Shown here: in pieces, positions 1 through 64,000 of the stretch
How the letters are laid out: each line of letters begins with the position of its first letter
How positions within the stretch are numbered: the first letter of the stretch is position 1
NCBI GenBank assembly: GCA_020541285.1
Contig: CP047043.1
Span: 310,001 to 374,000 of the forward strand
Reading direction: 5' to 3'
Source of the DNA: Candidatus Gillettellia adelgis
GTDB taxonomy: Bacteria > Pseudomonadota > Gammaproteobacteria > Enterobacterales > Enterobacteriaceae
DNA: 64,000 nt
Position numbers and translations under genes: made by a program
The notes under the pieces: model-generated
Told to the model about the DNA's origin: nothing
The model's database searches: none
What the model saw: the letters and a program-made list of their open reading frames with translations, nothing else

Positions 1-501
1 TATGATATATACAGTATGGTGCAATGTATTTCAAAAGTAAAATCAGGCATCAAACATGTAACGGCTCCAGTTTATTCGCACCTTATATATGACATAGTTC
101 CTGATACTAGTAAGGTTATCAAAAAACCAGATATTCTTATTTTAGAAGGTCTGAACGTATTGCAGCGTAAGATGCCTGGAGCTTATGATGCACATCATGT
201 ATGTATTTCAGACTTTGTAGATTTTTCAATCTATGTCGATGCACCGGAAATATTATTGAAAGATTGGTATATTAATCGTTTCTTAAAATTCCGCCATGGA
301 GCATGCTCAGATCCTACTTCTTATTTTTATAGCTATGCTAAATTAGCAGAGTGTGAAGCAAGAAATATCGCTACACAATTATGGAATGACATTAATGGTT
401 TGAATTTGCAGGAGAATATACTTCCGACACGTAAACAAGCAAGTCTGATCATGATGAAGCGTGACAACCACGTGATAGAGAGCATCTTCTTAAGAAGATA
501 A
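1..501 (+). CDS. coaA: Pantothenate kinase, 3' part (cut by window edge)
   Basis: Type I pantothenate kinase phosphorylates pantothenate with ATP, the first committed step of coenzyme A synthesis in the cytosol. The reading frame is open from base 1, so the first methionine at 16 is internal. The window holds about 166 C-terminal residues, roughly the second half of the ~316-residue family. The segments [24 protein letters not shown] and [12 protein letters not shown] are near-identical to E. coli CoaA. The P-loop half lies to the left of the window. The gene converges on birA with a 40 bp gap, the same arrangement as coaA-birA-murB in E. coli. No terminator hairpin is visible between them. 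Identity is certain; the 5' end is simply not in the window. Confidence 0.97.
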
Positions 502-541
502 TCAGAAAGATATGAAGCGATTGTTGTACTAGTTAATAGGT

Positions 542-1504
542 TTATTTTCTATTACGCATAGATATTTCCCCGTTAATAAACGAGCTAATAACACCGTGTT
601 GATCAAGTAATAAAGCCCCTTGTCGATCGATACCTCTAGCAATACCAAAGATATACTGTGCGCCAATAAGTAATTGAACCGGCCGATTAATAAAATTATC
701 CAACAAGTGCCAACGTGCTATAAATGAAGATAACCCATTAGTTTCAAGTTGTTTTAGAGATTTTCTAAGCTCATTAAGTAAAGTTGCGGTTAGTTCATTG
801 CGATCAATGCTAATGCCTGCGTCCTTTAAGTTTGCCCACTTCTGATTAATGGCACTAGCATGATTATTATGCATGGTTAGATTGATGCCTACTCCTATTA
901 CAATGTGGGTTAAAGCATCAGTTTTTTTAATCATTTCGACTAGTATACCAGCTAATTTTCGATCATTAAGATATAAATCATTGGGCCATTTTACTCGCAC
1001 ATCCTTAGCGCCTAAACGTTGTAAGACTTCAGCTACTACAACACCAATGACTAAACCTAATCCTACAGCCGCAGTAAGTTCTTGTGCGAAATTCCAGTAA
1101 ATTGATAGATACAAATTAGCACCAAACGGTGAGATCCACTTCCGCCCGCGCCGACCCCGTCCAGTCTGTTGATACTCAGCAACACAAGCATCACCAGACT
1201 GAAGTTTATACATATAATCTAGCAAATATTGATTAGTTGAATTCACTACCGATAATATAGTCACACGTTTGTCTTCTAACAGATTAAGGATACGATCAGC
1301 TTTTAATAATTGAAGTGAAGATGTAAGCTTATATCCTTTACCTAATATGGCAGATATATTTACGCCCCACTTACGGAGGGTCTGAATATGCTTATAAATT
1401 ATTTCTGGACGTATAGATAACGATGCACTAAGTTTTTTTTCTGAATAAGTACCACCATCAGCTAATAACGTAATCAGTTTTAACGGAATCTTATTATCTT
1501 TTAT
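542..1504 (-). CDS. birA: Biotin-protein ligase BirA with non-ATG (AUA) start
   Basis: BirA makes biotinyl-AMP and attaches biotin to the AccB carrier protein; in E. coli it also represses bio genes. The first in-frame ATG (1264) would drop the winged-helix domain, yet the frame upstream is intact. From the ATA at 1504-1502 it reads IKDNKIPLKLITLLADG, aligning residue for residue with E. coli MKDNTVPLKLI. Full length is then 320 residues, against 321 in E. coli. The HTH (KHIQTLRKWGV) spans residues ~20-50, GRGRRGRKW lies near 115 and KWPNDL and RKLAGILVE follow. A Shine-Dalgarno sequence AGAGGTG ends five bases before the ATA. The ATA shares bases with murB's TAA, so translation is probably coupled to murB. 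The start is inferred; the identity is certain. Confidence 0.93.
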   Translation of the reverse strand: MKDNKIPLKLITLLADGGTYSEKKLSASLSIRPEIIYKHIQTLRKWGVNISAILGKGYKLTSSLQLLKADRILNLLEDKRVTILSVVNSTNQYLLDYMYKLQSGDACVAEYQQTGRGRRGRKWISPFGANLYLSIYWNFAQELTAAVGLGLVIGVVVAEVLQRLGAKDVRVKWPNDLYLNDRKLAGILVEMIKKTDALTHIVIGVGINLTMHNNHASAINQKWANLKDAGISIDRNELTATLLNELRKSLKQLETNGLSSFIARWHLLDNFINRPVQLLIGAQYIFGIARGIDRQGALLLDQHGVISSFINGEISMRNRK

Positions 1505-2538
1505 GATAGCACCTCTACCGAATTTAATTCACCCCTTGCAGCAATAAAACGCACCTCAGGTTCAAGCCATATGTTGAATTTATCTGCAACGGTATTGCGC
1601 ACGTAACGTGCTAGGATGACGATATCCTGGCTAGTAGCATTATGTACGTTGACTAATACTAACGGCTGATAAGGATATACAGCAGCTCCGCCTACCCGAT
1701 ATCCTTTTAACTGGCATTGATCGATGAGCCAACTTGCAGATAACTTAATACATCCATTTGTTTGTAGATAATTCGGGATATTTGGATATTGAGAGATCAG
1801 TTCTTTAGATTGTTCGAGACTTACTAATGGATTTTTAAAAAAGCTACCAGCATTCCCTATTTTGTGGTGATTTGGTAACTTACTGCGACGCATAGCACAG
1901 ACAGCATTGAATATCTGAGTTGGTGTAACGGTTGCTGGATTTAACTGCGTTAAAGATCCGTATTTAAGCGTAGGTCGCCATTTTTTTCTTAAATGTAAGC
2001 CAAAACCAACAATGATATATCCAGTTTGAAACTGATGTTTAAAGATACTATCTCGGTAACCAAATCCGCACTGAGCTGCTGGGATACGATTAACAGTACC
2101 AGTAAAAAAATCTAAAAGATCAACATATTCGCAAACGTTGTGCAGTTCAATTCCATAAGCACCGATATTTTGAATAGGAGCAGACCCTACTAAACCGGGA
2201 ATTAATGCTAAGTTTTCTAAACCTCCAATACCAGCTTTAAGGGTGTAGCAGACTAGATTGTGCCAATTTTCACCAGCGCTAACATGAAGGTGCCATGTAT
2301 CCTTTTTTTCTCTGATATAAATGCCTTTTAAATGATTAATCATTACGGTACCGGCAAAGTTTTCAAGAAATAGTACGTTACTTCCCTCACCAAGAATTAG
2401 TAGTGGTGTTTGATGCTTTTGTGTTTTTTGCCAAACTTTAAGCATTAATTCTATTCTATCTGCGATCACTAGATGTGCCGTGTTAACTAGGAGTGCAAAA
2501 GTATTATGATGCTTTAAAGATACGCCTTCAATGGACAT
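1501..2538 (-). CDS. murB: UDP-N-acetylenolpyruvoylglucosamine reductase
   Basis: MurB is the cytosolic FAD enzyme that reduces UDP-GlcNAc-enolpyruvate to UDP-MurNAc with NADPH, the second committed step of peptidoglycan synthesis. From the start chosen it has 345 residues, against 342 in E. coli. The FAD-binding segment GEGSNVLFL lies near residue 50, IPGLVGSAPIQNIGAYG near 113-129, and GNAGSFFKNP near 228-237 contains the catalytic serine. LEPEVRF is present near the C-terminus. An upstream ATG at 2571 is in frame, but 2538 gives the family N-terminus (short lead into SLKHHNTF). The stop TAA overlaps the birA start region as ATAA, where E. coli has ATGA. All key residues are kept. Confidence 0.96.
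   Translation of the reverse strand: MSIEGVSLKHHNTFALLVNTAHLVIADRIELMLKVWQKTQKHQTPLLILGEGSNVLFLENFAGTVMINHLKGIYIREKKDTWHLHVSAGENWHNLVCYTLKAGIGGLENLALIPGLVGSAPIQNIGAYGIELHNVCEYVDLLDFFTGTVNRIPAAQCGFGYRDSIFKHQFQTGYIIVGFGLHLRKKWRPTLKYGSLTQLNPATVTPTQIFNAVCAMRRSKLPNHHKIGNAGSFFKNPLVSLEQSKELISQYPNIPNYLQTNGCIKLSASWLIDQCQLKGYRVGGAAVYPYQPLVLVNVHNATSQDIVILARYVRNTVADKFNIWLEPEVRFIAARGELNSVEVLS
1510..1516 (-). promoter_or_regulatory. birA: Shine-Dalgarno for birA, AGAGGTG, deciding an AUA start
   Basis: AGAGGTG sits inside the last codons of murB, five bases before the ATA codon that occupies the position of E. coli BirA's initiator ATG. It favours initiation at 1504 over the internal ATG at 1264. Confidence 0.6.
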
Positions 2539-2571
2539 AATATTTAATACCATATAAAATTGATCTTGCAT

Positions 2572-5304
2572 TCATAGCTTGCATGCCAAATTGCATGTGC
2601 ATTATCTGTTTTTTGATATCAGCTATTCATTGGTGTAAGATCCTAAGAATTTTCTGCGTTGTAACCTTCCTGAAAAATCTGAATGGTTTGAGGTGCTATT
2701 TACATTGTATTAAAGTGTAATAAATACACTATATTCAATGTATTAGAAGTTGTATATGCAGCGTTTAGAATTTATCGTATATTTCTCGCTGATTTTCTAT
2801 CAAATTTTAATAATGTTGGCATTAATAGGAAGTTTCTGACTTTGCTACAATACTACTGTAAAGAATGAAACAACAGTTATTGATTATTTATTGATCACTT
2901 ATATCATCTTGCATGTAGTTTTGTGACTTGTATTATATTAACAAGATTCATGTATTGAATACGCTCCATATTTCTAGTTGTTTTAGTTTTGATAAACTTA
3001 AAAAAATATTTCATTTTTATGAATTATATATATGTAATTATACGAGGTGGCTATTATAAGTCAAACCATTATAATGAATGCGTTACGTACGATCCGAGCG
3101 GAATGGCGGATATTTATGATGATATCTGATTAGTTTAATGCTCATGCGTGTACCTAAAAAATATTAACTATGAGGTAGTTAATAGGTTTTGTAGTGTATA
3201 CTACACTTAACCGGATTTTAGAGTGATGGTTTTATTTCTCAGCTTGAGCTCGTTAGTATTGGGCATTTGTTGATAAACTAGTGAATAAAGTCTAAAAAAA
3301 TACAGATCCCGAGCACTTATATCGGAATTATAGCCTTAAAAGTTAGTAACATCACGCTATATCTTTGGTTGGATATTAAATTTGAAGGACGCGGCCATAC
3401 AGTAAAATGGTTTATAAAAAATTATGTGTTATTAGTAGAAATCGGTATCACTGCACTTAGGGAATTCTTCCTAGTTATTTAATGAGTTCACGATCAATTT
3501 CTAAAATAATTTAAAAGATATGAAAAGTAGACATTAAACACCACAACCGTGAGCGCAATGACATTGAACTGAATCTGTATCTGTTAATACTATAACGTTT
3601 ATATACGATATGCGATTATTGATAATATTATGGTCTTTGTGCTTGGTAAATTAAAGTAGTGGCACTAAAGGTAACACACTCTGGATAAATATTACATTTA
3701 TAAAATTATAGAGAAAGTTATATGCATTGGCTGTAATGACATTACCATAAAGCAGTTAGCAAGCTTGCTCTTGAATGATAAAGGGAATTTTCTTAGAGTG
3801 GTTATTATTTCTTGAAGATAAACATTCATGCTTATAGCAAAGTAAATCAATGAATTAAAATAAATAATATACACTTAAAAGAATGATTATGATCTTAATG
3901 TTTTTGCGTTATTTTGGTAGTTAATGCGTGTATCATCCGATACTTAATGATGCAGAGAGGCTAGTTTTAATATATAGTATAGGGCCTTCCTGATAACAGC
4001 ATCAGGCTGATAAGCCTGCATTTCTAAACTTACTTGAATAAAAATTTTGCGATATTACCTAGAGATTGTAAAGAGACATGAAGCTTACGTAGATTATATA
4101 AAAACTGATGTATTCAGTACTGTAAAATATAATAATTAGCATTTTCTAAATCCATAATTATAGCTTACATGCGTAAGAGACCCGTAGATTGCAATCTGAA
4201 CTTGTCTTAATTGTTAAAATAAGGTTACACAAAAATACGATTTTTTGCTAATCTTATAATATCTATAGGCCTAATGTGTAGGGGTATTTTTCAAATGCCA
4301 GCTGTATTTACTGAGAAGTTAAGGAACGTAGCAATATTGATCTCATGAGATTTATCTATAATTTTAAAGACGCTATAAATGATCCGAGCGTTTTACAGAT
4401 GACTTTTTAGTAAACATTTAGAGATGAGAGCGGCCATCCTTGTCTTTTATTTTACAAGTCTCAAAATATAGTAATAAGATGACATTTTCATCCAAAATTA
4501 TATTAAATATTGCGATTATTATTGAGCTGCAATATATTATATATTATGGATATACATTATTAACTATAGTAGAGTCTACCCGTAAGCCAGGTAGAATAGT
4601 TAATAATATAGATCTATATCTATTTTACATAGATATATTATGTCCAACAACATCAGTATGCGCATTAGCGTGAGTATGTAATACATTTACACATACGCTC
4701 ATGATATTACCATTAGTGTAACAGTATCATGCAATAGCTCTATGAGCTTAGAAGTAGACTCCGTGCCAACCGCAGGCTATGTAAAAAGTTATACTACATC
4801 GGCAGTCGGTATCACTTGTCCTGTCAACAAGACTATTTTCCTAATTAAGATGTTTAATATAGCTACGCCTTGCACGTAAGCTTATTACATCCGCTGTATA
4901 AAATAACAAAGTATACTCTAATATCACTAGATCACTATTTGTGTACATAATTGACAAATCAAGTTTATATGTTTTAGAAATACTATTGTGCATTAATTTT
5001 ATTGATATGTGTTTGTTATGATCACTGAGGTTTATGAGGGGTCAGTGTTGTAGTAATTAGATAATCAGTTCGTCGATGTGTGTGTCAGGTTGTAATTCTA
5101 TGAAAATTTTACTTTTATATTACTCAGTAATATTCAAGGGATCGTTATGTAGCATAGTGCACTTACGATGTTACACTATTTTTAAAAACTAACAAAAGAC
5201 ATGGTTAAGAATATTTCATTCATCACAATATTGTTCATTTATAATGATACTGTAACATAAAAGCACAATACTCTGTGCAATGCTGTCATTTTGTTCATTA
5301 CTAA
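2572..5304. other. Gene-free eroded DNA between murB and gmhA
   Basis: About 2.7 kb, strongly AT-rich, with stops in all frames. The longest ORF (4440-4673) has no recognisable motif and a composition typical of random AT-rich DNA. E. coli carries an rRNA operon beyond murB; no rRNA or tRNA sequence was recognised here. A GC-rich hairpin (CAGGCT-GATA-AGCCTG, 4003-4018) is the only structure noted, with no T-run. Confidence 0.7.
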
Positions 5305-5886
5305 TTATGCTCTTGTCATCTCTTTTTCAATCACTTGAATTAACACATGGATCACTTTAATATGCATTTCTTGAATACGATCAGAATAGCCAAAGTATGG
5401 CACACGGATTTCTACATTAGCGAAACCTGCTATTTTCCCTCCATCTTTACCGGTTAGGGTAATGATTTTCATTTTTTTAATCCGTGCTGTTTCAATGGCT
5501 TTCATGATGTTACGAGAGTTCCCAGAAGTAGAGATACCTAGTAGTACGTCGCCTTCACGACCTATTGATTCTAGATATCGTGAAAATACATAATCGTAAC
5601 CAAAATCATTACTAACGCAGGACAAGTGACCGACATCAGAGATTACAATTGCTGGATACCCAGGGCGTTTGTCTCGATAGAGACCGGTTAGTTCTTCAGC
5701 AAAATGGGTCGCATCACAATGAGAACCGCCATTACCACAAGAAATAACCTTACCACCAGATTTAAATGTATCTGCTAGCAGTATTGCTGCGCGTTGGATA
5801 GCATTGATATTAGCATCGTCACTAATAAATTTGTTTAGTGTATTAGCTGCTTCATGTAATTCGCTGCGAATTAAATTATGGTACAT
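5305..5886 (-). CDS. gmhA: Sedoheptulose-7-phosphate isomerase
   Basis: GmhA converts sedoheptulose 7-phosphate to D-glycero-D-manno-heptose 7-phosphate, the entry to ADP-heptose for the LPS inner core. The SIS-domain protein has 193 residues, against 192 in E. coli. Visible motifs are [20 protein letters not shown] near residues 53-72, the phosphate-binding [10 protein letters not shown] near 115, ITLTGKDGG near 145 and [12 protein letters not shown] near the C-terminus, carrying the catalytic Glu/His. The start at 5886 ([10 protein letters not shown]) matches the family; the ATG 15 bases upstream would add five hydrophobic residues. It stands alone between gene-free regions. Its retention implies the cell still makes heptose-containing LPS. 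Confidence 0.96.
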
Positions 5887-7540
5887 AAAAAAGATATACA
5901 TTCATTCTATGTGCATGTTAGTTATATATAGGACATTGATAGTAGCGGTAGATCTATAGCTAGCTTTTGTTACGGCCTACGCTGTGGTGCTGTCTGCACT
6001 CTGCAGATTTTAGTTTTTTGTTGAAGTGGTTTTAAGTGCAATTAAACATGTAATTTTAAAAATAACCATGGTATTTATTATAAATAATACTCTATTTATT
6101 TCAACTATTGCCTTGCGCTTACTTTATAATGCTAGATAATATTTAATATATAGTTGAGTTTTTATGAGAAGGGGAGTAGGCAGTGATACTGCCCTCTTTT
6201 ATATCTTTTATATTTTTTCATATAGTTAGAGATAAATGAATTAATATTTATCGGAATATGTTATTCAAATGGGGTTGATGCTATCCAGTTTTTGTTAGCG
6301 GTCGTAATTATTGCACAATAATATTCATTTTAACTTATAACTGTTCTGACGTTGAAATATATCTAGGTTGTATTTGGTTCTTGAACTCAGAAAAACGTTG
6401 TGGTACATAGTACCTTATCTCATCCTGAGCATAGTATAACTTTAAAAATTAAAGAGTATTAGCTCGCTCATACTTGCTTGTCTGACTTCGTTGCGAGTAT
6501 CTGTATATTTTTACATTAAATTCCCATATGATTCGTTGAATTAATAATAGAAAAAGAACATGTTAATTACAGTGTCATTGTCTGATAGACATTCAACGAT
6601 ATTGAAAGTATTATTAAGTATACACTCATTATACTGCAAGTTGCATATTTATTCTCTTTTTCTATTGTGCACTATTCATTAGAATTATTTACTAAAGTCA
6701 GTTGCTAATATTGTATAGATATTATCTTTTCTATTAAGCTGTAATCTTAGGCAGTATTGTTAGTATACGTTTACAACAGCTGGTGTACTCTATTTTTTAT
6801 TTTCTTACACCTTATTAACATTTTGATAGATTATCAGACTATTGCAAGGTTATCCTATATCCTACAAGATAAGTTATTGTTTTAAGTGCCAAAGGTATAC
6901 GTGATGTAACAAGGTATATGAACTGTTTTGCAATATGGTTAAAATCATTATTTTAGTAATTGCTACGTTAGTCTATTGTATGAATTCTAGATTAGAGTGT
7001 TGCTGACTAATTACATGTTAAGTAGGTGTAATTTTTACAGATTAATCCTACATATGCCGTGTAATAATGTACACTTAAGAATGCCCTGCGCTTACTGACT
7101 TAGACAAAGAATTATGGAGATAAATTACTAAAAGTTATGTTTCTGAAACCACTGAAGTCTCACGCTAGTATTAACAATTAAATTAGATGATAACAAAATC
7201 GATATGCTGTCATTAACAGTTTAGTATTTTGTTATAAGGAGCGATTGATTATAGTTTTGATTCAAAATATATAATTATATATGTTATGCATAGCATATTA
7301 GCTGGCGACTAGTAAGAGTTTATGACTTTTCTAGCAAGGCTATCTTTTCAGTTAGATTATTGCTGTTTAATAACATTCACTGCATGTAATTTAGTATAAG
7401 TTTATAAAACGCTCAGCAAGACTTCTAATAAACATTATTGCATCAATCAAGCGGCCTTACTTGGAATAGAGATATTACAAACATTAAAAGTGCAGTGTCA
7501 TGGTTGCTTAATTATCGCGTATGCTCTTCGGAATACTGCC
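5887..7540. other. Gene-free eroded DNA between gmhA and lysA
   Basis: About 1.65 kb of AT-rich sequence between two divergent genes, with no ORF of note. It contains a terminator-like hairpin near 6174-6202 (listed separately). In E. coli lysR lies divergent to lysA; no LysR sequence could be recognised on either strand. Confidence 0.65.
6174..6202 (+). terminator. Possible orphan intrinsic terminator
   Basis: GGCAGT-GAT-ACTGCC (6179-6193) is flanked by GAG/CTC pairing across a TA bulge, then CTCTTTTATATCTTTT. It is GC-rich compared with its surroundings and followed by a T-rich run on the plus strand. No gene precedes it, so it may be the terminator of a vanished plus-strand gene. Confidence 0.35.
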
Positions 7541-8812
7541 ATGCCATATTCTTTAAACAACAACAGTACAGCTTTTAATGCCGCTAATCTTTTAGCATTA
7601 CCTGCAAATTTTGGTTGCCCCGTCTGGGCCTATGACGCAGATATCATAAATCAACGTATTGCACAGTTACGTTATTTTGATGTAATTCGCTTTGCACAGA
7701 AAGCATGTTCGAATATTCATATTTTGCGTTTGATGCGTAAACAGGGTGTAAAGGTGGATTCAGTATCTCTAGGGGAAATTGAACGTGCATTAAAAGCTGG
7801 ATTTCAACCATGCAGTGCATCACAAGAGATAGTATTTACCGCTGATGTACTGGATCAGGCAACGTTAGCACGTGTTAGTGAGCTAAAAATTCCAGTTAAC
7901 GTGGGCTCTAGCGATATGCTAGATCAGCTTGGTTTAGTTTCTGCTAAGCATCCAGTATGGTTGCGTATTAACCCAGGATTTGGTTATGGGTATAGTCAAA
8001 AAACTAATACTGGCGGTGAGAATAGTAAGCACGGTATTTGGTATACTACCCTACCTCAAGTAATCGAAAAAATTAAGTATTATGGTTTAAAGTTAATTGG
8101 TGTACATATGCATATTGGTTCTGGCATTAATAATCAATATCTAGAACGCGTCTGCGAGACGCTAGTAGAGCAAGTAATCTCTCTCGATCATGATATTCGT
8201 GCTATTTCCGCTGGTGGTGGCTTACCGATTCCCTATCAGGATGGAGAAAAAACAATAGATATTGAACATTATTATTATTTATGGAATAGCGCTCGAGAAC
8301 GTATTGCTTCCCATTTAAGTCATCCAGTACAACTAGAAATTGAACCGGGGCGTTTCTTAACGGCTGAAGCCGGCGTACTGCTCGCTGAAGTGCGAGCAGT
8401 CAAGGATATGGGCACGCGTCATTTTGTATTAGTAGATGCAGGGTTTAATGATCTAATGCGCCCAGCAATGTACGGTAGCTATCATCATATTTCACTTTTG
8501 CCCGCAGACGGTCGTACATTAGCAGACCAACCGCTACGCGACACGGTGATTGCCGGCCCTCTGTGCGAATCCGGCGATGTGTTTACTCAAAAACTAGGCG
8601 GGAGCATAGAAACTCGCGATTTCCCACCGGTGAAAGTGGGCGATTATCTAGTATTTCATGATACTGGAGCATACGGTGCATCTATGTCCTCTAACTACAA
8701 TAGTCGACCACTGTTGTCAGAAGTTCTGTTTGAGGGAAAGATCCCACGTTTGATCCGTCGACGTCAGACTATCGAAGAACTTATTGCTTTGGAACAGATT
8801 TCACAGGAATAA
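7541..8812 (+). CDS. lysA: Diaminopimelate decarboxylase
   Basis: LysA is the PLP enzyme that decarboxylates meso-diaminopimelate to L-lysine, the last step of the pathway, in the cytosol. It has 423 residues, against 420 in E. coli. The PLP lysine is in FAQKACSN (residue 54). Also visible are KVDSVSLGEIERAL, NPGFGYGYSQKTNTGGENSK, HMHIGSG, AISAGGG, EPGR, and the C-terminal GPLCESGDVFTQ and HDTGAYGASMSSNYNSRP that complete the active site. The start at 7541 gives the family N-terminus MPYSL; the ORF runs 17 codons further upstream without family support. A weak GGA precedes the ATG by nine bases. It stands alone with no lysR partner. Lysine synthesis is a plausible reason for retention in a nutritional symbiont (inference). 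Confidence 0.97.
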   Translation: MPYSLNNNSTAFNAANLLALPANFGCPVWAYDADIINQRIAQLRYFDVIRFAQKACSNIHILRLMRKQGVKVDSVSLGEIERALKAGFQPCSASQEIVFTADVLDQATLARVSELKIPVNVGSSDMLDQLGLVSAKHPVWLRINPGFGYGYSQKTNTGGENSKHGIWYTTLPQVIEKIKYYGLKLIGVHMHIGSGINNQYLERVCETLVEQVISLDHDIRAISAGGGLPIPYQDGEKTIDIEHYYYLWNSARERIASHLSHPVQLEIEPGRFLTAEAGVLLAEVRAVKDMGTRHFVLVDAGFNDLMRPAMYGSYHHISLLPADGRTLADQPLRDTVIAGPLCESGDVFTQKLGGSIETRDFPPVKVGDYLVFHDTGAYGASMSSNYNSRPLLSEVLFEGKIPRLIRRRQTIEELIALEQISQE

Positions 8813-11800
8813 AATAGTAGACTGGCTATCTAATGAAAAGTATTACTTTCATATCAAGTTCTTATATGTGTTTGAATCAGTAAAATATTCACGGTTATTT
8901 TACCTTAGTAATCATGAAAGAAGTGATTATCTAACATTACGAGTATGCACATTTTAAGTAGTTAAGACTATAAATGCTGGTCGTTTAGTCATAAAACATT
9001 AAGTAAGCATGCATCATCTGAATTGCGAGCAGCTGAAGAAAACTTTGTCAAGCTTACTACTAATCCTTGAGGTATGATATCACGGTTTATGACAAGGTAG
9101 ATTTCATACCTAAAAGAGAATGGATACGTCTAATCGCTATTGCGTGCTTGATCTCACGGTTACCTAACGACTTTCAGTAGCCAACGAACTGAGCGTAGCG
9201 TATACTCATGATATTGCTATGCTAGATTTCTATATTTAATAGTAGAAGTCATAGTTAACAATACAATAAATCTAATCACTTAGATACTCGATATATCTTC
9301 AGAGTTTCTTGTTACACATTTATCAGATCAGTTGTGATTCTAGCTTTTTTAGAAGCATCTCTTCTATCTAACGCCACGTACTTAAAGTGCAATTATTAAT
9401 TATCTAAAAGTTCATGCAAGAAGCATACATTGTTAATTATTCATTGTTAGATTTATTGTATCAGCATAACACGGAGTAATGAATATGTATTGAAATACCG
9501 AGTGTTTTTATATATTAGTGCGTAGTGACGCAGTAAAATTATTGTTAATATAATAACTTGATGTGCATATTAGGTAAGTAAGCATGAGGCTGATTTGTCG
9601 ACCATGTTCACTTGATTTTTTAGCGCTTTGTTAGATGTGATATCAACTTATCCGAGGTCATCTAATAATCTCATAAAGCATCTTAGAGAATCTTGAAGTT
9701 TTGCAGTAAGTCTTATTGTGTGATATTTGAAAAACGTTAGTGCCTTACTTCATTTTTCAAATACTGCAGGATTTATATTGATATTTTTAGAATATGCTAA
9801 ATGTTAAGTTGCTGTACTTATGTATCTTCAAATGAGTTGCGTAATACCCTGTAATCATTTCAAAAGATTTTTCTCATGAAGTGATCATGCATAAGAATTT
9901 TAGAAAATACTTAAATATAGAAAGAAGATATAATAAAAACAAGCGCATCTACATATCACTATATGTATATTCTATCAATAGAACAAGACAATTAAATTAC
10001 GTTTTGCAATAGTTTTAAAGAAATAAATAGCAAGTTAGGATAACAAGAAATCCTATTTCTTGGGGAGGTATGTTCAACATTGTAATACATTAGTACATAA
10101 GATAGAGATCGTTCTATAAAAACTTACAGAATAGACGAGACTGATAGTTGTGACTACCTTAAAGTATAAGTATATAAATTGTATAGCATGATTATGTACG
10201 TCAACCTATGAATAGCACATCGCTTAATAGCGAAAATAATTATTTAGAATTTAAGTTCGCTCTTAGATGCCGAAGCATCTGGTTGTGATTTAGTCAAGTA
10301 TAGCTTTAATTAACTGAAAGATTTTAGAGGACATACTATAATAACCTTATTCCTAAGATCTGTTGCTAAATGTTTGATTTAATTTAAAAATACTTTAAAG
10401 ATACATATACTTTTCATTAAAGTAATCGAGTTAAGAGTACATACTATTTTCTAGTTTGTTGCTAATCCTGCTTTTATATTAACAGTAATAATCATAATGT
10501 TTATCGTTTAGTTTTCTTATAATGTTATAGAAACACGCTAATAGCATTGCCTGTTAGTAGTAGACTATAACAGTCACTCGTTCTAATATCCTTTATTTCC
10601 GCGCGATGTATCATATATATCGTCTACCTAGGTGCGTCTAGGTACTTCTTATCTTTAGAGATATAGAATTGATATATCATTAGAATTTTTAGCATTTTAT
10701 ATGCTATATGTCTTCCTTTTAAGGCAATGCATAGGCAATAAGCATACAGTTTGATAAAAATTAAAATTTATTATACCAGTACTGATTGTTATGAAAAAAA
10801 TCAAGTGCAGCAGATTCTTGATCAGTAATGTCAAGTTATTAATATTGGGTCAGATTATTGTTATTTTATAACCAAAATACTACTAGTACTTACTAGTATC
10901 ACTTTAGACGATAACACTCCTTTCACCTTACTGGGTAATGTTAGTATTAGCAATACTACAATATTATTCAATTTGCTAGTGAAGCTTATGCATAAGGTGA
11001 ATGATTTAACAGGTGTGATTATTGCATGGTAAGTAATAATGAGTAGCGACATTTGCTCTAGTATAGTTTGTGGTTAATCTAGTAAACGGATTAGATCTTT
11101 ATTTGTTACCTTCTGCTAACTGAGCAGGTATGAATAAACACATTATCTATGATTACGTTCTTATTAGGAAGATGGATTTTGCGCACCACATAATTCTACC
11201 TCTTATTTAAAATACATTTATACTTGGCCTGCTAGGTTTTAGTTAGGTACTATATCTATAGTTATACTAACTATGTCATGCATTGTAGAATGTCAGTATA
11301 TCGATGTTAATACTATTCTTATTTTTATAGAACTGCCTTAACCGGCAGTACCGATGATTTTAACGAAGTGCAATAGCGTCGCTATGCATCGGAGAGAATC
11401 TGGCATACTTAATGTAACAACTAAACGAGGCTAGCTCACTAGTTGACGCTATTACTAAAACAAGGCAGTAGGTTGAACGAGGTTATGCCACAATAATCTG
11501 TCGATGAAGTAATGCTATAAAACTAGTGTTATCGATGTTGGTCGGGTAAAACAATAGTTACTTTTGGTCGATCTGGCTACTGCACTGTTGTGCTGCATGT
11601 ACATAACGCTATAATAACTTTAGAATTAGCACTAATAATCTCCGGTTTTTATGAAAAATTAATGATTATTTTATTTTATGAAGCCAAGGATTTATAATAG
11701 GTCATAGTAAATTACTAGGCTAAAATTTTAAATATCATAAGATTTTAATTGTTAGTCTAAAATACTAATGCTGTGAGTGTATCTTGTATGCCTACATAGA

Positions 11801-14800
11801 AATTCACATTAGCGCGTTACTATAGCAAATTTTAACATGCATTTAATAGCTTATTGATATGGACATGCAGTGGTGCTAGGATACTTGGAACCATTTTACA
11901 TAAATAATGATATTTTTATTAGTGAGATCAACGACAGCACAACAGTCTGTGGTTGCCAGCATTGCAGCTCATATGATGTATATGGTGATTTTTCTTGAAG
12001 AAGATCACTATATATTATGTCAATATATATCTGGATCGCTTCATGTATTCCATGCGTTAGATAGAAAAATTTTTCACTTTTGAAGGTCAACTTTACATAT
12101 AATATAATTATATCATGGGTTCTTGTCTCTTGGATATTTAGTGTTAATCCTCATTACTACCATAATGGTTTTTTTATGTTTTACTTGGCACGTATCATGG
12201 TCTTTTCGTGCACCCTGCGTCCTTGTTGAGCGCAATAGCAGAAAAGATAATTGATTTTATCTATGAAGGTAGAATGGTGATTCTCACACACCTAATGTTA
12301 AAGTATATTGTAATGTATGATGTCACTGTGCCATGCTTATGATATTACCAGTGTGCGGCGTATTGCGCCTGCAAGATTTTTTACTATTACTTAATAGGGT
12401 AATCAAAGACTTTATGCAACGCGCTGGTAGGATAATTATAAGCGTCAGTATGTATCAGTGGCTTAAACAGATCTACTTTTTTGTAGAAAACAGCAAGGAT
12501 ATGAATGATTGCAATATAGCCTCAACATAAAAAAATATTAATACTGCTATTATGGTTGATATGGGTGTAACAAATAACTAGCAGACTCTCTTTACCATAT
12601 ATATGATTTTATATAAAAGAGCAGTGATGGTTGGCATATAAACATATACTTAGATGTTTGAATATGCTAGTTACCGCGAAGGCAGCATTATTAATTCAAT
12701 ATAGCAGAGTAGTTAAATAATATATTTCAGAGCATATGAGTGGGTTTTTAATAACTTATAGTTAAACCAAGAATTTTAATCTTATTCAATATAAGAGAGT
12801 AAAGGAATAATAAAAGTTAGTACAACGGGAGATTAAGCAAGTAACTGCGGTACGAATATCTCCGATTACAACAGATGTTAATTTTTATGTTTGTATGTAT
12901 CTTAATGCTTTGATGGCAAGCTTGATCAGCCATTCATTGATCAGTGGCTTAATGAGATCTTTTATTTTATGGAACTAAATGTTATTATTCAATAACGATA
13001 TAACTCTATTAGTTGGCAATGTCTGATGAACATCAGACAGCGCGGTCTACTAGTTATCATCTAACGATAGATTTTAGTTAGTTTTTCTTTTATTTTTCGT
13101 TGGGCATTTTAACTATATTACTATTCATTTAGCTTGCTTACGTCTTGCTAGTACCTTGTTATTAGCATATCTAAGTGACGATTACTAATGGCGAGCAGAC
13201 TGTTAGTATATAAGGAGAGTTATTGTGCACCAAAATGAATAAGTGATAAGGTTATTTGGCTTTTAGAAGTGTTGATATAAATGGTACAACTAATGCTAGT
13301 AGGCTATTACACTGACTCAAGTAACATCCTAACATTGCGTAGGATATGTGGTTGTTTCATCTAGCATGACAACATCTTCTAAAAAACAGCTAGAGAGTGT
13401 TAGATGCTGTATCGACGATAGTAATTAAAATCCGGGAGAGTATTCCCGATTACAATGATTAACTCGAGATGTCCATATTTTACTAGAATATGGTGATATT
13501 TACTATAAACTAGTTATGCTGTGTTATACCGTGCATGTGGCAGGTTTCGTTATTATAACTGCAGTGATAACCTGATTAACTAATATCAACCTCTGCGGAT
13601 AACTACGTTTAGTACGTATGTTTATATAGCTATAAAACTTATTTAGTCAGGACAGAGCTCTGAGCTAACCAGTTTCTCATATAGATTAAGGCTTACGAGA
13701 TCTCTGGGTTATTTTAAAAAAACTTAAGTGTAGGTGTTGGCTAATACAATATTCATTTTCCTACAATCTAGATGGGTTAATGCACTGCATTATACTAGAT
13801 GTACTAACATTATGTTTTAGGATATCTCAGTGATTTTTCATTCTATAATATGGTTGTATCACGTTTGAGTAATATCTTAAAAAAGAAGTATCTTTATGCG
13901 GAATTTTTATTAATTACATGATAGTGGTGATTGTTGTACATTGCTTGTGCATTACCTTATTGAGTTTTTGACGAGTTAACAGTGATAACAATGTTTTCTA
14001 TTGTGAATACATGCATTGACTTAATTAAGTAAATTATTGTTTACTATAATCAGAAAACCTAAGGTATTCACTGTTATGTGAACATATTGTAGATTGCTAT
14101 ATTGATAATGTTATTTTGTAGGATGCACTAGGAATATTAGTACGTAGAATATTACGTTAGTATTGACGAGTAGACTTTTCTTGTTAACATTTCTACATAC
14201 GTTAGTTTTTGACGTTTTATATATGTCATTAATACATCCAATAGATGTGCATTGTCAATTTATTTGATATATTTAATATAATATTAAAAGGTCTCTTGTC
14301 CTTTGTAAAACATATAGTATTCCCACTTACTTTTTATTGATTGTAATTATAATATCTAGATAATATAATTATACTCAAGAGAGTATAGAAAGTAAAAAAG
14401 CATTTAGTTAGCATATCCATCATCACTCATGCTAGTTAGCGAAAAATTATCTATAAGATAGTTTATGGGATTTTAATCGATAGTAATTTAGCTAGTGGCT
14501 ATGTGAGGTTTTATGTTAAGACATGCTTTTTGTTATGCAGGTATTTTTGATATATTGATGATGAAACTCTCATAAAGATTCAGAGTCTTAATAATCCATG
14601 CGAGTGTTAGATTATCGAAGCTAGAATCAGCGTTTTAATGTAATCAGAGTATCTCCTATCATACTTGGCGATAGAGAAGTTTTAAGTACCCCGTGCATCC
14701 GGTAGTCAATCAGAATTGATGATTGTTAAGAGCATTGATAATAAAATATGAAGCATCTTGCTATAATTATAAGTATAATTCTTTAATTATGAATCTAGTG

Positions 14801-14970
14801 CTTTAGATTATTTAAATAATAAGAGTCTATACTTAGGTGATATGTGACTAATTTATATTCTATATCTTAGATATACTAGAGGTTATTTAAATGTCTTGTA
14901 AGCACAGGTAGTAGATAACAAGTTGTCTTATGACTAATGAGATATTGTAGTTCTTTACGAATTAGTTGTT
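8813..14970. other. 6.2 kb gene-free eroded region
   Basis: This is the longest gene-free stretch in the window: very AT-rich, with frequent stops in all six frames. ORFs of about 60 codons at 10861-11052 (-), 11896-12090 (-) and 12333-12530 (+) lack motifs, convincing ribosome sites or homologues I can recall. In E. coli rlpA, dacA, ybeD and lipB lie downstream of rodA; if they were once here, nothing recognisable remains. No tRNA T-arm or rRNA segment was seen. A hairpin at 13021-13038 is within chance expectation. Confidence 0.7.
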
Positions 14971-16083
14971 TTATAAACTTTGAGATAGCATGTTTCGATG
15001 TGTATGAATTGACATGATAATCCCAAAACCGGCCATTAAAACAATGAGTGCCGAACCACCATAGCTGACTAGAGGTAAAGGCACACCAACAATCGGCACA
15101 ATACCGCTAACCATGCCAATGTTAATGAATATATATACAAAAAGAATTAGCGTCAAGGCACCAACTATCATCCGACCGAAAGTAGTTTGTGCTTTAGTAG
15201 CAATTATTAGTCCACGAATAATGACTAATAAGTACAGTGCCAGTAGCACCAATACTCCAATTAAACCGAGTTCTTCGGCTAATACTGCAAAGATAAAGTC
15301 GGTGTGGCGTTCTGGTAAAAACTCTAACTGTGATTGAGTACCATGTAGCCAACCTTTTCCTACTAACCCACCAGAACCAATGGCAATCTTTGATTGAATG
15401 ATGTGATACCCAGAACCCAGTGGGTCTTTTTCTGGATATAGTAGCATTATTAGTCGGTCACGTTGATAGGCATGCATCAAAAAAAACCATAGAACTGGTA
15501 GAAAAGTTATTATTAGTAGAATGGTGAAAGCGATGAGCTTCCAACTGACACCAGATAGGAAGAGCACAAAAAGACCAGATATGGCGATTAGAATTGCGGT
15601 CCCTAGATCTGGTTGAGCCGCTACTAGTAAGGATGGTAAGAAGATCAGTATTAGTGCGATACTAGTATTCTTGAAGGACGGTGGACAGACATCACAATTT
15701 ATAAAACGCGCTACCATTAGCGGTACAGCAACTTTAGCGATTTCTGATGGTTGAAAACGTATAAAACCAAGATCTAACCAACGTTGTGCGCCTTTAGTGC
15801 TCTGACCGTAGACATGTACTAACATGAGTAAAATTATACAGGTTATATATAGATAAGGTGCTAAGTTTTCATACACTCGTGGCGGTATCTGTGCCATTGT
15901 GCTTAGCACAATAAGTCCGATAATGATTTGACTGAGTTTATGTTCCATCATGTCAATATCCTGGCCACTAGCGCTTAACATCACTAGCACACTGTAAAGT
16001 AGAAGAACCAAAATAAGCAATAAGAAAGTAGGATCAATATGGAACTTAACCCAGAGTGAGAGTTTTTGTTGATTTCCAGTCAT
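14971..16083 (-). CDS. rodA: Peptidoglycan glycosyltransferase RodA (SEDS family)
   Basis: RodA (MrdB) polymerises lipid II into glycan strands in the inner membrane as part of the elongasome, working with PBP2, MreBCD and RodZ. It has 370 residues, the same as E. coli, with about ten hydrophobic segments. The SEDS landmarks KGAQRWLDLG, RFQPSEIAKVAVPL, AAQPDLGTAILI, GSGGLVGKGWLHGTQSQ and LEFLPERHTDFIFAVLAEE are all intact, as is PLPLVSYGGSAL near the end. The Shine-Dalgarno sequence AGGTG precedes the ATG by about six bases. In E. coli mrdA (PBP2) lies immediately upstream in the same operon. Here the 1.6 kb upstream is gene-free, so its partner is missing from this locus. Confidence 0.97.
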   Translation of the reverse strand: MTGNQQKLSLWVKFHIDPTFLLLILVLLLYSVLVMLSASGQDIDMMEHKLSQIIIGLIVLSTMAQIPPRVYENLAPYLYITCIILLMLVHVYGQSTKGAQRWLDLGFIRFQPSEIAKVAVPLMVARFINCDVCPPSFKNTSIALILIFLPSLLVAAQPDLGTAILIAISGLFVLFLSGVSWKLIAFTILLIITFLPVLWFFLMHAYQRDRLIMLLYPEKDPLGSGYHIIQSKIAIGSGGLVGKGWLHGTQSQLEFLPERHTDFIFAVLAEELGLIGVLVLLALYLLVIIRGLIIATKAQTTFGRMIVGALTLILFVYIFINIGMVSGIVPIVGVPLPLVSYGGSALIVLMAGFGIIMSIHTHRNMLSQSL

Positions 16084-17726
16084 GTCTTACACCTAATTAA
16101 CTAGCGTTTTTCTTAAAAAGATATCCTATAATGAATACATCGCTTTTAGAAAAACTAACGGACTCATCGAAAACTATCAAGTAGAGCAAACATTAAGTTT
16201 GAAGATCTAAAAATTTAATTTTAAGTTAATTGCATGTTGTATCAACGTACAGTAATAAACCATTAAAATCTAGCGATAGGGTTTGATATCATGGACTATC
16301 TTTTGAGTGTTTGTCGGTATGAATGACGTTATTTTAACCTACTTTTCACCAATATATATACAATAGAAATCTCGCAAAGATTATAAAAGCAATATAGTAT
16401 ACTAATTAGTGGTAACTGATAACGTCATTGACGCCGCGAGTAAAATTTAAAATGAATCATTACTTTTCCATTCTAACTGATGTACCGTAAGGTTACTATG
16501 CGCGATAGTAAACGCGCTCTCTGTGTCGTATCAGTGATGTGTTATTAGAGTAATACTCTCATTCATCACTATTATTGCATAGGAATGTTAGAGTGATGCT
16601 GTTTGTAAAGTGTCAGCATAGTCAATTGCGATCTAATATCTTTACATGAAATAATACCACTAATTATGCCTATTTCACTATATCTAATATTAAAGTCGCT
16701 AGTTTTGCATTTAATTGCGTCGTATTTTCAGACTTACTTTGTGTCGATAACTAGCTACAAAAACCTAACGGTTTTCTAGTAGGTGCGTTTACGAATAGCG
16801 TTAACCTTAATGTAGTTATTTCTAATAAACATATTATAAAATATACAATCAACATAGCCTTCCGCTTATTTTTTTGTTACTCTCTTCGAGTATATTAAGC
16901 AATACAATGTAATGATTGTAGTTCATTATGAATGAGAGTATAAAATACTTTTAGTTAAAAGCAATCTTTAGCATATACTGAAGATTGCAGTTACCAGATT
17001 AGCTGATTAACTGGTTTTTGTTCATAATGCTAATTAATACAACGGTGTTGATTATGCTGAGCATTAATAGATTACACAGAACGCTGAGATTATTCTAAAT
17101 ATTAAGACCCTTACCACTTACTAATATCAGGTAAGTGTATCAACAGTATAACGCTGTTCTTTTATAGTTGAAGCGATAAAGATATTGAAGGTGCACTACT
17201 ATTTATTACGCTATGTTAATTAAACGATACATATAATAATGCGTAAGACACAGATTTATCCGTTTAGTGAGAGTCACAATATTAACTTATATGATCTAGT
17301 TAATTTATATTAATAAGTTGCACTGCTTATTACGTATGCAAAATCGAGTAGTAAATCAGCAGAACCATTGATTATTATCTTAAAACTTCAAGGTAATTAG
17401 CCGGAATTAACAGATTGATTCATAAGGTTGTAGACGTAGTGGCTACATTAGGTACTTATAAGAGTTAATTAAAAGAATATTAGATATTAAAAGAGTACGC
17501 AATTAAGAATGAGCATATTAGTATATTGGGTGGTTTATCAATGTGATTAGGAAAAGGACGGTGTAGCTTTCTTTCTTATACCCCTCAATACAGGGAATTT
17601 ACTATAATTTTAAAATGACGTTCTATGTGTTTGATATATTGATTGCATGTAGTTAAATATAAACAGTACATTTATTAATTTTCATCACTTAATTAAGATC
17701 GACTCTTGTAAGATACAAGGACTAGC
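16084..17726. other. Gene-free region where mrdA (PBP2) would be expected
   Basis: 1.64 kb of AT-rich DNA between divergent rodA and ndk. PBP2 would be encoded on the minus strand just upstream of rodA, but no transpeptidase motif (SxxK, SxN, KSGT) was found in a minus-strand frame at a sensible distance. E. coli does not join rodA to ndk, so a rearrangement junction also falls here. Nothing else recognisable. Confidence 0.6.
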
Positions 17727-18152
17727 ATGACTATAGAATATACCTGTTCTATCATTAAACCTAATGCTGTAGCTAATAATGACATTGGTACAATCTATGC
17801 TCGCTTTGAGCGTTCTGGATTTAAAATCGTTGCAGCTAAAATGCTGCTTTTGACTTACGATCAAGCGAAAGGTTTTTATGATGAGCATAAACACCGCTCG
17901 TTCTTCAATCAGTTAGTTATGTTTATGACTTCTGGCCCAATTATGGTACAAGTGTTGGAATCGGAAAATGCTGTACAGCGTAACCGTGAGATTATGGGGG
18001 CAACAAATCCAAATAACGCACTAACAGGTACTTTACGTGCTGATTATTCAGATAGCTTAACTGCTAATGCTATCCATGGTTCGGATACAATAGAATCTGC
18101 ACGACGTGAAATATGTTATTTTTTTACTGATAGCGAAATCTTTTCATATTAA
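17727..18152 (+). CDS. ndk: Nucleoside diphosphate kinase
   Basis: Ndk transfers the gamma phosphate of ATP to nucleoside diphosphates through a phosphohistidine, balancing NTP and dNTP pools in the cytosol. It has 141 residues, against 143 in E. coli. Visible are [11 protein letters not shown] at the N-terminus, [13 protein letters not shown] near 66-78, [17 protein letters not shown] near 91-107, and the catalytic histidine in [15 protein letters not shown] near 116. The Shine-Dalgarno sequence AAGGA lies six bases before the ATG. The C-terminal few residues diverge from the family but no core residue is lost. It heads the conserved ndk-rlmN-rodZ-ispG-hisS block. Confidence 0.97.
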
Positions 18153-18467
18153 TATGTGACAACTATTCAGTCAAAAGTATGACTTTGATGTGTAATAGTT
18201 TAAAGTCTTATGCGCTTCAAGCTCAAGGTATAGCTTATTTCTATTCCTGTGATGCAATGACACCGTAATTTAGCATACCGTGATAAGTTAGTATTAATTG
18301 ATTTAATTATCACTTATCTAGGATGATGGATTAATCATATACATTAGGTTGATTCTTAGGGTGTATGCTAATAATTAAAATCAGTACAACAACTAATGCA
18401 GATGCAATGGAATTATTATAATATATTTTTAATATTATAGCGTGTAAGCACGCGATCAGAGAGCATT
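18153..18467. other. Spacer between ndk and rlmN
   Basis: 315 bp of AT-rich spacer. It presumably carries the rlmN promoter, but no well-spaced -35/-10 pair stands out and no terminator hairpin follows ndk. Confidence 0.5.
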
Positions 18468-19667
18468 ATGTTAAAATCTATCAAATCTGAGTATCCCTGC
18501 TCTAAAGATTCTTCATTAATCATAACTCACTCCTTTAATGCGGCACAGCCGATTGTAACAAAAATAAATTTACTAGATTTAAATCGCCAGAAAATGCATG
18601 AATTCTTTGAGCAACTAGGTGAAAAACTGTTCAGAGCCGACCAAGTAATGAAGTGGATATACCATTATTACTGCGATGATTTTGAACAAATGACCAACCT
18701 TAATAAGGTATTGCGTAGTAAATTAAAAAACGTTGCTGAGATTCGCGCCCCGGAGGTAGCTGAAGAAAAATATGCAGCTGATGGCACTATAAAGTGGAGA
18801 ATGAAAGTGGGTGGTCAGCAAATTGAAAGTGTGTATATTCCGACAGGTAATCGTGGTACCCTATGCGTTTCATCGCAGGTAGGGTGTGTTTTAGCGTGTA
18901 AATTTTGTTCAACTGCTCAGCAGGGATTTAGCCGTAATCTACGTGTATCGGAAATTATTGGTCAAGTATGGCGTGTAGCTAAAATTATTAGTTTGTTAAA
19001 AGTGACAGGTAATCGTTTAATTACTAATGTAGTAATGATGGGAATGGGGGAGCCGTTGCTTAACCTAAACAACGTTGTGCCAGCAATGGAGATTATGCTC
19101 GACCATTTTGGTTTTGGCTTATCTAAGCGCCGTATCACACTCTCAACTTCCGGAGTAGTTCCAGCACTCGAGAAGCTAGGTGATATGATTGACGTAGCAC
19201 TAGCTATCTCACTGCATGCTCCTAATGATAAAATCCGTAATGAGATCGTACCGATTAACCGTAAGTACAACATTGAAAGTTTTTTAGCTGCAACTCACCG
19301 CTATCTAGCAAAATCTAACGCCAGCCAAGGGCGGGTTACTGTAGAGTATGTAATGCTCGATCAGATTAATGATAGTACAGACCAAGCACATCAATTAGCT
19401 GAAGTACTAAAGAATACACCATGCAAAATTAACTTAATTCCATGGAATCCATTTCCGAGCGCCCCTTATTGCCGCAGTTCTAATAGTCGAATAGATCGTT
19501 TTTCTAAAGTGTTAATAAAATACGGTTTTACCACGATTGTTCGTAGAACCCGTGGCGATGATATTAACGCTGCTTGTGGGCAGCTAACAGGCGAAGTAAT
19601 TGACCGCACAAAACGAATCTTCAGAAATGTAATAGATAGACAAGCTATTGATATACATGCGATTTAA
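18468..19667 (+). CDS. rlmN: 23S rRNA / tRNA adenine-C2 methyltransferase RlmN
   Basis: RlmN is a radical-SAM enzyme that methylates C2 of A2503 in 23S rRNA and A37 of some tRNAs. It has 399 residues, against 384 in E. coli; the extra length is in the N-terminal lead before [12 protein letters not shown]. The iron-sulfur cluster motif C-x3-C-x2-C is at residues 140, 144 and 147 (CVLACKFC). The cysteine of CVSSQVGC and the methyl-carrying cysteine in [12 protein letters not shown] near 370 are present. [18 protein letters not shown] and [10 protein letters not shown] are also intact. No alternative ATG fits between 18468 and the conserved core. The gene order ndk-rlmN matches E. coli; pilW, which should follow, is gone. 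Confidence 0.97.
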
Positions 19668-20483
19668 GTTCCATTTTACTACAAATGAATTTTTATCCTC
19701 TAATTTTTATTAATAGTATGATGAGAAAACCACATTGGCATGGAGCTGTTAATACTAAGAAGTTTTTTTGGTTTTCTGGTTTATTATTTAAGTTTTCTTG
19801 CTAGAAATAGAGAGCACCTTCATGCAAGCTAAATGTAGTGTGCGCTTAAATCAAAGTATCTATCATAGTATAACATCCATACTATTCGATGGAATAAGAA
19901 AAAATTATCGTTATAATAGAACACGGTCAGTGCACTCAGAATAAGTATATAATGATATATCTAAGATGAGAGATGTCTAATAACTCTCTCTTTTGCCGAG
20001 TTATTAGACGATAAGCTATTGTATGCAACAATTATGCACTGTTGCATAATTAGAATGCGTTTCTTCATAGTTTTTTTCTAAAATATTTACATAAACCCAC
20101 TATATTTAGTGGTATCCATACTCCATGAGTGAGCATGGATACTCTATTATAGTTAAGTACCTAGTGTAAGCTTTCAAAAGCCACTTATTGTTTTTTAAAT
20201 ACTAGAATGAACTAGTACGTTTGGACTGTATCTGTAACCTGCATACTACGAGTTAATCAAAGTAAAAGGTATTTTAATAAAATATAAAATCATTCAAGAC
20301 AGTGCAAGGTATATTGCGATATATTGCGTTATAAGTAGTAACGTGGGTTACTATCTAGCATTGAACATATATATTGAAAGATTTATTGTACCGTGTTAGC
20401 AGTAACTTTAAAAGTTTATAATATGCTTATAAAAAGCAGCACGAAATTTTTATCACCTAAACAGAATAAAAAGTTTTTCATTA
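19668..20483. other. Gene-free gap at the position of pilW
   Basis: In E. coli pilW (a TPR lipoprotein gene) lies between rlmN and rodZ. Here 816 bp separate them, close to the size of that gene, but no TPR, lipobox or continuous frame can be recognised. It is best described as a fully eroded pseudogene site, identified by position only. Confidence 0.5.
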
Positions 20484-20966
20484 ATGAAAATTAAATGTTT
20501 ACAGGATCAACATGCATTTATGATGATAGGTCAGCGTCTACGTAAAGCTCGTGAACAACTTGGGCTAAGTCATCAAGCAGTATCAGAGCGCCTCTGTTTA
20601 AAAAATTCTATTATATACGATATTGAAGAAGGCAAGATTTCCAACGATCTTACTGTGACTTTCGTGAGGGGTTATATCCGTTCTTATGCTAAGTTAGTGC
20701 ATGTTGCAGACACTGAACTGTTGGTAACATTAGCGAAAGAGACACCAAAAAAAACAGAAGCAGTGACACTAATGCAGTGTTTTTCATTAAATAAACACCA
20801 TACAACATGCGATAAATGGTTAATGAAGTGTACTTGGTGTGTGGTACTAGTGGTGCTGGGTTTAACCGGTGGTTGGTGGTGGCAAAATCACCAAGTACAG
20901 AAGGAAGAAATTGCTACAATGGCCAATCAATTTGCTACGCGGACAAAAAATACTAAGGTACCATAG
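20484..20966 (+). CDS. rodZ: RodZ, truncated to the HTH and membrane segment
   Basis: RodZ links cytoplasmic MreB filaments to the membrane elongasome. E. coli RodZ has 337 residues: a cytoplasmic HTH, one transmembrane helix, a disordered periplasmic linker and a beta-rich periplasmic domain. This frame has only 160. The Xre-type HTH is kept (RLRKAREQLGLSHQAVSERL near 18-37; RGYIRSYAKLVHV near 62-74), as are MQCFSLNK and the transmembrane helix at ~113-131 ending GGWWWQNHQ. The frame stops at TAG about 30 residues into the periplasm. The 493 bp downstream holds no continuous remainder. The MreB-binding HTH is intact, so the stump could still work (inference). Alternatively it is an early pseudogene. 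Confidence 0.85.
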   Translation: MKIKCLQDQHAFMMIGQRLRKAREQLGLSHQAVSERLCLKNSIIYDIEEGKISNDLTVTFVRGYIRSYAKLVHVADTELLVTLAKETPKKTEAVTLMQCFSLNKHHTTCDKWLMKCTWCVVLVVLGLTGGWWWQNHQVQKEEIATMANQFATRTKNTKVP

Positions 20967-21459
20967 GATGCTTTACTAATCATACTATTAAACTGCTTAA
21001 TACTGTTATACTATGCCTAAGCTGCGGGACCTGTCTCTTATTGCTATGAGATTTTTCTAGATTATTGCATCAGATAAGACTACTAGAAAAATGCGATTCA
21101 ATCCGTATAAAACATTGTTACTTACTATAACAAAAACATAAAAATAACTATTCATATCCATGTTAATGGATAAGTCATAATTTTTGCAGATGATTGCGAG
21201 CATAAATAATTTAGTATATAAGCAAAACTTTATTTCTTGGTATATAAAAGCATAATTAAGCTAAACCTAGTCAGTAATATTCTATATATACTATACATTG
21301 ATTATCAATATGCTTGTTTTAGTGTAGATTTACTATCAAGGTAATCTAGTTAATGTGATTTGGTTTGTTTATTCTGAGAGCTTTACTCACTTAATCACTA
21401 CCTCTGAAATAATTATGTAGTCATGGATGTAATCTCAGAACAGTAAGGGAGCGCGACTT
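20967..21459. other. Eroded 3' part of rodZ and ispG leader
   Basis: 493 bp where the RodZ periplasmic domain should be encoded. A stop-ridden frame near 21181 reads FADDCEH, faintly like the FTADCWLEV of E. coli RodZ, but the match is too short to rely on. The ispG Shine-Dalgarno sequence (AAGGGAG) lies at the right-hand end. Confidence 0.4.
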
Positions 21460-22575
21460 ATGTATAATCAAACGCCTATTCATCGCCGAAAATCAACACG
21501 TATTTACGTTGGTAAAGTACCAATCGGTGATGGCGCCCCGATTACCGTGCAGTCGATGACGAATACACGTACTACCAATGTAGCTGCGACAGTGAAGCAA
21601 ATTAAATTGCTAGAACGTGCGGGTGTTGATATAGTGCGTATTGCAATACCTACGGCAGATGCCGCAGAAGCATTTAAGTTGATTAAACAACAAGTTCATG
21701 TACCGTTGGTCGCTGATATCCATTTTGATTATCGTCTTGCGCTGCAAGTCGCTAAATATGGCGTAGATTGTCTACGCATTAATCCTGGAAATATTGGCGC
21801 TGAATCACGTATTCGCGCAGTAGTGGATTGCGTTCGTGACAAAAATATACCAATTCGCATTGGTGTTAATGGTGGGTCATTAGAGAAAAACCTACAGGAA
21901 AAGTATGGTGCACCAACACCGGCAGCGTTACTAGAATCAGCAATGCGTCATGTAGATATTCTTGATCGACTTAATTTTGATCAATTTAAAGTTAGTGTTA
22001 AGGCATCTGATGTATTTTTAGCTATTCAAGCTTATCGCTTGCTAGCATCGTGTATTGATCAACCCCTGCATATTGGTATTACTGAGGCTGGCGGGGCACG
22101 TAGTGGTGCGGTTAAGTCAGCGATAGGTGTGGGATTGTTACTATCGGAAGGTATTGGTGATACTTTACGAGTTTCACTAGCAGCTGATCCAGTAGAAGAA
22201 GTGAAAGTTGGTTTCGATATCTTAAAAGCGTTACGGATCCGCGCTCGCGGCATTAATTTTATTGCTTGCCCAACGTGTTCGCGCCAAGAATTTGACGTGA
22301 TTAGCACGGTAAATGCATTAGAAGATCGTTTAGAAGATATTAGTACGCCAATGAACGTATCAATTATTGGTTGCGTAGTCAACGGGCCGGGTGAAGCACT
22401 AGTATCAACTCTCGGTGTCACTGGTGGTCGAAAAAATAGCGGTTTTTATGAAGATGGCGTGCGTCAAAATCAGCGTCTTAATAATGAGCAAATCATTGAT
22501 CAATTAGAGATGAAGATCCGCGCTAAAGCATCAATGCTTGATCAAGCTAATCGTATCTTAGTAAATATATTGTAA
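21460..22575 (+). CDS. ispG: 4-hydroxy-3-methylbut-2-enyl diphosphate synthase (flavodoxin)
   Basis: IspG (GcpE) reductively opens MEcPP to HMBPP in the MEP isoprenoid pathway, using a [4Fe-4S] cluster in the cytosol. It has 371 residues, against 372 in E. coli. The TIM-barrel half is well conserved ([60 protein letters not shown]). The cluster ligands are Cys270 and Cys273 in [10 protein letters not shown], Cys305 in [10 protein letters not shown], and Glu312. The Shine-Dalgarno sequence AAGGGAG lies about eight bases before the ATG. It belongs to the conserved rodZ-ispG-hisS order, with a hairpin-plus-T-run just after the stop. The product feeds undecaprenyl and quinone synthesis, consistent with the kept cell-wall genes. 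Confidence 0.98.
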
Positions 22576-22589
22576 AGATGAGCTTTATC

Positions 22590-22611
22590 AATAAAGCAGG
22601 CTTTATTTTTT
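22590..22611 (+). terminator. Intrinsic terminator after ispG
   Basis: AATAAAG-CAGG-CTTTATT followed by TTTT, 14 bases after the ispG stop. An alternative overlapping hairpin (GCTTTAT-CA-ATAAAGC) could form instead. The stem is AT-rich, so it may be only partly effective ahead of hisS. Confidence 0.45.
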
Positions 22612-22715
22612 CAATTTTACAAGGTAGATATAAAATATATCATGTACGTTGCATAAAAGACAACAAAAGTTTTTATAACTGGATTTATTTTTAAATATAA
22701 CGCAAGAGAATGTAT

Positions 22716-24023
22716 GTGACACAGAATATTCAAGCTGTTCGCGGCATGAGTGACTACTTACCAGAAGACATAGTCTTATGGCAGCATATTGAAAGCATCC
22801 TTAAGAGGGTACTAAATAGTTATGGTTATAGTGAAATTAAATTACCTATTGTGGAGCAGACGTCGTTATTTAAACGTGCAATTGGCGAGGTGACTGATGT
22901 TGTAGAAAAAGAGATGTATACTTTTAATGATCGCAGTGGTGATAGTTTAACTTTGCGCCCAGAAGGTACTGCTGGTTGCGTTCGTGCAGGTATTCAACAT
23001 GGATTATTCTATAATCAAGAGCAGCGTTTATGGTATCTGGGGCCGATGTTTCGTTATGAACGTCCGCAAAAAGGTCGTTATCGTCAGTTTTATCAATTAG
23101 GAGTGGAAGTGTTTGGACTACATAGTCCAGCTATTGATGCCGAACTTATTCTGTTAACTTCTCGTTGTTGGAAAGAACTAAATATTGCAGGGCATGTTAA
23201 ATTAGAGCTTAATTCTATTGGCTCGATAGAGGCGCGTCACCGCTATCAAATAGCGCTGATAGCTTTTCTCGAATCGCACACCAACTATCTGGATGAACAC
23301 TGCAAGAATCGTATGTACCGGAATCTTCTGCGCGTGCTAGACTCTAAAGATCCTAATGTACAAGCATTATTAGATGATGCACCGCGTCTATCCCAGTATC
23401 TGGATGAAGAATCCCACACTCATTTTTCTGAGTTATGTGAACTTTTAGCAAAGACAGGTATTGCATACACTATTAATGAACGTTTGGTACGTGGTCTAGA
23501 CTACTATAACCGAACAGTATTTGAATGGGTAACTACCAGTTTAGGTGCACAGAGGGCTGTATGTGGAGGGGGGCGCTACGACAGTTTAGTCAAACAGTTA
23601 GGCGGACGTGAAGTTCCAGCTGTTGGTTTCGCGATAGGATTAGAGCGTTTGGTTTTGCTTATACAGACTCTGCATCCAGTGTTTACTTCAACACCTAGTA
23701 TTGATGTGTGTATAATTTCTTCTAGTGCGGCGATGCGGAGTACAGTGATGTTACTAGCAGAAGAACTGCGCAATGTCTTACCTCATATAAAATTAATAAC
23801 CAACCACAGTGGTGGTAGCTTTAAAAAGCAAATTACCCGTGCGAATAAATGGGGTGTGCGCATTGTATTAATTTTTAGTGAAAATAAAACAGCACAACAA
23901 CAGATAGTTGTAAAAGATTTATATAGTGGCAAACAAGTTACGCTAGTGCAAAATGAAGTTTCTGCGTATCTAGCTTCGGTGTTCAGTAAAATAAAGGGAT
24001 GCCATGACAATCTATCGCACTGA
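22716..24023 (+). CDS. hisS: Histidyl-tRNA synthetase
   Basis: HisRS charges tRNA-His; it is a class II dimeric synthetase. From the GTG at 22716 the protein has 435 residues, against 424 in E. coli. GTG-ACA-CAG-AAT aligns with the family start, and AAGAGA stands at correct spacing for this GTG but abuts the upstream ATG at 22710. The class II motifs are intact: [19 protein letters not shown] and LRPEGTAG, motif 2 [19 protein letters not shown], the histidine signature [16 protein letters not shown], and motif 3 [13 protein letters not shown]. The C-terminal anticodon-binding domain follows from about residue 325 ([19 protein letters not shown]). Its end overlaps the yfgM start by 20 bp, implying coupled translation. 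Confidence 0.98.
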
Positions 24024-24624
24024 GCGCAAAATTCTTGAGATCTTGTGTCAATTTTTTACTAAAAAAAAGACGGCGCTAATATTGGGTATAGTATTTGGAT
24101 TGTTGGTTTTATCTGGCTGGTATTACTGGCGCAATCATCAAGATGTCAATTTGATAGCAGTCTCTCAAGCTTATCAAGAAATAAATGCATATCTGCAGAT
24201 AGGTCAGATAGAGGATATAGTAGAAACCGAAAAATTTATAAAAAATAACAATAATAGTTACGGTGTATTCGCTGCCTTAAAGTTAGCTAGATATTTTGTG
24301 AAGCATAATGATTTTACTAGAGCAGAACAACAACTGCTTAAGGCACATAGCCATACTACAGATAATCACCTGATTTCTCAGATCAACATACGACTAGCGC
24401 GTATCCAGATACAGAAAAAAAAATGGGATTACGCAATAAACATACTAGATCAAGTTAAATCTGCTGACTGGGCGCCGATTGTACAGGAGATGCGTGGCGA
24501 TGTATTGTTAGCTATAGGTGATTTTCAAGGTGCACGTGAGGCTTACAGTAACAGTGTTGCGTCCAATTCTTCTGAGGTATTGCGTATGATTTTAAGAATA
24601 AAACTGCATAACCTACCCAACTAA
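24004..24624 (+). CDS. yfgM: YfgM, TPR-containing ancillary SecYEG translocon subunit
   Basis: YfgM is a membrane-anchored periplasmic TPR protein that associates with SecYEG and PpiD and helps pass exported proteins to periplasmic chaperones. It has 206 residues, as in E. coli. A cytoplasmic N-terminus of ~26 residues precedes a transmembrane helix (~27-43, [16 protein letters not shown]). TPR-like helices follow: [49 protein letters not shown] and [19 protein letters not shown]. It overlaps hisS by 20 bp and bamB starts nine bases after its stop, giving a hisS-yfgM-bamB operon as in E. coli. It contains an in-frame A9 tract (24415-24423), of the kind that broke the reading frame in der. Confidence 0.93.
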
Positions 24625-24633
24625 GGAATTTCT

Positions 24634-25815
24634 ATGAAGTTACATAAAACACTCTTAGCATGGTTAGTTGTGATGACAACGCTAAGTAGTTGTTCTGTAT
24701 TGAATAGAAGAAAAGAAATAGCAATTACATCGCTGGTATCGCAAGGTGACTCTAAATGTATACCGCATGAAATATGGAACGCTTCAGTTGGTAAGGGCAT
24801 TGGTAAGTTTTATTCTCATCTGCGTCCTGTCTTTCAAAACGGTGTGCTTTTTGCAGCTGATCGTTATGGTATGGTAAAAGCGATGGACGTTGCTAGCGGC
24901 AACGAAAAGTGGAAGGTATATCTTGCAGAAGATACTAGTTTATTTTCTCGACACTCATCAGCACTTCTATCGGGCGGTTTAACGGTCTCAGAAGATAAGC
25001 TCTATGTTAGTAGTGAGAAAGCGGTAGTGTATGCACTTAATATTACTAATGGCAGAATAATTTGGCAAAGTAGAGTTGCTGGCGAAGCAATCTCTTATCC
25101 AGTAATTAGCAGCGGTATAGTTTTAATCCACACTTCTAATGGTTACTTGCAGGCACTAAATGAGTCTGACGGTATGGTGGCGTGGATGATACATCTAGAC
25201 ATAACACCACTATCGTTACGAGGTGAATCCTCGCCGGCTGTAGCCTTTGGTGCAGCTATTGTGGGCAGTGATAATGGTTGTATTAGTGCCGTATTAATGC
25301 AGCAAGGTCAATTAATTTGGAGGCAACGTATTGCTCAACCGAGTAATATGATTACCACCGATTGTATCAATGATATAGATACTACACCAGTGATTGTTGA
25401 CGACATCATTTATGCTGCAGGTTATAATGGTAACCTGACGGCATTAGAGTTGCGTTCTGGCCGGATTATATGGAAACGTGATCTAGGTACAGTGAATGAT
25501 TTTATCGTTAATGAAAACCGTATTTATCTAATCAACCAGAATGATCAACTGGTAGCTTTAAGAGAGACAGATGGATTAACCGTATGGATACAAAATGATC
25601 TGATTCATCATCAATTAACGTCACCGGTAATATTTAATGGTTATCTTGTAATCGGTGATGCTACGGGTTGGTTACACTGGATAAACCTTACGAACGGCCG
25701 CTTGATTGCTCAACAGCACGTTGATCGCTGTGCTTTTTTATCTGCACCAGTGATAGCGGGTGATAAACTAGTTATTCAGGCGCGAAATGGCAAGGTGTAC
25801 GCTTTTATGTGTTAG
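24634..25815 (+). CDS. bamB: Outer membrane assembly lipoprotein BamB
   Basis: BamB is the beta-propeller lipoprotein of the BAM complex, binding BamA POTRA domains and helping insert outer-membrane beta-barrels. It has 393 residues, against 392 in E. coli. A lipoprotein signal ends at the lipobox LSSC (Cys20). PQQ-like propeller blades repeat through the mature part: GMVKAMDVASGNEKWKVYL, AVVYALNITNGRIIWQSRV, GYLQALNESDGMVAWMIHL, GNLTALELRSGRIIWKRDL and GWLHWINLTNGRLIAQQHV. It starts nine bases after yfgM, with AAGGA in the gap. Its presence, together with a porin gene at 42 kb, indicates an outer membrane still assembled by BAM. Confidence 0.97.
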   Translation: MKLHKTLLAWLVVMTTLSSCSVLNRRKEIAITSLVSQGDSKCIPHEIWNASVGKGIGKFYSHLRPVFQNGVLFAADRYGMVKAMDVASGNEKWKVYLAEDTSLFSRHSSALLSGGLTVSEDKLYVSSEKAVVYALNITNGRIIWQSRVAGEAISYPVISSGIVLIHTSNGYLQALNESDGMVAWMIHLDITPLSLRGESSPAVAFGAAIVGSDNGCISAVLMQQGQLIWRQRIAQPSNMITTDCINDIDTTPVIVDDIIYAAGYNGNLTALELRSGRIIWKRDLGTVNDFIVNENRIYLINQNDQLVALRETDGLTVWIQNDLIHHQLTSPVIFNGYLVIGDATGWLHWINLTNGRLIAQQHVDRCAFLSAPVIAGDKLVIQARNGKVYAFMC

Positions 25816-26072
25816 TGCTGCTAATTGTCATAACGCTGCCAATATTGAGACATTCATGCAAAAGATAATTAAAATGCGCGTAAATCCCCTAAACGGCGCG
25901 TAGTTGACTGTTTAAGTGAGGACATACAAGTTGTTAACGTCATGAGGGTGAGAAAGATAAAATGAAACGGCTTCTAAATTCTCAGCAGCTGTTTCTTAGT
26001 TGTGTAAGTATAATATTAACATCTGTTCCAAGTATAGTGATATATTATATATTAAATTATGAGGCTTTTACA

Positions 26073-27550
26073 ATGATACCTATCATCGCACTAGTCGGAC
26101 GCTCTAATGTAGGAAAGTCAACCTTGTTTAATCGTCTGACACAGACGCGAGACGCGTTAGTGGCAAACTTTCCTGGGCTAACACGGGATCGTCAATATGC
26201 GCACGCTGAATTTGAGGGCAATGAATTTATTATTGTTGATACTGGCGGTATTGACGGACATCAAGATGGCGTTGAAAAATGCATCGTTGATCAGTCTTTT
26301 TTAGCAATTGCAGAAGCTAATATTGTACTGTTTATAGTTGATGCGCGTGCTGGGCTGATGCCAGCCGATCAAGAGATTGCTCAATATCTACGTAACTGCC
26401 AAAAGACGACCTTTGTAATTGCTAATAAGATTGATGGTTTAGCATCGAACGCAGCGACTGCTGATTTCTATGCGCTGGGTCTTTCTGAAGTATATGCGAT
26501 TGCCGCTTCACGTGGCCGTGGTATAAAACAACTAATTAAACATATACTACTCCCTTCCTTGTTAAAAAAGGAAGGGAGTTTTTTGCAAAAAAAAATAACA
26601 CTGCTTACTTGGTGAAGCATAATGATAAAAATCTTACGGGTGTAAAAGACATATTACAAAGTGACTGCAAATTACAGACACTACCAGTGAAGCTCGCTAT
26701 TGTTGGGCGTCCCAATGTAGGTAAGTCTACACTGACGAATTGTATTATTGGCGAGGAACGTGTCGTAGTATACGATATACCAGGAACGACACGAGACAGT
26801 ATTTATATACCTGTGATACATAATGAGCGAGAATACGTATTGATTGATACTGCGGGAGTGCGCAAGCGTGATAAAGTAATCAAAGTGGTAGAGAAGTTTT
26901 CAGTAATTAAAACATTACAGGCAATTGCAGATGCTAACGTAATACTCCTGGTTATCGATGCATATGAAGGAGTTTGTGATCAAGATCTTGCATTGCTTGG
27001 TTTTATTTTGAAAAGTGGTCGATCATTAGTCATAGTAGTTAATAGATGGGATACAATCATCGAAGCAAATCGTACACATGTTAAGGATCTGCTTGATCTG
27101 CGTCTAGGTTTTGTGAATTTTGCTCGTATACACTTTATTTCAGCGCTACATGGTAGCGGTGTTGATAAATTGTTTGAATCCGTATTAGAAGCTTACACTT
27201 GTTCAACACAGCGTATGAACACGTCTCTTCTGACTAGGATAATGAAGATGGCTGTTGATAGCCATCCACCACCATTGATACGACATAGACCGGTCAAACT
27301 CAAATATGCTCATCTCGGTGGACATAACCCACCGATTATAGTTATTCATGGTAATCAGGTAAGCAATCTATCCGATGCTTATAAACGTTATCTAAGCAAC
27401 TACTTCCACCGCTCTTTACAAGTGATAGGAACGCCGCTTTGTATTCAGTGTAAAGAAGGATATAATCCGTTCGCTACAAAACGCAATCTACTAAGGCCAA
27501 ATCAGTTATATAAGCGTAAACGTCTAATCAGACATATAAGGAAGAGTTAA
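26073..27550 (+). CDS. der: Ribosome-assembly GTPase Der (EngA), split by a frameshift at an A9 tract
   Basis: Der has two tandem GTPase domains and a KH-like C-terminus and is essential for 50S maturation in E. coli. The start at 26073 ([17 protein letters not shown], with GAGG upstream) matches the family. Frame one carries GTPase domain 1 ([28 protein letters not shown]) and runs to a stop at 26615. Frame two, open from 26540, carries the linker's second half, domain 2 ([23 protein letters not shown]) and the KH-like end ([24 protein letters not shown]). Nine A's at 26587-26595 lie where both frames are open. One extra A, or a -1 shift, restores a continuous protein of normal length. Both halves are well conserved, arguing for function by slippage, or a sequencing indel, rather than decay. 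Confidence 0.88.
26549..26584 (+). terminator. Terminator-like hairpin inside the der linker
   Basis: The perfect 12-bp stem ACTCCCTTCCTT / AAGGAAGGGAGT has a 7-base loop (GTTAAAA) and runs straight into six T's (26579-26584). It has the form of a strong intrinsic terminator but lies within the coding sequence, three bases before the A9 tract that breaks the frame. Its bases encode the linker between the two GTPase domains. Confidence 0.6.
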
Positions 27551-28992
27551 TAATCACTATAAACGACACAGTAACAATACTCACTTCTTTTCTATTAAAA
27601 AACTATAAAGATCAATTATTCGCGTTGATATTTTAAGTAAAACTTTATTTTGTGGATATTTGGTGGAAGCGGCACGCCTTATCTCATTAGCTATTAGCTA
27701 GTAAATAGTAAATGGTACCAACCATGAATGAAGGTTTATCAATTCTTTTATAGTAGCTAATAAGATATTGTATGTTATATTTGATGTACCCTGCAGTACA
27801 GCATCAAGATCATATGCACACTAATTACTACAACAGCTACAGGTTATACTAAGCGTTAACAATCGGGATAACTTCTGCTAAGCACTGGGAAATCTGTAAC
27901 TTTATTGTTGTAAACAATCATCAATGACAGTAAATATATATACATGTGTTAATGTTTAGCTAAATAGTAATGTATCGTTACTTCCAAGCATTATGATTGT
28001 TTGTGCAACGAATGTACTACATTAAATTGATAAAGACTCATTAATTTAAATGATAATGAAAGAGATTACATTAGAAAACTAGCAATAAATACCACTATGG
28101 TATATCACTTTCATCATGGTCGACTGTACGGACTCTGAGACGCTAGTGAGCAACTATTATATATATTATTAAAGTTTTATAGATCTTCTCAGTGAATTGC
28201 TAACTTTTCTAATGATCCGAACATTATATTTTACGATGACTGTCATGAAGCTTAATAGCTTGAATAATCTACAAGAATGTATCGTAGCCTTTCGTTGCAA
28301 TGCAGTAGGAATGATAATTAGCCATGAAGGGTAGTATCGTTTAGTATCTAAAAAATTATTATGTAATACCGCGCTTTAATTGGAGATGATGACTTAAATA
28401 TATTTCAATAGGACTAAGTTATGCCTGTTGATTCTATAATTGCATTAATCTTGCATACTGAATAAGTAAACGCATAGCAGATAATCATGTTATTGTAATC
28501 AGCCGGAGTGTTGACGTTATGTATTAGATGACGACGAGTTTATAGTTATTATAAAATTTATATAATACCACCTTATCGGTACTAGAATTCGTTAGTGTTT
28601 GTATAACCCATAAGATATAAAGTGTTTTGCAATGAAAGTGCAAAACGTATGTGTGCAGGATTGTTTTTAAGATTACACGTGTATGGTTGTATTTTGTTTA
28701 GAACAAGTTAGAGATTCGCGAAAGATTCAAATTTTCTATTGCTATGTTTAATAGTTGTAACACTATTGCATGTTAGTATTTGACTATCAAGCGAATAGTA
28801 AAAAAATCGCAACGCTCCTGATATGTCAGCTACATACCATCTAAAAGTCAATGTTTAAGTCTCTGATGATACATACCTAAGAAGTAATAAATTCTTTTTC
28901 TAAAAAAAAGAACTAAGGGTAATTAATTATGCTCTGTATAATACTACTGCAATATTTTATCCTTTTATCACTACCTTGGTGAGATATTGCCC
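27551..28992. other. Gene-free gap at the position of xseA
   Basis: 1.44 kb between der and guaB. E. coli has xseA (exonuclease VII large subunit, ~1.37 kb, opposite strand) in this place, so the gap is the right size for a fully eroded xseA. No XseA motif could be read on the minus strand. The guaB promoter should lie at the right end. Confidence 0.5.
28937..28942 (+). promoter_or_regulatory. guaB: Candidate -10 box (TATAAT) of the guaBA operon
   Basis: A perfect TATAAT stands 50 bases before the guaB ATG, giving a leader of about 44 bases. No good -35 is visible at 16-18 bases and no PurR operator was recognised. Confidence 0.28.
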
Positions 28993-30456
28993 ATGCTACG
29001 TATTATTAAAGAAGCGCTAACGTTTGACGACGTACTTCTCGTTCCTGCTTATTCTACAGTTTTGCCTAATAGCGCAGAACTTGGCACACAACTAACAAAA
29101 AATATTCACCTAAATATTCCGCTGTTATCTGCTGCTATGGATACAGTCACTGAATCTAACTTAGCTATTGCACTGGCACAAGAAGGTGGTTTGGGTTTTA
29201 TTCATAAAAATATGCCTATTGATCGTCAAGCTGAAGAGGTTAGTCTCGTTAAGAAACATGAAAGCGGTATAGTGATTGATCCACAGACTGTCACCCAAAC
29301 AACTACTTTACAAGAAATTAAAGCTTTGACCGCTAGTAATGGCTTCGCTGGCTATCCGGTTGTTAGTAAAGAGAATGAATTAGTAGGTATTATTACAGGG
29401 CGTGACGTGCGATTTGTTACGAATCTTCAACAGCTAGTTACTGCAGTAATGACCCCTAAAGGGCGTCTGGTTACGGTGAAAGAAGGTGAAGCGCACGAGA
29501 GTGTGCTAAAAAAAATGCACGAAAAACGCGTTGAAAAAGCATTAGTAGTAGATGATCACTATCACTTAGTAGGTATGATTACTGTTAAAGACTTTCAGAA
29601 AGCCGAGCGTAAGCCAAATGCCTGTAAAGACAGGCATGGCCGCTTACGCGTAGGTGCGGCGGTTAGTGCGAGTACTGATGACGATCAGCGTGTTGATGCA
29701 CTGGTTACCGCAGGTATTGACGTACTGCTTATAGATTCATCGCATGGCCACTCTTATGATGTGTTGCAACGCATTCGAAAAACCCGGAAAAAATATCCTA
29801 CATTACAGATTGTTGGTGGCAATATTGCTACAGCAGCTGGCGCCATGGCATTAGCTGACGCAGGTGTGAACGCAGTAAAAGTAGGTGTTGGCCCTGGTTC
29901 TATCTGTACGACACGTATTGTCACTGGTGTTGGTGTGCCACAAATTACAGCTATTTCTGATGCAGTTGATGCGTTAAGAGGTACTGGCATTCCCGTTATT
30001 GCAGATGGTGGTATCCGTTTTTCGGGGGATATTGCCAAAGCTATCGCTGCAGGAGCATCCTGTGTAATGGTTGGCTCTATGCTCGCAGGCACCGACGAAT
30101 CACCAGGGGAGATCGAGTTATACCAGGGGCGTTCTTTTAAGTCCTATCGTGGCATGGGGTCTTTAGGTGCAATGTCTATAGGCTCTTCAGACCGTTATTT
30201 TCAAGCTCATAATACCACTAATAAATTAGTGCCAGAAGGAATTGAAGGTCGTGTAGCATACAAAGGTATGGTGAAAGCTATCGTGTATCAGCAGATGGGT
30301 GGGCTGCGTGCTTGCATGGGTCTAACTGGTTGCGCCACTATTGATGCATTACGTACCAAAGCAGAATTTGTACGTATCAGTAATGCTGGAATGCAGGAAA
30401 GCCATGTACATGATGTTACCATCACGAAAGAGCCCCCAAACTATCGTATGGGTTGA
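28993..30456 (+). CDS. guaB: IMP dehydrogenase
   Basis: GuaB oxidises IMP to XMP with NAD+, the rate-limiting step of GMP synthesis. It has 487 residues, against 488 in E. coli. The ATG at 28993 ([19 protein letters not shown]) is the family start; a TTG two codons earlier is not needed. A TIM-barrel with an inserted CBS pair (~95-205, [27 protein letters not shown]) is visible, then [13 protein letters not shown]-type nucleotide-binding sequence. The catalytic cysteine is in [18 protein letters not shown] near residue 305, with [17 protein letters not shown] and [16 protein letters not shown] downstream. It is followed by guaA after 117 bp, the guaBA operon of E. coli. A discriminating point is that the CBS domains are kept in full despite general reduction. 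Confidence 0.98.
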
Positions 30457-30573
30457 TTTAGGATGTAACTTATTGATTTAATATTCAGGATATATTAGTG
30501 AGATAATAACTGTTCGATTAATTACGATTTAGATAATGTCAATTTCACTTTATTTTTTGGAACTTGCCGTATT

Positions 30574-32151
30574 ATGAAAAAAAATATCCATCAGCATTGC
30601 ATTCTTATTCTGGATTTTGGCTCACAATATAGTCAATTGATCGCACGTCGTATGCGAGAAATCGGCGTTTACTGTGAGTTATGGCCTTGGGATATAAGAG
30701 AAGAACAGATTTATGCATTCAATCCTAGTGGTATTATCCTCTCTGGTGGTCCGGAAAGCGCTACTAGAGACGATAGCCCACGTGCCCCTGAGTGCGTATT
30801 TACTGTTGGAGTGCCGGTATTAGGGGTATGTTATGGTATGCAAACGATGGCTATGCAATTAGGGGGTTGTGTTGAAGGATCTAGTGAACGTGAGTTTGGT
30901 TATGCACAAGTGGAAGTCGTTAATGAGTGCGCGTTATTAAGTGGTATACAAGATCTTCTGAATGCAATAGGAAAACCGTTATTAAATGTTTGGATGAGTC
31001 ATGGCGATAAAGTCACCGCTATTCCATCTGACTTTGTAGTGATCGCTAGTACCTCAAGTTGCCCGTTTGCTATTATGGCGAATGAAGAAAAGCATTTCTA
31101 CGGCGTACAATTTCATCCGGAAGTGACTCATACCTGCCAAGGAAAGCGTATGCTAGAACGTTTTGTCTTAGATATTTGCCAGTGTAAAGCTCTTTGGACT
31201 CCAGCGACTATAATTGAGGATGCGATTGAACGTATTCGCGAGCAGGTTGGTAAAGATTATGTGATGCTAGGGCTATCCGGAGGTGTTGACTCTTTTGTTA
31301 CGGCAATACTGTTACATCGTGCTATTGGCAAACGTTTAATCTGTGTGTTTATCGATAATGGTTTGCTTCGATTGAATGAAGCTCATCAAGTATTAAAAAT
31401 GTGCGGGGATCATTTTGGATTAAATATTGTCCATGTAAAAGCAGAAGATCGTTTTATGAGTGCGTTAGCGGGTGTAAAAGAACCAGAAACAAAACGCAAA
31501 ATCATTGGTCGCATGTTCGTAGAAGTATTTAACGAAGAAGCCTACAGGCAACCTAATGTGAAATGGTTAGCGCAAGGTACTCTTTACCCAGATATTATTG
31601 AGTCTGCCGCTTCTGCTACCGGTAAAGCACATATGATAAAATCACATCACAACGTAGGTGGTTTACCAAAAAAGATGAAGCTAAATCTTATAGAACCGTT
31701 AAAAGAACTTTTTAAAGATGAAGTGCGTCAGATCGGCCTAGAACTAGCGCTACCGTATAACATCCTGTATCGTCATCCATTTCCTGGTCCTGGTCTAGGC
31801 GTACGCGTATTAGGTGAAGTAAAAAAAGAGTATTGTAATTTATTGCGTTGCGCAGATGCTATTTTTATTGAAGAGTTACGTAAGGCCGACCTATATAATA
31901 AAGTTAGCCAGGCATTTACTGTATTTCTGCCGGTACGTTCAGTAGGTGTAATGGGTGATGGTCGTAAATACGACTGGGTTGTTTCACTGCGTGCAGTAGA
32001 AACTGTGGATTTTATGACAGCGCATTGGGCACATTTGCCCTATGATGTGCTTGGCCGTATTTCTAGCCGCATTATCAATGAAGTAAATGGTATTTCGCGT
32101 GTAGTATATGATATTAGCGGAAAACCGCCAGCAACTATTGAATGGGAATAG
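30574..32151 (+). CDS. guaA: GMP synthase (glutamine-hydrolysing)
   Basis: GuaA aminates XMP to GMP using glutamine and ATP. It has 525 residues, as in E. coli. An N-terminal class I amidotransferase domain carries the nucleophile in [12 protein letters not shown] (~86) and the His/Glu pair in QFHPEVTH (~181). The ATP-pyrophosphatase domain begins near 208. Its PP-loop reads LSGGVDSF where E. coli has LSGGVDSS, so the residue after the core SGGVDS has become phenylalanine. The C-terminal dimerisation domain ([50 protein letters not shown]) is intact to the last residue. It is the second gene of guaBA. No terminator stands after the stop, only an AT-rich 8-bp inverted repeat. Confidence 0.98.
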
Positions 32152-35100
32152 CTTAATAACTAGTGATTTCTATTCATAGTTATTGAATAATCTTAACTAT
32201 TTTGATTAATTAATAGTTTTAATGTTAACAAAAAGTATTAAATAAAAATATGCCACGTGAATTTTACGATAGAGTGGAGCGTATAACGCTGTGACTTATT
32301 GTGAATCCTATGAAATATACCATAGTTTTTAGAGTATTTCAGATATATACGTCATATGAAATTCTAGAAGTTTCAAAATATATCAATTGATTAATAAGCT
32401 AATTGACAAATAACTGTAAGAGCATTTTTATCTATTCTGCTGACTATATTTTAGCATCATAGCCGAATTTCATGGAATATAAAAAAATGCTGTTTTTATA
32501 AAAACAAGACATCGTTGTCGTTATCAGATACACGTTTTTTTATTAATAAAACCAGTAATTTTTATGTCTTTATGCGTGCTATATTTAATTTATTAATTAC
32601 TAAGCATGTCTTGTATTTCCATGAATGGAAGTGCTTCTTATTTTTTTATTATTTAGGGTTCTATAAATGTTTTTATGCGTGTTATATTAATACGATGTAT
32701 TAAAATAATTTTCTATAGTTAAGAATAATGAAGGTTTCGTGATTCATCGATAATGGGAGTGACAAGATAATCATCGTGTGATCTATTAAATTTTCTATCT
32801 TATCTTATTGGAATACAGAATGCTATTTATTAAATAGTTAATGAGTTTTTCTACTATATAGCACACGTCAATATTGATAGGAGATTATATTTATCAGTAG
32901 CCTGCTACTATTATTTAGATATTTGCAATATATTGATATATATAAGTTTTATACAGGAGAAGATCCTCAATATTATATTAAAATTTTAGTCCTTAGAACT
33001 TAGAGAATAGCTACTATACGATTAGATTTTCTTATGTGATAGTATTTATGCAAGAGAATCATATGTACTATCTATTACTTGATAGTGTACTTAACCTTTA
33101 TAATTATATAATGAAATATATAATATTTTTAATTATTGTAAATGTCTATAAATTCTATGAATATTCAACATTCATTGTTGTTGATAAAATGTTGAAGTAT
33201 TAGCTAATGTAGCGAGATATATCAATTTTCATTAAAATTATTACTCATTATAATTATACATATAGCCTAAAGAAATAAAAGAAAAATATTAGATATAGGT
33301 ATAATATCTTTAAGAACGTATACACTCTGAAAGATAAGTTGGAATACATTTATACTAAGGTGTTTTATTGCTCTTTCATATGCTACGGTGAGTACTTCTA
33401 TCCCATATCTTTTGATAATTAATGTGTATAGTTACAACTGTATTCATAATCAGTGTTGCTTCAATATTATACTACTTTACTAGACGTTCGTTAAGACGCC
33501 TTGTATTAAGAGAATGGATTCACTAAATAAGCGTAAAGTTTATAGGATATCTGTAATTCTTATCTCATTGACACAATACTCGATTAAGTTAGCGGATATT
33601 GATATTATAATTGTTTTATGAATATTTATGCGACCTCTATAGCTATAGAGATATGTTGTGATAAACTGTGTTAGATTTTATTTTTCTTATTTAATTTTTG
33701 AGATAAATGATTCTATTTTTCTATGCTGACATGCTAGACACCTAAACTATTTTATCATAAAGTATTTTTTTTTAACATATTTTAAGTAAGAAGACTTTTA
33801 TATAGAATAAATACATATATTATCTGCAAGGATGTATTTATCTTTATTTATGCTAATGCTATCCTGAATCATTTTATTACAATAAATATTGTTAATATTT
33901 TTTCTAATAATGTCTATATCTTAAGCATTAAGATTCTGTGTTTAATCAAACTATATTATCTATAATATAGACAAACGTGCTGAATTATTTTCTAACTGTA
34001 GAGAGAGTAAAATAATACATATTTAATATAGTTAAAAGAATTACATCAGTATACATGAGCAATAACTATATTAATTTAGATGTATCTCTAATCTTAGAAA
34101 ATTTTTAAGTGAGCGGCTAATATGGTTTACCAGTTTGCATAATATTAAGTGGCGGATAAAACTCAGTAAGGGTTTTTTGATCTGCTATCACTGTTGCAAA
34201 GTTAATAAATACATTTATTTAAATTTTTATTAGTATCATCCTTCTTTAATGATGAAGGAATGTAAGTCGTTCCATCTCACAGTGTAGTAGGCAGAATAAT
34301 TAAATGCTTACGCTTCGTTCAAGTATCCTAAAAAGGATCCGATTTATACGATATGATATCTGTTAATCAATCATTATCTCTTTCAAAACAATACAGATAA
34401 CTAATTCGACAGCACCCATACGCTTCCCGTTTAGATTCACAGACTATGCTCACGTTGAAATGAGTATTAATGCTGATGATGAATCACATAAGGGTAACGT
34501 AAAGATTTATTTATCTCTAGAAATTATACTACGGCTAACAAGTTAATTCAAAAGAAAAGGTGCTATTTTACATATCATAAAAAATCTGTTATGTATTACA
34601 TACATGGCTGTTTTTTGATTACAGAACGGTGTATACATTTACATCCTATATAATTTTATATAGCAGATACTATTTGTGTATCTTGCGTCAAGTATTTGTA
34701 CAGATGATTTGCATATGTTTTAGTTTTAATAACCCATCCATATGTTCGCTATACAACAACCACGATTATTGTTAAAGTTACTATCAAGTTGATGCTATGA
34801 TTATGAATTATATATGAGTGCTCGTTAGTTAGACCGAGATGCTAATTTGCGTACGTCAAACAAACTAAACGGATATTGTATAAAGATTTATATGGAAATC
34901 GTAGCTTGCTTAATAAGGTAGTGTCTATTTTATATTAGCATCATATGATGTTATGCATGTATTAAACAGCTTCTTGGTTTATATAGTGAACAATTATACT
35001 GAGTACTACGTACTATTATATTAGTAGTGATGAATAGTGCGCCGATTTTGTGTGATGTAGTAAAATATAATCTATGGCATTCACATCGAATTGAGTGGTA

Positions 35101-37328
35101 TAGTTGGCAATAGAACACACAATGCATTAATGATATGTAGAAGTAATATTGATCATTATTAATGATACCTAAGTTATATTAAACATAATATAAGTGATTA
35201 ACTGGCTGTACATAGTACGATAATGAGATATTTTACGATACTACTATCGTATAAAATAAATTCATTATTGAGAGTTATATAGATAATTACATGTTATAAA
35301 CATGAAAATCATACAACAGCAAAACTATGGATATAGCGGTATAACGTGAACATTGAAGATCTACTACTCTACATCAACTAAAATTGAGTATATTACTGGT
35401 CGACAATGACTCCTTTTAATATAAATGCTACCGTTGTTGCAATAAATTTTGATATTAGTAAGAGTTTAAAACTCCTTGGCAGTTTATTTTCCCCAGTACG
35501 ACATGTAATATATGAAAAACTATAACGTCTTTTTAGTATGTGATCTAAATTTAAAGGTAATCATCTTTGATGATTATACTTAGAAAAAATGCGCAAGGGT
35601 GATATGCACTACATCGATATAAACTGTGTACTACATGTTGCACATGTAGTACACATATTTTTAGCAGTGCATAAGTGTTTATTATAATCATACTACTAGT
35701 CGCAAGGATTCCGTTGATTTTTTTAATTTTTCAAGAGATCATTTATAAAAAATTATATAGTTTCGGGCTTAGCGATAGAAATAGTTGTAGTGAATCACTT
35801 CTTGTATACTTGAGCACTATTATTCAAAATATTTATTTTCCCGAAAAATATTGATGGCGTAAACTTTTAGGCTTGTACGGTTAATACCGTTATATGGTGA
35901 GTGTACTGCTATGATTATGTAAATATTAAAATTATATTTTAGATACAACAAGTTTGTTCCACTATGTTTTATATGTAAATAAAGTTGCGGCCAGTCAACA
36001 CTATTCAGATTTTATGGTTAAATAGTTGCAATGCGACTAAAAATGTGGGGTATGTAGTGTAGTGATCACGTATTGCTTTGTAATTACTGTAACAATTCTC
36101 GTAAGTAGATATCAAGAGTTTAGCAAAGAATCTTATTCTTTTATCTAGTAAAGCTGTTTCTAATTTATTTTGATTTGTGTAGTTTTTTGATAACTGGGAT
36201 AAACAAGATTTTTTATTATCCAGAACGCAAATGGTAAGGTAAAATATTTAATGCGTCTGGACGAATAAGATAACACGTAACAGAAAAAGAATTTTATGTG
36301 CTGGATTAAGTGCATTACGTTTAAATAAAGTATTAGAATGTTTCTAACATGCTATTTCTACAGAAAATGTTATTAATGAATGTCAGAGCTACATTAGCTG
36401 TTAAACTCTTGACAACCCAGTCTCTTAGAAAGACAGGTGTCTAGGATGAATCGTTAATTTGTATATCAATTAGCGTTAGATATTCATAAGTAAGCATCAG
36501 AACGATCTTTAATGTCTCTCTAGTATTTTATATTTTTAATATTAGAAGCACAGCATGTCCGTTTAAGTGTTATATCTCAATTAATGTTCCCAATGATACA
36601 AGTTAGCGTTTGTTATATCATAAATTTTGTGATATCTTAGTCCGTAGTAAATGTACAGTATTTGCACTTGAGTGAGCTGCAGATGCATCAGTAATATGTA
36701 CCTAATTTGTTAGATACTGAAGACACTATTCTACAGTGTAGAACAGTTCTCAATTATTTTATGAATCCAGAAATACTGTTAATTATGTCACTTCTTCGTT
36801 TTTTCTAAGTATACAAATATATTTATAGTATTTTAGGTGTGTTAGTTATCTGGTAATTATCAAGAATATCGTTATAGAATAATAAATACATTGGGAATTT
36901 GTGTGCAGAATACTTTCCCGCTTCTGGATTAACTTTTAAGAAGCGGCATGTTATGTAAGCGAATTTAAAGGTAGTTTGGATTGCAGATGATATTTAAAAC
37001 CAACAAGAAAAATATTCATCTAATATATGAATATTTAGACTTATAGTGTTTTGTTGATAACTATGGTATATTATTAATAATATACGATGAGTAGACATCT
37101 GATATAGCTGCTTGATTTTCAATTTGTATCTAAAGAGTACTGATATGCATAAATTATTGAGGAGTGCATCTGTTTAAACCGGGATTCCATAATATATGCT
37201 TTTTAGAGTAGATCTAAAATCTTTCTCATTTGACGCTTGTATAAGGATTTTACAAAAAATCGTCAACTAATTAGCAGAGTCATTCATCAGCTATAACCTC
37301 GCCTTTAACGAGGATGCGATAAATCGCC
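32152..37328. other. 5.2 kb gene-free eroded region
   Basis: Very AT-rich with no supported gene. The 32515-32703 ORF has a biased, low-complexity aromatic composition and no motif. No tRNA, rRNA, repeat array or IS end was found. E. coli has pepN divergent from pncB; no aminopeptidase N sequence (GAMEN, HExxH) could be read. Confidence 0.7.
37297..37313 (+). other. Small hairpin in the pncB leader
   Basis: CCTCG-CCTTTAA-CGAGG forms a 5-bp GC-rich stem ending 15 bases before the pncB ATG. The right arm holds GAGG, the only Shine-Dalgarno-like sequence here, though its spacing to the ATG is long. It could influence translation. No NadR box (TGTTTA-TAAACA) was seen. Confidence 0.25.
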
Positions 37329-38534
37329 ATGACCCGATATTCTGCACCTATTTTAACATCGATGCTCGACACTGATGCATATAAGTTTTATATGCAGCAA
37401 GCTGTATTCCATCGCTATCCAACAATTAGTGTTGTAGCAGAATTCTGTTGCCGTGGAGATGATTTTTTAGGTGAGTATGCTGCTGAAATTCGTGCGCAAG
37501 TTGCACTTATGAGTCAATTAACACTGACTGATGCAGAATTTTCTTACCTCTCAGTACTTCCTTTTTTTAGTCAAGATTACCTGCACTGGCTGCGTGATTT
37601 TCACTACTATCCGCAACAGGTAATTATTAAAAACTGTAATGGAAAATTACACCTGCGTATTTCTGGATTATGGCGCGAAGTGATTATGTGGGAAGTACCA
37701 CTGCTAGCAGTAATAAGCGAAGTAGTACATCGCCATCGATCGCCAGAAGTTACTTCAGAAATAGCTGTTACTCATCTTCGCAATAAATTGTCGCAGTTTA
37801 AAGTTCTTGCTAGCGATACAGATATCTCATATTTTAAACTAGTAGATTTTGGAACGCGGCGTCGTTTTTCGCAAAGTGTGCAGAAAGAAATTATTCGTAC
37901 CATGAAAGCGGAGTTTCCTTATTTAGTTGGTACAAGTAATTATAATCTTGCGTATCAGTACAATTTGGTACCGGTTGGTACTCAGGCGCATGAGTGGTTT
38001 CAGGCTCATCAACAGATAAGTCCAATTTTAGCGCATAGCCAGCGTGTCGCATTACAGGTGTGGCTCGATGAATATCCGGATCAGCTTGGTATAGCATTAA
38101 CTGACTGTATTACTATGGATGCTTTTCTTCGCGATTTTGATCAGAAATTTGCACAATGCTACCAGGGTTTACGTCATGATTCGGGTGATCCGTTCGCATG
38201 GGGTACGAAGGCTATTACTCATTACCAGACACTTGGTATTGATCCAATGAGTAAGATATTAGTATTCTCGGATAACCTAGCATTGGAAACAGCACTGGCG
38301 CTATATCGTTACTTTCACCAACGCATCTCCTTAGTATTTGGTATAGGTACTCGCTTAACTTGCGATATTCCCAGTGTTAAACCGCTAAATATTGTGATTA
38401 AATTAGCAGAATGTAAAGGAAAACCAGTGGCTAAACTTTCTGATAGTCCAGGGAAAACTATCTGTCAGAATCAAGAATTCATTAAAGCGTTACGTAAAGC
38501 ATTTAATTTTACTACAGGTAAGAAATCACGATAA
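37329..38534 (+). CDS. pncB: Nicotinate phosphoribosyltransferase
   Basis: PncB joins nicotinate to PRPP, with ATP hydrolysis, to form nicotinate mononucleotide in NAD salvage. It has 401 residues, against 400 in E. coli. Visible are [18 protein letters not shown] at the N-terminus, [40 protein letters not shown] (with the histidine that is phosphorylated in the family, ~220), [22 protein letters not shown], and [23 protein letters not shown] and [15 protein letters not shown] close the protein. E. coli has pncB-asnS-ompF in tandem; here asnS is missing but pncB and the porin keep their order and strand. Dependence on salvage suggests the host supplies nicotinate (inference). Confidence 0.97.
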
Positions 38535-41500
38535 TGCTTGTATTACCTAATAGATACTAGTGGTCATTGAAGATTTGTTATCTTACATAATTAAAAAAAA
38601 TTAAATGAATGTTTCAGAAGTAAATAACGCGACCTCTTTAATTATGGAGGGATGAGATCGGAGAGATTATAAACACAAAAATATTATTCCTCTACCTTCT
38701 CATCTATAGTCGAGCTAGTATGACTTTTTTCTTCTATAAGACTTTTTATATCTATATATTAGTAAGTATTTACCTAATAAATAATCTATTATCACAGGGA
38801 AAAATTTTAATAGTTATATAACCACAACACAGAATGAAGTATTTGCGGCATATATTAGAAATGATTTGTTGTGAATTACGCATATGGTTATTAAATGTAA
38901 CGATGCATTCTAGATATTTTTATACATAATACTGTGTCTAATTTTCTAGATAAAACCGAAAAGAATGTTAGCTATAGAAATACCTAGTCTACTGAACAAA
39001 ATATAGAAAACCGCTATATATACTATAGAAATCTACGAATATTTTTCATAGGAAAAAGGCAGAAGCAATATTATTGTGTTCGCTGAACAAATGTATAGCA
39101 TATAGTAAATTCGATGTATATAGACGAGTAGCTATCAGGGAAAAGGAATCTAAGAACTCAGTCGGGATTTTTCTTTATTCAATATTATTTATTACGCATA
39201 TACTATGTATAAACAATATAAGAGTATGATAAACTGTAAGTATTACATGATGAACACCGACAAAGTCGCTTATTTTATCACAAAATTACGAGCAGTTACT
39301 GAACAACATAAAAGATGGATATGATAGAGCGGCTTACTAACATATAGAATACGTGCAAGATGATGTGATTGTAATAAATATTGAGAATAATCCTCTACTT
39401 TTAGACTGTATATGAAGCAGATCAGACCATATCAGGTAATGAGTGACAAGGTGCAAAATAAGTGTTATCTCAAGACATACAGGCGATCCTTAACGAATAT
39501 TATCTTGCAAGATTAATGCTGGTTTCTAAAATTAAATCATATAATTTTAAGTGAATTCAGTACATACTTGCTGATGTCGAGGAAGGAATTTGATTATTTA
39601 TGTTTTTCAGACCTTTAGCGCAATATTCAAGTGCATTTTACAGTGTTTGAGCATCTTACTTTGTCATACAGTAAGTTAGGCAAAAAATTCTAATGTTTAG
39701 AGTGAAAAAATGCTTTTGTAACATAAAAAAAGTAATATGTTAGTCTCGGTTTTTAGGTTTATGTATGTATCGCGATATTATAGTAAATAACGGAATTATC
39801 ATAGGAAGACAGGTATATATTATAGTTTATAAAGATTGATTCTATTCTAGAAGCCTATGATAGCTCTTTTATGGTCTATTATAACCTGATAGTAAATTAT
39901 GTGCTGCTACCTTAACAAGATATGATTTCGTGTGTTTCCATTAGTTGGAAGAATTTTATTTATTACTAAAGTTGTCGTATCGTCAAGTATAGATTATCGT
40001 GATACTTTGTCGCACATCACTATGAATACCATAACTTATATATGTAATGTTATATACTTACTATATAGCAGATGGGTATTAAAATATGTAATATTTTTTT
40101 AGTATAGACGCTAAGATGCTGCACATCTGATGCGTACCGAGTATTTATTTATTATACACTAGGCATGTGTCGTATTACCTTGCTACTACAAGTATAGGTT
40201 TTGTAGATATTAAGCTCGTTCATCACTGTTTCTAACACGAAAAGTTTTTGGCGCAATTCTCTTTTATTTATTATGGAGATAAAAATTTTCTGTTATCTAA
40301 GCTATGTATTATTAAATTTCTCGTAGATTTTTAGTAAGCAATTTTCCTGCTCAAATCTAGTTTATTCATTAACCCAGATTATATTTACAAGGGGTTAAAA
40401 TCTAAGTTTTTAAAACTAACTTTTATTTTGATAGATTTTATATATTCATGCGCTCATAGAGCATACATAATGAAGCGCACAGTTTTTTGTGTTAGGAAAT
40501 ATAGCGGTTTATTAGAGAGGTTTCTCTATCATATTATACATTTTATTCCATATTCAATGAGAATATAAATATGATGATGCACGTATTACATAAGTGGATT
40601 AAATAATATTAATTACATTTAAATCTTTATTTTTTAATATTATTTAGATGCACTACTTTAAAATGATAAAATCTTTTGGTTAAATTTTCAAGCAAATGTA
40701 TCTTAAAAGTAACTAGTTTTTTTAAAATCAATTTTATTATATTAGCACAGTATTGCGGGGTTACGATTGCAACAGTGATGTGAGATAAAGTACATTATAG
40801 CCTCTGATATATGTATCATAATAAGACTGCTGATGGTGCTAAATTATTTGTACTAAACATTTATAAGGTTATGGGTAGAACATGCTGATATATTTAGGGT
40901 GCAATTTGGTAAATGTCTAGCTGCATCCAGAATAGTACTTCGATGATTATGATCTATGTTACTACAACAGCAAAGTCAAAAGTTAGCGTTGGTTGAAGTG
41001 TGTAATATTTTAATTTCCTACGTTATAAATATTAAAGCTTTGAGTAATCAGATCCTATGTCTACGCACATAATAAATTCTTAACGCATGAAATTTTAGTG
41101 AATTTAAGTATTAAACCGCTAGAATATAGCAAGTTTCTAGCAACGTGCATCAGTTGATAAGTAGTTTAAGCAGAGCAATGAGTATGCATATCATTTTAAA
41201 TACACAAGCATATATGGTTTAATAACTGAAAGTTATATGCCTTAGTATCTACAAGTCATGATGTATCTATGAGTTAATTTCATGAAATACTCTTTATATT
41301 TTTTTAGAAAACAGTAGGTTTTCTATGGTAGTACTTTTAGTATAGTACTATAGAAGTTGCCATTTACATTCGTTATTATTAGATAATTCCCTGTAATTGC
41401 GATAAAATTAATAATTTAAACAGCATTAAGTCCATAATTATTGTTGCTTATCATGTTGTTATATTATTTAGATGAAATGCACTTATAATAAATAATATTT

Positions 41501-42343
41501 AGTGACGCATGCCGGATTACTACTAATATCTTCACCCCACTGTTCCTGTTATCAATGTGTGTAGATGCTCATAACATATGTTATGCTTAATACTGCATTT
41601 TACTAGTCGACTTATGGACTTTGTTTAACTAACGCTATCTCAGTATTATCTGGTAAGTGGTACATAATATTGTTTATGAAAATACCCATAGAATTCATTG
41701 TTAAAGTTAATGGTTATATGCGTGGTTAAAAAGATTATTTTTAGATACGTTAGTAGGTATTACTAGTTGCAATTAACTCAATATAACTATTGAGTCTTTT
41801 TTGCTGTTTAGATTTCCATCATTATGGTAAGGGTGTGTTAATATACGGCGCTTATATAAAGCAATAAAGTTTCAGACAATATGTCAGATCTTCATCTGAC
41901 TAGACTAAAAAGATAACTTGTATCGCTTAAAATTCTTCCTGTCCTCGTAACTATAATGGAGGCGTGTGAATTGTATTATTCGTTAAGCAGTAAATTAAGT
42001 TGTATGATTTTGACATAGTGCTTACTCATACAATGAGTATCTTTAAATTATTATTAGCACAGTTAAAATGTTTTAATATATTTTCAGCAAGCGACTATCA
42101 AGATAGTATATTGTATTTATGATGCTGACTATTTGATAAGATAGTCACTTGCATAGTTATAGAACAAATATTCTAATTAAAAAATAATTCTAGCTTTAAT
42201 AAAAACAATTTTATAGATTAATGTTTCAATAAATAGAATATTGTGTTTACATAGTGTCACATACACTTGCTAAGAGCAGCTCACAAGTATTGTTGATAAA
42301 AGTAGCATAAGTGTGAAAAGAACACCAATAAGGGTAACGAATA
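38535..42343. other. 3.8 kb gene-free region where asnS is expected
   Basis: E. coli has asnS (about 1.4 kb) between pncB and ompF. No class II synthetase motif of AsnRS (FGPTFRAE, GFGLGFERL) can be read in any frame. An ATG at 38605 reads MNVSEV and stops after a few codons; its likeness to AsnRS MSVVPV is too weak to use. A 7-bp hairpin (41883-41900) is within chance expectation. Either the cell imports or transamidates asparaginyl-tRNA, or asnS sits elsewhere. Confidence 0.6.
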
Positions 42344-43441
42344 ATGAAGCATAGTATTTTTGCAGTGATAATTCTAGCTCTATTAGCTCCTGTTGCAGTA
42401 AATGCATTAGAAATTTATCACAAAGATAACAATAAAGTGAACATTTACGGAAAAATTGATGGTCTACATTACCTGTCTAAAGACAAAAGTGAGCGTAGCG
42501 ATACATCCTATGCTTTCTTAGGCTTCAAAGGTGAAGCTCAGATTACTGACCGCGTCATCGGTTATGGTCAGTGGGTATATGGTGCGCAATTAAACCATCA
42601 TTTCTTTAAAGGTTCCGAAGGTAGCAAAATGCGTCTAGGTTTTGCTGGTCTAAAGTTTACTGACTACAGTTCATTTGATTATGGATATAACTACGGTGTA
42701 TTGCATGATGTAGAAAGTTGGACAGATGTACCAGTAACGTTTAGTAGCAATACTTACTCTTTTACTAACAACTGTATGAGTAACGTTACTAATGATGTTG
42801 CCACGTATCGTAATAATAATTTTTTTGGCTTAGTGCAAGGTATGGACTTTGTTTTACAATATCAAGGTAAAAACAGCGGGAGTACACGTTATAGTAAAGA
42901 AAAAAATGGTGAAGTCTGGGGTATTTCTTCTATTTATGATATAGGTGAAGGTGTAAGTCTTGGTGCTGCCTACGCCTCTTCTGATCGCCGCGGAGTTGCA
43001 GAACCCTCTAAGAAAGGGTTTTTTAAAAAGATTAATGCTTGGACTGTCGGAACAAAATACAATGCAGATAATATTTATCTAGCAGCAATGTATGTAGAAA
43101 CACACAACATAACGCCATTTGTCGGAAATAGTTACCTTAACGGAGATAATACTAGTAAAACTCATAACTTTGCAGTGACAGCAAAATACCAATTTGACTT
43201 TGGTTTGCGTCCAGCAGTTTCTTACTTACAATCTAAGAATAAGAGCCTACATACTATAAGTGTAGGGAATCACCAAAATATAATTAAAAATATATCTGTT
43301 GGTAGCACTTATAAATTTAATAAAAATATATCCACTTATATTAACTATAATATAAATCTTTTAAACAAAAGCATATTCACTAAAGCAACTGGTACTGCGA
43401 CAGATAATATTTTTGCTGTGGGTATGGTGTATCAGTTCTAA
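42344..43441 (+). CDS. OmpF/OmpC-type general porin
   Basis: A trimeric outer-membrane beta-barrel porin passing small solutes. It has 365 residues: a 21-residue signal peptide (MKHSIFAVIILALLAPVAVNA) and a mature part starting LEIYHKDNNKVNIYGKIDG, close to E. coli AEIYNKDGNKVDLYGK. Barrel landmarks are YAFLGFKGEAQITD, GYGQWVYG, RLGFAGLKF, VATYRNNNFFGLVQGMDF, VGTKYNADNIYLAA, AKYQFDFGLRPAVSYL, and the terminal GMVYQF, whose last phenylalanine is the BAM signal. In constriction loop L3 the PEFGG motif has become PVTFSSN. The leader GGGTAACGAATAATG resembles the ompF ribosome site, and position after pncB fits ompF, but some loops look more like OmpC. I therefore give no symbol. Confidence 0.93.
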   Translation: MKHSIFAVIILALLAPVAVNALEIYHKDNNKVNIYGKIDGLHYLSKDKSERSDTSYAFLGFKGEAQITDRVIGYGQWVYGAQLNHHFFKGSEGSKMRLGFAGLKFTDYSSFDYGYNYGVLHDVESWTDVPVTFSSNTYSFTNNCMSNVTNDVATYRNNNFFGLVQGMDFVLQYQGKNSGSTRYSKEKNGEVWGISSIYDIGEGVSLGAAYASSDRRGVAEPSKKGFFKKINAWTVGTKYNADNIYLAAMYVETHNITPFVGNSYLNGDNTSKTHNFAVTAKYQFDFGLRPAVSYLQSKNKSLHTISVGNHQNIIKNISVGSTYKFNKNISTYINYNINLLNKSIFTKATGTATDNIFAVGMVYQF

Positions 43442-43447
43442 GCTATT

Positions 43448-43473
43448 ACGCTTAACACTAGTTAAGCGTTTCA
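43448..43473 (+). terminator. Intrinsic terminator of the porin gene
   Basis: A perfect 9-bp stem ACGCTTAAC / GTTAAGCGT with a 4-base loop (ACTA), followed by a short TTTC, six bases after the porin stop codon. The T-run is short but the position is right. Confidence 0.6.
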
Positions 43474-46400
43474 GTCAACTTTCCTTAAAGATACCAAAAT
43501 AAAATTTGATTATCTTAGTCTATTTCATTATTCTGGACAATCTATTACATCTTGTAATGTTTAGTATATAGTGTTGCCACAATTAACTTCATATCAATGA
43601 CATCTAAAATATTTATTTAGAATAAACCGCTTAGTGATTTTTGTAAGCAAGTATAGCTAATGTCTATAGATCTTTCAGTATGATAAATATTACATATGTT
43701 TGATGTATATAATTTAGGTTGCTGCAATATAGTTACACGTTTCCGAAAGATACGACACAAAAAACTTTAATCGCATTTTTTACGGTATTTATACAAGATA
43801 GACTAAGTATGTTTTCTTAAAATATCTATGCTATTTAAAGAGTGAAGTAGTAGTAGTGTTTAATTAATACTAACCGCTTTATCTTAGTGATGATGATAAA
43901 AATGATTAGCTTTTTCTTTAGCTATGTACATTAGTGACTTTAAAAAAACACTTTAGATCTGTATGTTTGATTAAATTGTATTATTATTTTGATAATTTAT
44001 TAATTAACTCTGATCACATAAGATAATTTTATGCTAGGTTTAATCAAGTTTTGTAAAATAAAACGGATTATTTCTTTCCTGAATACTTTAGTACGTTCAA
44101 ATAGAGTAAACTCTTACTTCTTCTATGTGCATATGTAAAGCTTGTTATTTCGCGTAGACATAACTGGTCAGCAATGATAGTGACTACTGATATTTATTAG
44201 GCTTCAGTTATCATGTGTTGATCACCGTCCAAGATTTTGCCTGCCAGACATTTATTTATATACTAATTTTCCTCGTACCAAGTAAACATGAGCAACAAAT
44301 AAGATTGGTGAATGTTCTGTTTTCTATTGTAATTTTTATTATCCTCGATCAATGTATGTGATATTGCATAGTATATGCATGCGCCATGCTGCATACGACA
44401 TTTTATATAAAAATTTTATTTTAATCAGTTAATTAAACGCATAAAGTCTTAGAGACTTGTTAGTGTTCATGAATGTATTATCTAATAACTTATGTAGTAA
44501 ATAGCAGATTATCTGACATATAATGAATTTTTCGATCTACACAAGGATCATGGAATATAGCGTCTATTTTTTTGTTTTAGGTATTAGTATGCTCTTATGG
44601 AATGATTTTAATTTATAACATATAAACCTTCTATGAAAAAATTTGAGTTATTATGTTGGTATTATATTTGTAGAAGTCAGAAACATTTCTGGTATACAGT
44701 TGTGCTATTGTTTACAGAAGTGCTTGTAATGATAAAATTGCAGTGCTTCTTTGCTTCAGATAATCATTAAAACTTTGTATGTTCATGCTTTAAGGCTTAT
44801 TTATAAAAATTTAGTATTTTGATAATGAAGGACATATTGAAAATATTTAAAAATATCAGAAAGTATCTACGTAGCGGAAAAGTAGTTAGGGTGCAGCATA
44901 TCTACATTTTTACCTTTAAATGCACTCAGTATCATTGATTCTTACAGTGCATAGAAGCTTTATTTATTTTTTTATCATAGAGTGTATTGATGTGCTGGTA
45001 TTTTTACATTAGCCATCTGAAAAGGTTTTTAGGAAAAACTTAAAAAAGATATACAGTACCCAAGTTGGTATTTAATACTTGCATTTCATTTTGTTACTTT
45101 CCTATTAAGTGCTTATTTTAGCATACCTTAAACATTATAATCATCGACGTTAAGTATAATGTCAGTGTCATACTAGAATTCGATTTCTTATAGTGAAATA
45201 TATTCATGTTACTATAATTAAAGCGACAATGCTTATTAGAAGTTTTTCGGAAAATATTACAAAACTTAGCGTGATATTTATAGATTTATTTTACTGGTTA
45301 CCTAATTAATACAATTAGTAACGATTTTTAGTACGTAATGAGGTTTTTGTTTTTCACTCTGACATACTAATATCAGCCATTATTAATAGCGTAATGTTCA
45401 TGGTGATATTTATATAAAATACATACAAAGTATATAAGATATTGATTTTTATTTTAATAGTATAATTTTAAATATCATGCAAGTAAGTGATCAGTCTATT
45501 ATTATTCACACTGACTGCGTGCTGTCATTTCACCATAATCTATGTAATTATTTTGATTACTGTGGTTATCTTTCATTGCTCGTTTAGTTGAGTCGTCTTT
45601 ACTCTCCTGCGTGCTTGCAGTGACAATATCTTACGGGAAGTTTTGCAGTTCTATGAGTTGTTTAAAGTTATCTATAATTGTAACATACGGTTATTTTGGG
45701 TTAATTGAATGCTTATATCGACTGATCATACTGTGTATATTATCAATATACTTTTATTGACTATTAATATGAAGTGCTTTTAGAATTAATTAGGCATGTC
45801 AATAATTTAGTACCGCAGACTAATAAAAGATATTAAGAACATTCCTTTAGGCGACTCAATTAAAGTATCGTAAAGAGCATAATAAGATGCTCTTTAGTGC
45901 TGCTAGAACCTAACTCTAGGTAGAGCGATGAGGTTGTAGCAACTTGTTTTTTCTTGATAGCCTTGCTACGTCGTGATCTTAGTATGTTCTTACGGAGAAC
46001 ACTAGTAAATTAGAGTATTATATAACTGAATGATAGTAGCACTATTGAGTATGGCAACATTATATGTTGATACCTGGATAAGGTGTGCTAAACATTGGCC
46101 TTGCTATCGACCACTGTCAAATAAACGAGAATATTAGGGTAAAATTTATCGGCTGTCTATGTCTTACGGAAGACATTGAGTTTTGTCTGCAGCATTATAA
46201 ATATGACTGTAATCTCAAAAGAATTGATGCAATCGAAGGTGAGACATGCTGTGTTATACAACATTTTTAATTAAAATTGTTATAGTTAAGTAAAAATTGA
46301 ATTTCCGTTATTTATTCTTCTCAGCTCTATTTATGCTTATTATGCTTTAATTGTAATTAAATAAAAAAAGTGATTCATCGCTTAAGAATTGATTTGAATA

Positions 46401-46525
46401 GTGTTGGTGTGCACTATGAGAGAAAGATTAAAGGATCAAATTTATAGATTTTCGGATTGACACTCGCAAGTAATGCAAATGCATCAGAATCATTAAAGCA
46501 TATATAACTTAAGGCATGAGACTAG
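43474..46525. other. 3 kb gene-free region upstream of galU
   Basis: AT-rich and stop-laden. The 46085-46270 ORF has no motif I recognise. E. coli has rssB upstream of galU on the same strand; no response-regulator sequence could be read. The right end carries a candidate galU -10 box. Confidence 0.65.
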
Positions 46526-46531
46526 TATAAT
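46526..46531 (+). promoter_or_regulatory. galU: Candidate -10 box (TATAAT) upstream of galU
   Basis: A perfect TATAAT lies 50 bases before the proposed AUC start of galU. It would place transcription start near 46538, inside or beyond the in-frame GTG at 46537, arguing against that GTG as initiator. No strong -35 is visible. Confidence 0.3.
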
Positions 46532-46569
46532 TCTATGTGCATAGAATATGCATTCTACACAAGTATATT

Positions 46570-46576
46570 AAGAGAG
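46570..46576 (+). promoter_or_regulatory. galU: Shine-Dalgarno AAGAGAG deciding the galU start
   Basis: AAGAGAG ends five bases before the ATC codon at 46582, which occupies the place of the family's initiator methionine. No comparable sequence precedes the in-frame GTG at 46537. Confidence 0.45.
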
Positions 46577-46581
46577 AAAAC

Positions 46582-47499
46582 ATCTCTATTAAAAATCGTA
46601 AAGTCAGAAAAGCAGTCATTCCAGTTGCAGGTTTAGGAACACGGATGCTGCCTGCAACTAAAGCTATCCCAAAGGAAATGTTGCCGCTAGTAGATAAACC
46701 GTTAATTCAGTATGTGGTTAATGAATGCATTGCATCTGGGATTATTGAAATTGTGCTCGTGACTCATTCTTCTAAAAATTCCATTGAGAATCATTTTGAC
46801 ACTAGCTTTGAACTAGAAGCAATGCTAGAAAAACGCGTTAAGCGTCAGCTTCTTGATGAAGTTCAGTCAATTTGCCCTAAAGGTGTTACTATTATGCAAG
46901 TACGTCAGGGAGTAGCCAAGGGGTTAGGACATGCTATTATGTGTGCTTATCCCATGGTGGGGGACGAACCAGTTGCTGTAGTATTGCCGGATGTGATTCT
47001 TGACGAATATAGTGCCAATCTAAAACAAGATAATTTATACGAAATGTTGCAGCGTTTTAACGCTACTGGTGTGAGTCAGATTATGGTTGCACGGTTACCA
47101 TATAATAATGTTGGTAATTATGGAATAGCAGATTGCCAAGGTTATAAATTGCAGGCTGGCGAAAGTGCTCCGATGGTTAGTGTTATCGAAAAACCAACTC
47201 TAGATGTCGCTCCTTCGAATTTAGCTATTGTTGGACGTTATGTACTGGGCGCCAATATTTGGCCGTTACTAGCAAAAACACCTACAGGTACAGGTGATGA
47301 AATTCAACTCACGGATAGTATCGAGATGTTAATGCAACAGGAAGTAGTAGAAGCCTACCACCTTAAAGGTATTAGTCATGATTGCGGTAATAAATTAGGT
47401 TATATGCAGGCTTTTGTTCAATATGGTATGCGACATTCTAGCCTAGGTAAAGATTTTTCTCAATGGTTGCAATGGTTTATAACTTCTACTAAGCAATAA
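46582..47499 (+). CDS. galU: UTP-glucose-1-phosphate uridylyltransferase, probable AUC start
   Basis: GalU makes UDP-glucose from glucose 1-phosphate and UTP; UDP-glucose feeds LPS core, glycans and the next gene, ugd. From 46582 the protein has 305 residues, against 302 in E. coli. The nucleotidyltransferase signature [20 protein letters not shown] lies at ~13-32, followed by [54 protein letters not shown] and [15 protein letters not shown]. No ATG fits the family start. [17 protein letters not shown] aligns with E. coli [17 protein letters not shown] if ATC is codon one, behind AAGAGAG. The alternative is GTG at 46537, adding 15 residues unlike any GalU. It is the first gene of a three-gene operon; ugd follows after 32 bp. 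Confidence 0.95.
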
Positions 47500-47531
47500 T
47501 TTATTTTTTTAATTTAAAATTAGGACTTTCT

Positions 47532-48875
47532 ATGAAAGTTACAGTTTTTGGTATTGGCTATGTTGGTCTTGTACACGCAGCAGTGCTGGCTGAGGTCGGT
47601 CATAATGTCATGTGCATTGATGTTGATGAATGTAAGATTAAAAATCTAAAAAAAGGCATTATCCCTTTTTTTGAGCCCGGCTTAGCAGCATTGGTGCATA
47701 AAAACTATAATGCTGGCTGTCTGCATTTTACTACTGATTTTAAGGTAGGTATTATTCATAGTACTATCCAATTTATTACTGTCGGCACACCAGCAGACGA
47801 GAATGGTTCTACTGATTTAAAGCATGTACTTACCGTAGCTCATATTATTTCTCAGCATATGATGGATCACAAAATTGTAGTGAATAAATCCACTGTGCCA
47901 GTCGGCACAGCAAACAAATTGCGCCAGATAATGATCGCAACACTTAAAAAACGTGGACATTATGTTCCATTTGATATAGTATCCAATCCGGAATTTATGA
48001 GGGAAGGAACTGCAGTCACAGATTGCATGCGCCCTGATCGTATTGTGATTGGTAGCGATGATAAAAGAGCGCTTAAACTTATTTGTGAGTTGTATAAACC
48101 GTTTAACCGCAATCATGATCGCATGATTATGATGGATGTTCGCAGTGCTGAGTTGACGAAATATGCTGCTAACTGCATGTTGGCAACGAAAATTAGTTTT
48201 ATGAATGAAATGGCTAACTTAGCGGAATTGTTAGGAGCGGATATTGAAAAAGTGCGAAAAGGGATGGGTTCCGACCCGCGCATTGGTTATAATTTTATCT
48301 ATCCAGGTTGTGGATATGGCGGTTCTTGCTTTCCAAAAGACGTTCAGTCGTTAATTCGTATTTCGGAAAACATCGGTTATCCTCCGAAGTTATTACAGGC
48401 GGTAGAACAGGTTAATATTCAGCAGAAATATAAATTGGTTCAGCTCATTACTGAATATTTTGACGAACATTTAGATGGTAAAATTTTTGCTTTATGGGGT
48501 TTGGCATTTAAGCCGAACACCAACGATATGCGTGAAGCATCTAGTCGTGTATTAATAGAGAAGTTATGGCAGCTTGGAGCTATAATACAGGCTTATGATC
48601 CGGAGGCAAAGCATGAAGTCCAACGTATCTATGGACAACGCGATGATCTTAGAGTGATGAATACTAAAGAGGATACACTACAAGATGCTGACGCGCTTGT
48701 GATTTGTACCGAATGGCAGAGCTTCCGTTCTCCAAACTTTGATGTTATAAAGCGGACATTAAAGCATCCAATTATCTTTGATGGTCGTAATTTGTTTGAT
48801 CCTAAAAGACTAAAAGATCAGGGTTTTACGTATTATGCCATTGGCCGAGGCTCCTCTGTTCACCCAGTAATTTGA
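47532..48875 (+). CDS. ugd: UDP-glucose 6-dehydrogenase
   Basis: Ugd oxidises UDP-glucose twice with NAD+ to UDP-glucuronate. It has 447 residues, the long form typical of many proteobacteria (the E. coli enzyme is shorter, ~388). A Rossmann fold opens with GIGYVGLVHAAVLAEVGH and DVDECKI. Further motifs are FITVGTPADENGSTDL, NKSTVPVGTANKLR, SNPEFMREGTAV and TKYAANCMLATKISFMNE. The catalytic cysteine is in YPGCGYGGSCFPKDVQSL near 258-262. The C-terminal UDP-binding domain has LWGLAFKPNTNDMREASS. It lies between galU, which supplies its substrate, and an epimerase that uses its product. The seven-base gap to that epimerase shows one operon. Confidence 0.96.
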   Translation: MKVTVFGIGYVGLVHAAVLAEVGHNVMCIDVDECKIKNLKKGIIPFFEPGLAALVHKNYNAGCLHFTTDFKVGIIHSTIQFITVGTPADENGSTDLKHVLTVAHIISQHMMDHKIVVNKSTVPVGTANKLRQIMIATLKKRGHYVPFDIVSNPEFMREGTAVTDCMRPDRIVIGSDDKRALKLICELYKPFNRNHDRMIMMDVRSAELTKYAANCMLATKISFMNEMANLAELLGADIEKVRKGMGSDPRIGYNFIYPGCGYGGSCFPKDVQSLIRISENIGYPPKLLQAVEQVNIQQKYKLVQLITEYFDEHLDGKIFALWGLAFKPNTNDMREASSRVLIEKLWQLGAIIQAYDPEAKHEVQRIYGQRDDLRVMNTKEDTLQDADALVICTEWQSFRSPNFDVIKRTLKHPIIFDGRNLFDPKRLKDQGFTYYAIGRGSSVHPVI

Positions 48876-48882
48876 GGGAAAA

Positions 48883-49893
48883 ATGAAATTCTTGGTTACA
48901 GGCGTTGCAGGATTTATTGGCTACCATATAGCAAAGCGTTTATTAGCTAATGGGCAAGATGTTGTTGGTATCGATAACCTCAATCATTACTACGATGTAA
49001 CTTTAAAAATGGCTCGTCTTAATCAATTAGTGAATAAGCCAAGATTTTACTTTGTAAAACTAGATTTGACTGACCAAAAGAGGGTGTCGACAATATTTGT
49101 CAAGAATAATTTTCAACGAGTAATTCATTTGGCTGCTCAGGCAGGTATAAAGTATTCAGTAGAAAACCCATTAGCTTATGCTCATGCAAATCTTGTTGGT
49201 TATTTAAATATATTAGAAGGTTGTCGTCATAATAAAGTTGAGCATTTGCTGTATGCTTCCTCTAGTTCAGTGTATGGACTAAATCGTAATCTGCCATTTT
49301 CTACTGTAGATTCTACTGATCATCCAATATCACTATATGCGGCAACAAAAAGAGCGAATGAACTTATGTCTCATAGCTACTCTCATTTATATGGTATTCC
49401 AACTACTGGATTACGTTTTTTTACAGTATATGGTCCATGGGGTAGACCAGATATGTCACTCTTTAAATTCACAAAGGCTATATTAGCGGGTCAGAGTATT
49501 GATTTATATAATTACGGTAATATATATCGTGATTATACTTATATTGATGACATTAGTGAGGCTATTATGCGGCTGCAAGCAGTTATACCAAAAGCAAATC
49601 CTGCCTGGGTTATGGAGCAGGCAACTCCCACTACTAGCTCTGCACCTTATCATATCTATAATGTTGGTAATGATAGCCCTGTACGCTTAACTGAATATAT
49701 CACTGCGCTTGAACAGGCGTTAGGGATAACGGCATGCAAAAACATGTGTGCTATACAGTTGGGTGACGTTATAAATACACATGCAGATACTACTGAACTT
49801 TACAAAGTGATCGGTTTTAAACCAGCAACTAGTATACAGAAAGGTATAAAATATTTTGTAGATTGGTATCGGGAATTTTATAAAGTAAACTAA
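48883..49893 (+). CDS. UDP-glucuronate 4-epimerase (SDR family)
   Basis: Interconverts UDP-glucuronate and UDP-galacturonate. It has 336 residues, normal for the family. The NAD-binding GxxGxxG is at the N-terminus (VTGVAGFIGYHIAKRLL), with GIDNLNHYYD as the second strand. The catalytic set comprises SSSSVYG and the YxxxK motif in SLYAATKRANELM near 152-156. RFFTVYGPWGRPDMSLFKF is characteristic of UDP-glucuronate 4-epimerases rather than UDP-glucose epimerases. YRDYTYIDDI and YNVGNDSPVRL are also present. It starts seven bases after ugd and would consume its product, so galU-ugd-epimerase forms a complete route from glucose 1-phosphate to UDP-galacturonate. The acceptor glycan is not encoded in the window. 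UDP-GlcNAc epimerase activity is the main alternative, but less likely. Confidence 0.9.
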   Translation: MKFLVTGVAGFIGYHIAKRLLANGQDVVGIDNLNHYYDVTLKMARLNQLVNKPRFYFVKLDLTDQKRVSTIFVKNNFQRVIHLAAQAGIKYSVENPLAYAHANLVGYLNILEGCRHNKVEHLLYASSSSVYGLNRNLPFSTVDSTDHPISLYAATKRANELMSHSYSHLYGIPTTGLRFFTVYGPWGRPDMSLFKFTKAILAGQSIDLYNYGNIYRDYTYIDDISEAIMRLQAVIPKANPAWVMEQATPTTSSAPYHIYNVGNDSPVRLTEYITALEQALGITACKNMCAIQLGDVINTHADTTELYKVIGFKPATSIQKGIKYFVDWYREFYKVN

Positions 49894-49981
49894 CTAAATA
49901 GTTTAAAGATAGGCATGCTACATTTATAATATTTAAGATGCAAGTAAGCTTTATAAAGGTGCAGAGTAAAGTCATTATGTT

Positions 49982-50016
49982 CCTCTTCCCGTATCGTTAA
50001 GGAGTACGGGTAGAGG
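49982..50016. terminator. Terminator-like hairpin between convergent epimerase and hns genes
   Basis: CCTCT-T-CCCGTA pairs with TACGGG-T-AGAGG around an 11-base loop: eleven pairs with one T-T mismatch, markedly GC-rich for this genome. It lies eight bases from the hns stop and 90 bases past the epimerase stop. No clear T-run follows on either strand, so termination efficiency is uncertain; a shared bidirectional terminator is the likely role. Confidence 0.5.
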
Positions 50017-50023
50017 GGGGTTA

Positions 50024-50431
50024 TTATAGCAAGAAATTATCTAAGGATTCACCTTCATCTTCAATGGCTTTTTTAATTACTGCTGGTGTTCTCCCTTGAC
50101 CTGTCCAGGTTTTTAATGCATTATTTTCATCTTTATATTGATATTTAGCAGGGCGCGCAGGACGCGGTGTTTTACTTGTAGATTTTGTTATTGCTGTTGC
50201 TTGTAATAGCTCATTTGGATCAATTCCATCAGCAACGAGCATATCACGATATTGTTGCAATTTACGAGTACGTTCTTGTATCTTTGCCTGAGCTTTATTG
50301 TCTGCTTCACGACGTTCGTTTAAAACAACTGCAAGTTTCTCAAAGACTTCTTCCAGAGTTTCTACACTGCATTCTCTAGCCTGAACGCGTAGAGTGCGTA
50401 TGTTATTTAAAATTTTTAACGCTTCGCTCAT
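50024..50431 (-). CDS. hns: Nucleoid-associated protein H-NS
   Basis: H-NS coats and silences AT-rich DNA and oligomerises along it. It has 135 residues, against 137 in E. coli. An N-terminal coiled-coil oligomerisation region ([20 protein letters not shown], then a charged helix to ~65) is followed by a short linker ([13 protein letters not shown]). The C-terminal DNA-binding domain carries the AT-hook-like [16 protein letters not shown] near 107-122. Every diagnostic residue is kept. It converges on the galU operon as hns does on galU in E. coli; tdk, next in E. coli, is lost. Keeping a silencer of AT-rich DNA in a genome where most DNA is AT-rich and non-coding is notable, perhaps limiting spurious transcription (inference). 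Confidence 0.98.
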
Positions 50432-53400
50432 TATCTTAATCTCAAATTCTATTAGTATGGATTCAAAGAATAATAGAGTGCTCTTTTCTTTTCTGCAATA
50501 ACTAAAATAGTCTTAATATTTAAATTAATCTTTAAGAACTCTATATTAGATATGATAGACTAATCTAGATTAGATCATGAAATATTATTACTGTAATTTT
50601 AAGGCAAACTTTTAAAAACCATAATGCATTTATTATATCTAGATGTGTTTGGATAGTTATATATAATCAATCAATTAAAAAGTGTGCACTAAGACAGTGC
50701 AAACTCTTTGTTTATACACCTTGTCTGGATATTTATCTAAATCTTACAGGATATTAAGAGGTTTGCATTGCATCTTGCGAAATAAGATAAAACTCTAATG
50801 TTCTTAGGATGCTCAGAATTTCTATAGAAATTCTTAAAATAAAGAGATACTATAAGTATAGTACGTTAAATTATATGCTGTATAGCTATTTTAAAGTTAT
50901 ACTGTAAATCTATTATGCGAGAGTAGGAACATATTTAAGATTGAATTATATACTATTCACATAGTATATAATGATCGATAGTTTCACAAAATGACACATA
51001 ATGTTGTCTATTCATCAAGTGTAGGGTTTTAGTGAACCAGATGTCCTAATTATATCCTCTAAGATAATAGGTGCAACCTAAATTAGCATTTTGTTAAATA
51101 TTGATGCTATTTATGAATTTTTTACGCTTAATATTCCAATATAAGTCGCTATCTTAAAGTAAGATAAATAATTGCTTTAGAAGTGATATTTTCATACTTC
51201 ATGTTGTATTTGCTATCTGTTAGCTGTTAGCTGCGATGATACATAGATGCTAAAGATTTGTTATAAACCACGTGCGAACAGTGTATTCATAATCCGTTGT
51301 TTACCGGACTTACAAGCAGCTAGTACCATGGGTTGTGCGTTATAGTTTATTTTTAAAATTTTCTGTAATTAGTAACACTAAAACAGAAGGTATTTGTTGT
51401 TTTGAGTTAGGGTTTTAATCAGGTCTCTCGGAATATTAGCGTGTCTTTCAAAGACAAACCTTTTAGAGAAGTATGATCAATCTTATCATTATCAATGAGT
51501 TAAAGTTGTTCAAGTTTTGCATTTGTATATATCAGAATGATAAAATTATCACTGTAATCTACATATTAGAATGAGTATTAATCAAATAATTCGCTACTCC
51601 GACCAGAGTAGCATTTTAGTATATTCCAGTACTTGTCAAGTAGGGTAAGTATAAGAAAAATCTTAGTATGTTAACCTTTTCTGTTAAAGCATCAGACTCT
51701 TAACCAGTTGTACTTTTGTATTTTAGTATTTAATGATCGATATCAGTAATGTATAAAATTGAATAATATGATTTTATATATGCATATATTATATAATGCA
51801 ATTTTTAAGTAACTATACTTAATTAATTTTAAGTTTTAACTTTTTCAAAATTATTGAACGATTATTAATTTTGAAGGATGCTTTTAAAAAATTTGAGACT
51901 CTATTATAGAATAAGTACTTTCTTTCTAAAACATCTCTAATCAACATCAATTGCTTAATATATAGAGTTTTGAGAAAGATTGTGGTGAATCTTAGGAGTA
52001 ATCTAATAGCGTTCATTCTACTAAGAAATCACTCAAATATAGAAATTGTACTAAAAACTATCAAACACTTTACATTATAGTAAAAAGAAAGATTGAAGTT
52101 TTTTACAATCTATAATAAAGGATTAATAGATGTCTCTTTTCGGGTATTCTGGCACCTTACGATTTCACTCACCAAACTACAGAATTTTTTAGTTTTATGC
52201 CTCACTGATACAATCGATTGTCTATATCCATCATTATAAAATAATTTTCTGATCATCGTAAGTAAGTGTTGTTACTCCACACTTGATATAGAGAGCGTAG
52301 CTAAGTATGTTTTTTCTACGTCGCGATCCGAAAATCATATTGTTGATGGAAAGGTGTGGTCGCTGTTAATCACACTTTATAATATGGTGAGGTTTTCGTC
52401 GGCATTATTACTAACAAAAATGTGAAATTGCACTAATATTTTTTACTCTGCGCTTATAATCCTGATGATAAGAGTGTACAACTGATAAACATTGAACGAA
52501 AGGAGTTGTTAAAACGTTCTACTAGCTCCTGTAGATGGCATAGTTACCAATGACTGCAGAGATTTCCAAATCAAAACCACCATAATAGATACTTATTATG
52601 GGCAAGTTACTAAGGCAGTGTGCTTCCTTGAGTGACTAGAACGACGATCCAGAGACAGTCTATGTTATGTATCTATTGCACTGATACTTGCTGGCAGTGT
52701 TACATTGAAAGCGCTTATAAAAGTTTAATTATTAAATATATCTTCTCACTTAGTGCGCATAAAAAAAGAGTTAGCGCGATGGTCGATGAATTCATTTTTC
52801 CGGATAATGTTCAGTCTGTTCTGAAAACACATATGGGTGATCTGAGCAATTAAACCGTGAGTGTCTGGGTGCAGAGTTCTTAAAATTTTTTGTATATTGT
52901 GAGATTGCATGTGTGCAAGAATCCGATCTACTAATGCATGCCCTAATGGCGTGGAATAAAAATAAGATGTCAGTTTGCTAATGACTGATACACTATGTGA
53001 TATGTTTTTTGGAACGACAGGAGCTCGAAGGTATTCCTGTCTGGCGCCGTTTTAATATTATGAATTATAGTATTAGTGTTATTAAAGCCGACAACAAAGA
53101 AAGCATGTATGTATAGTAGAGTTTTTATTTCTGATAATATAACATATGATAAATTTAACGCATTATTTATCGATATGCTAACTTTTTACTGCTGTAAAAT
53201 CTAGCTCAGATGATGTATAACAATTATACTACAAGTATTTTAAATATACTAAAATAGAAGAACTGTAAGTATTGTTGCTGCTCAATAATATGTATAAGTC
53301 AGAAAAAATAACGTATAGATAATTTATAGTACTATCAGTTTTACACTGTAAAACGACTATTAGGCGTAGTCTGAAATATCACGGGATAGAAGTTAACAGA

Positions 53401-56102
53401 CTAGATAAATTAGATATTTATCGTGAGTTTGGGTATAGGTGGTCAACTGTTATATATAGTGCAACTAGGGTCACATAATACGGGCATCATTAATATAATG
53501 CATGTTCGGAAATATTACATGATAGTTTATTGTTGCAGAGATTTATTTTGGGAAAAATAAATCTAGGAAAATTAACACCAAGATAAGTATTATACAATAC
53601 GTTTGAATATCGTGTGCGAGTAGTTATTGATTTTTAGTTCTGAGTAGGTCAGTTGTCTAATGTAGATTAAACACTAAATAACAATGCAGATTTAGTAAAA
53701 ATCAATACATAGTGATGTATCAATGTTAATTCAAGTGAATGTACTATATTTAAAGATAAATCGTTTTACTAAGTAAGCTGTTCATTAAATATAAACGATG
53801 TATTTGGGTTTTTTTATATTTTTATATAGTATATTTTGACTTACTCTAATAGTTAACTAAAGTAAAATCTTTATAATCTGTCATGTTATCATTTACTTGA
53901 ATCTTGCACTCTTTGGACCATATATCTTGATTTTTTGAGAGTGATTAATTTTTTAGTTTCTTGTAGATGCGATGTAAACTTAAGTATTTAGGTTCTTGGT
54001 TTGAATAGACTAGACGTCAACTAGAATATTAAACCTAAAACTTAAATATAGTCGTGATAGTAGAATTTTCGTATAGCACAGATCACAGATTTTTTTTATT
54101 TTATATGTATTTGATTTATAGTATTAATTAATACTAATAAATCAGTAAATAACGTAAACAATAAATGTAAATAGTTACGATACTTACCTATGTACTACGT
54201 TTCAAAAGTCAGTGTATTTATTGCTAATTAAGATTAGTCAGTGACTCTGATACTTGAGAAAATCTAATGCATATACGATGTAAAGTATAAGGTCTATAAT
54301 AGACAATGTATACGTATCTTTTATGATTGTTTATAGAATTTTTTCTCTTATTTTTATGACATTAAGTTTGTCTAATACTAATACAGATTGTTGATAGTGA
54401 TAGGGATTAAAATCCATGGTGTACGAGATTACAGCTAATTGCGTTTCGGTAAATTTTGTGGTCCTAGTATTACGTCTGTTCTTTCTATAGGGGCTAGATA
54501 ATTGCTCTAGCAAGCTTTAATATTAAAAATGACTCTGTTAACCAATTTTGTAGTATATACTACTATTACAGTATCTATTGCGATTTTAGATGATATGAAG
54601 ATTGGCTGATGATTAAACTATAATATATTGGAAGCTACATTTAATATTTTAGGGAATATGCAGTTTTTTATGATTAATATCATGTCTGATTCGGGAAATT
54701 TATTTCCCTGTTTTTGTTTATGAAAACAGTTAAGTAATAGTAACAAATACACTAAGACTTTATTTATAGAGACATGCAAGGTTACTGCATTAAACCCGAC
54801 TTAACTATATACTGATATTAAAGATTTATGCGGCAACGTTTTAGTTGCCTTATATAGGTTGATACTTCTATCTATCGCTAGATATTGTATGGCCTAGTTT
54901 GCATCGATCCAGGATTTATTTTACTCTATCTAAATAGCTACGATAGATATATAATACTTCTAGCGATATTAGAGTCGCTGTGAAGATTCTAGTGTTTTTA
55001 TCAGATTATATTGTGTAATATGCTTAATATGCCGATTATCGGAGTAACAATAATTCATTCGATATTAAGAGTACGTTGCAGTATAGAACTGCAACCTATA
55101 TCTTAAGATGTTATATATCATGCTTGAAAATTTTGTATCTAATCTATGCAGACATTAATAATTAGTTTTGTTATATTTTTTACTTTTGTGAGAGAGAATG
55201 AGATACATAAATGATTCACGAATACCTACAGCGACAATAGCTACAGCCATTTTACATGTATAATATTATTTAAGGACCAGTTTTGTGTTTATTATATTCA
55301 ATACATTAGTAAGTCATGAGTTAATTGGAGCGACTATAACAGTTTAAAATAAAAACATATTGAAGCTGCGGTAGCTAGTTTTTGGTTATTTAATAGCGCG
55401 TGTAGTTCAAATTCAAATCTCATGGCTTACTAAGCTAGCAAAACATTGCGTGTTGTACAAGCGACAATAAATAATGTTTTGTAACCGTTAGTGAGAAAAT
55501 CTAATGTTATACGAATTATAAATCTAGTCAGCAGTGAGTAGTAATAGCGGTATCTATTGGGAATTGTCGGTGATCTTCTTATAAATCAGTCTACTGCTTC
55601 CGCAATAGTATAATCTTAGGATGCTAATTAACAGGGATGCTGATGGAATGTAACTGCTTTAATTAATTGCACGTAAGTCACATGGGCACTACGACGGAGT
55701 GTTATCTATTCTGTAGAATAGACTCAGGATACTATTAGATAGGATATTGTAATATCGATGTCTCGTATGTCTGCATATAGCTGGCAGTATAAAAAATTAG
55801 TCATAGACTGTAGGGTGCATGTATATTGTTGATAGCATAGATACGATAAATATCGTGAGCAACGTGAACCATGACCAAAAGAAGTGTAGTCATATAAGTC
55901 AAATTGGTTATTTTACACTCAACTAAAGTAGTAACGTCTCTTATATTTAGAACCAGCATAGAGTACCTACTAACCAAATATCTTTTCTAATGTTAATAAG
56001 TCGTATATTGTGCAATAATACTTCTAAAAGAATGATCTTTTAGAAAGAGACATTGAAAGATTTCTACATGAGTTGTGTCATATTTAGCACGAAAACAAGC
56101 AG
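50432..56102. other. 5.7 kb gene-free eroded region between hns and crr
   Basis: AT-rich with stops throughout. ORFs at 51819-52016 (-), 52632-52853 (+) and 54331-54513 (-) carry no motif. A short frame at 52513-52635 reads LLAPVDGIV and IIDTYYGQ, weakly like the AdhE C-terminus, but its strand does not fit (see rejected items). A sequence around 55309-55430 has a long inverted repeat and a T-loop-like TTCAAAT but cannot fold as a tRNA. No gene is supported. Confidence 0.7.
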
Positions 56103-56124
56103 AACGGTGATCAACCTCACCGTT
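56103..56124. terminator. Second hairpin downstream of crr
   Basis: AACGGTG-ATCAACCT-CACCGTT is a perfect 7-bp GC-containing stem about 80 bases past the crr stop. Its stem resembles that of the crr terminator (AACGG/CCGTT). It could be a backup terminator for ptsHI-crr or the terminator of a lost convergent gene; in E. coli pdxK converges on crr. Confidence 0.4.
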
Positions 56125-56172
56125 TATCATCTTTATTGCTATTTTTAGAAAATTACCTTAAGTTCTAGATGT

Positions 56173-56202
56173 AGAAAACGGTGTTATTAAACGCCGTTTT
56201 CT
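56173..56202 (-). terminator. Terminator of ptsHI-crr, overlapping the crr stop codon
   Basis: On the minus strand AGAAAACGGCGTT pairs with AACACCGTTTTCT (13 pairs, one G-U) around the loop TAAT, with A- and T-rich outer stem. It could act in both directions. The TAA stop of crr is the first three bases of the loop, so the last codons of crr lie in the stem. Confidence 0.6.
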
Positions 56203-56726
56203 GTGTTAATTAACGATTGTTTACTGATTCGAAAAATCGGAGTCTCGCCAACAATAACATTACCAGATAATTTAATGAATTCTTTTAGTTCATCTATATT
56301 AGAGATAATAACTGGAGTGAGGGTTGATTTGGCGTGCTTTTCTAGGAAATCTAAATCAAATTTAATGATGGTATCACCTTTTTTAACATGCCGACCTTCT
56401 TCGGCGATGCGATAAAAACCTTTACCTTTTAACTCAACAGTATCGATACCGAAATGAACAAATAGTTCTACACCATTATTAGATTTAATAGAGAAAGCGT
56501 GATTAGTTTCAAATATCTTACCAATGCTTCCATCAATAGGCGCAACCATTTTGTTGCCAGAAGGCTTAATTGCAATACCATCGCCAACAATTTTTTTAGC
56601 AAACACAAGATCTGGCACATCTTCAATATTAATAATCTTACCAGAAAGAGGGGCAAAAATCTCAATAGTAGTTATATCTTTTGGATCATTAGAAATGAGT
56701 AATTTTAGTTTTTTGAGCCATCCCAT
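56187..56726 (-). CDS. crr: PTS glucose-specific EIIA component (EIIA-Glc)
   Basis: EIIA-Glc takes phosphate from HPr and passes it to sugar-specific EIIB; in enteric bacteria it also controls adenylate cyclase and non-PTS permeases. It has 179 residues, against 169 in E. coli. The fold is intact: [39 protein letters not shown] with the first active-site histidine, and [16 protein letters not shown] with the phosphorylated histidine (~90). It ends [17 protein letters not shown], about eight residues past the usual RIKK end. The added residues ENGV are encoded by the terminator stem, and the TAA lies in its loop, so the normal stop was lost. The Shine-Dalgarno sequence AGGAG is strong. It is last in ptsH-ptsI-crr. 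Confidence 0.97.
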
Positions 56727-56747
56727 ATTTTTCTCCTACACATTAAA

Positions 56748-58508
56748 TTAGGGTGTATTCCACGTTTCAGTACAATGAAAGTTTAGAAGAGCGTTGTCTG
56801 TAATAAATGTATTTATGCAATTCATTAGGTCTTGTGCGGTTGGCTGTGCCAAAACTTGTATTGCTAAAGCTTGTACATCAGAAAAGTTAGTACTTCGAAT
56901 AATTTTCTTGATTCGAGGGATTGATACTGCGCTCATACTAAACTCATCCAACCCCATACCTAATAATAATAGTGTAGCACGTTCATCGCCAGCTAGTTCA
57001 CCGCACATACCAGTCCATTTACCTTCTGCATGTGCTGCATCAATTACTTGTTTAATTAGACTGAGTACTGATGGGGATAATGGATTATAAAGATGAGCAA
57101 TCATCTCATTGCCTCGATCAACTGCTAGAGTATACTGCGTGAGATCATTTGTTCCAATACTAAAAAAATCAACCTCTTTTGCTAAATAGTGAGCAATCGA
57201 TGCTGCAGCTGGCGTCTCTACCATGACACCTACTTCAATAGTTTTATCAAATGCTTGACCTTCTGCACATAATTGTGCTTGCAAACTAGCGATTTCGCTT
57301 TTAAGATCGCGTACTTCTTCTACGGAAATAATCATCGGAAACATAATGCGCAATGTGCCAAACGTTGAGGCTCGTAGAATCGCGCGTAGCTGAGTATGCA
57401 AGATTTCTCTACGATCCATCGAAATGCGGATAGCACGCCAGCCAAGGAAGGGATTCTCTTCTTTAGGAAGATTCATATACGGCAAGTCTTTATCTCCACC
57501 GATATCCATGGTGCGAATTGTTACTGCCTGTGCACCCATAGCTTCTGCAACGGCTTTATAAGCTTGGAATTGTTCTTCTTCAGTTGGTAATGTATCACGA
57601 TCCATAAAAAGAAATTCGGTACGATACAAGCCGATACCTTCAGCGCCGTTACGTTCAGCACTTATAATATCGCGAATGGTACTAATATTGGCACATATTT
57701 CAACTTGATGCCTATCTAATGTAATTGCTCGAAGATTTTTTAGCTTAGCTAGATTATTTTTTTCAGCGCTATACTGGTTATGGATTTTTTTTAACTGATC
57801 TATTGTTTCAGTAGTAGGATTAATATAAATCTTGTTATTAATCGCATTCAATATTAGGTAGTCACCAGTTTTCACCTGCTTAGTTACATTGATCGTGCCT
57901 ACAATAGCTGGTAATTCTAGAGAACGTGCCATGATGGAGGTATGCGATGTGCTACCACCCAAATCTGTGATGAAACCTAATACTTTTTTTAGGTTCAATT
58001 GTGCGGTTTCCGATGGAGTCAAATCAGTGGCTACAAGGATTACTTCGTCCTGAATCGTGCTGAGATCGACAATGGGCATGCCGAGCATATTCCGCAATAG
58101 ACGCTTTCCTATGTCGCGAACATCAGCTGCTCGCCCTCTTAGATAGTCGTCATCTAATGCCTCTAAGGCATGTGCTTGACCTTCAATGACACTATAAGCC
58201 GCCGCATCAGCGGAGGCATGTTCATCTTTGATTAGGGCGATAATTTCTTGCTCAAGCTCTTCATCTTCTAGTAACATAATATGGCCTTCAAAGATAGCTG
58301 CTTGATCTTTTCCCAAGCTTTTACTGCCTTGACTTTTGATTACCGCTAGTTGTTCAGATGCTTTAGCGCGGCTAGATAGAAAACGTGAGATTTCCTGATC
58401 TATTAGATCTGTGGAAATTTTTTTTCGGTTAATAACAATCTCATCTTCTTTTAATAGAAGAGCCTGACCAAAAGCGATGCCTGGTGATACTACAATACCT
58501 GAAATCAT
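56748..58508 (-). CDS. ptsI: PTS enzyme I (phosphoenolpyruvate-protein phosphotransferase)
   Basis: Enzyme I autophosphorylates from PEP and phosphorylates HPr, starting the PTS relay. It has 586 residues, against 575 in E. coli. The HPr-binding domain is intact ([35 protein letters not shown]). The active-site histidine is in [19 protein letters not shown] near 189, with serine where E. coli has arginine two residues before the TSH. The PEP-binding barrel shows [15 protein letters not shown]-type sequence ([14 protein letters not shown]), [30 protein letters not shown], and the catalytic cysteine in [20 protein letters not shown]. The C-terminus is extended by about eleven residues. It follows ptsH by 49 bp and precedes crr by 21 bp. 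Confidence 0.98.
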
Positions 58509-58557
58509 AACCCTACCTTTTTTTGACTAGCATTAACTATAACTAGGGATAGATGAA

Positions 58558-58815
58558 TTATTCAAGTTCTGCCATTAGTTTTACTAAATGCTCGACAGCT
58601 TTCCGTTCATCTGTACCAACAGCTTCGATGGTTATTTTGGTGCCTTGAGTCATCCCTAAAGTTTGAAGTTTAAATAAGCTTTTAGCGTTTGCTCTTTTAC
58701 CATTAGAAGTAACGGTGATATCAGAAAAAAAACTTTTAGCTTCTTTTACGAATTGAGCCGCAGGTCTAGTGTGTAGACCATTTGGCGCAGTAATAGTGAT
58801 TTCTTGCTGAAACAT
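58558..58815 (-). CDS. ptsH: Phosphocarrier protein HPr
   Basis: HPr relays phosphate from enzyme I to EIIA proteins. It has 85 residues, as in E. coli. The active histidine is His15 in [16 protein letters not shown], and the regulatory-position serine is in [13 protein letters not shown] (~46). The start at 58815 has a perfect GAGGAG Shine-Dalgarno sequence eight bases upstream; the ORF's earlier ATG at 58872 would add 19 residues with no counterpart in the family. It heads the ptsHI-crr operon. No sugar-specific EIIBC is in the window, so the transported sugar is unknown. Confidence 0.97.
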
Positions 58816-58903
58816 TGATATCTCCTCAAAATTATTAGAGTTAATTATTATACTACTAAATTTCGTTAACAAGTCGGCGTTTAATTATACTGGTTATTAT
58901 CTA

Positions 58904-58930
58904 ATTATAGTAAATGCTCATTCAGCACAA
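58904..58930 (-). promoter_or_regulatory. ptsH: Candidate promoter of ptsHI-crr
   Basis: On the minus strand TTGTGC (58930-58925) and TATAAT (58909-58904) are 15 bases apart, about 90 bases before the ptsH ATG. The -10 is perfect; the -35 and spacing are sub-optimal. No CRP site could be made out with confidence. Confidence 0.25.
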
Positions 58931-59150
58931 CACGATATGTTAGGCGCGATAAATTACAAACATAATTGCCGATTATTACAATTAACCCATCTTGATTATA
59001 TCGGTCACGTTCTTAACGATAAATCAATATAAAAAGATTTCACTATAATCAACAGGGTGACAAGTTTATATATTAAATAATGTACGGTTAAATACTAAAT
59101 CATTCTGAAAAAATCAATCTTTGAATGCTATCGAATATGACTCAACTCAT

Positions 59151-59195
59151 AAAAAAGTTAAAAGCACCTAGAAAGGCGCTTTTAACTTTTTTTAT
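59151..59195. terminator. Orphan bidirectional terminator, probably of lost cysK
   Basis: AAAGTTAAAAGCACC pairs with GGCGCTTTTAACTTT (14 of 15 pairs) around TAGAAA, flanked by A6 on the left and T-runs on the right, so it can terminate on either strand. It lies about 340 bases upstream of ptsH, where E. coli has the cysK terminator. The gene it served has decayed. Confidence 0.7.
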
Positions 59196-59220
59196 GCTAT
59201 CAATCTCATTATGTTAATGC

Positions 59221-59370
59221 TTATTTGTTAAATAGACTAGTAAAATAAGGAAGCAATACGGTATTGCTTATGGGAAAAAGGTAAGATTACTATGATGGTT
59301 TTTCGCTAGAATTAGCTTCTTCAAGTAATCTTACTATTTTAGCCAGGGGTTGATTCATAGAAAATACCTG
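59221..59370 (-). pseudogene. cysK: Possible 3' remnant of cysK
   Basis: Immediately upstream of the orphan terminator, a minus-strand frame broken by two stops reads KIVRLLEEAN, then TVLLP, then YFTSLFNK and a stop. This resembles the end of E. coli O-acetylserine sulfhydrylase (ARRLMEEEG, then VVILP, then ALFADLFTEK) with internal deletions. Gene order (cysK-ptsH-ptsI-crr) and stop-to-terminator distance agree. The similarity is short, so the call rests mainly on position. The rest of cysK, expected up to about 60.2 kb, is not readable. Confidence 0.35.
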
Positions 59371-62300
59371 TAAGACTTTCTCGTTTATTGATTAGAAGTT
59401 TTGCTATGATAATACTTCCACGGTTGCTAATGTGTTAGAGATGCTCAACTAAAACTATCCCTAAAGTGTTCAGAATAAAGCTGTGCTTAATACTTTGATC
59501 TATAACGGACTGGGTGTGAGTCCTTTTCTTCTCATACTTAGCGAATCGCTTGTTTTGGTTGTGTTGTATTCTTACTATAGTGACTCATATCAGTCAGGAT
59601 GTGTAGTGTCTAATTAAAAGATACACTATGTCTACTGTACTGGCAGTGTCTGCGAAGATTTTTGATCATGTTTTGGATTATTAGGTTACGTAAATTGCTA
59701 GATTTTTTATAGGTTAATAGAGCAGTTCAAATATTTAGCCACCATTGTTTTAGTGTTCTCATAGTATCTTGTATTTTATTTTCCACCTTTGTTTAATACA
59801 AGAGTGGCGCATATTGCATATAGTTCTTTACGAGGTGCATGACTATAGTTAACGATATAATAATTGTCAGTCTATAGTTGCAATTTTTCTAAAAAATTCA
59901 GTGCCATTCGTATTTTTCCTTATGTGGCTCTAGGCGCATATTATTGATAGTTACATGCCTGTTGTTTCATGTTTTCTTATCATCTTTATACTAATGTGGC
60001 ATTTGATATTAAAGATTTTAGGTTGACGAAGCTACTTGTAGATAAAGATGTTTATTACCGATACGATTTATATACATTAATATTTATACCGCTTGGTTCT
60101 AGAGTGGTTTGCATATCTTGATTCATAAGTGTAATTTTTAACTTTATTAACATTGCAATAATATATTACGTATATAATAACAGTAGCAGCTGGGAAGTAA
60201 AGAATAAGTTTAAGGGTAGTGACACAAAATATATAGCAGCTAGCACATACTGGTTGCCATTCTTAACTGTTTATCATTCAATTTCTTTAATATATTGCAT
60301 ATTATGTCAATATTATATCTCATAGATCTGATATCGCTATATGCTGATTTACTTAAAAATTGTTTTATTATGAAAGGCTTATATTATTTATACGCGATCG
60401 TAGTGCTTCACCCACTTTCAATGATATATCGTAAAAAATAGTACGCATTCTGTTGAAAGACTTTTAGCACAATGCAGTAGCTGTTATTTTGATCTATTTA
60501 TTACTATTGCTTAGTTTACTAGCAGTTCTGTATCATATCTGTTACTCTACAAGAGGTAACCAGTACCTTTTATATCATCGAGTCAGGTGATGGGATGCTA
60601 ATAAAACAGTCAATATTTCCGTCTAGAATATATCGTAATCATCGATTATTCTACTCACTGTATTATTCAGATATAGTACGTTTATAATATATAAATGGTA
60701 TAATTATTACTATTTTTGTTATTTTATTTTTCAGACGGCTTTTGCCTAATATATAAATTTTATTTTTATGTCGGATAAAAATTATATTTTGTATTTTTAA
60801 ACCGTATTTAATCACTAAGGATTTTAAGTTTTCTATGATCTTGATAACTATTAGGAGTTAGTAAGACCCTTGTAGTAGCAGGTATAGTAGGAGGTATAAT
60901 AGGTATGATTCTTTTAGCATCAGCAGTAAAACTGTTTGTGTATTTTAAGGTTATTTAATAAAGTATATTAAACGGTACTCAGAATGCGGTCACGGCAGTA
61001 TTCTAAATAATAAACTGGCGCTATAAATATAGATCAATACAATCCTGATGTGCATGGCTTCGCGATTAAAGATTAGTAATTATTAGAACACCTGTGTGAG
61101 TTGGACATTAAGAATACGTCTGATTCTTTAGGATGTTATTGCTTTTAGAGTATCAAATCTGCTTGTTTTGAACACGTATAAATTGATTAAGGACCAATGA
61201 AGTTATGTAAAAAGTAAAATATTACAATAGGTGTGCAATTAATTGGAAATGCTAGTGAGAGTAAAAAAGAAATAGAATTATTCAATTCAGGCACTTATAT
61301 TAAGTGCGTTGCTGTGATTTTTATTTGGCATGAAAGTGACAGAATCTTCTTTTGTGCTGGTACTACGCAGTGTGTGACTATGTTTGGAGTAGTTCAATAA
61401 TTATAATTAGATTATGCTTGAAAAGTTTAATAACCCTGTCTTGACATATATAAAACTATAAAGTGTTTATTAGACACATAAGTTTCTTATAGTGGAAATA
61501 TAATTACTAAAAGATCATTGAGTTGCAGATCAATATTTCCTTATGCAAAACTACTCAACAGAGCTATATATTCGTTATTTAAAGTTAGCTGGTGTATCAT
61601 TTGGAATGATTAAGGAAATTTTCACATAGCTATGCATGTTATATACAAAGTTGTAGTACGGTAATCATGTAGTAGTCAAGTCATTGGGGACCGATCGGAG
61701 CAACGCTAAATCTGCACTATAAGGCACACAATATTTATTGAGGTGTATGCAGTCCTAGCAGTTATATTAATAAGTGATAAAATAATAGAGAGTAAGAAAG
61801 ATTTTACCTAAGGTATTAGTATGGTAGATCCGTGAATCTACTAAATATTTCATGATATATCTTTATATAAAAGACAACTTATCTCTAATACTACTAGTTA
61901 TTTAGCTATGTGTATAACTGGCATAATTATAATAGGTTATATAAAGATATATAGAAATGATACAGTATAAATATACCACTGTACTAGTAGGGATTTTAAA
62001 ATATGCCAACTACGTTCTTAATAACGTAGTTGGGTTGGTAGATATTGTTTATTAGGCTAGGATTATACTCTTGTAGGGTTAAAATTACATAATGCGTCAT
62101 TGGTATGTCTTGCAAGTTACATGTATTTAAGATTAATCAAACAAAAACAATACTCAGTGATTCACGGGGTTGTAATCATAAAGATATAGCCTATGATAAA
62201 TTCAGAATATGGGGCTGCTTATATTTACTCGGGGGTTTTATGATACCCTGCTAATAATTTTAGAGTCTTTCAGTCTATTTTAGAGGCTGTAATTACAGCG

Positions 62301-62488
62301 CACAGTATTGTTATATAATTCAAAAGAACTATTAGTAGTTTTGACGAGTAGTTAAGTCACATAAAACATTACATGTAGCAAATAAACAAAAGACTATAAT
62401 AAGTCAGCTTTTTAGTTAGATAATTATACATTAACAAACTCTTTGTTATCTTTATGGCAGTTATTTGCTATTCAATCTCAATATTTTG
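59371..62488. other. 3.1 kb gene-free eroded region between cysK site and obgE
   Basis: AT-rich with no ORF of note and no RNA gene recognised. One perfect 11-bp hairpin (62006-62033) is listed separately. Confidence 0.65.
62006..62033. terminator. Perfect 11-bp hairpin downstream of obgE
   Basis: CCAACTACGTT-CTTAAT-AACGTAGTTGG is a perfect stem of 11 pairs with a six-base loop, about 455 bases past the obgE stop. On the minus strand it is followed by CATATTTT, a poor T-run. It may be the leftover terminator of a gene that once lay downstream of obgE. Confidence 0.35.

Positions 62489-64000
<1,512 letters not shown>

Follow-up and report, generated by a model that had tools for sequence, protein, structure and literature searches.

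The start codon of birA, ATG or GTG in the relatives compared, is replaced by ATA in the 64,000-nucleotide window analysed here, which is part of one contig of 1,413,209 bases from Candidatus Gillettellia adelgis, and full-length BirA is probably still made from this codon at a low level, with termination of murB plausibly helping, and kept as a ligase. On the minus strand the junction of the two genes reads GTA GAG GTG CTA TCA TAA, where TAA (1503-1501) is the murB stop, and ATA at 1504-1502 opens the birA frame ATA AAA GAT AAT AAG ATT CCG, which runs to a stop at 542 on the same strand. The ATAA junction is real in the assembly. The features of the region are listed in Table 1.

Table 1. Features of the murB-birA region (window coordinates)
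Feature	Position	Strand	Remarks
ATA at the conserved birA start position	1502..1504	-	derived from ATG
TAA stop of murB, overlapping ATA as ATAA	1501..1503	-	TGA in relatives
birA frame from ATA	542..1504	-	320 aa plus stop
BirA N-terminal winged helix-turn-helix, residues 1-60	1325..1504	-	open, predicted to fold, recognition region eroded
AGAGGTG Shine-Dalgarno of birA, within the 3' end of murB	1510..1516	-	five bases before ATA
murB	1501..2535	-	ATG at 2535 taken as start; longest ORF from 2571
GTG, birA codon 81, first canonical in-frame start	1262..1264	-	very weak Shine-Dalgarno
birA codon 98, first in-frame ATG, within the ligase domain	1211..1213	-	codon reading
coaA, 3' part, convergent to birA as in E. 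coli	16..501	+	ORF and comparison with E. coli

Upstream of murB, at positions 2572-5300, where rrnB is located in E. coli, the window contains no ORF of more than 77 aa, and no tRNA or Rfam matches were obtained in the window, which indicates that the rRNA operon is not located at its E. coli place.

In the first set of relatives, 39 align at the birA start, each with ATG or GTG there, and in 80 named Enterobacterales loci, a set overlapping in part with the former, the murB-birA junction is represented by ATGA (66 loci) or GTGA (14 loci); neither ATA at the birA start nor the ATAA junction was found in any of the relatives examined. Four Serratia symbiotica genomes belong to the named set, two of them ranking with the nearest by identity, and each of the four has ATGA. 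As every comparable relative possesses ATG or GTG, the ATA is a derived state seen only in this genome, and a single G-to-A change in its lineage, a transition, would be the simplest account of ATAA, in agreement with what the first-pass annotation had suggested from the window without such a comparison. The change hits two codons at the same time, at the third position of the birA start and the second position of the murB stop, which becomes TAA, and it is in keeping with the AT richness that genomes of this kind are expected to show. The presence of GTG in 14 of the 80 relatives also implies that birA tolerates weaker starts. In a tree of the ligase domain, S. symbiotica of Cinara cedri joins this genome with a bootstrap of 84 and the 1.2-Mb symbiont genome G029 is placed nearby, although the tree is that of one gene and does not fix the exact placement of the genome.

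A codon found in no relative examined might also be an assembly or sequencing error with ATGA as the true junction, and the same assembly contains possibly erroneous single frameshifts in accA, lptD and surA, those in lptD and surA being located in A9 runs. However, consensus errors are not usually substitutions located away from long homopolymers, and a weakened start fits a protein whose recognition region is independently eroded and whose repression target is gone (see below), so that we regard an error at this position as quite improbable. As for the otherwise conserved genes lptD (L066 about 633-645) and surA (about 2551-2562), each split by its frameshift, and for accA, these lesions may be real or may be assembly errors; in symbionts, slippage during transcription of poly-A runs may bring such split genes back into frame.

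To place the ATA among the other starts, 57 matched genes, sampling about a third of the genome, were compared with the annotated E. coli starts. In birA (ATA) and infC (ATT, ancestral) alone, no canonical start was found at the expected place or close to it, and birA was the sole sound frame among the 57 with a conserved start turned non-canonical, so that, for the part sampled, a general move to unusual start codons was rejected. An ATA start considered for tilS was also rejected, there being an ATG six codons earlier. In npr (L058 52-306), which overlaps rapZ and has a decayed look with 36% identity, CTG is found where E. coli has ATG.

The 320-aa translation started at ATA matches the NCBIfam BirA model NF008849 with 478 bits over residues 1-318 (cut-off 474), and E. 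coli BirA aligns with it from residue 1 to 318. PF03099 and PF02237 both score over their cut-offs, TIGR00121 gives 242 bits, and the ligase domain, with the GRGRRG and KWPND motifs present, is intact and conserved. No ATG, GTG or TTG occurs in the frame before codon 81, which was previously taken for an ATG at 1264 but is GTG; the first in-frame ATG, codon 98 at 1213, lies downstream of the family-invariant S89-T90-N91-Q92 and would therefore not be expected to yield a working ligase.

The AGAGGTG motif, previously described as perfectly spaced for ATA, does lie at a workable distance, with a computed anti-Shine-Dalgarno pairing energy of -7.1 kcal/mol compared to -1.0 kcal/mol for the best site before GTG 1264. 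It pairs over five bases, is not extended, and forms part of murB codons, GAGGTG being found in the S. symbiotica relatives too. A conserved position, the lack of a canonical start nearby and a Shine-Dalgarno at working distance, the features by which AUA-initiated genes are recognised, are thus all found at birA. There are near-cognate neighbors in frame, namely AUC one codon upstream and AUU at codon 6, which stay candidates, but the alignment favours AUA over both. The computed accessibility is unfavourable, with 0.35 unpaired around AUA versus 0.46 at GTG 1264. The genome possesses an initiator tRNA with the expected body, and its infC, coding for IF3, keeps an AUU start preceded by a strong Shine-Dalgarno. 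Natural AUA starts are in use in S. aureus infC, ccpN and citZ, and reporters with the ccpN and citZ AUA codons reached about 10% of the AUG level, a value that rose to as much as 30% in rich medium in the case of ccpN (PMC13009471). Judged by sequence, initiation at AUA is likely and is the most economical reading for birA, and coupling of this start to murB termination is plausible. A MurB-BirA fusion produced through frameshifting was set aside as no slippery heptamer was seen in the last murB codons.

BirA might instead be made from GTG 1264 as a ligase without the DNA-binding domain, with codons 1-80 recently dead. This GTG is the first canonical start in the frame and is situated exactly at the first ligase-domain strand (E81-87) of the predicted model, but the Shine-Dalgarno before it is very weak, its energy falling short of what a Group I internal start would call for. 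Codons 2-80 contain neither stops nor frameshifts, and the comparison with the free-living-sized relative G025 gave pN 0.25 and pS 0.82, a low ratio indicating that selection acted on these codons as translated sequence for most of the time since the split from G025; codons 2-21 and the ligase part are under equal constraint (pN 0.176 and 0.177). Both the open frame and the low pN argue against a start at GTG 1264, but if the ATA is recent, this constraint predates it and is uninformative on initiation since then.

The first-pass annotation had called the N-terminal frame fully conserved, DNA-binding domain included; the frame is open, but the domain that it encodes is not fully conserved. Nine of the 16 near-invariant residues of the helix-turn-helix are changed versus 23 of 145 downstream of codon 80 (Fisher p 0.0007, near-invariance being judged across 29 relatives), with the recognition region eroded most, and on the branch leading to the genome (fixed topology) residues 2-60 have a value of 0.72 versus 0.32 for residues 81-318, i.e. 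they evolved about two times faster. The same N-terminal regions are among the most conserved in free-living relatives. PF08279 still matches the N-terminus (27.0, cut-off 25), while TIGR00122 reaches only 47.9 (cut-off 70), and the winged helix is still predicted in the AlphaFold model with a block pLDDT of 81-93. According to the model and the alignment, the domain is predicted to fold and has probably stopped reading an operator; an eroded helix-turn-helix would in turn suit a ligase made from GTG 1264.

The earlier concern that repression of the biotin operon was at stake does not hold for this genome, and neither does the picture of BirA as a still-relevant conserved repressor, although the proposal that the protein is made from AUA was retained. 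No match to bioA was obtained in the genome, bioB gave only a weak partial match (25 bits versus a cut-off of 225) which is probably lipA, and the exact BirA operator half-sites TGTAAACC-N12-17-GGTTTACA are absent from the genome, a degenerate operator elsewhere being possible. It follows that there is no usual biotin operon left to repress. The accB, accC, accD and fabD genes are intact, and a use for the BirA ligase likely remains.

The accA gene carries a +1 frameshift at GGG (L061 about 15225-15232; G000:C1 about 635,226), which bears on the working of the BirA substrate pathway, BirA modifying the AccB subunit of the enzyme to which accA belongs. Since both accA halves are otherwise well conserved, the lesion is recent, bypassed or an error. 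It could be suggested that birA itself is becoming a pseudogene, the ATA being a lesion among many and the need for BirA small or absent: the accA frameshift, the failure to find bioA and bioB, and the visible decay of other genes of the genome would agree with that. The intact and conserved ligase domain, the four intact genes named above and the conservation of both accA halves speak for a gene in use, and ongoing loss of birA seems rather doubtful to us. As to why the whole frame would be kept once repression is gone, removal of the N-terminal domain or of the wing severely impairs the ligase activity of E. coli BirA (PMC4016012), which provides a reason to keep it and is also an argument against GTG 1264, a start that would leave a poor ligase.

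The birA gene of G029 (L043, minus strand, around 1189-1550) provides an example of the opposite outcome. Only broken remains of the N-terminal region are left there, and the protein, a shortened ligase, begins close to where the wing ends, at about residue 54, from an ATG that is new and has a Shine-Dalgarno; murB has lost its old stop and runs on slightly. Judging from the gene structure, a Group II ligase has been converted naturally into one of Group I. The bioA gene is still present in G029 despite the loss of the DNA-binding domain of BirA. As a related symbiont does without the domain, translation of the N-terminal part is not obligatory in the group, and a domain-less ligase made from GTG 1264 keeps some weight as an explanation. 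A start there would nevertheless drop helix 69-75, which G029 retains, and with the points given above we consider such an origin of BirA unlikely. Another symbiont, G015 (L015, 0.98 Mb), has kept the BirA ATG, the full frame and bioA, but its helix-turn-helix shares only 16% identity with the one of a free-living relative, so this is probably another case of a kept frame without operator reading.

Returning to low-level initiation at AUA, the course of events that we infer would begin with the G-to-A change in the murB-birA overlap, turning ATGA into ATAA in a decaying AT-rich insect symbiont resembling S. symbiotica. Ribosomes held at AGAGGUG, or just finishing murB, would then use the ordinary initiator tRNA for inefficient starts at AUA, and the output of full-length BirA would be reduced, which would be tolerable because little ligase would be needed and repression of the biotin operon is gone. 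The N-terminal domain would have stayed in frame over most of the history of the lineage, probably as a support for the active site and not as a DNA reader. It can further be imagined, with little probability in our opinion, that the AUA is kept for lowering BirA or tying it to murB termination, and that the protein is midway from repressor-ligase to plain ligase with the winged domain serving only as active-site support; one base change would then weaken a start while improving the upstream stop.

At the birA junction, AUA has taken the place of the start codon of a probably still needed gene, a clean case polarised by comparison. AUA starts are already known in bacteria, and the case leaves the understanding of initiation as it was. 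Gene callers restricted to ATG, GTG and TTG would cut 80 residues off this BirA. The case also indicates that, with the biotin operon gone, the DNA-reading part of BirA erodes even as the frame persists, with G029 having gone all the way.

Compared to E. coli MG1655, where the ATGA overlap is located at 4173082-4173085, the genes, their order, the overlap and the position of the Shine-Dalgarno within murB are the same, the difference being the G-to-A change at the base that is third in the start codon and second in the murB stop. In the close relative G029 the DNA-binding domain is likewise no longer of value, but there the domain decayed and a new ATG arose, whereas here the full frame is present with no new ATG. 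With the AUU starts of E. coli infC and pcnB (the latter as cited in PMC13009471), the birA ATA shares a near-cognate codon, the ordinary initiator tRNA and lower expression, the last two being expected rather than observed at birA; infC AUU is conserved and regulatory, in contrast to the birA ATA, which is a substitution confined to one lineage and shows no sign of being conserved. The S. aureus infC, ccpN and citZ genes are similar in that AUA replaces AUG and is accompanied by a Shine-Dalgarno, although their starts were proven by ribosome profiling and reporters (PMC13009471) and that of birA is argued from sequence. Unlike them, the birA AUA overlaps an upstream stop and its Shine-Dalgarno is not extended (PMC13009471). 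A close parallel is citZ, whose AUA is limited to one strain lineage of S. aureus (PMC13009471), just as that of birA is limited to one genome.

Follow-up and report, generated by a model that had tools for sequence, protein, structure and literature searches.

A der gene split at a nine-A tract in Candidatus Gillettellia adelgis, a genome whose longer A runs were probably recorded as nine

As recorded, the DNA of Candidatus Gillettellia adelgis encodes the two GTPase domains of Der, an essential protein of ribosome assembly, in separate reading frames that meet at a tract of nine A's (A9), which raises the question of whether the cell makes a joined Der and, if so, how. We examined the locus in a window of 64,000 bases (bases 310001-374000 of the single-contig genome of 1,413,209 bases), where the der region spans 26073-27550. 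The split is real as recorded sequence: the two frames are offset by -1, both are open across the tract, and the domain-2 frame is open from 26540, 47 nt 5' of it. The likely start is the ATG at 26073, with a GAGG upstream at 26061-26064, and the mechanical ORF start at 25962 is not preferred. A one-base shift gives a joined Der of 492 residues, a normal length, which scores 543.6 bits against the Der/EngA GTPase profile TIGR03594 (cut-off, 306.7 bits) and covers profile positions 1-432 of 432. Scored by itself, domain 2 also exceeds this cut-off. An earlier, sequence-only reading of this DNA had described such a split at the A9 tract, one that a single base turns into a continuous, normal-length Der, and our recomputation bears this out.

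Features of the der locus (window positions) and the other genes broken at A9 (genome positions)
Feature	Position	Strand	Remarks
der domain-1 frame (first GTPase domain)	26073-26615	+	TGA 26613-26615; 208 bits to TIGR03594
Perfect 12-bp hairpin followed by T5, terminator-like	26549-26579	+	-20.5 kcal/mol, z -6.2
AGGGAG, Shine-Dalgarno-like	26573-26578	+	In right arm of hairpin; anti-SD pairing
A9, site of frame change	26587-26595	+	One among 67 A9 tracts genome-wide
der domain-2 frame (second GTPase domain and KH-like domain)	26596-27550	+	330.3 bits to TIGR03594
GTGA, domain-2-frame GTG overlapping the domain-1 stop	26612-26615	+	Possible reinitiation site if the split is real
NlpC/P60 gene, N-terminal part	Genome 563967 (L060)		Doubtful break at A9
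lptD	Genome 920636 (L073)		Broken at A9; same protein on both sides
surA	Genome 922556 (L073)		Broken at A9; same protein on both sides
nrdA	Genome 1157382 (L082)	-	Broken at A9; same protein on both sides

Apart from the frame change, der looks intact. With one base added, the distance between the two GKS motifs is 203 residues; it is 197-212 in 28 of the 33 parsed loci of relatives, with 175, 175, 230, 236, and 306 in the remaining five. The earlier statement that both halves keep their G motifs was nearly right, the exception being the G4 motif of domain 2, which reads NRWD (27039-27056) and not NKWD, the form found in 24 of the 25 relatives in which the motif was picked up (NKSD in the other). 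As in genes corrected by slippage, the frame changes within a tract of nine or more A's while the remainder of the gene is intact. Relatives do not share it. The der match falls within a single stop-to-stop frame of 437-566 aa in all 39 other genomes, none of them from the same genus and several only 0.5-0.6 Mb in size. In four of these 39 matches the alignment contains one or two stops, and the one that was inspected (G015) has a single 490-aa frame.

A break at A9 is not peculiar to der, which qualifies the sequence-only reading. We fetched the sequence around every one of the 67 A9 tracts and counted a tract as coding when 60 codons were open on each side. On this basis, the frame is kept at 18 coding A9 tracts, clearly broken at four, and doubtfully so at one; requiring 50 codons gives 20 in frame and 5 broken. 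The clear breaks are those in der, lptD, surA, and nrdA, where the same protein was recognized on either side, and the doubtful one is in an NlpC/P60 gene, so classed because Pfam matched nothing in its left half (67 aa). Apart from the break these genes are intact, and three of them, lptD, nrdA, and der, are essential in E. coli. The same DNA contains 378 coding A5-A8 tracts that keep their frame (205, 100, 50, and 23, respectively; the A8 sample is 58 of the 241 tracts genome-wide), and no mid-gene break was recognized at a run shorter than A9. Ten further frame junctions lie away from A9 in this DNA, and none of them splits one Pfam family in two. Five join different adjoining families (lptC/lptA, lptA/lptB, rnc/era, rbfA/truB, and rnpA/yidD), two have a Pfam family on one side only (UDG and a MutY-like protein), and three have none on either side.

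Two reduced control genomes provided a comparison, with 48 coding A9-A11 tracts in frame and none broken (G013, 27 A9, 6 A10, and 1 A11; G045, 14 in total). The fetched stretches held 94 of the 141 A9 and 14 of the 44 A10 tracts of G013 and all 37 A9 tracts of G045. Fisher tests of this genome against the controls, restricted to A tracts on the coding strand, gave P = 0.008 with four breaks and P = 0.0026 with five. T9 tracts stood outside these tests: 3 are in frame here, 12 T9/T10 tracts are in frame in the controls, and none is broken. One A9 junction in G013 was considered as a broken gene and rejected, as it separates a permease from a solute-binding protein, two neighboring genes.

The lengths of the runs themselves showed a sharp upper limit. 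Every one of the 67 A/T runs of at least nine in the 1.41-Mb genome is exactly nine, and no run of at least ten, coding or noncoding, was found anywhere in it; the whole-genome counts for A7, A8, A9, and A10 are 785, 241, 67, and 0. Regression on 59 relatives (whose runs of at least 11 were counted within the fetched stretches only) predicts 9.1, 12.8, or 14.4 A10 runs, depending on the predictor, for which the probability of finding none is 0.021, 1e-4, or 2.9e-5, respectively. A complete lack of runs beyond a certain length, where relatives lead one to expect some, is the pattern of homopolymer undercalling. The A9 count of 67 exceeds the 49 predicted, though not significantly (P = 0.10).

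For some of the broken genes, the ancestral run length could be read from the residue spacing across the junction in relatives, using 16 of 21 loci for lptD, 19 of 23 for nrdA, and 17 of 23 for surA, with the most distant or paralogous loci excluded beforehand. A spacing of four residues, equivalent to A10, was found in all 19 relatives examined for nrdA and all 17 for surA. For lptD, 10 of the 11 nearest relatives have three residues, equivalent to A8, and the eleventh has two; four residues, here equivalent to A11, were seen in none of these 11, while five distant, weakly aligned relatives have spacings of 5, 4, 4, 4, and -2. The der linker is too variable among relatives to fix its ancestral length, nor was one fixed for NlpC/P60. 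Genes in A10 phase (nrdA and surA) are thus broken, genes in A9 phase are intact, and the number of intact coding A10 tracts is zero.

Since runs of at least ten are absent, breaks at A9 are in excess, and nrdA and surA descend from A10, a miscount is the likeliest explanation. We consider it probable that the assembly gives nine for runs of at least ten and that Der is intact. The real der tract would then be A10 and the protein continuous and ordinary, and the same miscount would lie behind the breaks in surA and nrdA, and perhaps those in lptD and NlpC/P60. We infer that the miscount arose during sequencing or assembly. If real mutations had been rescued, some A10 genes should have stayed intact and some A10 runs should occur in noncoding DNA, whereas recording A10 as A9 fits their absence. 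The pattern resembles homopolymer errors of long-read assemblies in that otherwise intact genes break at the longest A runs and no run exceeds the limit; it departs from the typical errors of that kind in the sharpness of the limit at nine and in lptD, which suggests an overcounted run. Indeed, several observations weigh against a miscount. As lptD fits A8, it must have gained a lysine or been overcalled. A10 is likewise absent from eight of the 59 relatives, seven of them with 12-37 A9 runs and one, G051, despite 56. The pile-up at A9 is in the expected direction, but only at the P value given above. R10.4 nanopore consensus is described as resolving most runs below 11 bp, ten included (PMC9262707), a mild argument against such a limit; the same source indicates that runs of at least ten are probably still problematic for this chemistry. 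Finally, slippage-corrected poly(A) frameshifts are known in comparable numbers, with eight reported in Blochmannia vafer (PMC3017870). G051, a 4.9-Mb relative, is the only other genome with more than 50 A9 and zero A10 runs and is a possible second case of a run-length limit.

A feature absent from the sequence-only reading lies directly upstream of the der tract, namely a 12-bp hairpin that carries an AGGGAG. The hairpin ends 7 nt before A9, and the AGGGAG stands 9 nt upstream of the heptamer A_AAA_AAA (26588-26594), within the 9-14 nt before an A_AAA_AA heptamer that characterize a dnaX-type Shine-Dalgarno-like stimulator. Among 97 coding tracts of A7 or longer, der ranks first for anti-SD pairing (-8.9 kcal/mol; dnaX, -7.4) and second for an upstream hairpin; these are not independent features, as the hairpin and the AGGGAG share the same letters. 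Folding of the 60 nt upstream gives -3.4 to -5.8 kcal/mol at the other four A9-broken places, against the value for der in the table, and by eye no AGGGAG-like element is present at the surA, nrdA, lptD, or NlpC/P60 breaks. There is no significant stem-loop 3' of the der heptamer (-3.8 kcal/mol, z -0.26). We considered whether the hairpin is a dispersed repeat and rejected this: apart from the hairpin itself and its opposite strand, the best matches span 14-27 bases, mostly the A run, and no second full copy exists in the genome. Perfect hairpins of at least 10 pairs number 34 in 310,930 bases; seven, der included, lie in open frames of at least 150 codons, and perfect inverted repeats in the same bases reach arms of 39 bp. 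Because similar hairpins occur elsewhere, also within frames, the der hairpin is weakened as specific evidence for slippage. Its left arm covers the codons for LLPSL, and LLP stands at that place in many relatives; the right arm may owe its SD-like sequence simply to inverted copying of the left arm. Neither Rfam nor tRNA scanning gave a match in the window.

If nine A's are instead the true length, RNA polymerase could slip and add an A to some transcripts, so that part of the mRNAs would encode full-length Der. The sequence-only reading preferred this mechanism, and it rightly noted that Buchnera and Blochmannia provide documented cases of rescue by slippage at poly(A) (PMC5009743, PMC3017870). 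There is good support for slippage by bacterial RNA polymerase at nine A's (PMC1088944, PMC5009743), and it is efficient, with 12-50% of transcripts corrected in the symbiont cases described (PMC5009743); Blochmannia vafer has its eight candidate genes (PMC3017870), and in Citrobacter rodentium a tssM1 interrupted at A11 is reported to be rescued at about 20% (PMC4256274). Our breaks share with the Blochmannia and Buchnera cases single one-base breaks in long poly(A) tracts, in needed genes of an AT-rich, reduced genome (PMC3017870, PMC5009743); GC is 0.344 in the DNA fetched here, and this AT content, together with the genome size, the ORF-poor stretches, and the reduced relatives, suggests an insect symbiont. 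Their confinement to A9 would follow from shorter runs being too little slippery for rescue, one of them (lptD) would have arisen from A8, and both halves of Der remain conserved. However, those symbionts have longer tracts, up to 12 bp in B. vafer, while none here is above nine, and some of their breaks are conserved between species (PMC3017870, PMC5009743). Slippage also leaves unexplained why no run of at least ten exists, coding or not, and why A10-phase genes are broken with none intact, and the A9-A11 tracts of the control genomes carry no such breaks. A survey across the transcriptomes of E. coli and Buchnera is reported to have detected no frame-restoring error (PMC5574713). We therefore do not favor slippage and regard it as rather unlikely. 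The alternatives listed in the sequence-only reading were the right ones, and among them a sequencing indel, in the form of an undercall of runs of at least ten, explains the data better.

Other readings that accept nine A's turn on the sequence around the tract. Ribosomes could shift by -1 on the heptamer, aided by the AGGGAG, to produce the joined Der. The spacing of this element is close to that in E. coli dnaX, where the same hexamer stands 10 nt before the heptamer; stimulatory Shine-Dalgarno sequences act at 9-14 nt (PMC5009743), and the anti-SD pairing is the strongest of the tracts compared. In contrast to dnaX, whose heptamer is A_AAA_AAG, that of der ends in A, and A_AAA_AAA is described as far less shift-prone in E. 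coli (PMC5009743). Moreover, the downstream stem of der is weak, its AGGGAG is paired within the upstream hairpin, and surA, nrdA, and lptD lack a similar element, all of which makes a ribosomal shift very unlikely. We see it as improbable, too, that the AGGGAG and the 12-bp hairpin form a recoding cassette through which alone Der is made, with lptD, surA, and nrdA dependent on slippage at A9. Such a cassette might act by a ribosomal -1 shift, by hairpin-aided polymerase slippage, or by both, and domain 1 would also be released separately. Among known systems, the stem-loop-stimulated transcriptional slippage of IS630 in Roseiflexus also has an RNA stem-loop shortly upstream of the run; there, however, the stem adjoins U5C5 and a base is lost, whereas in der the stem is 7 nt away and followed by U5, and a base must be gained (PMC5009743). 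Least credible, and hardly to be expected, is an uncorrected split, with domain 2 made as a second protein by reinitiation at GTGA or with der newly dead. The GTG at 26612 does overlap the TGA in the arrangement of translationally coupled genes, domain 2 alone scores above the Der cut-off, and the window has long stretches lacking ORFs of at least 80 aa, as in genome decay. Against this, no Shine-Dalgarno sequence was read directly 5' of the GTG, Der occupies a single frame in all the other genomes, several of them 0.5-0.6 Mb, and the like breaks in lptD, surA, and nrdA yield no plausible split products. For der, then, a miscounted A10 is more likely than a slippage-dependent gene, a dnaX-like ribosomal shift, or a split or dead gene.

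The true length of the tract decides what these breaks mean. If it is A10, the apparent breaks, in as many as five genes including lptD, nrdA, and der, should not be taken for gene loss or for dependence on slippage, and a census of run lengths offers a way to detect such miscounts in AT-rich symbiont genomes from the assembly alone. If it is A9, several indispensable genes would depend on decoding errors simultaneously, and der would be a natural place for comparing polymerase slippage with ribosomal frameshifting; should slippage act on a real A9, der would join an already known class of slippage-corrected genes.

Two further observations concern the surrounding genome. The stretches of the window without a listed ORF of at least 80 aa lie at 8813-14970, 32152-37328, and 50432-56186, which would be expected in genome decay. 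Perfect inverted repeats, long and with short loops, occur at L065:2735-2816, L083:1991-2046, L054:1072-1123, L058:3639-3677, and window positions 35625-35655, with arms of 39, 24, 22, 18, and 14 bp, respectively. One of them lies inside a 217-codon frame, and they look like products of template switching.
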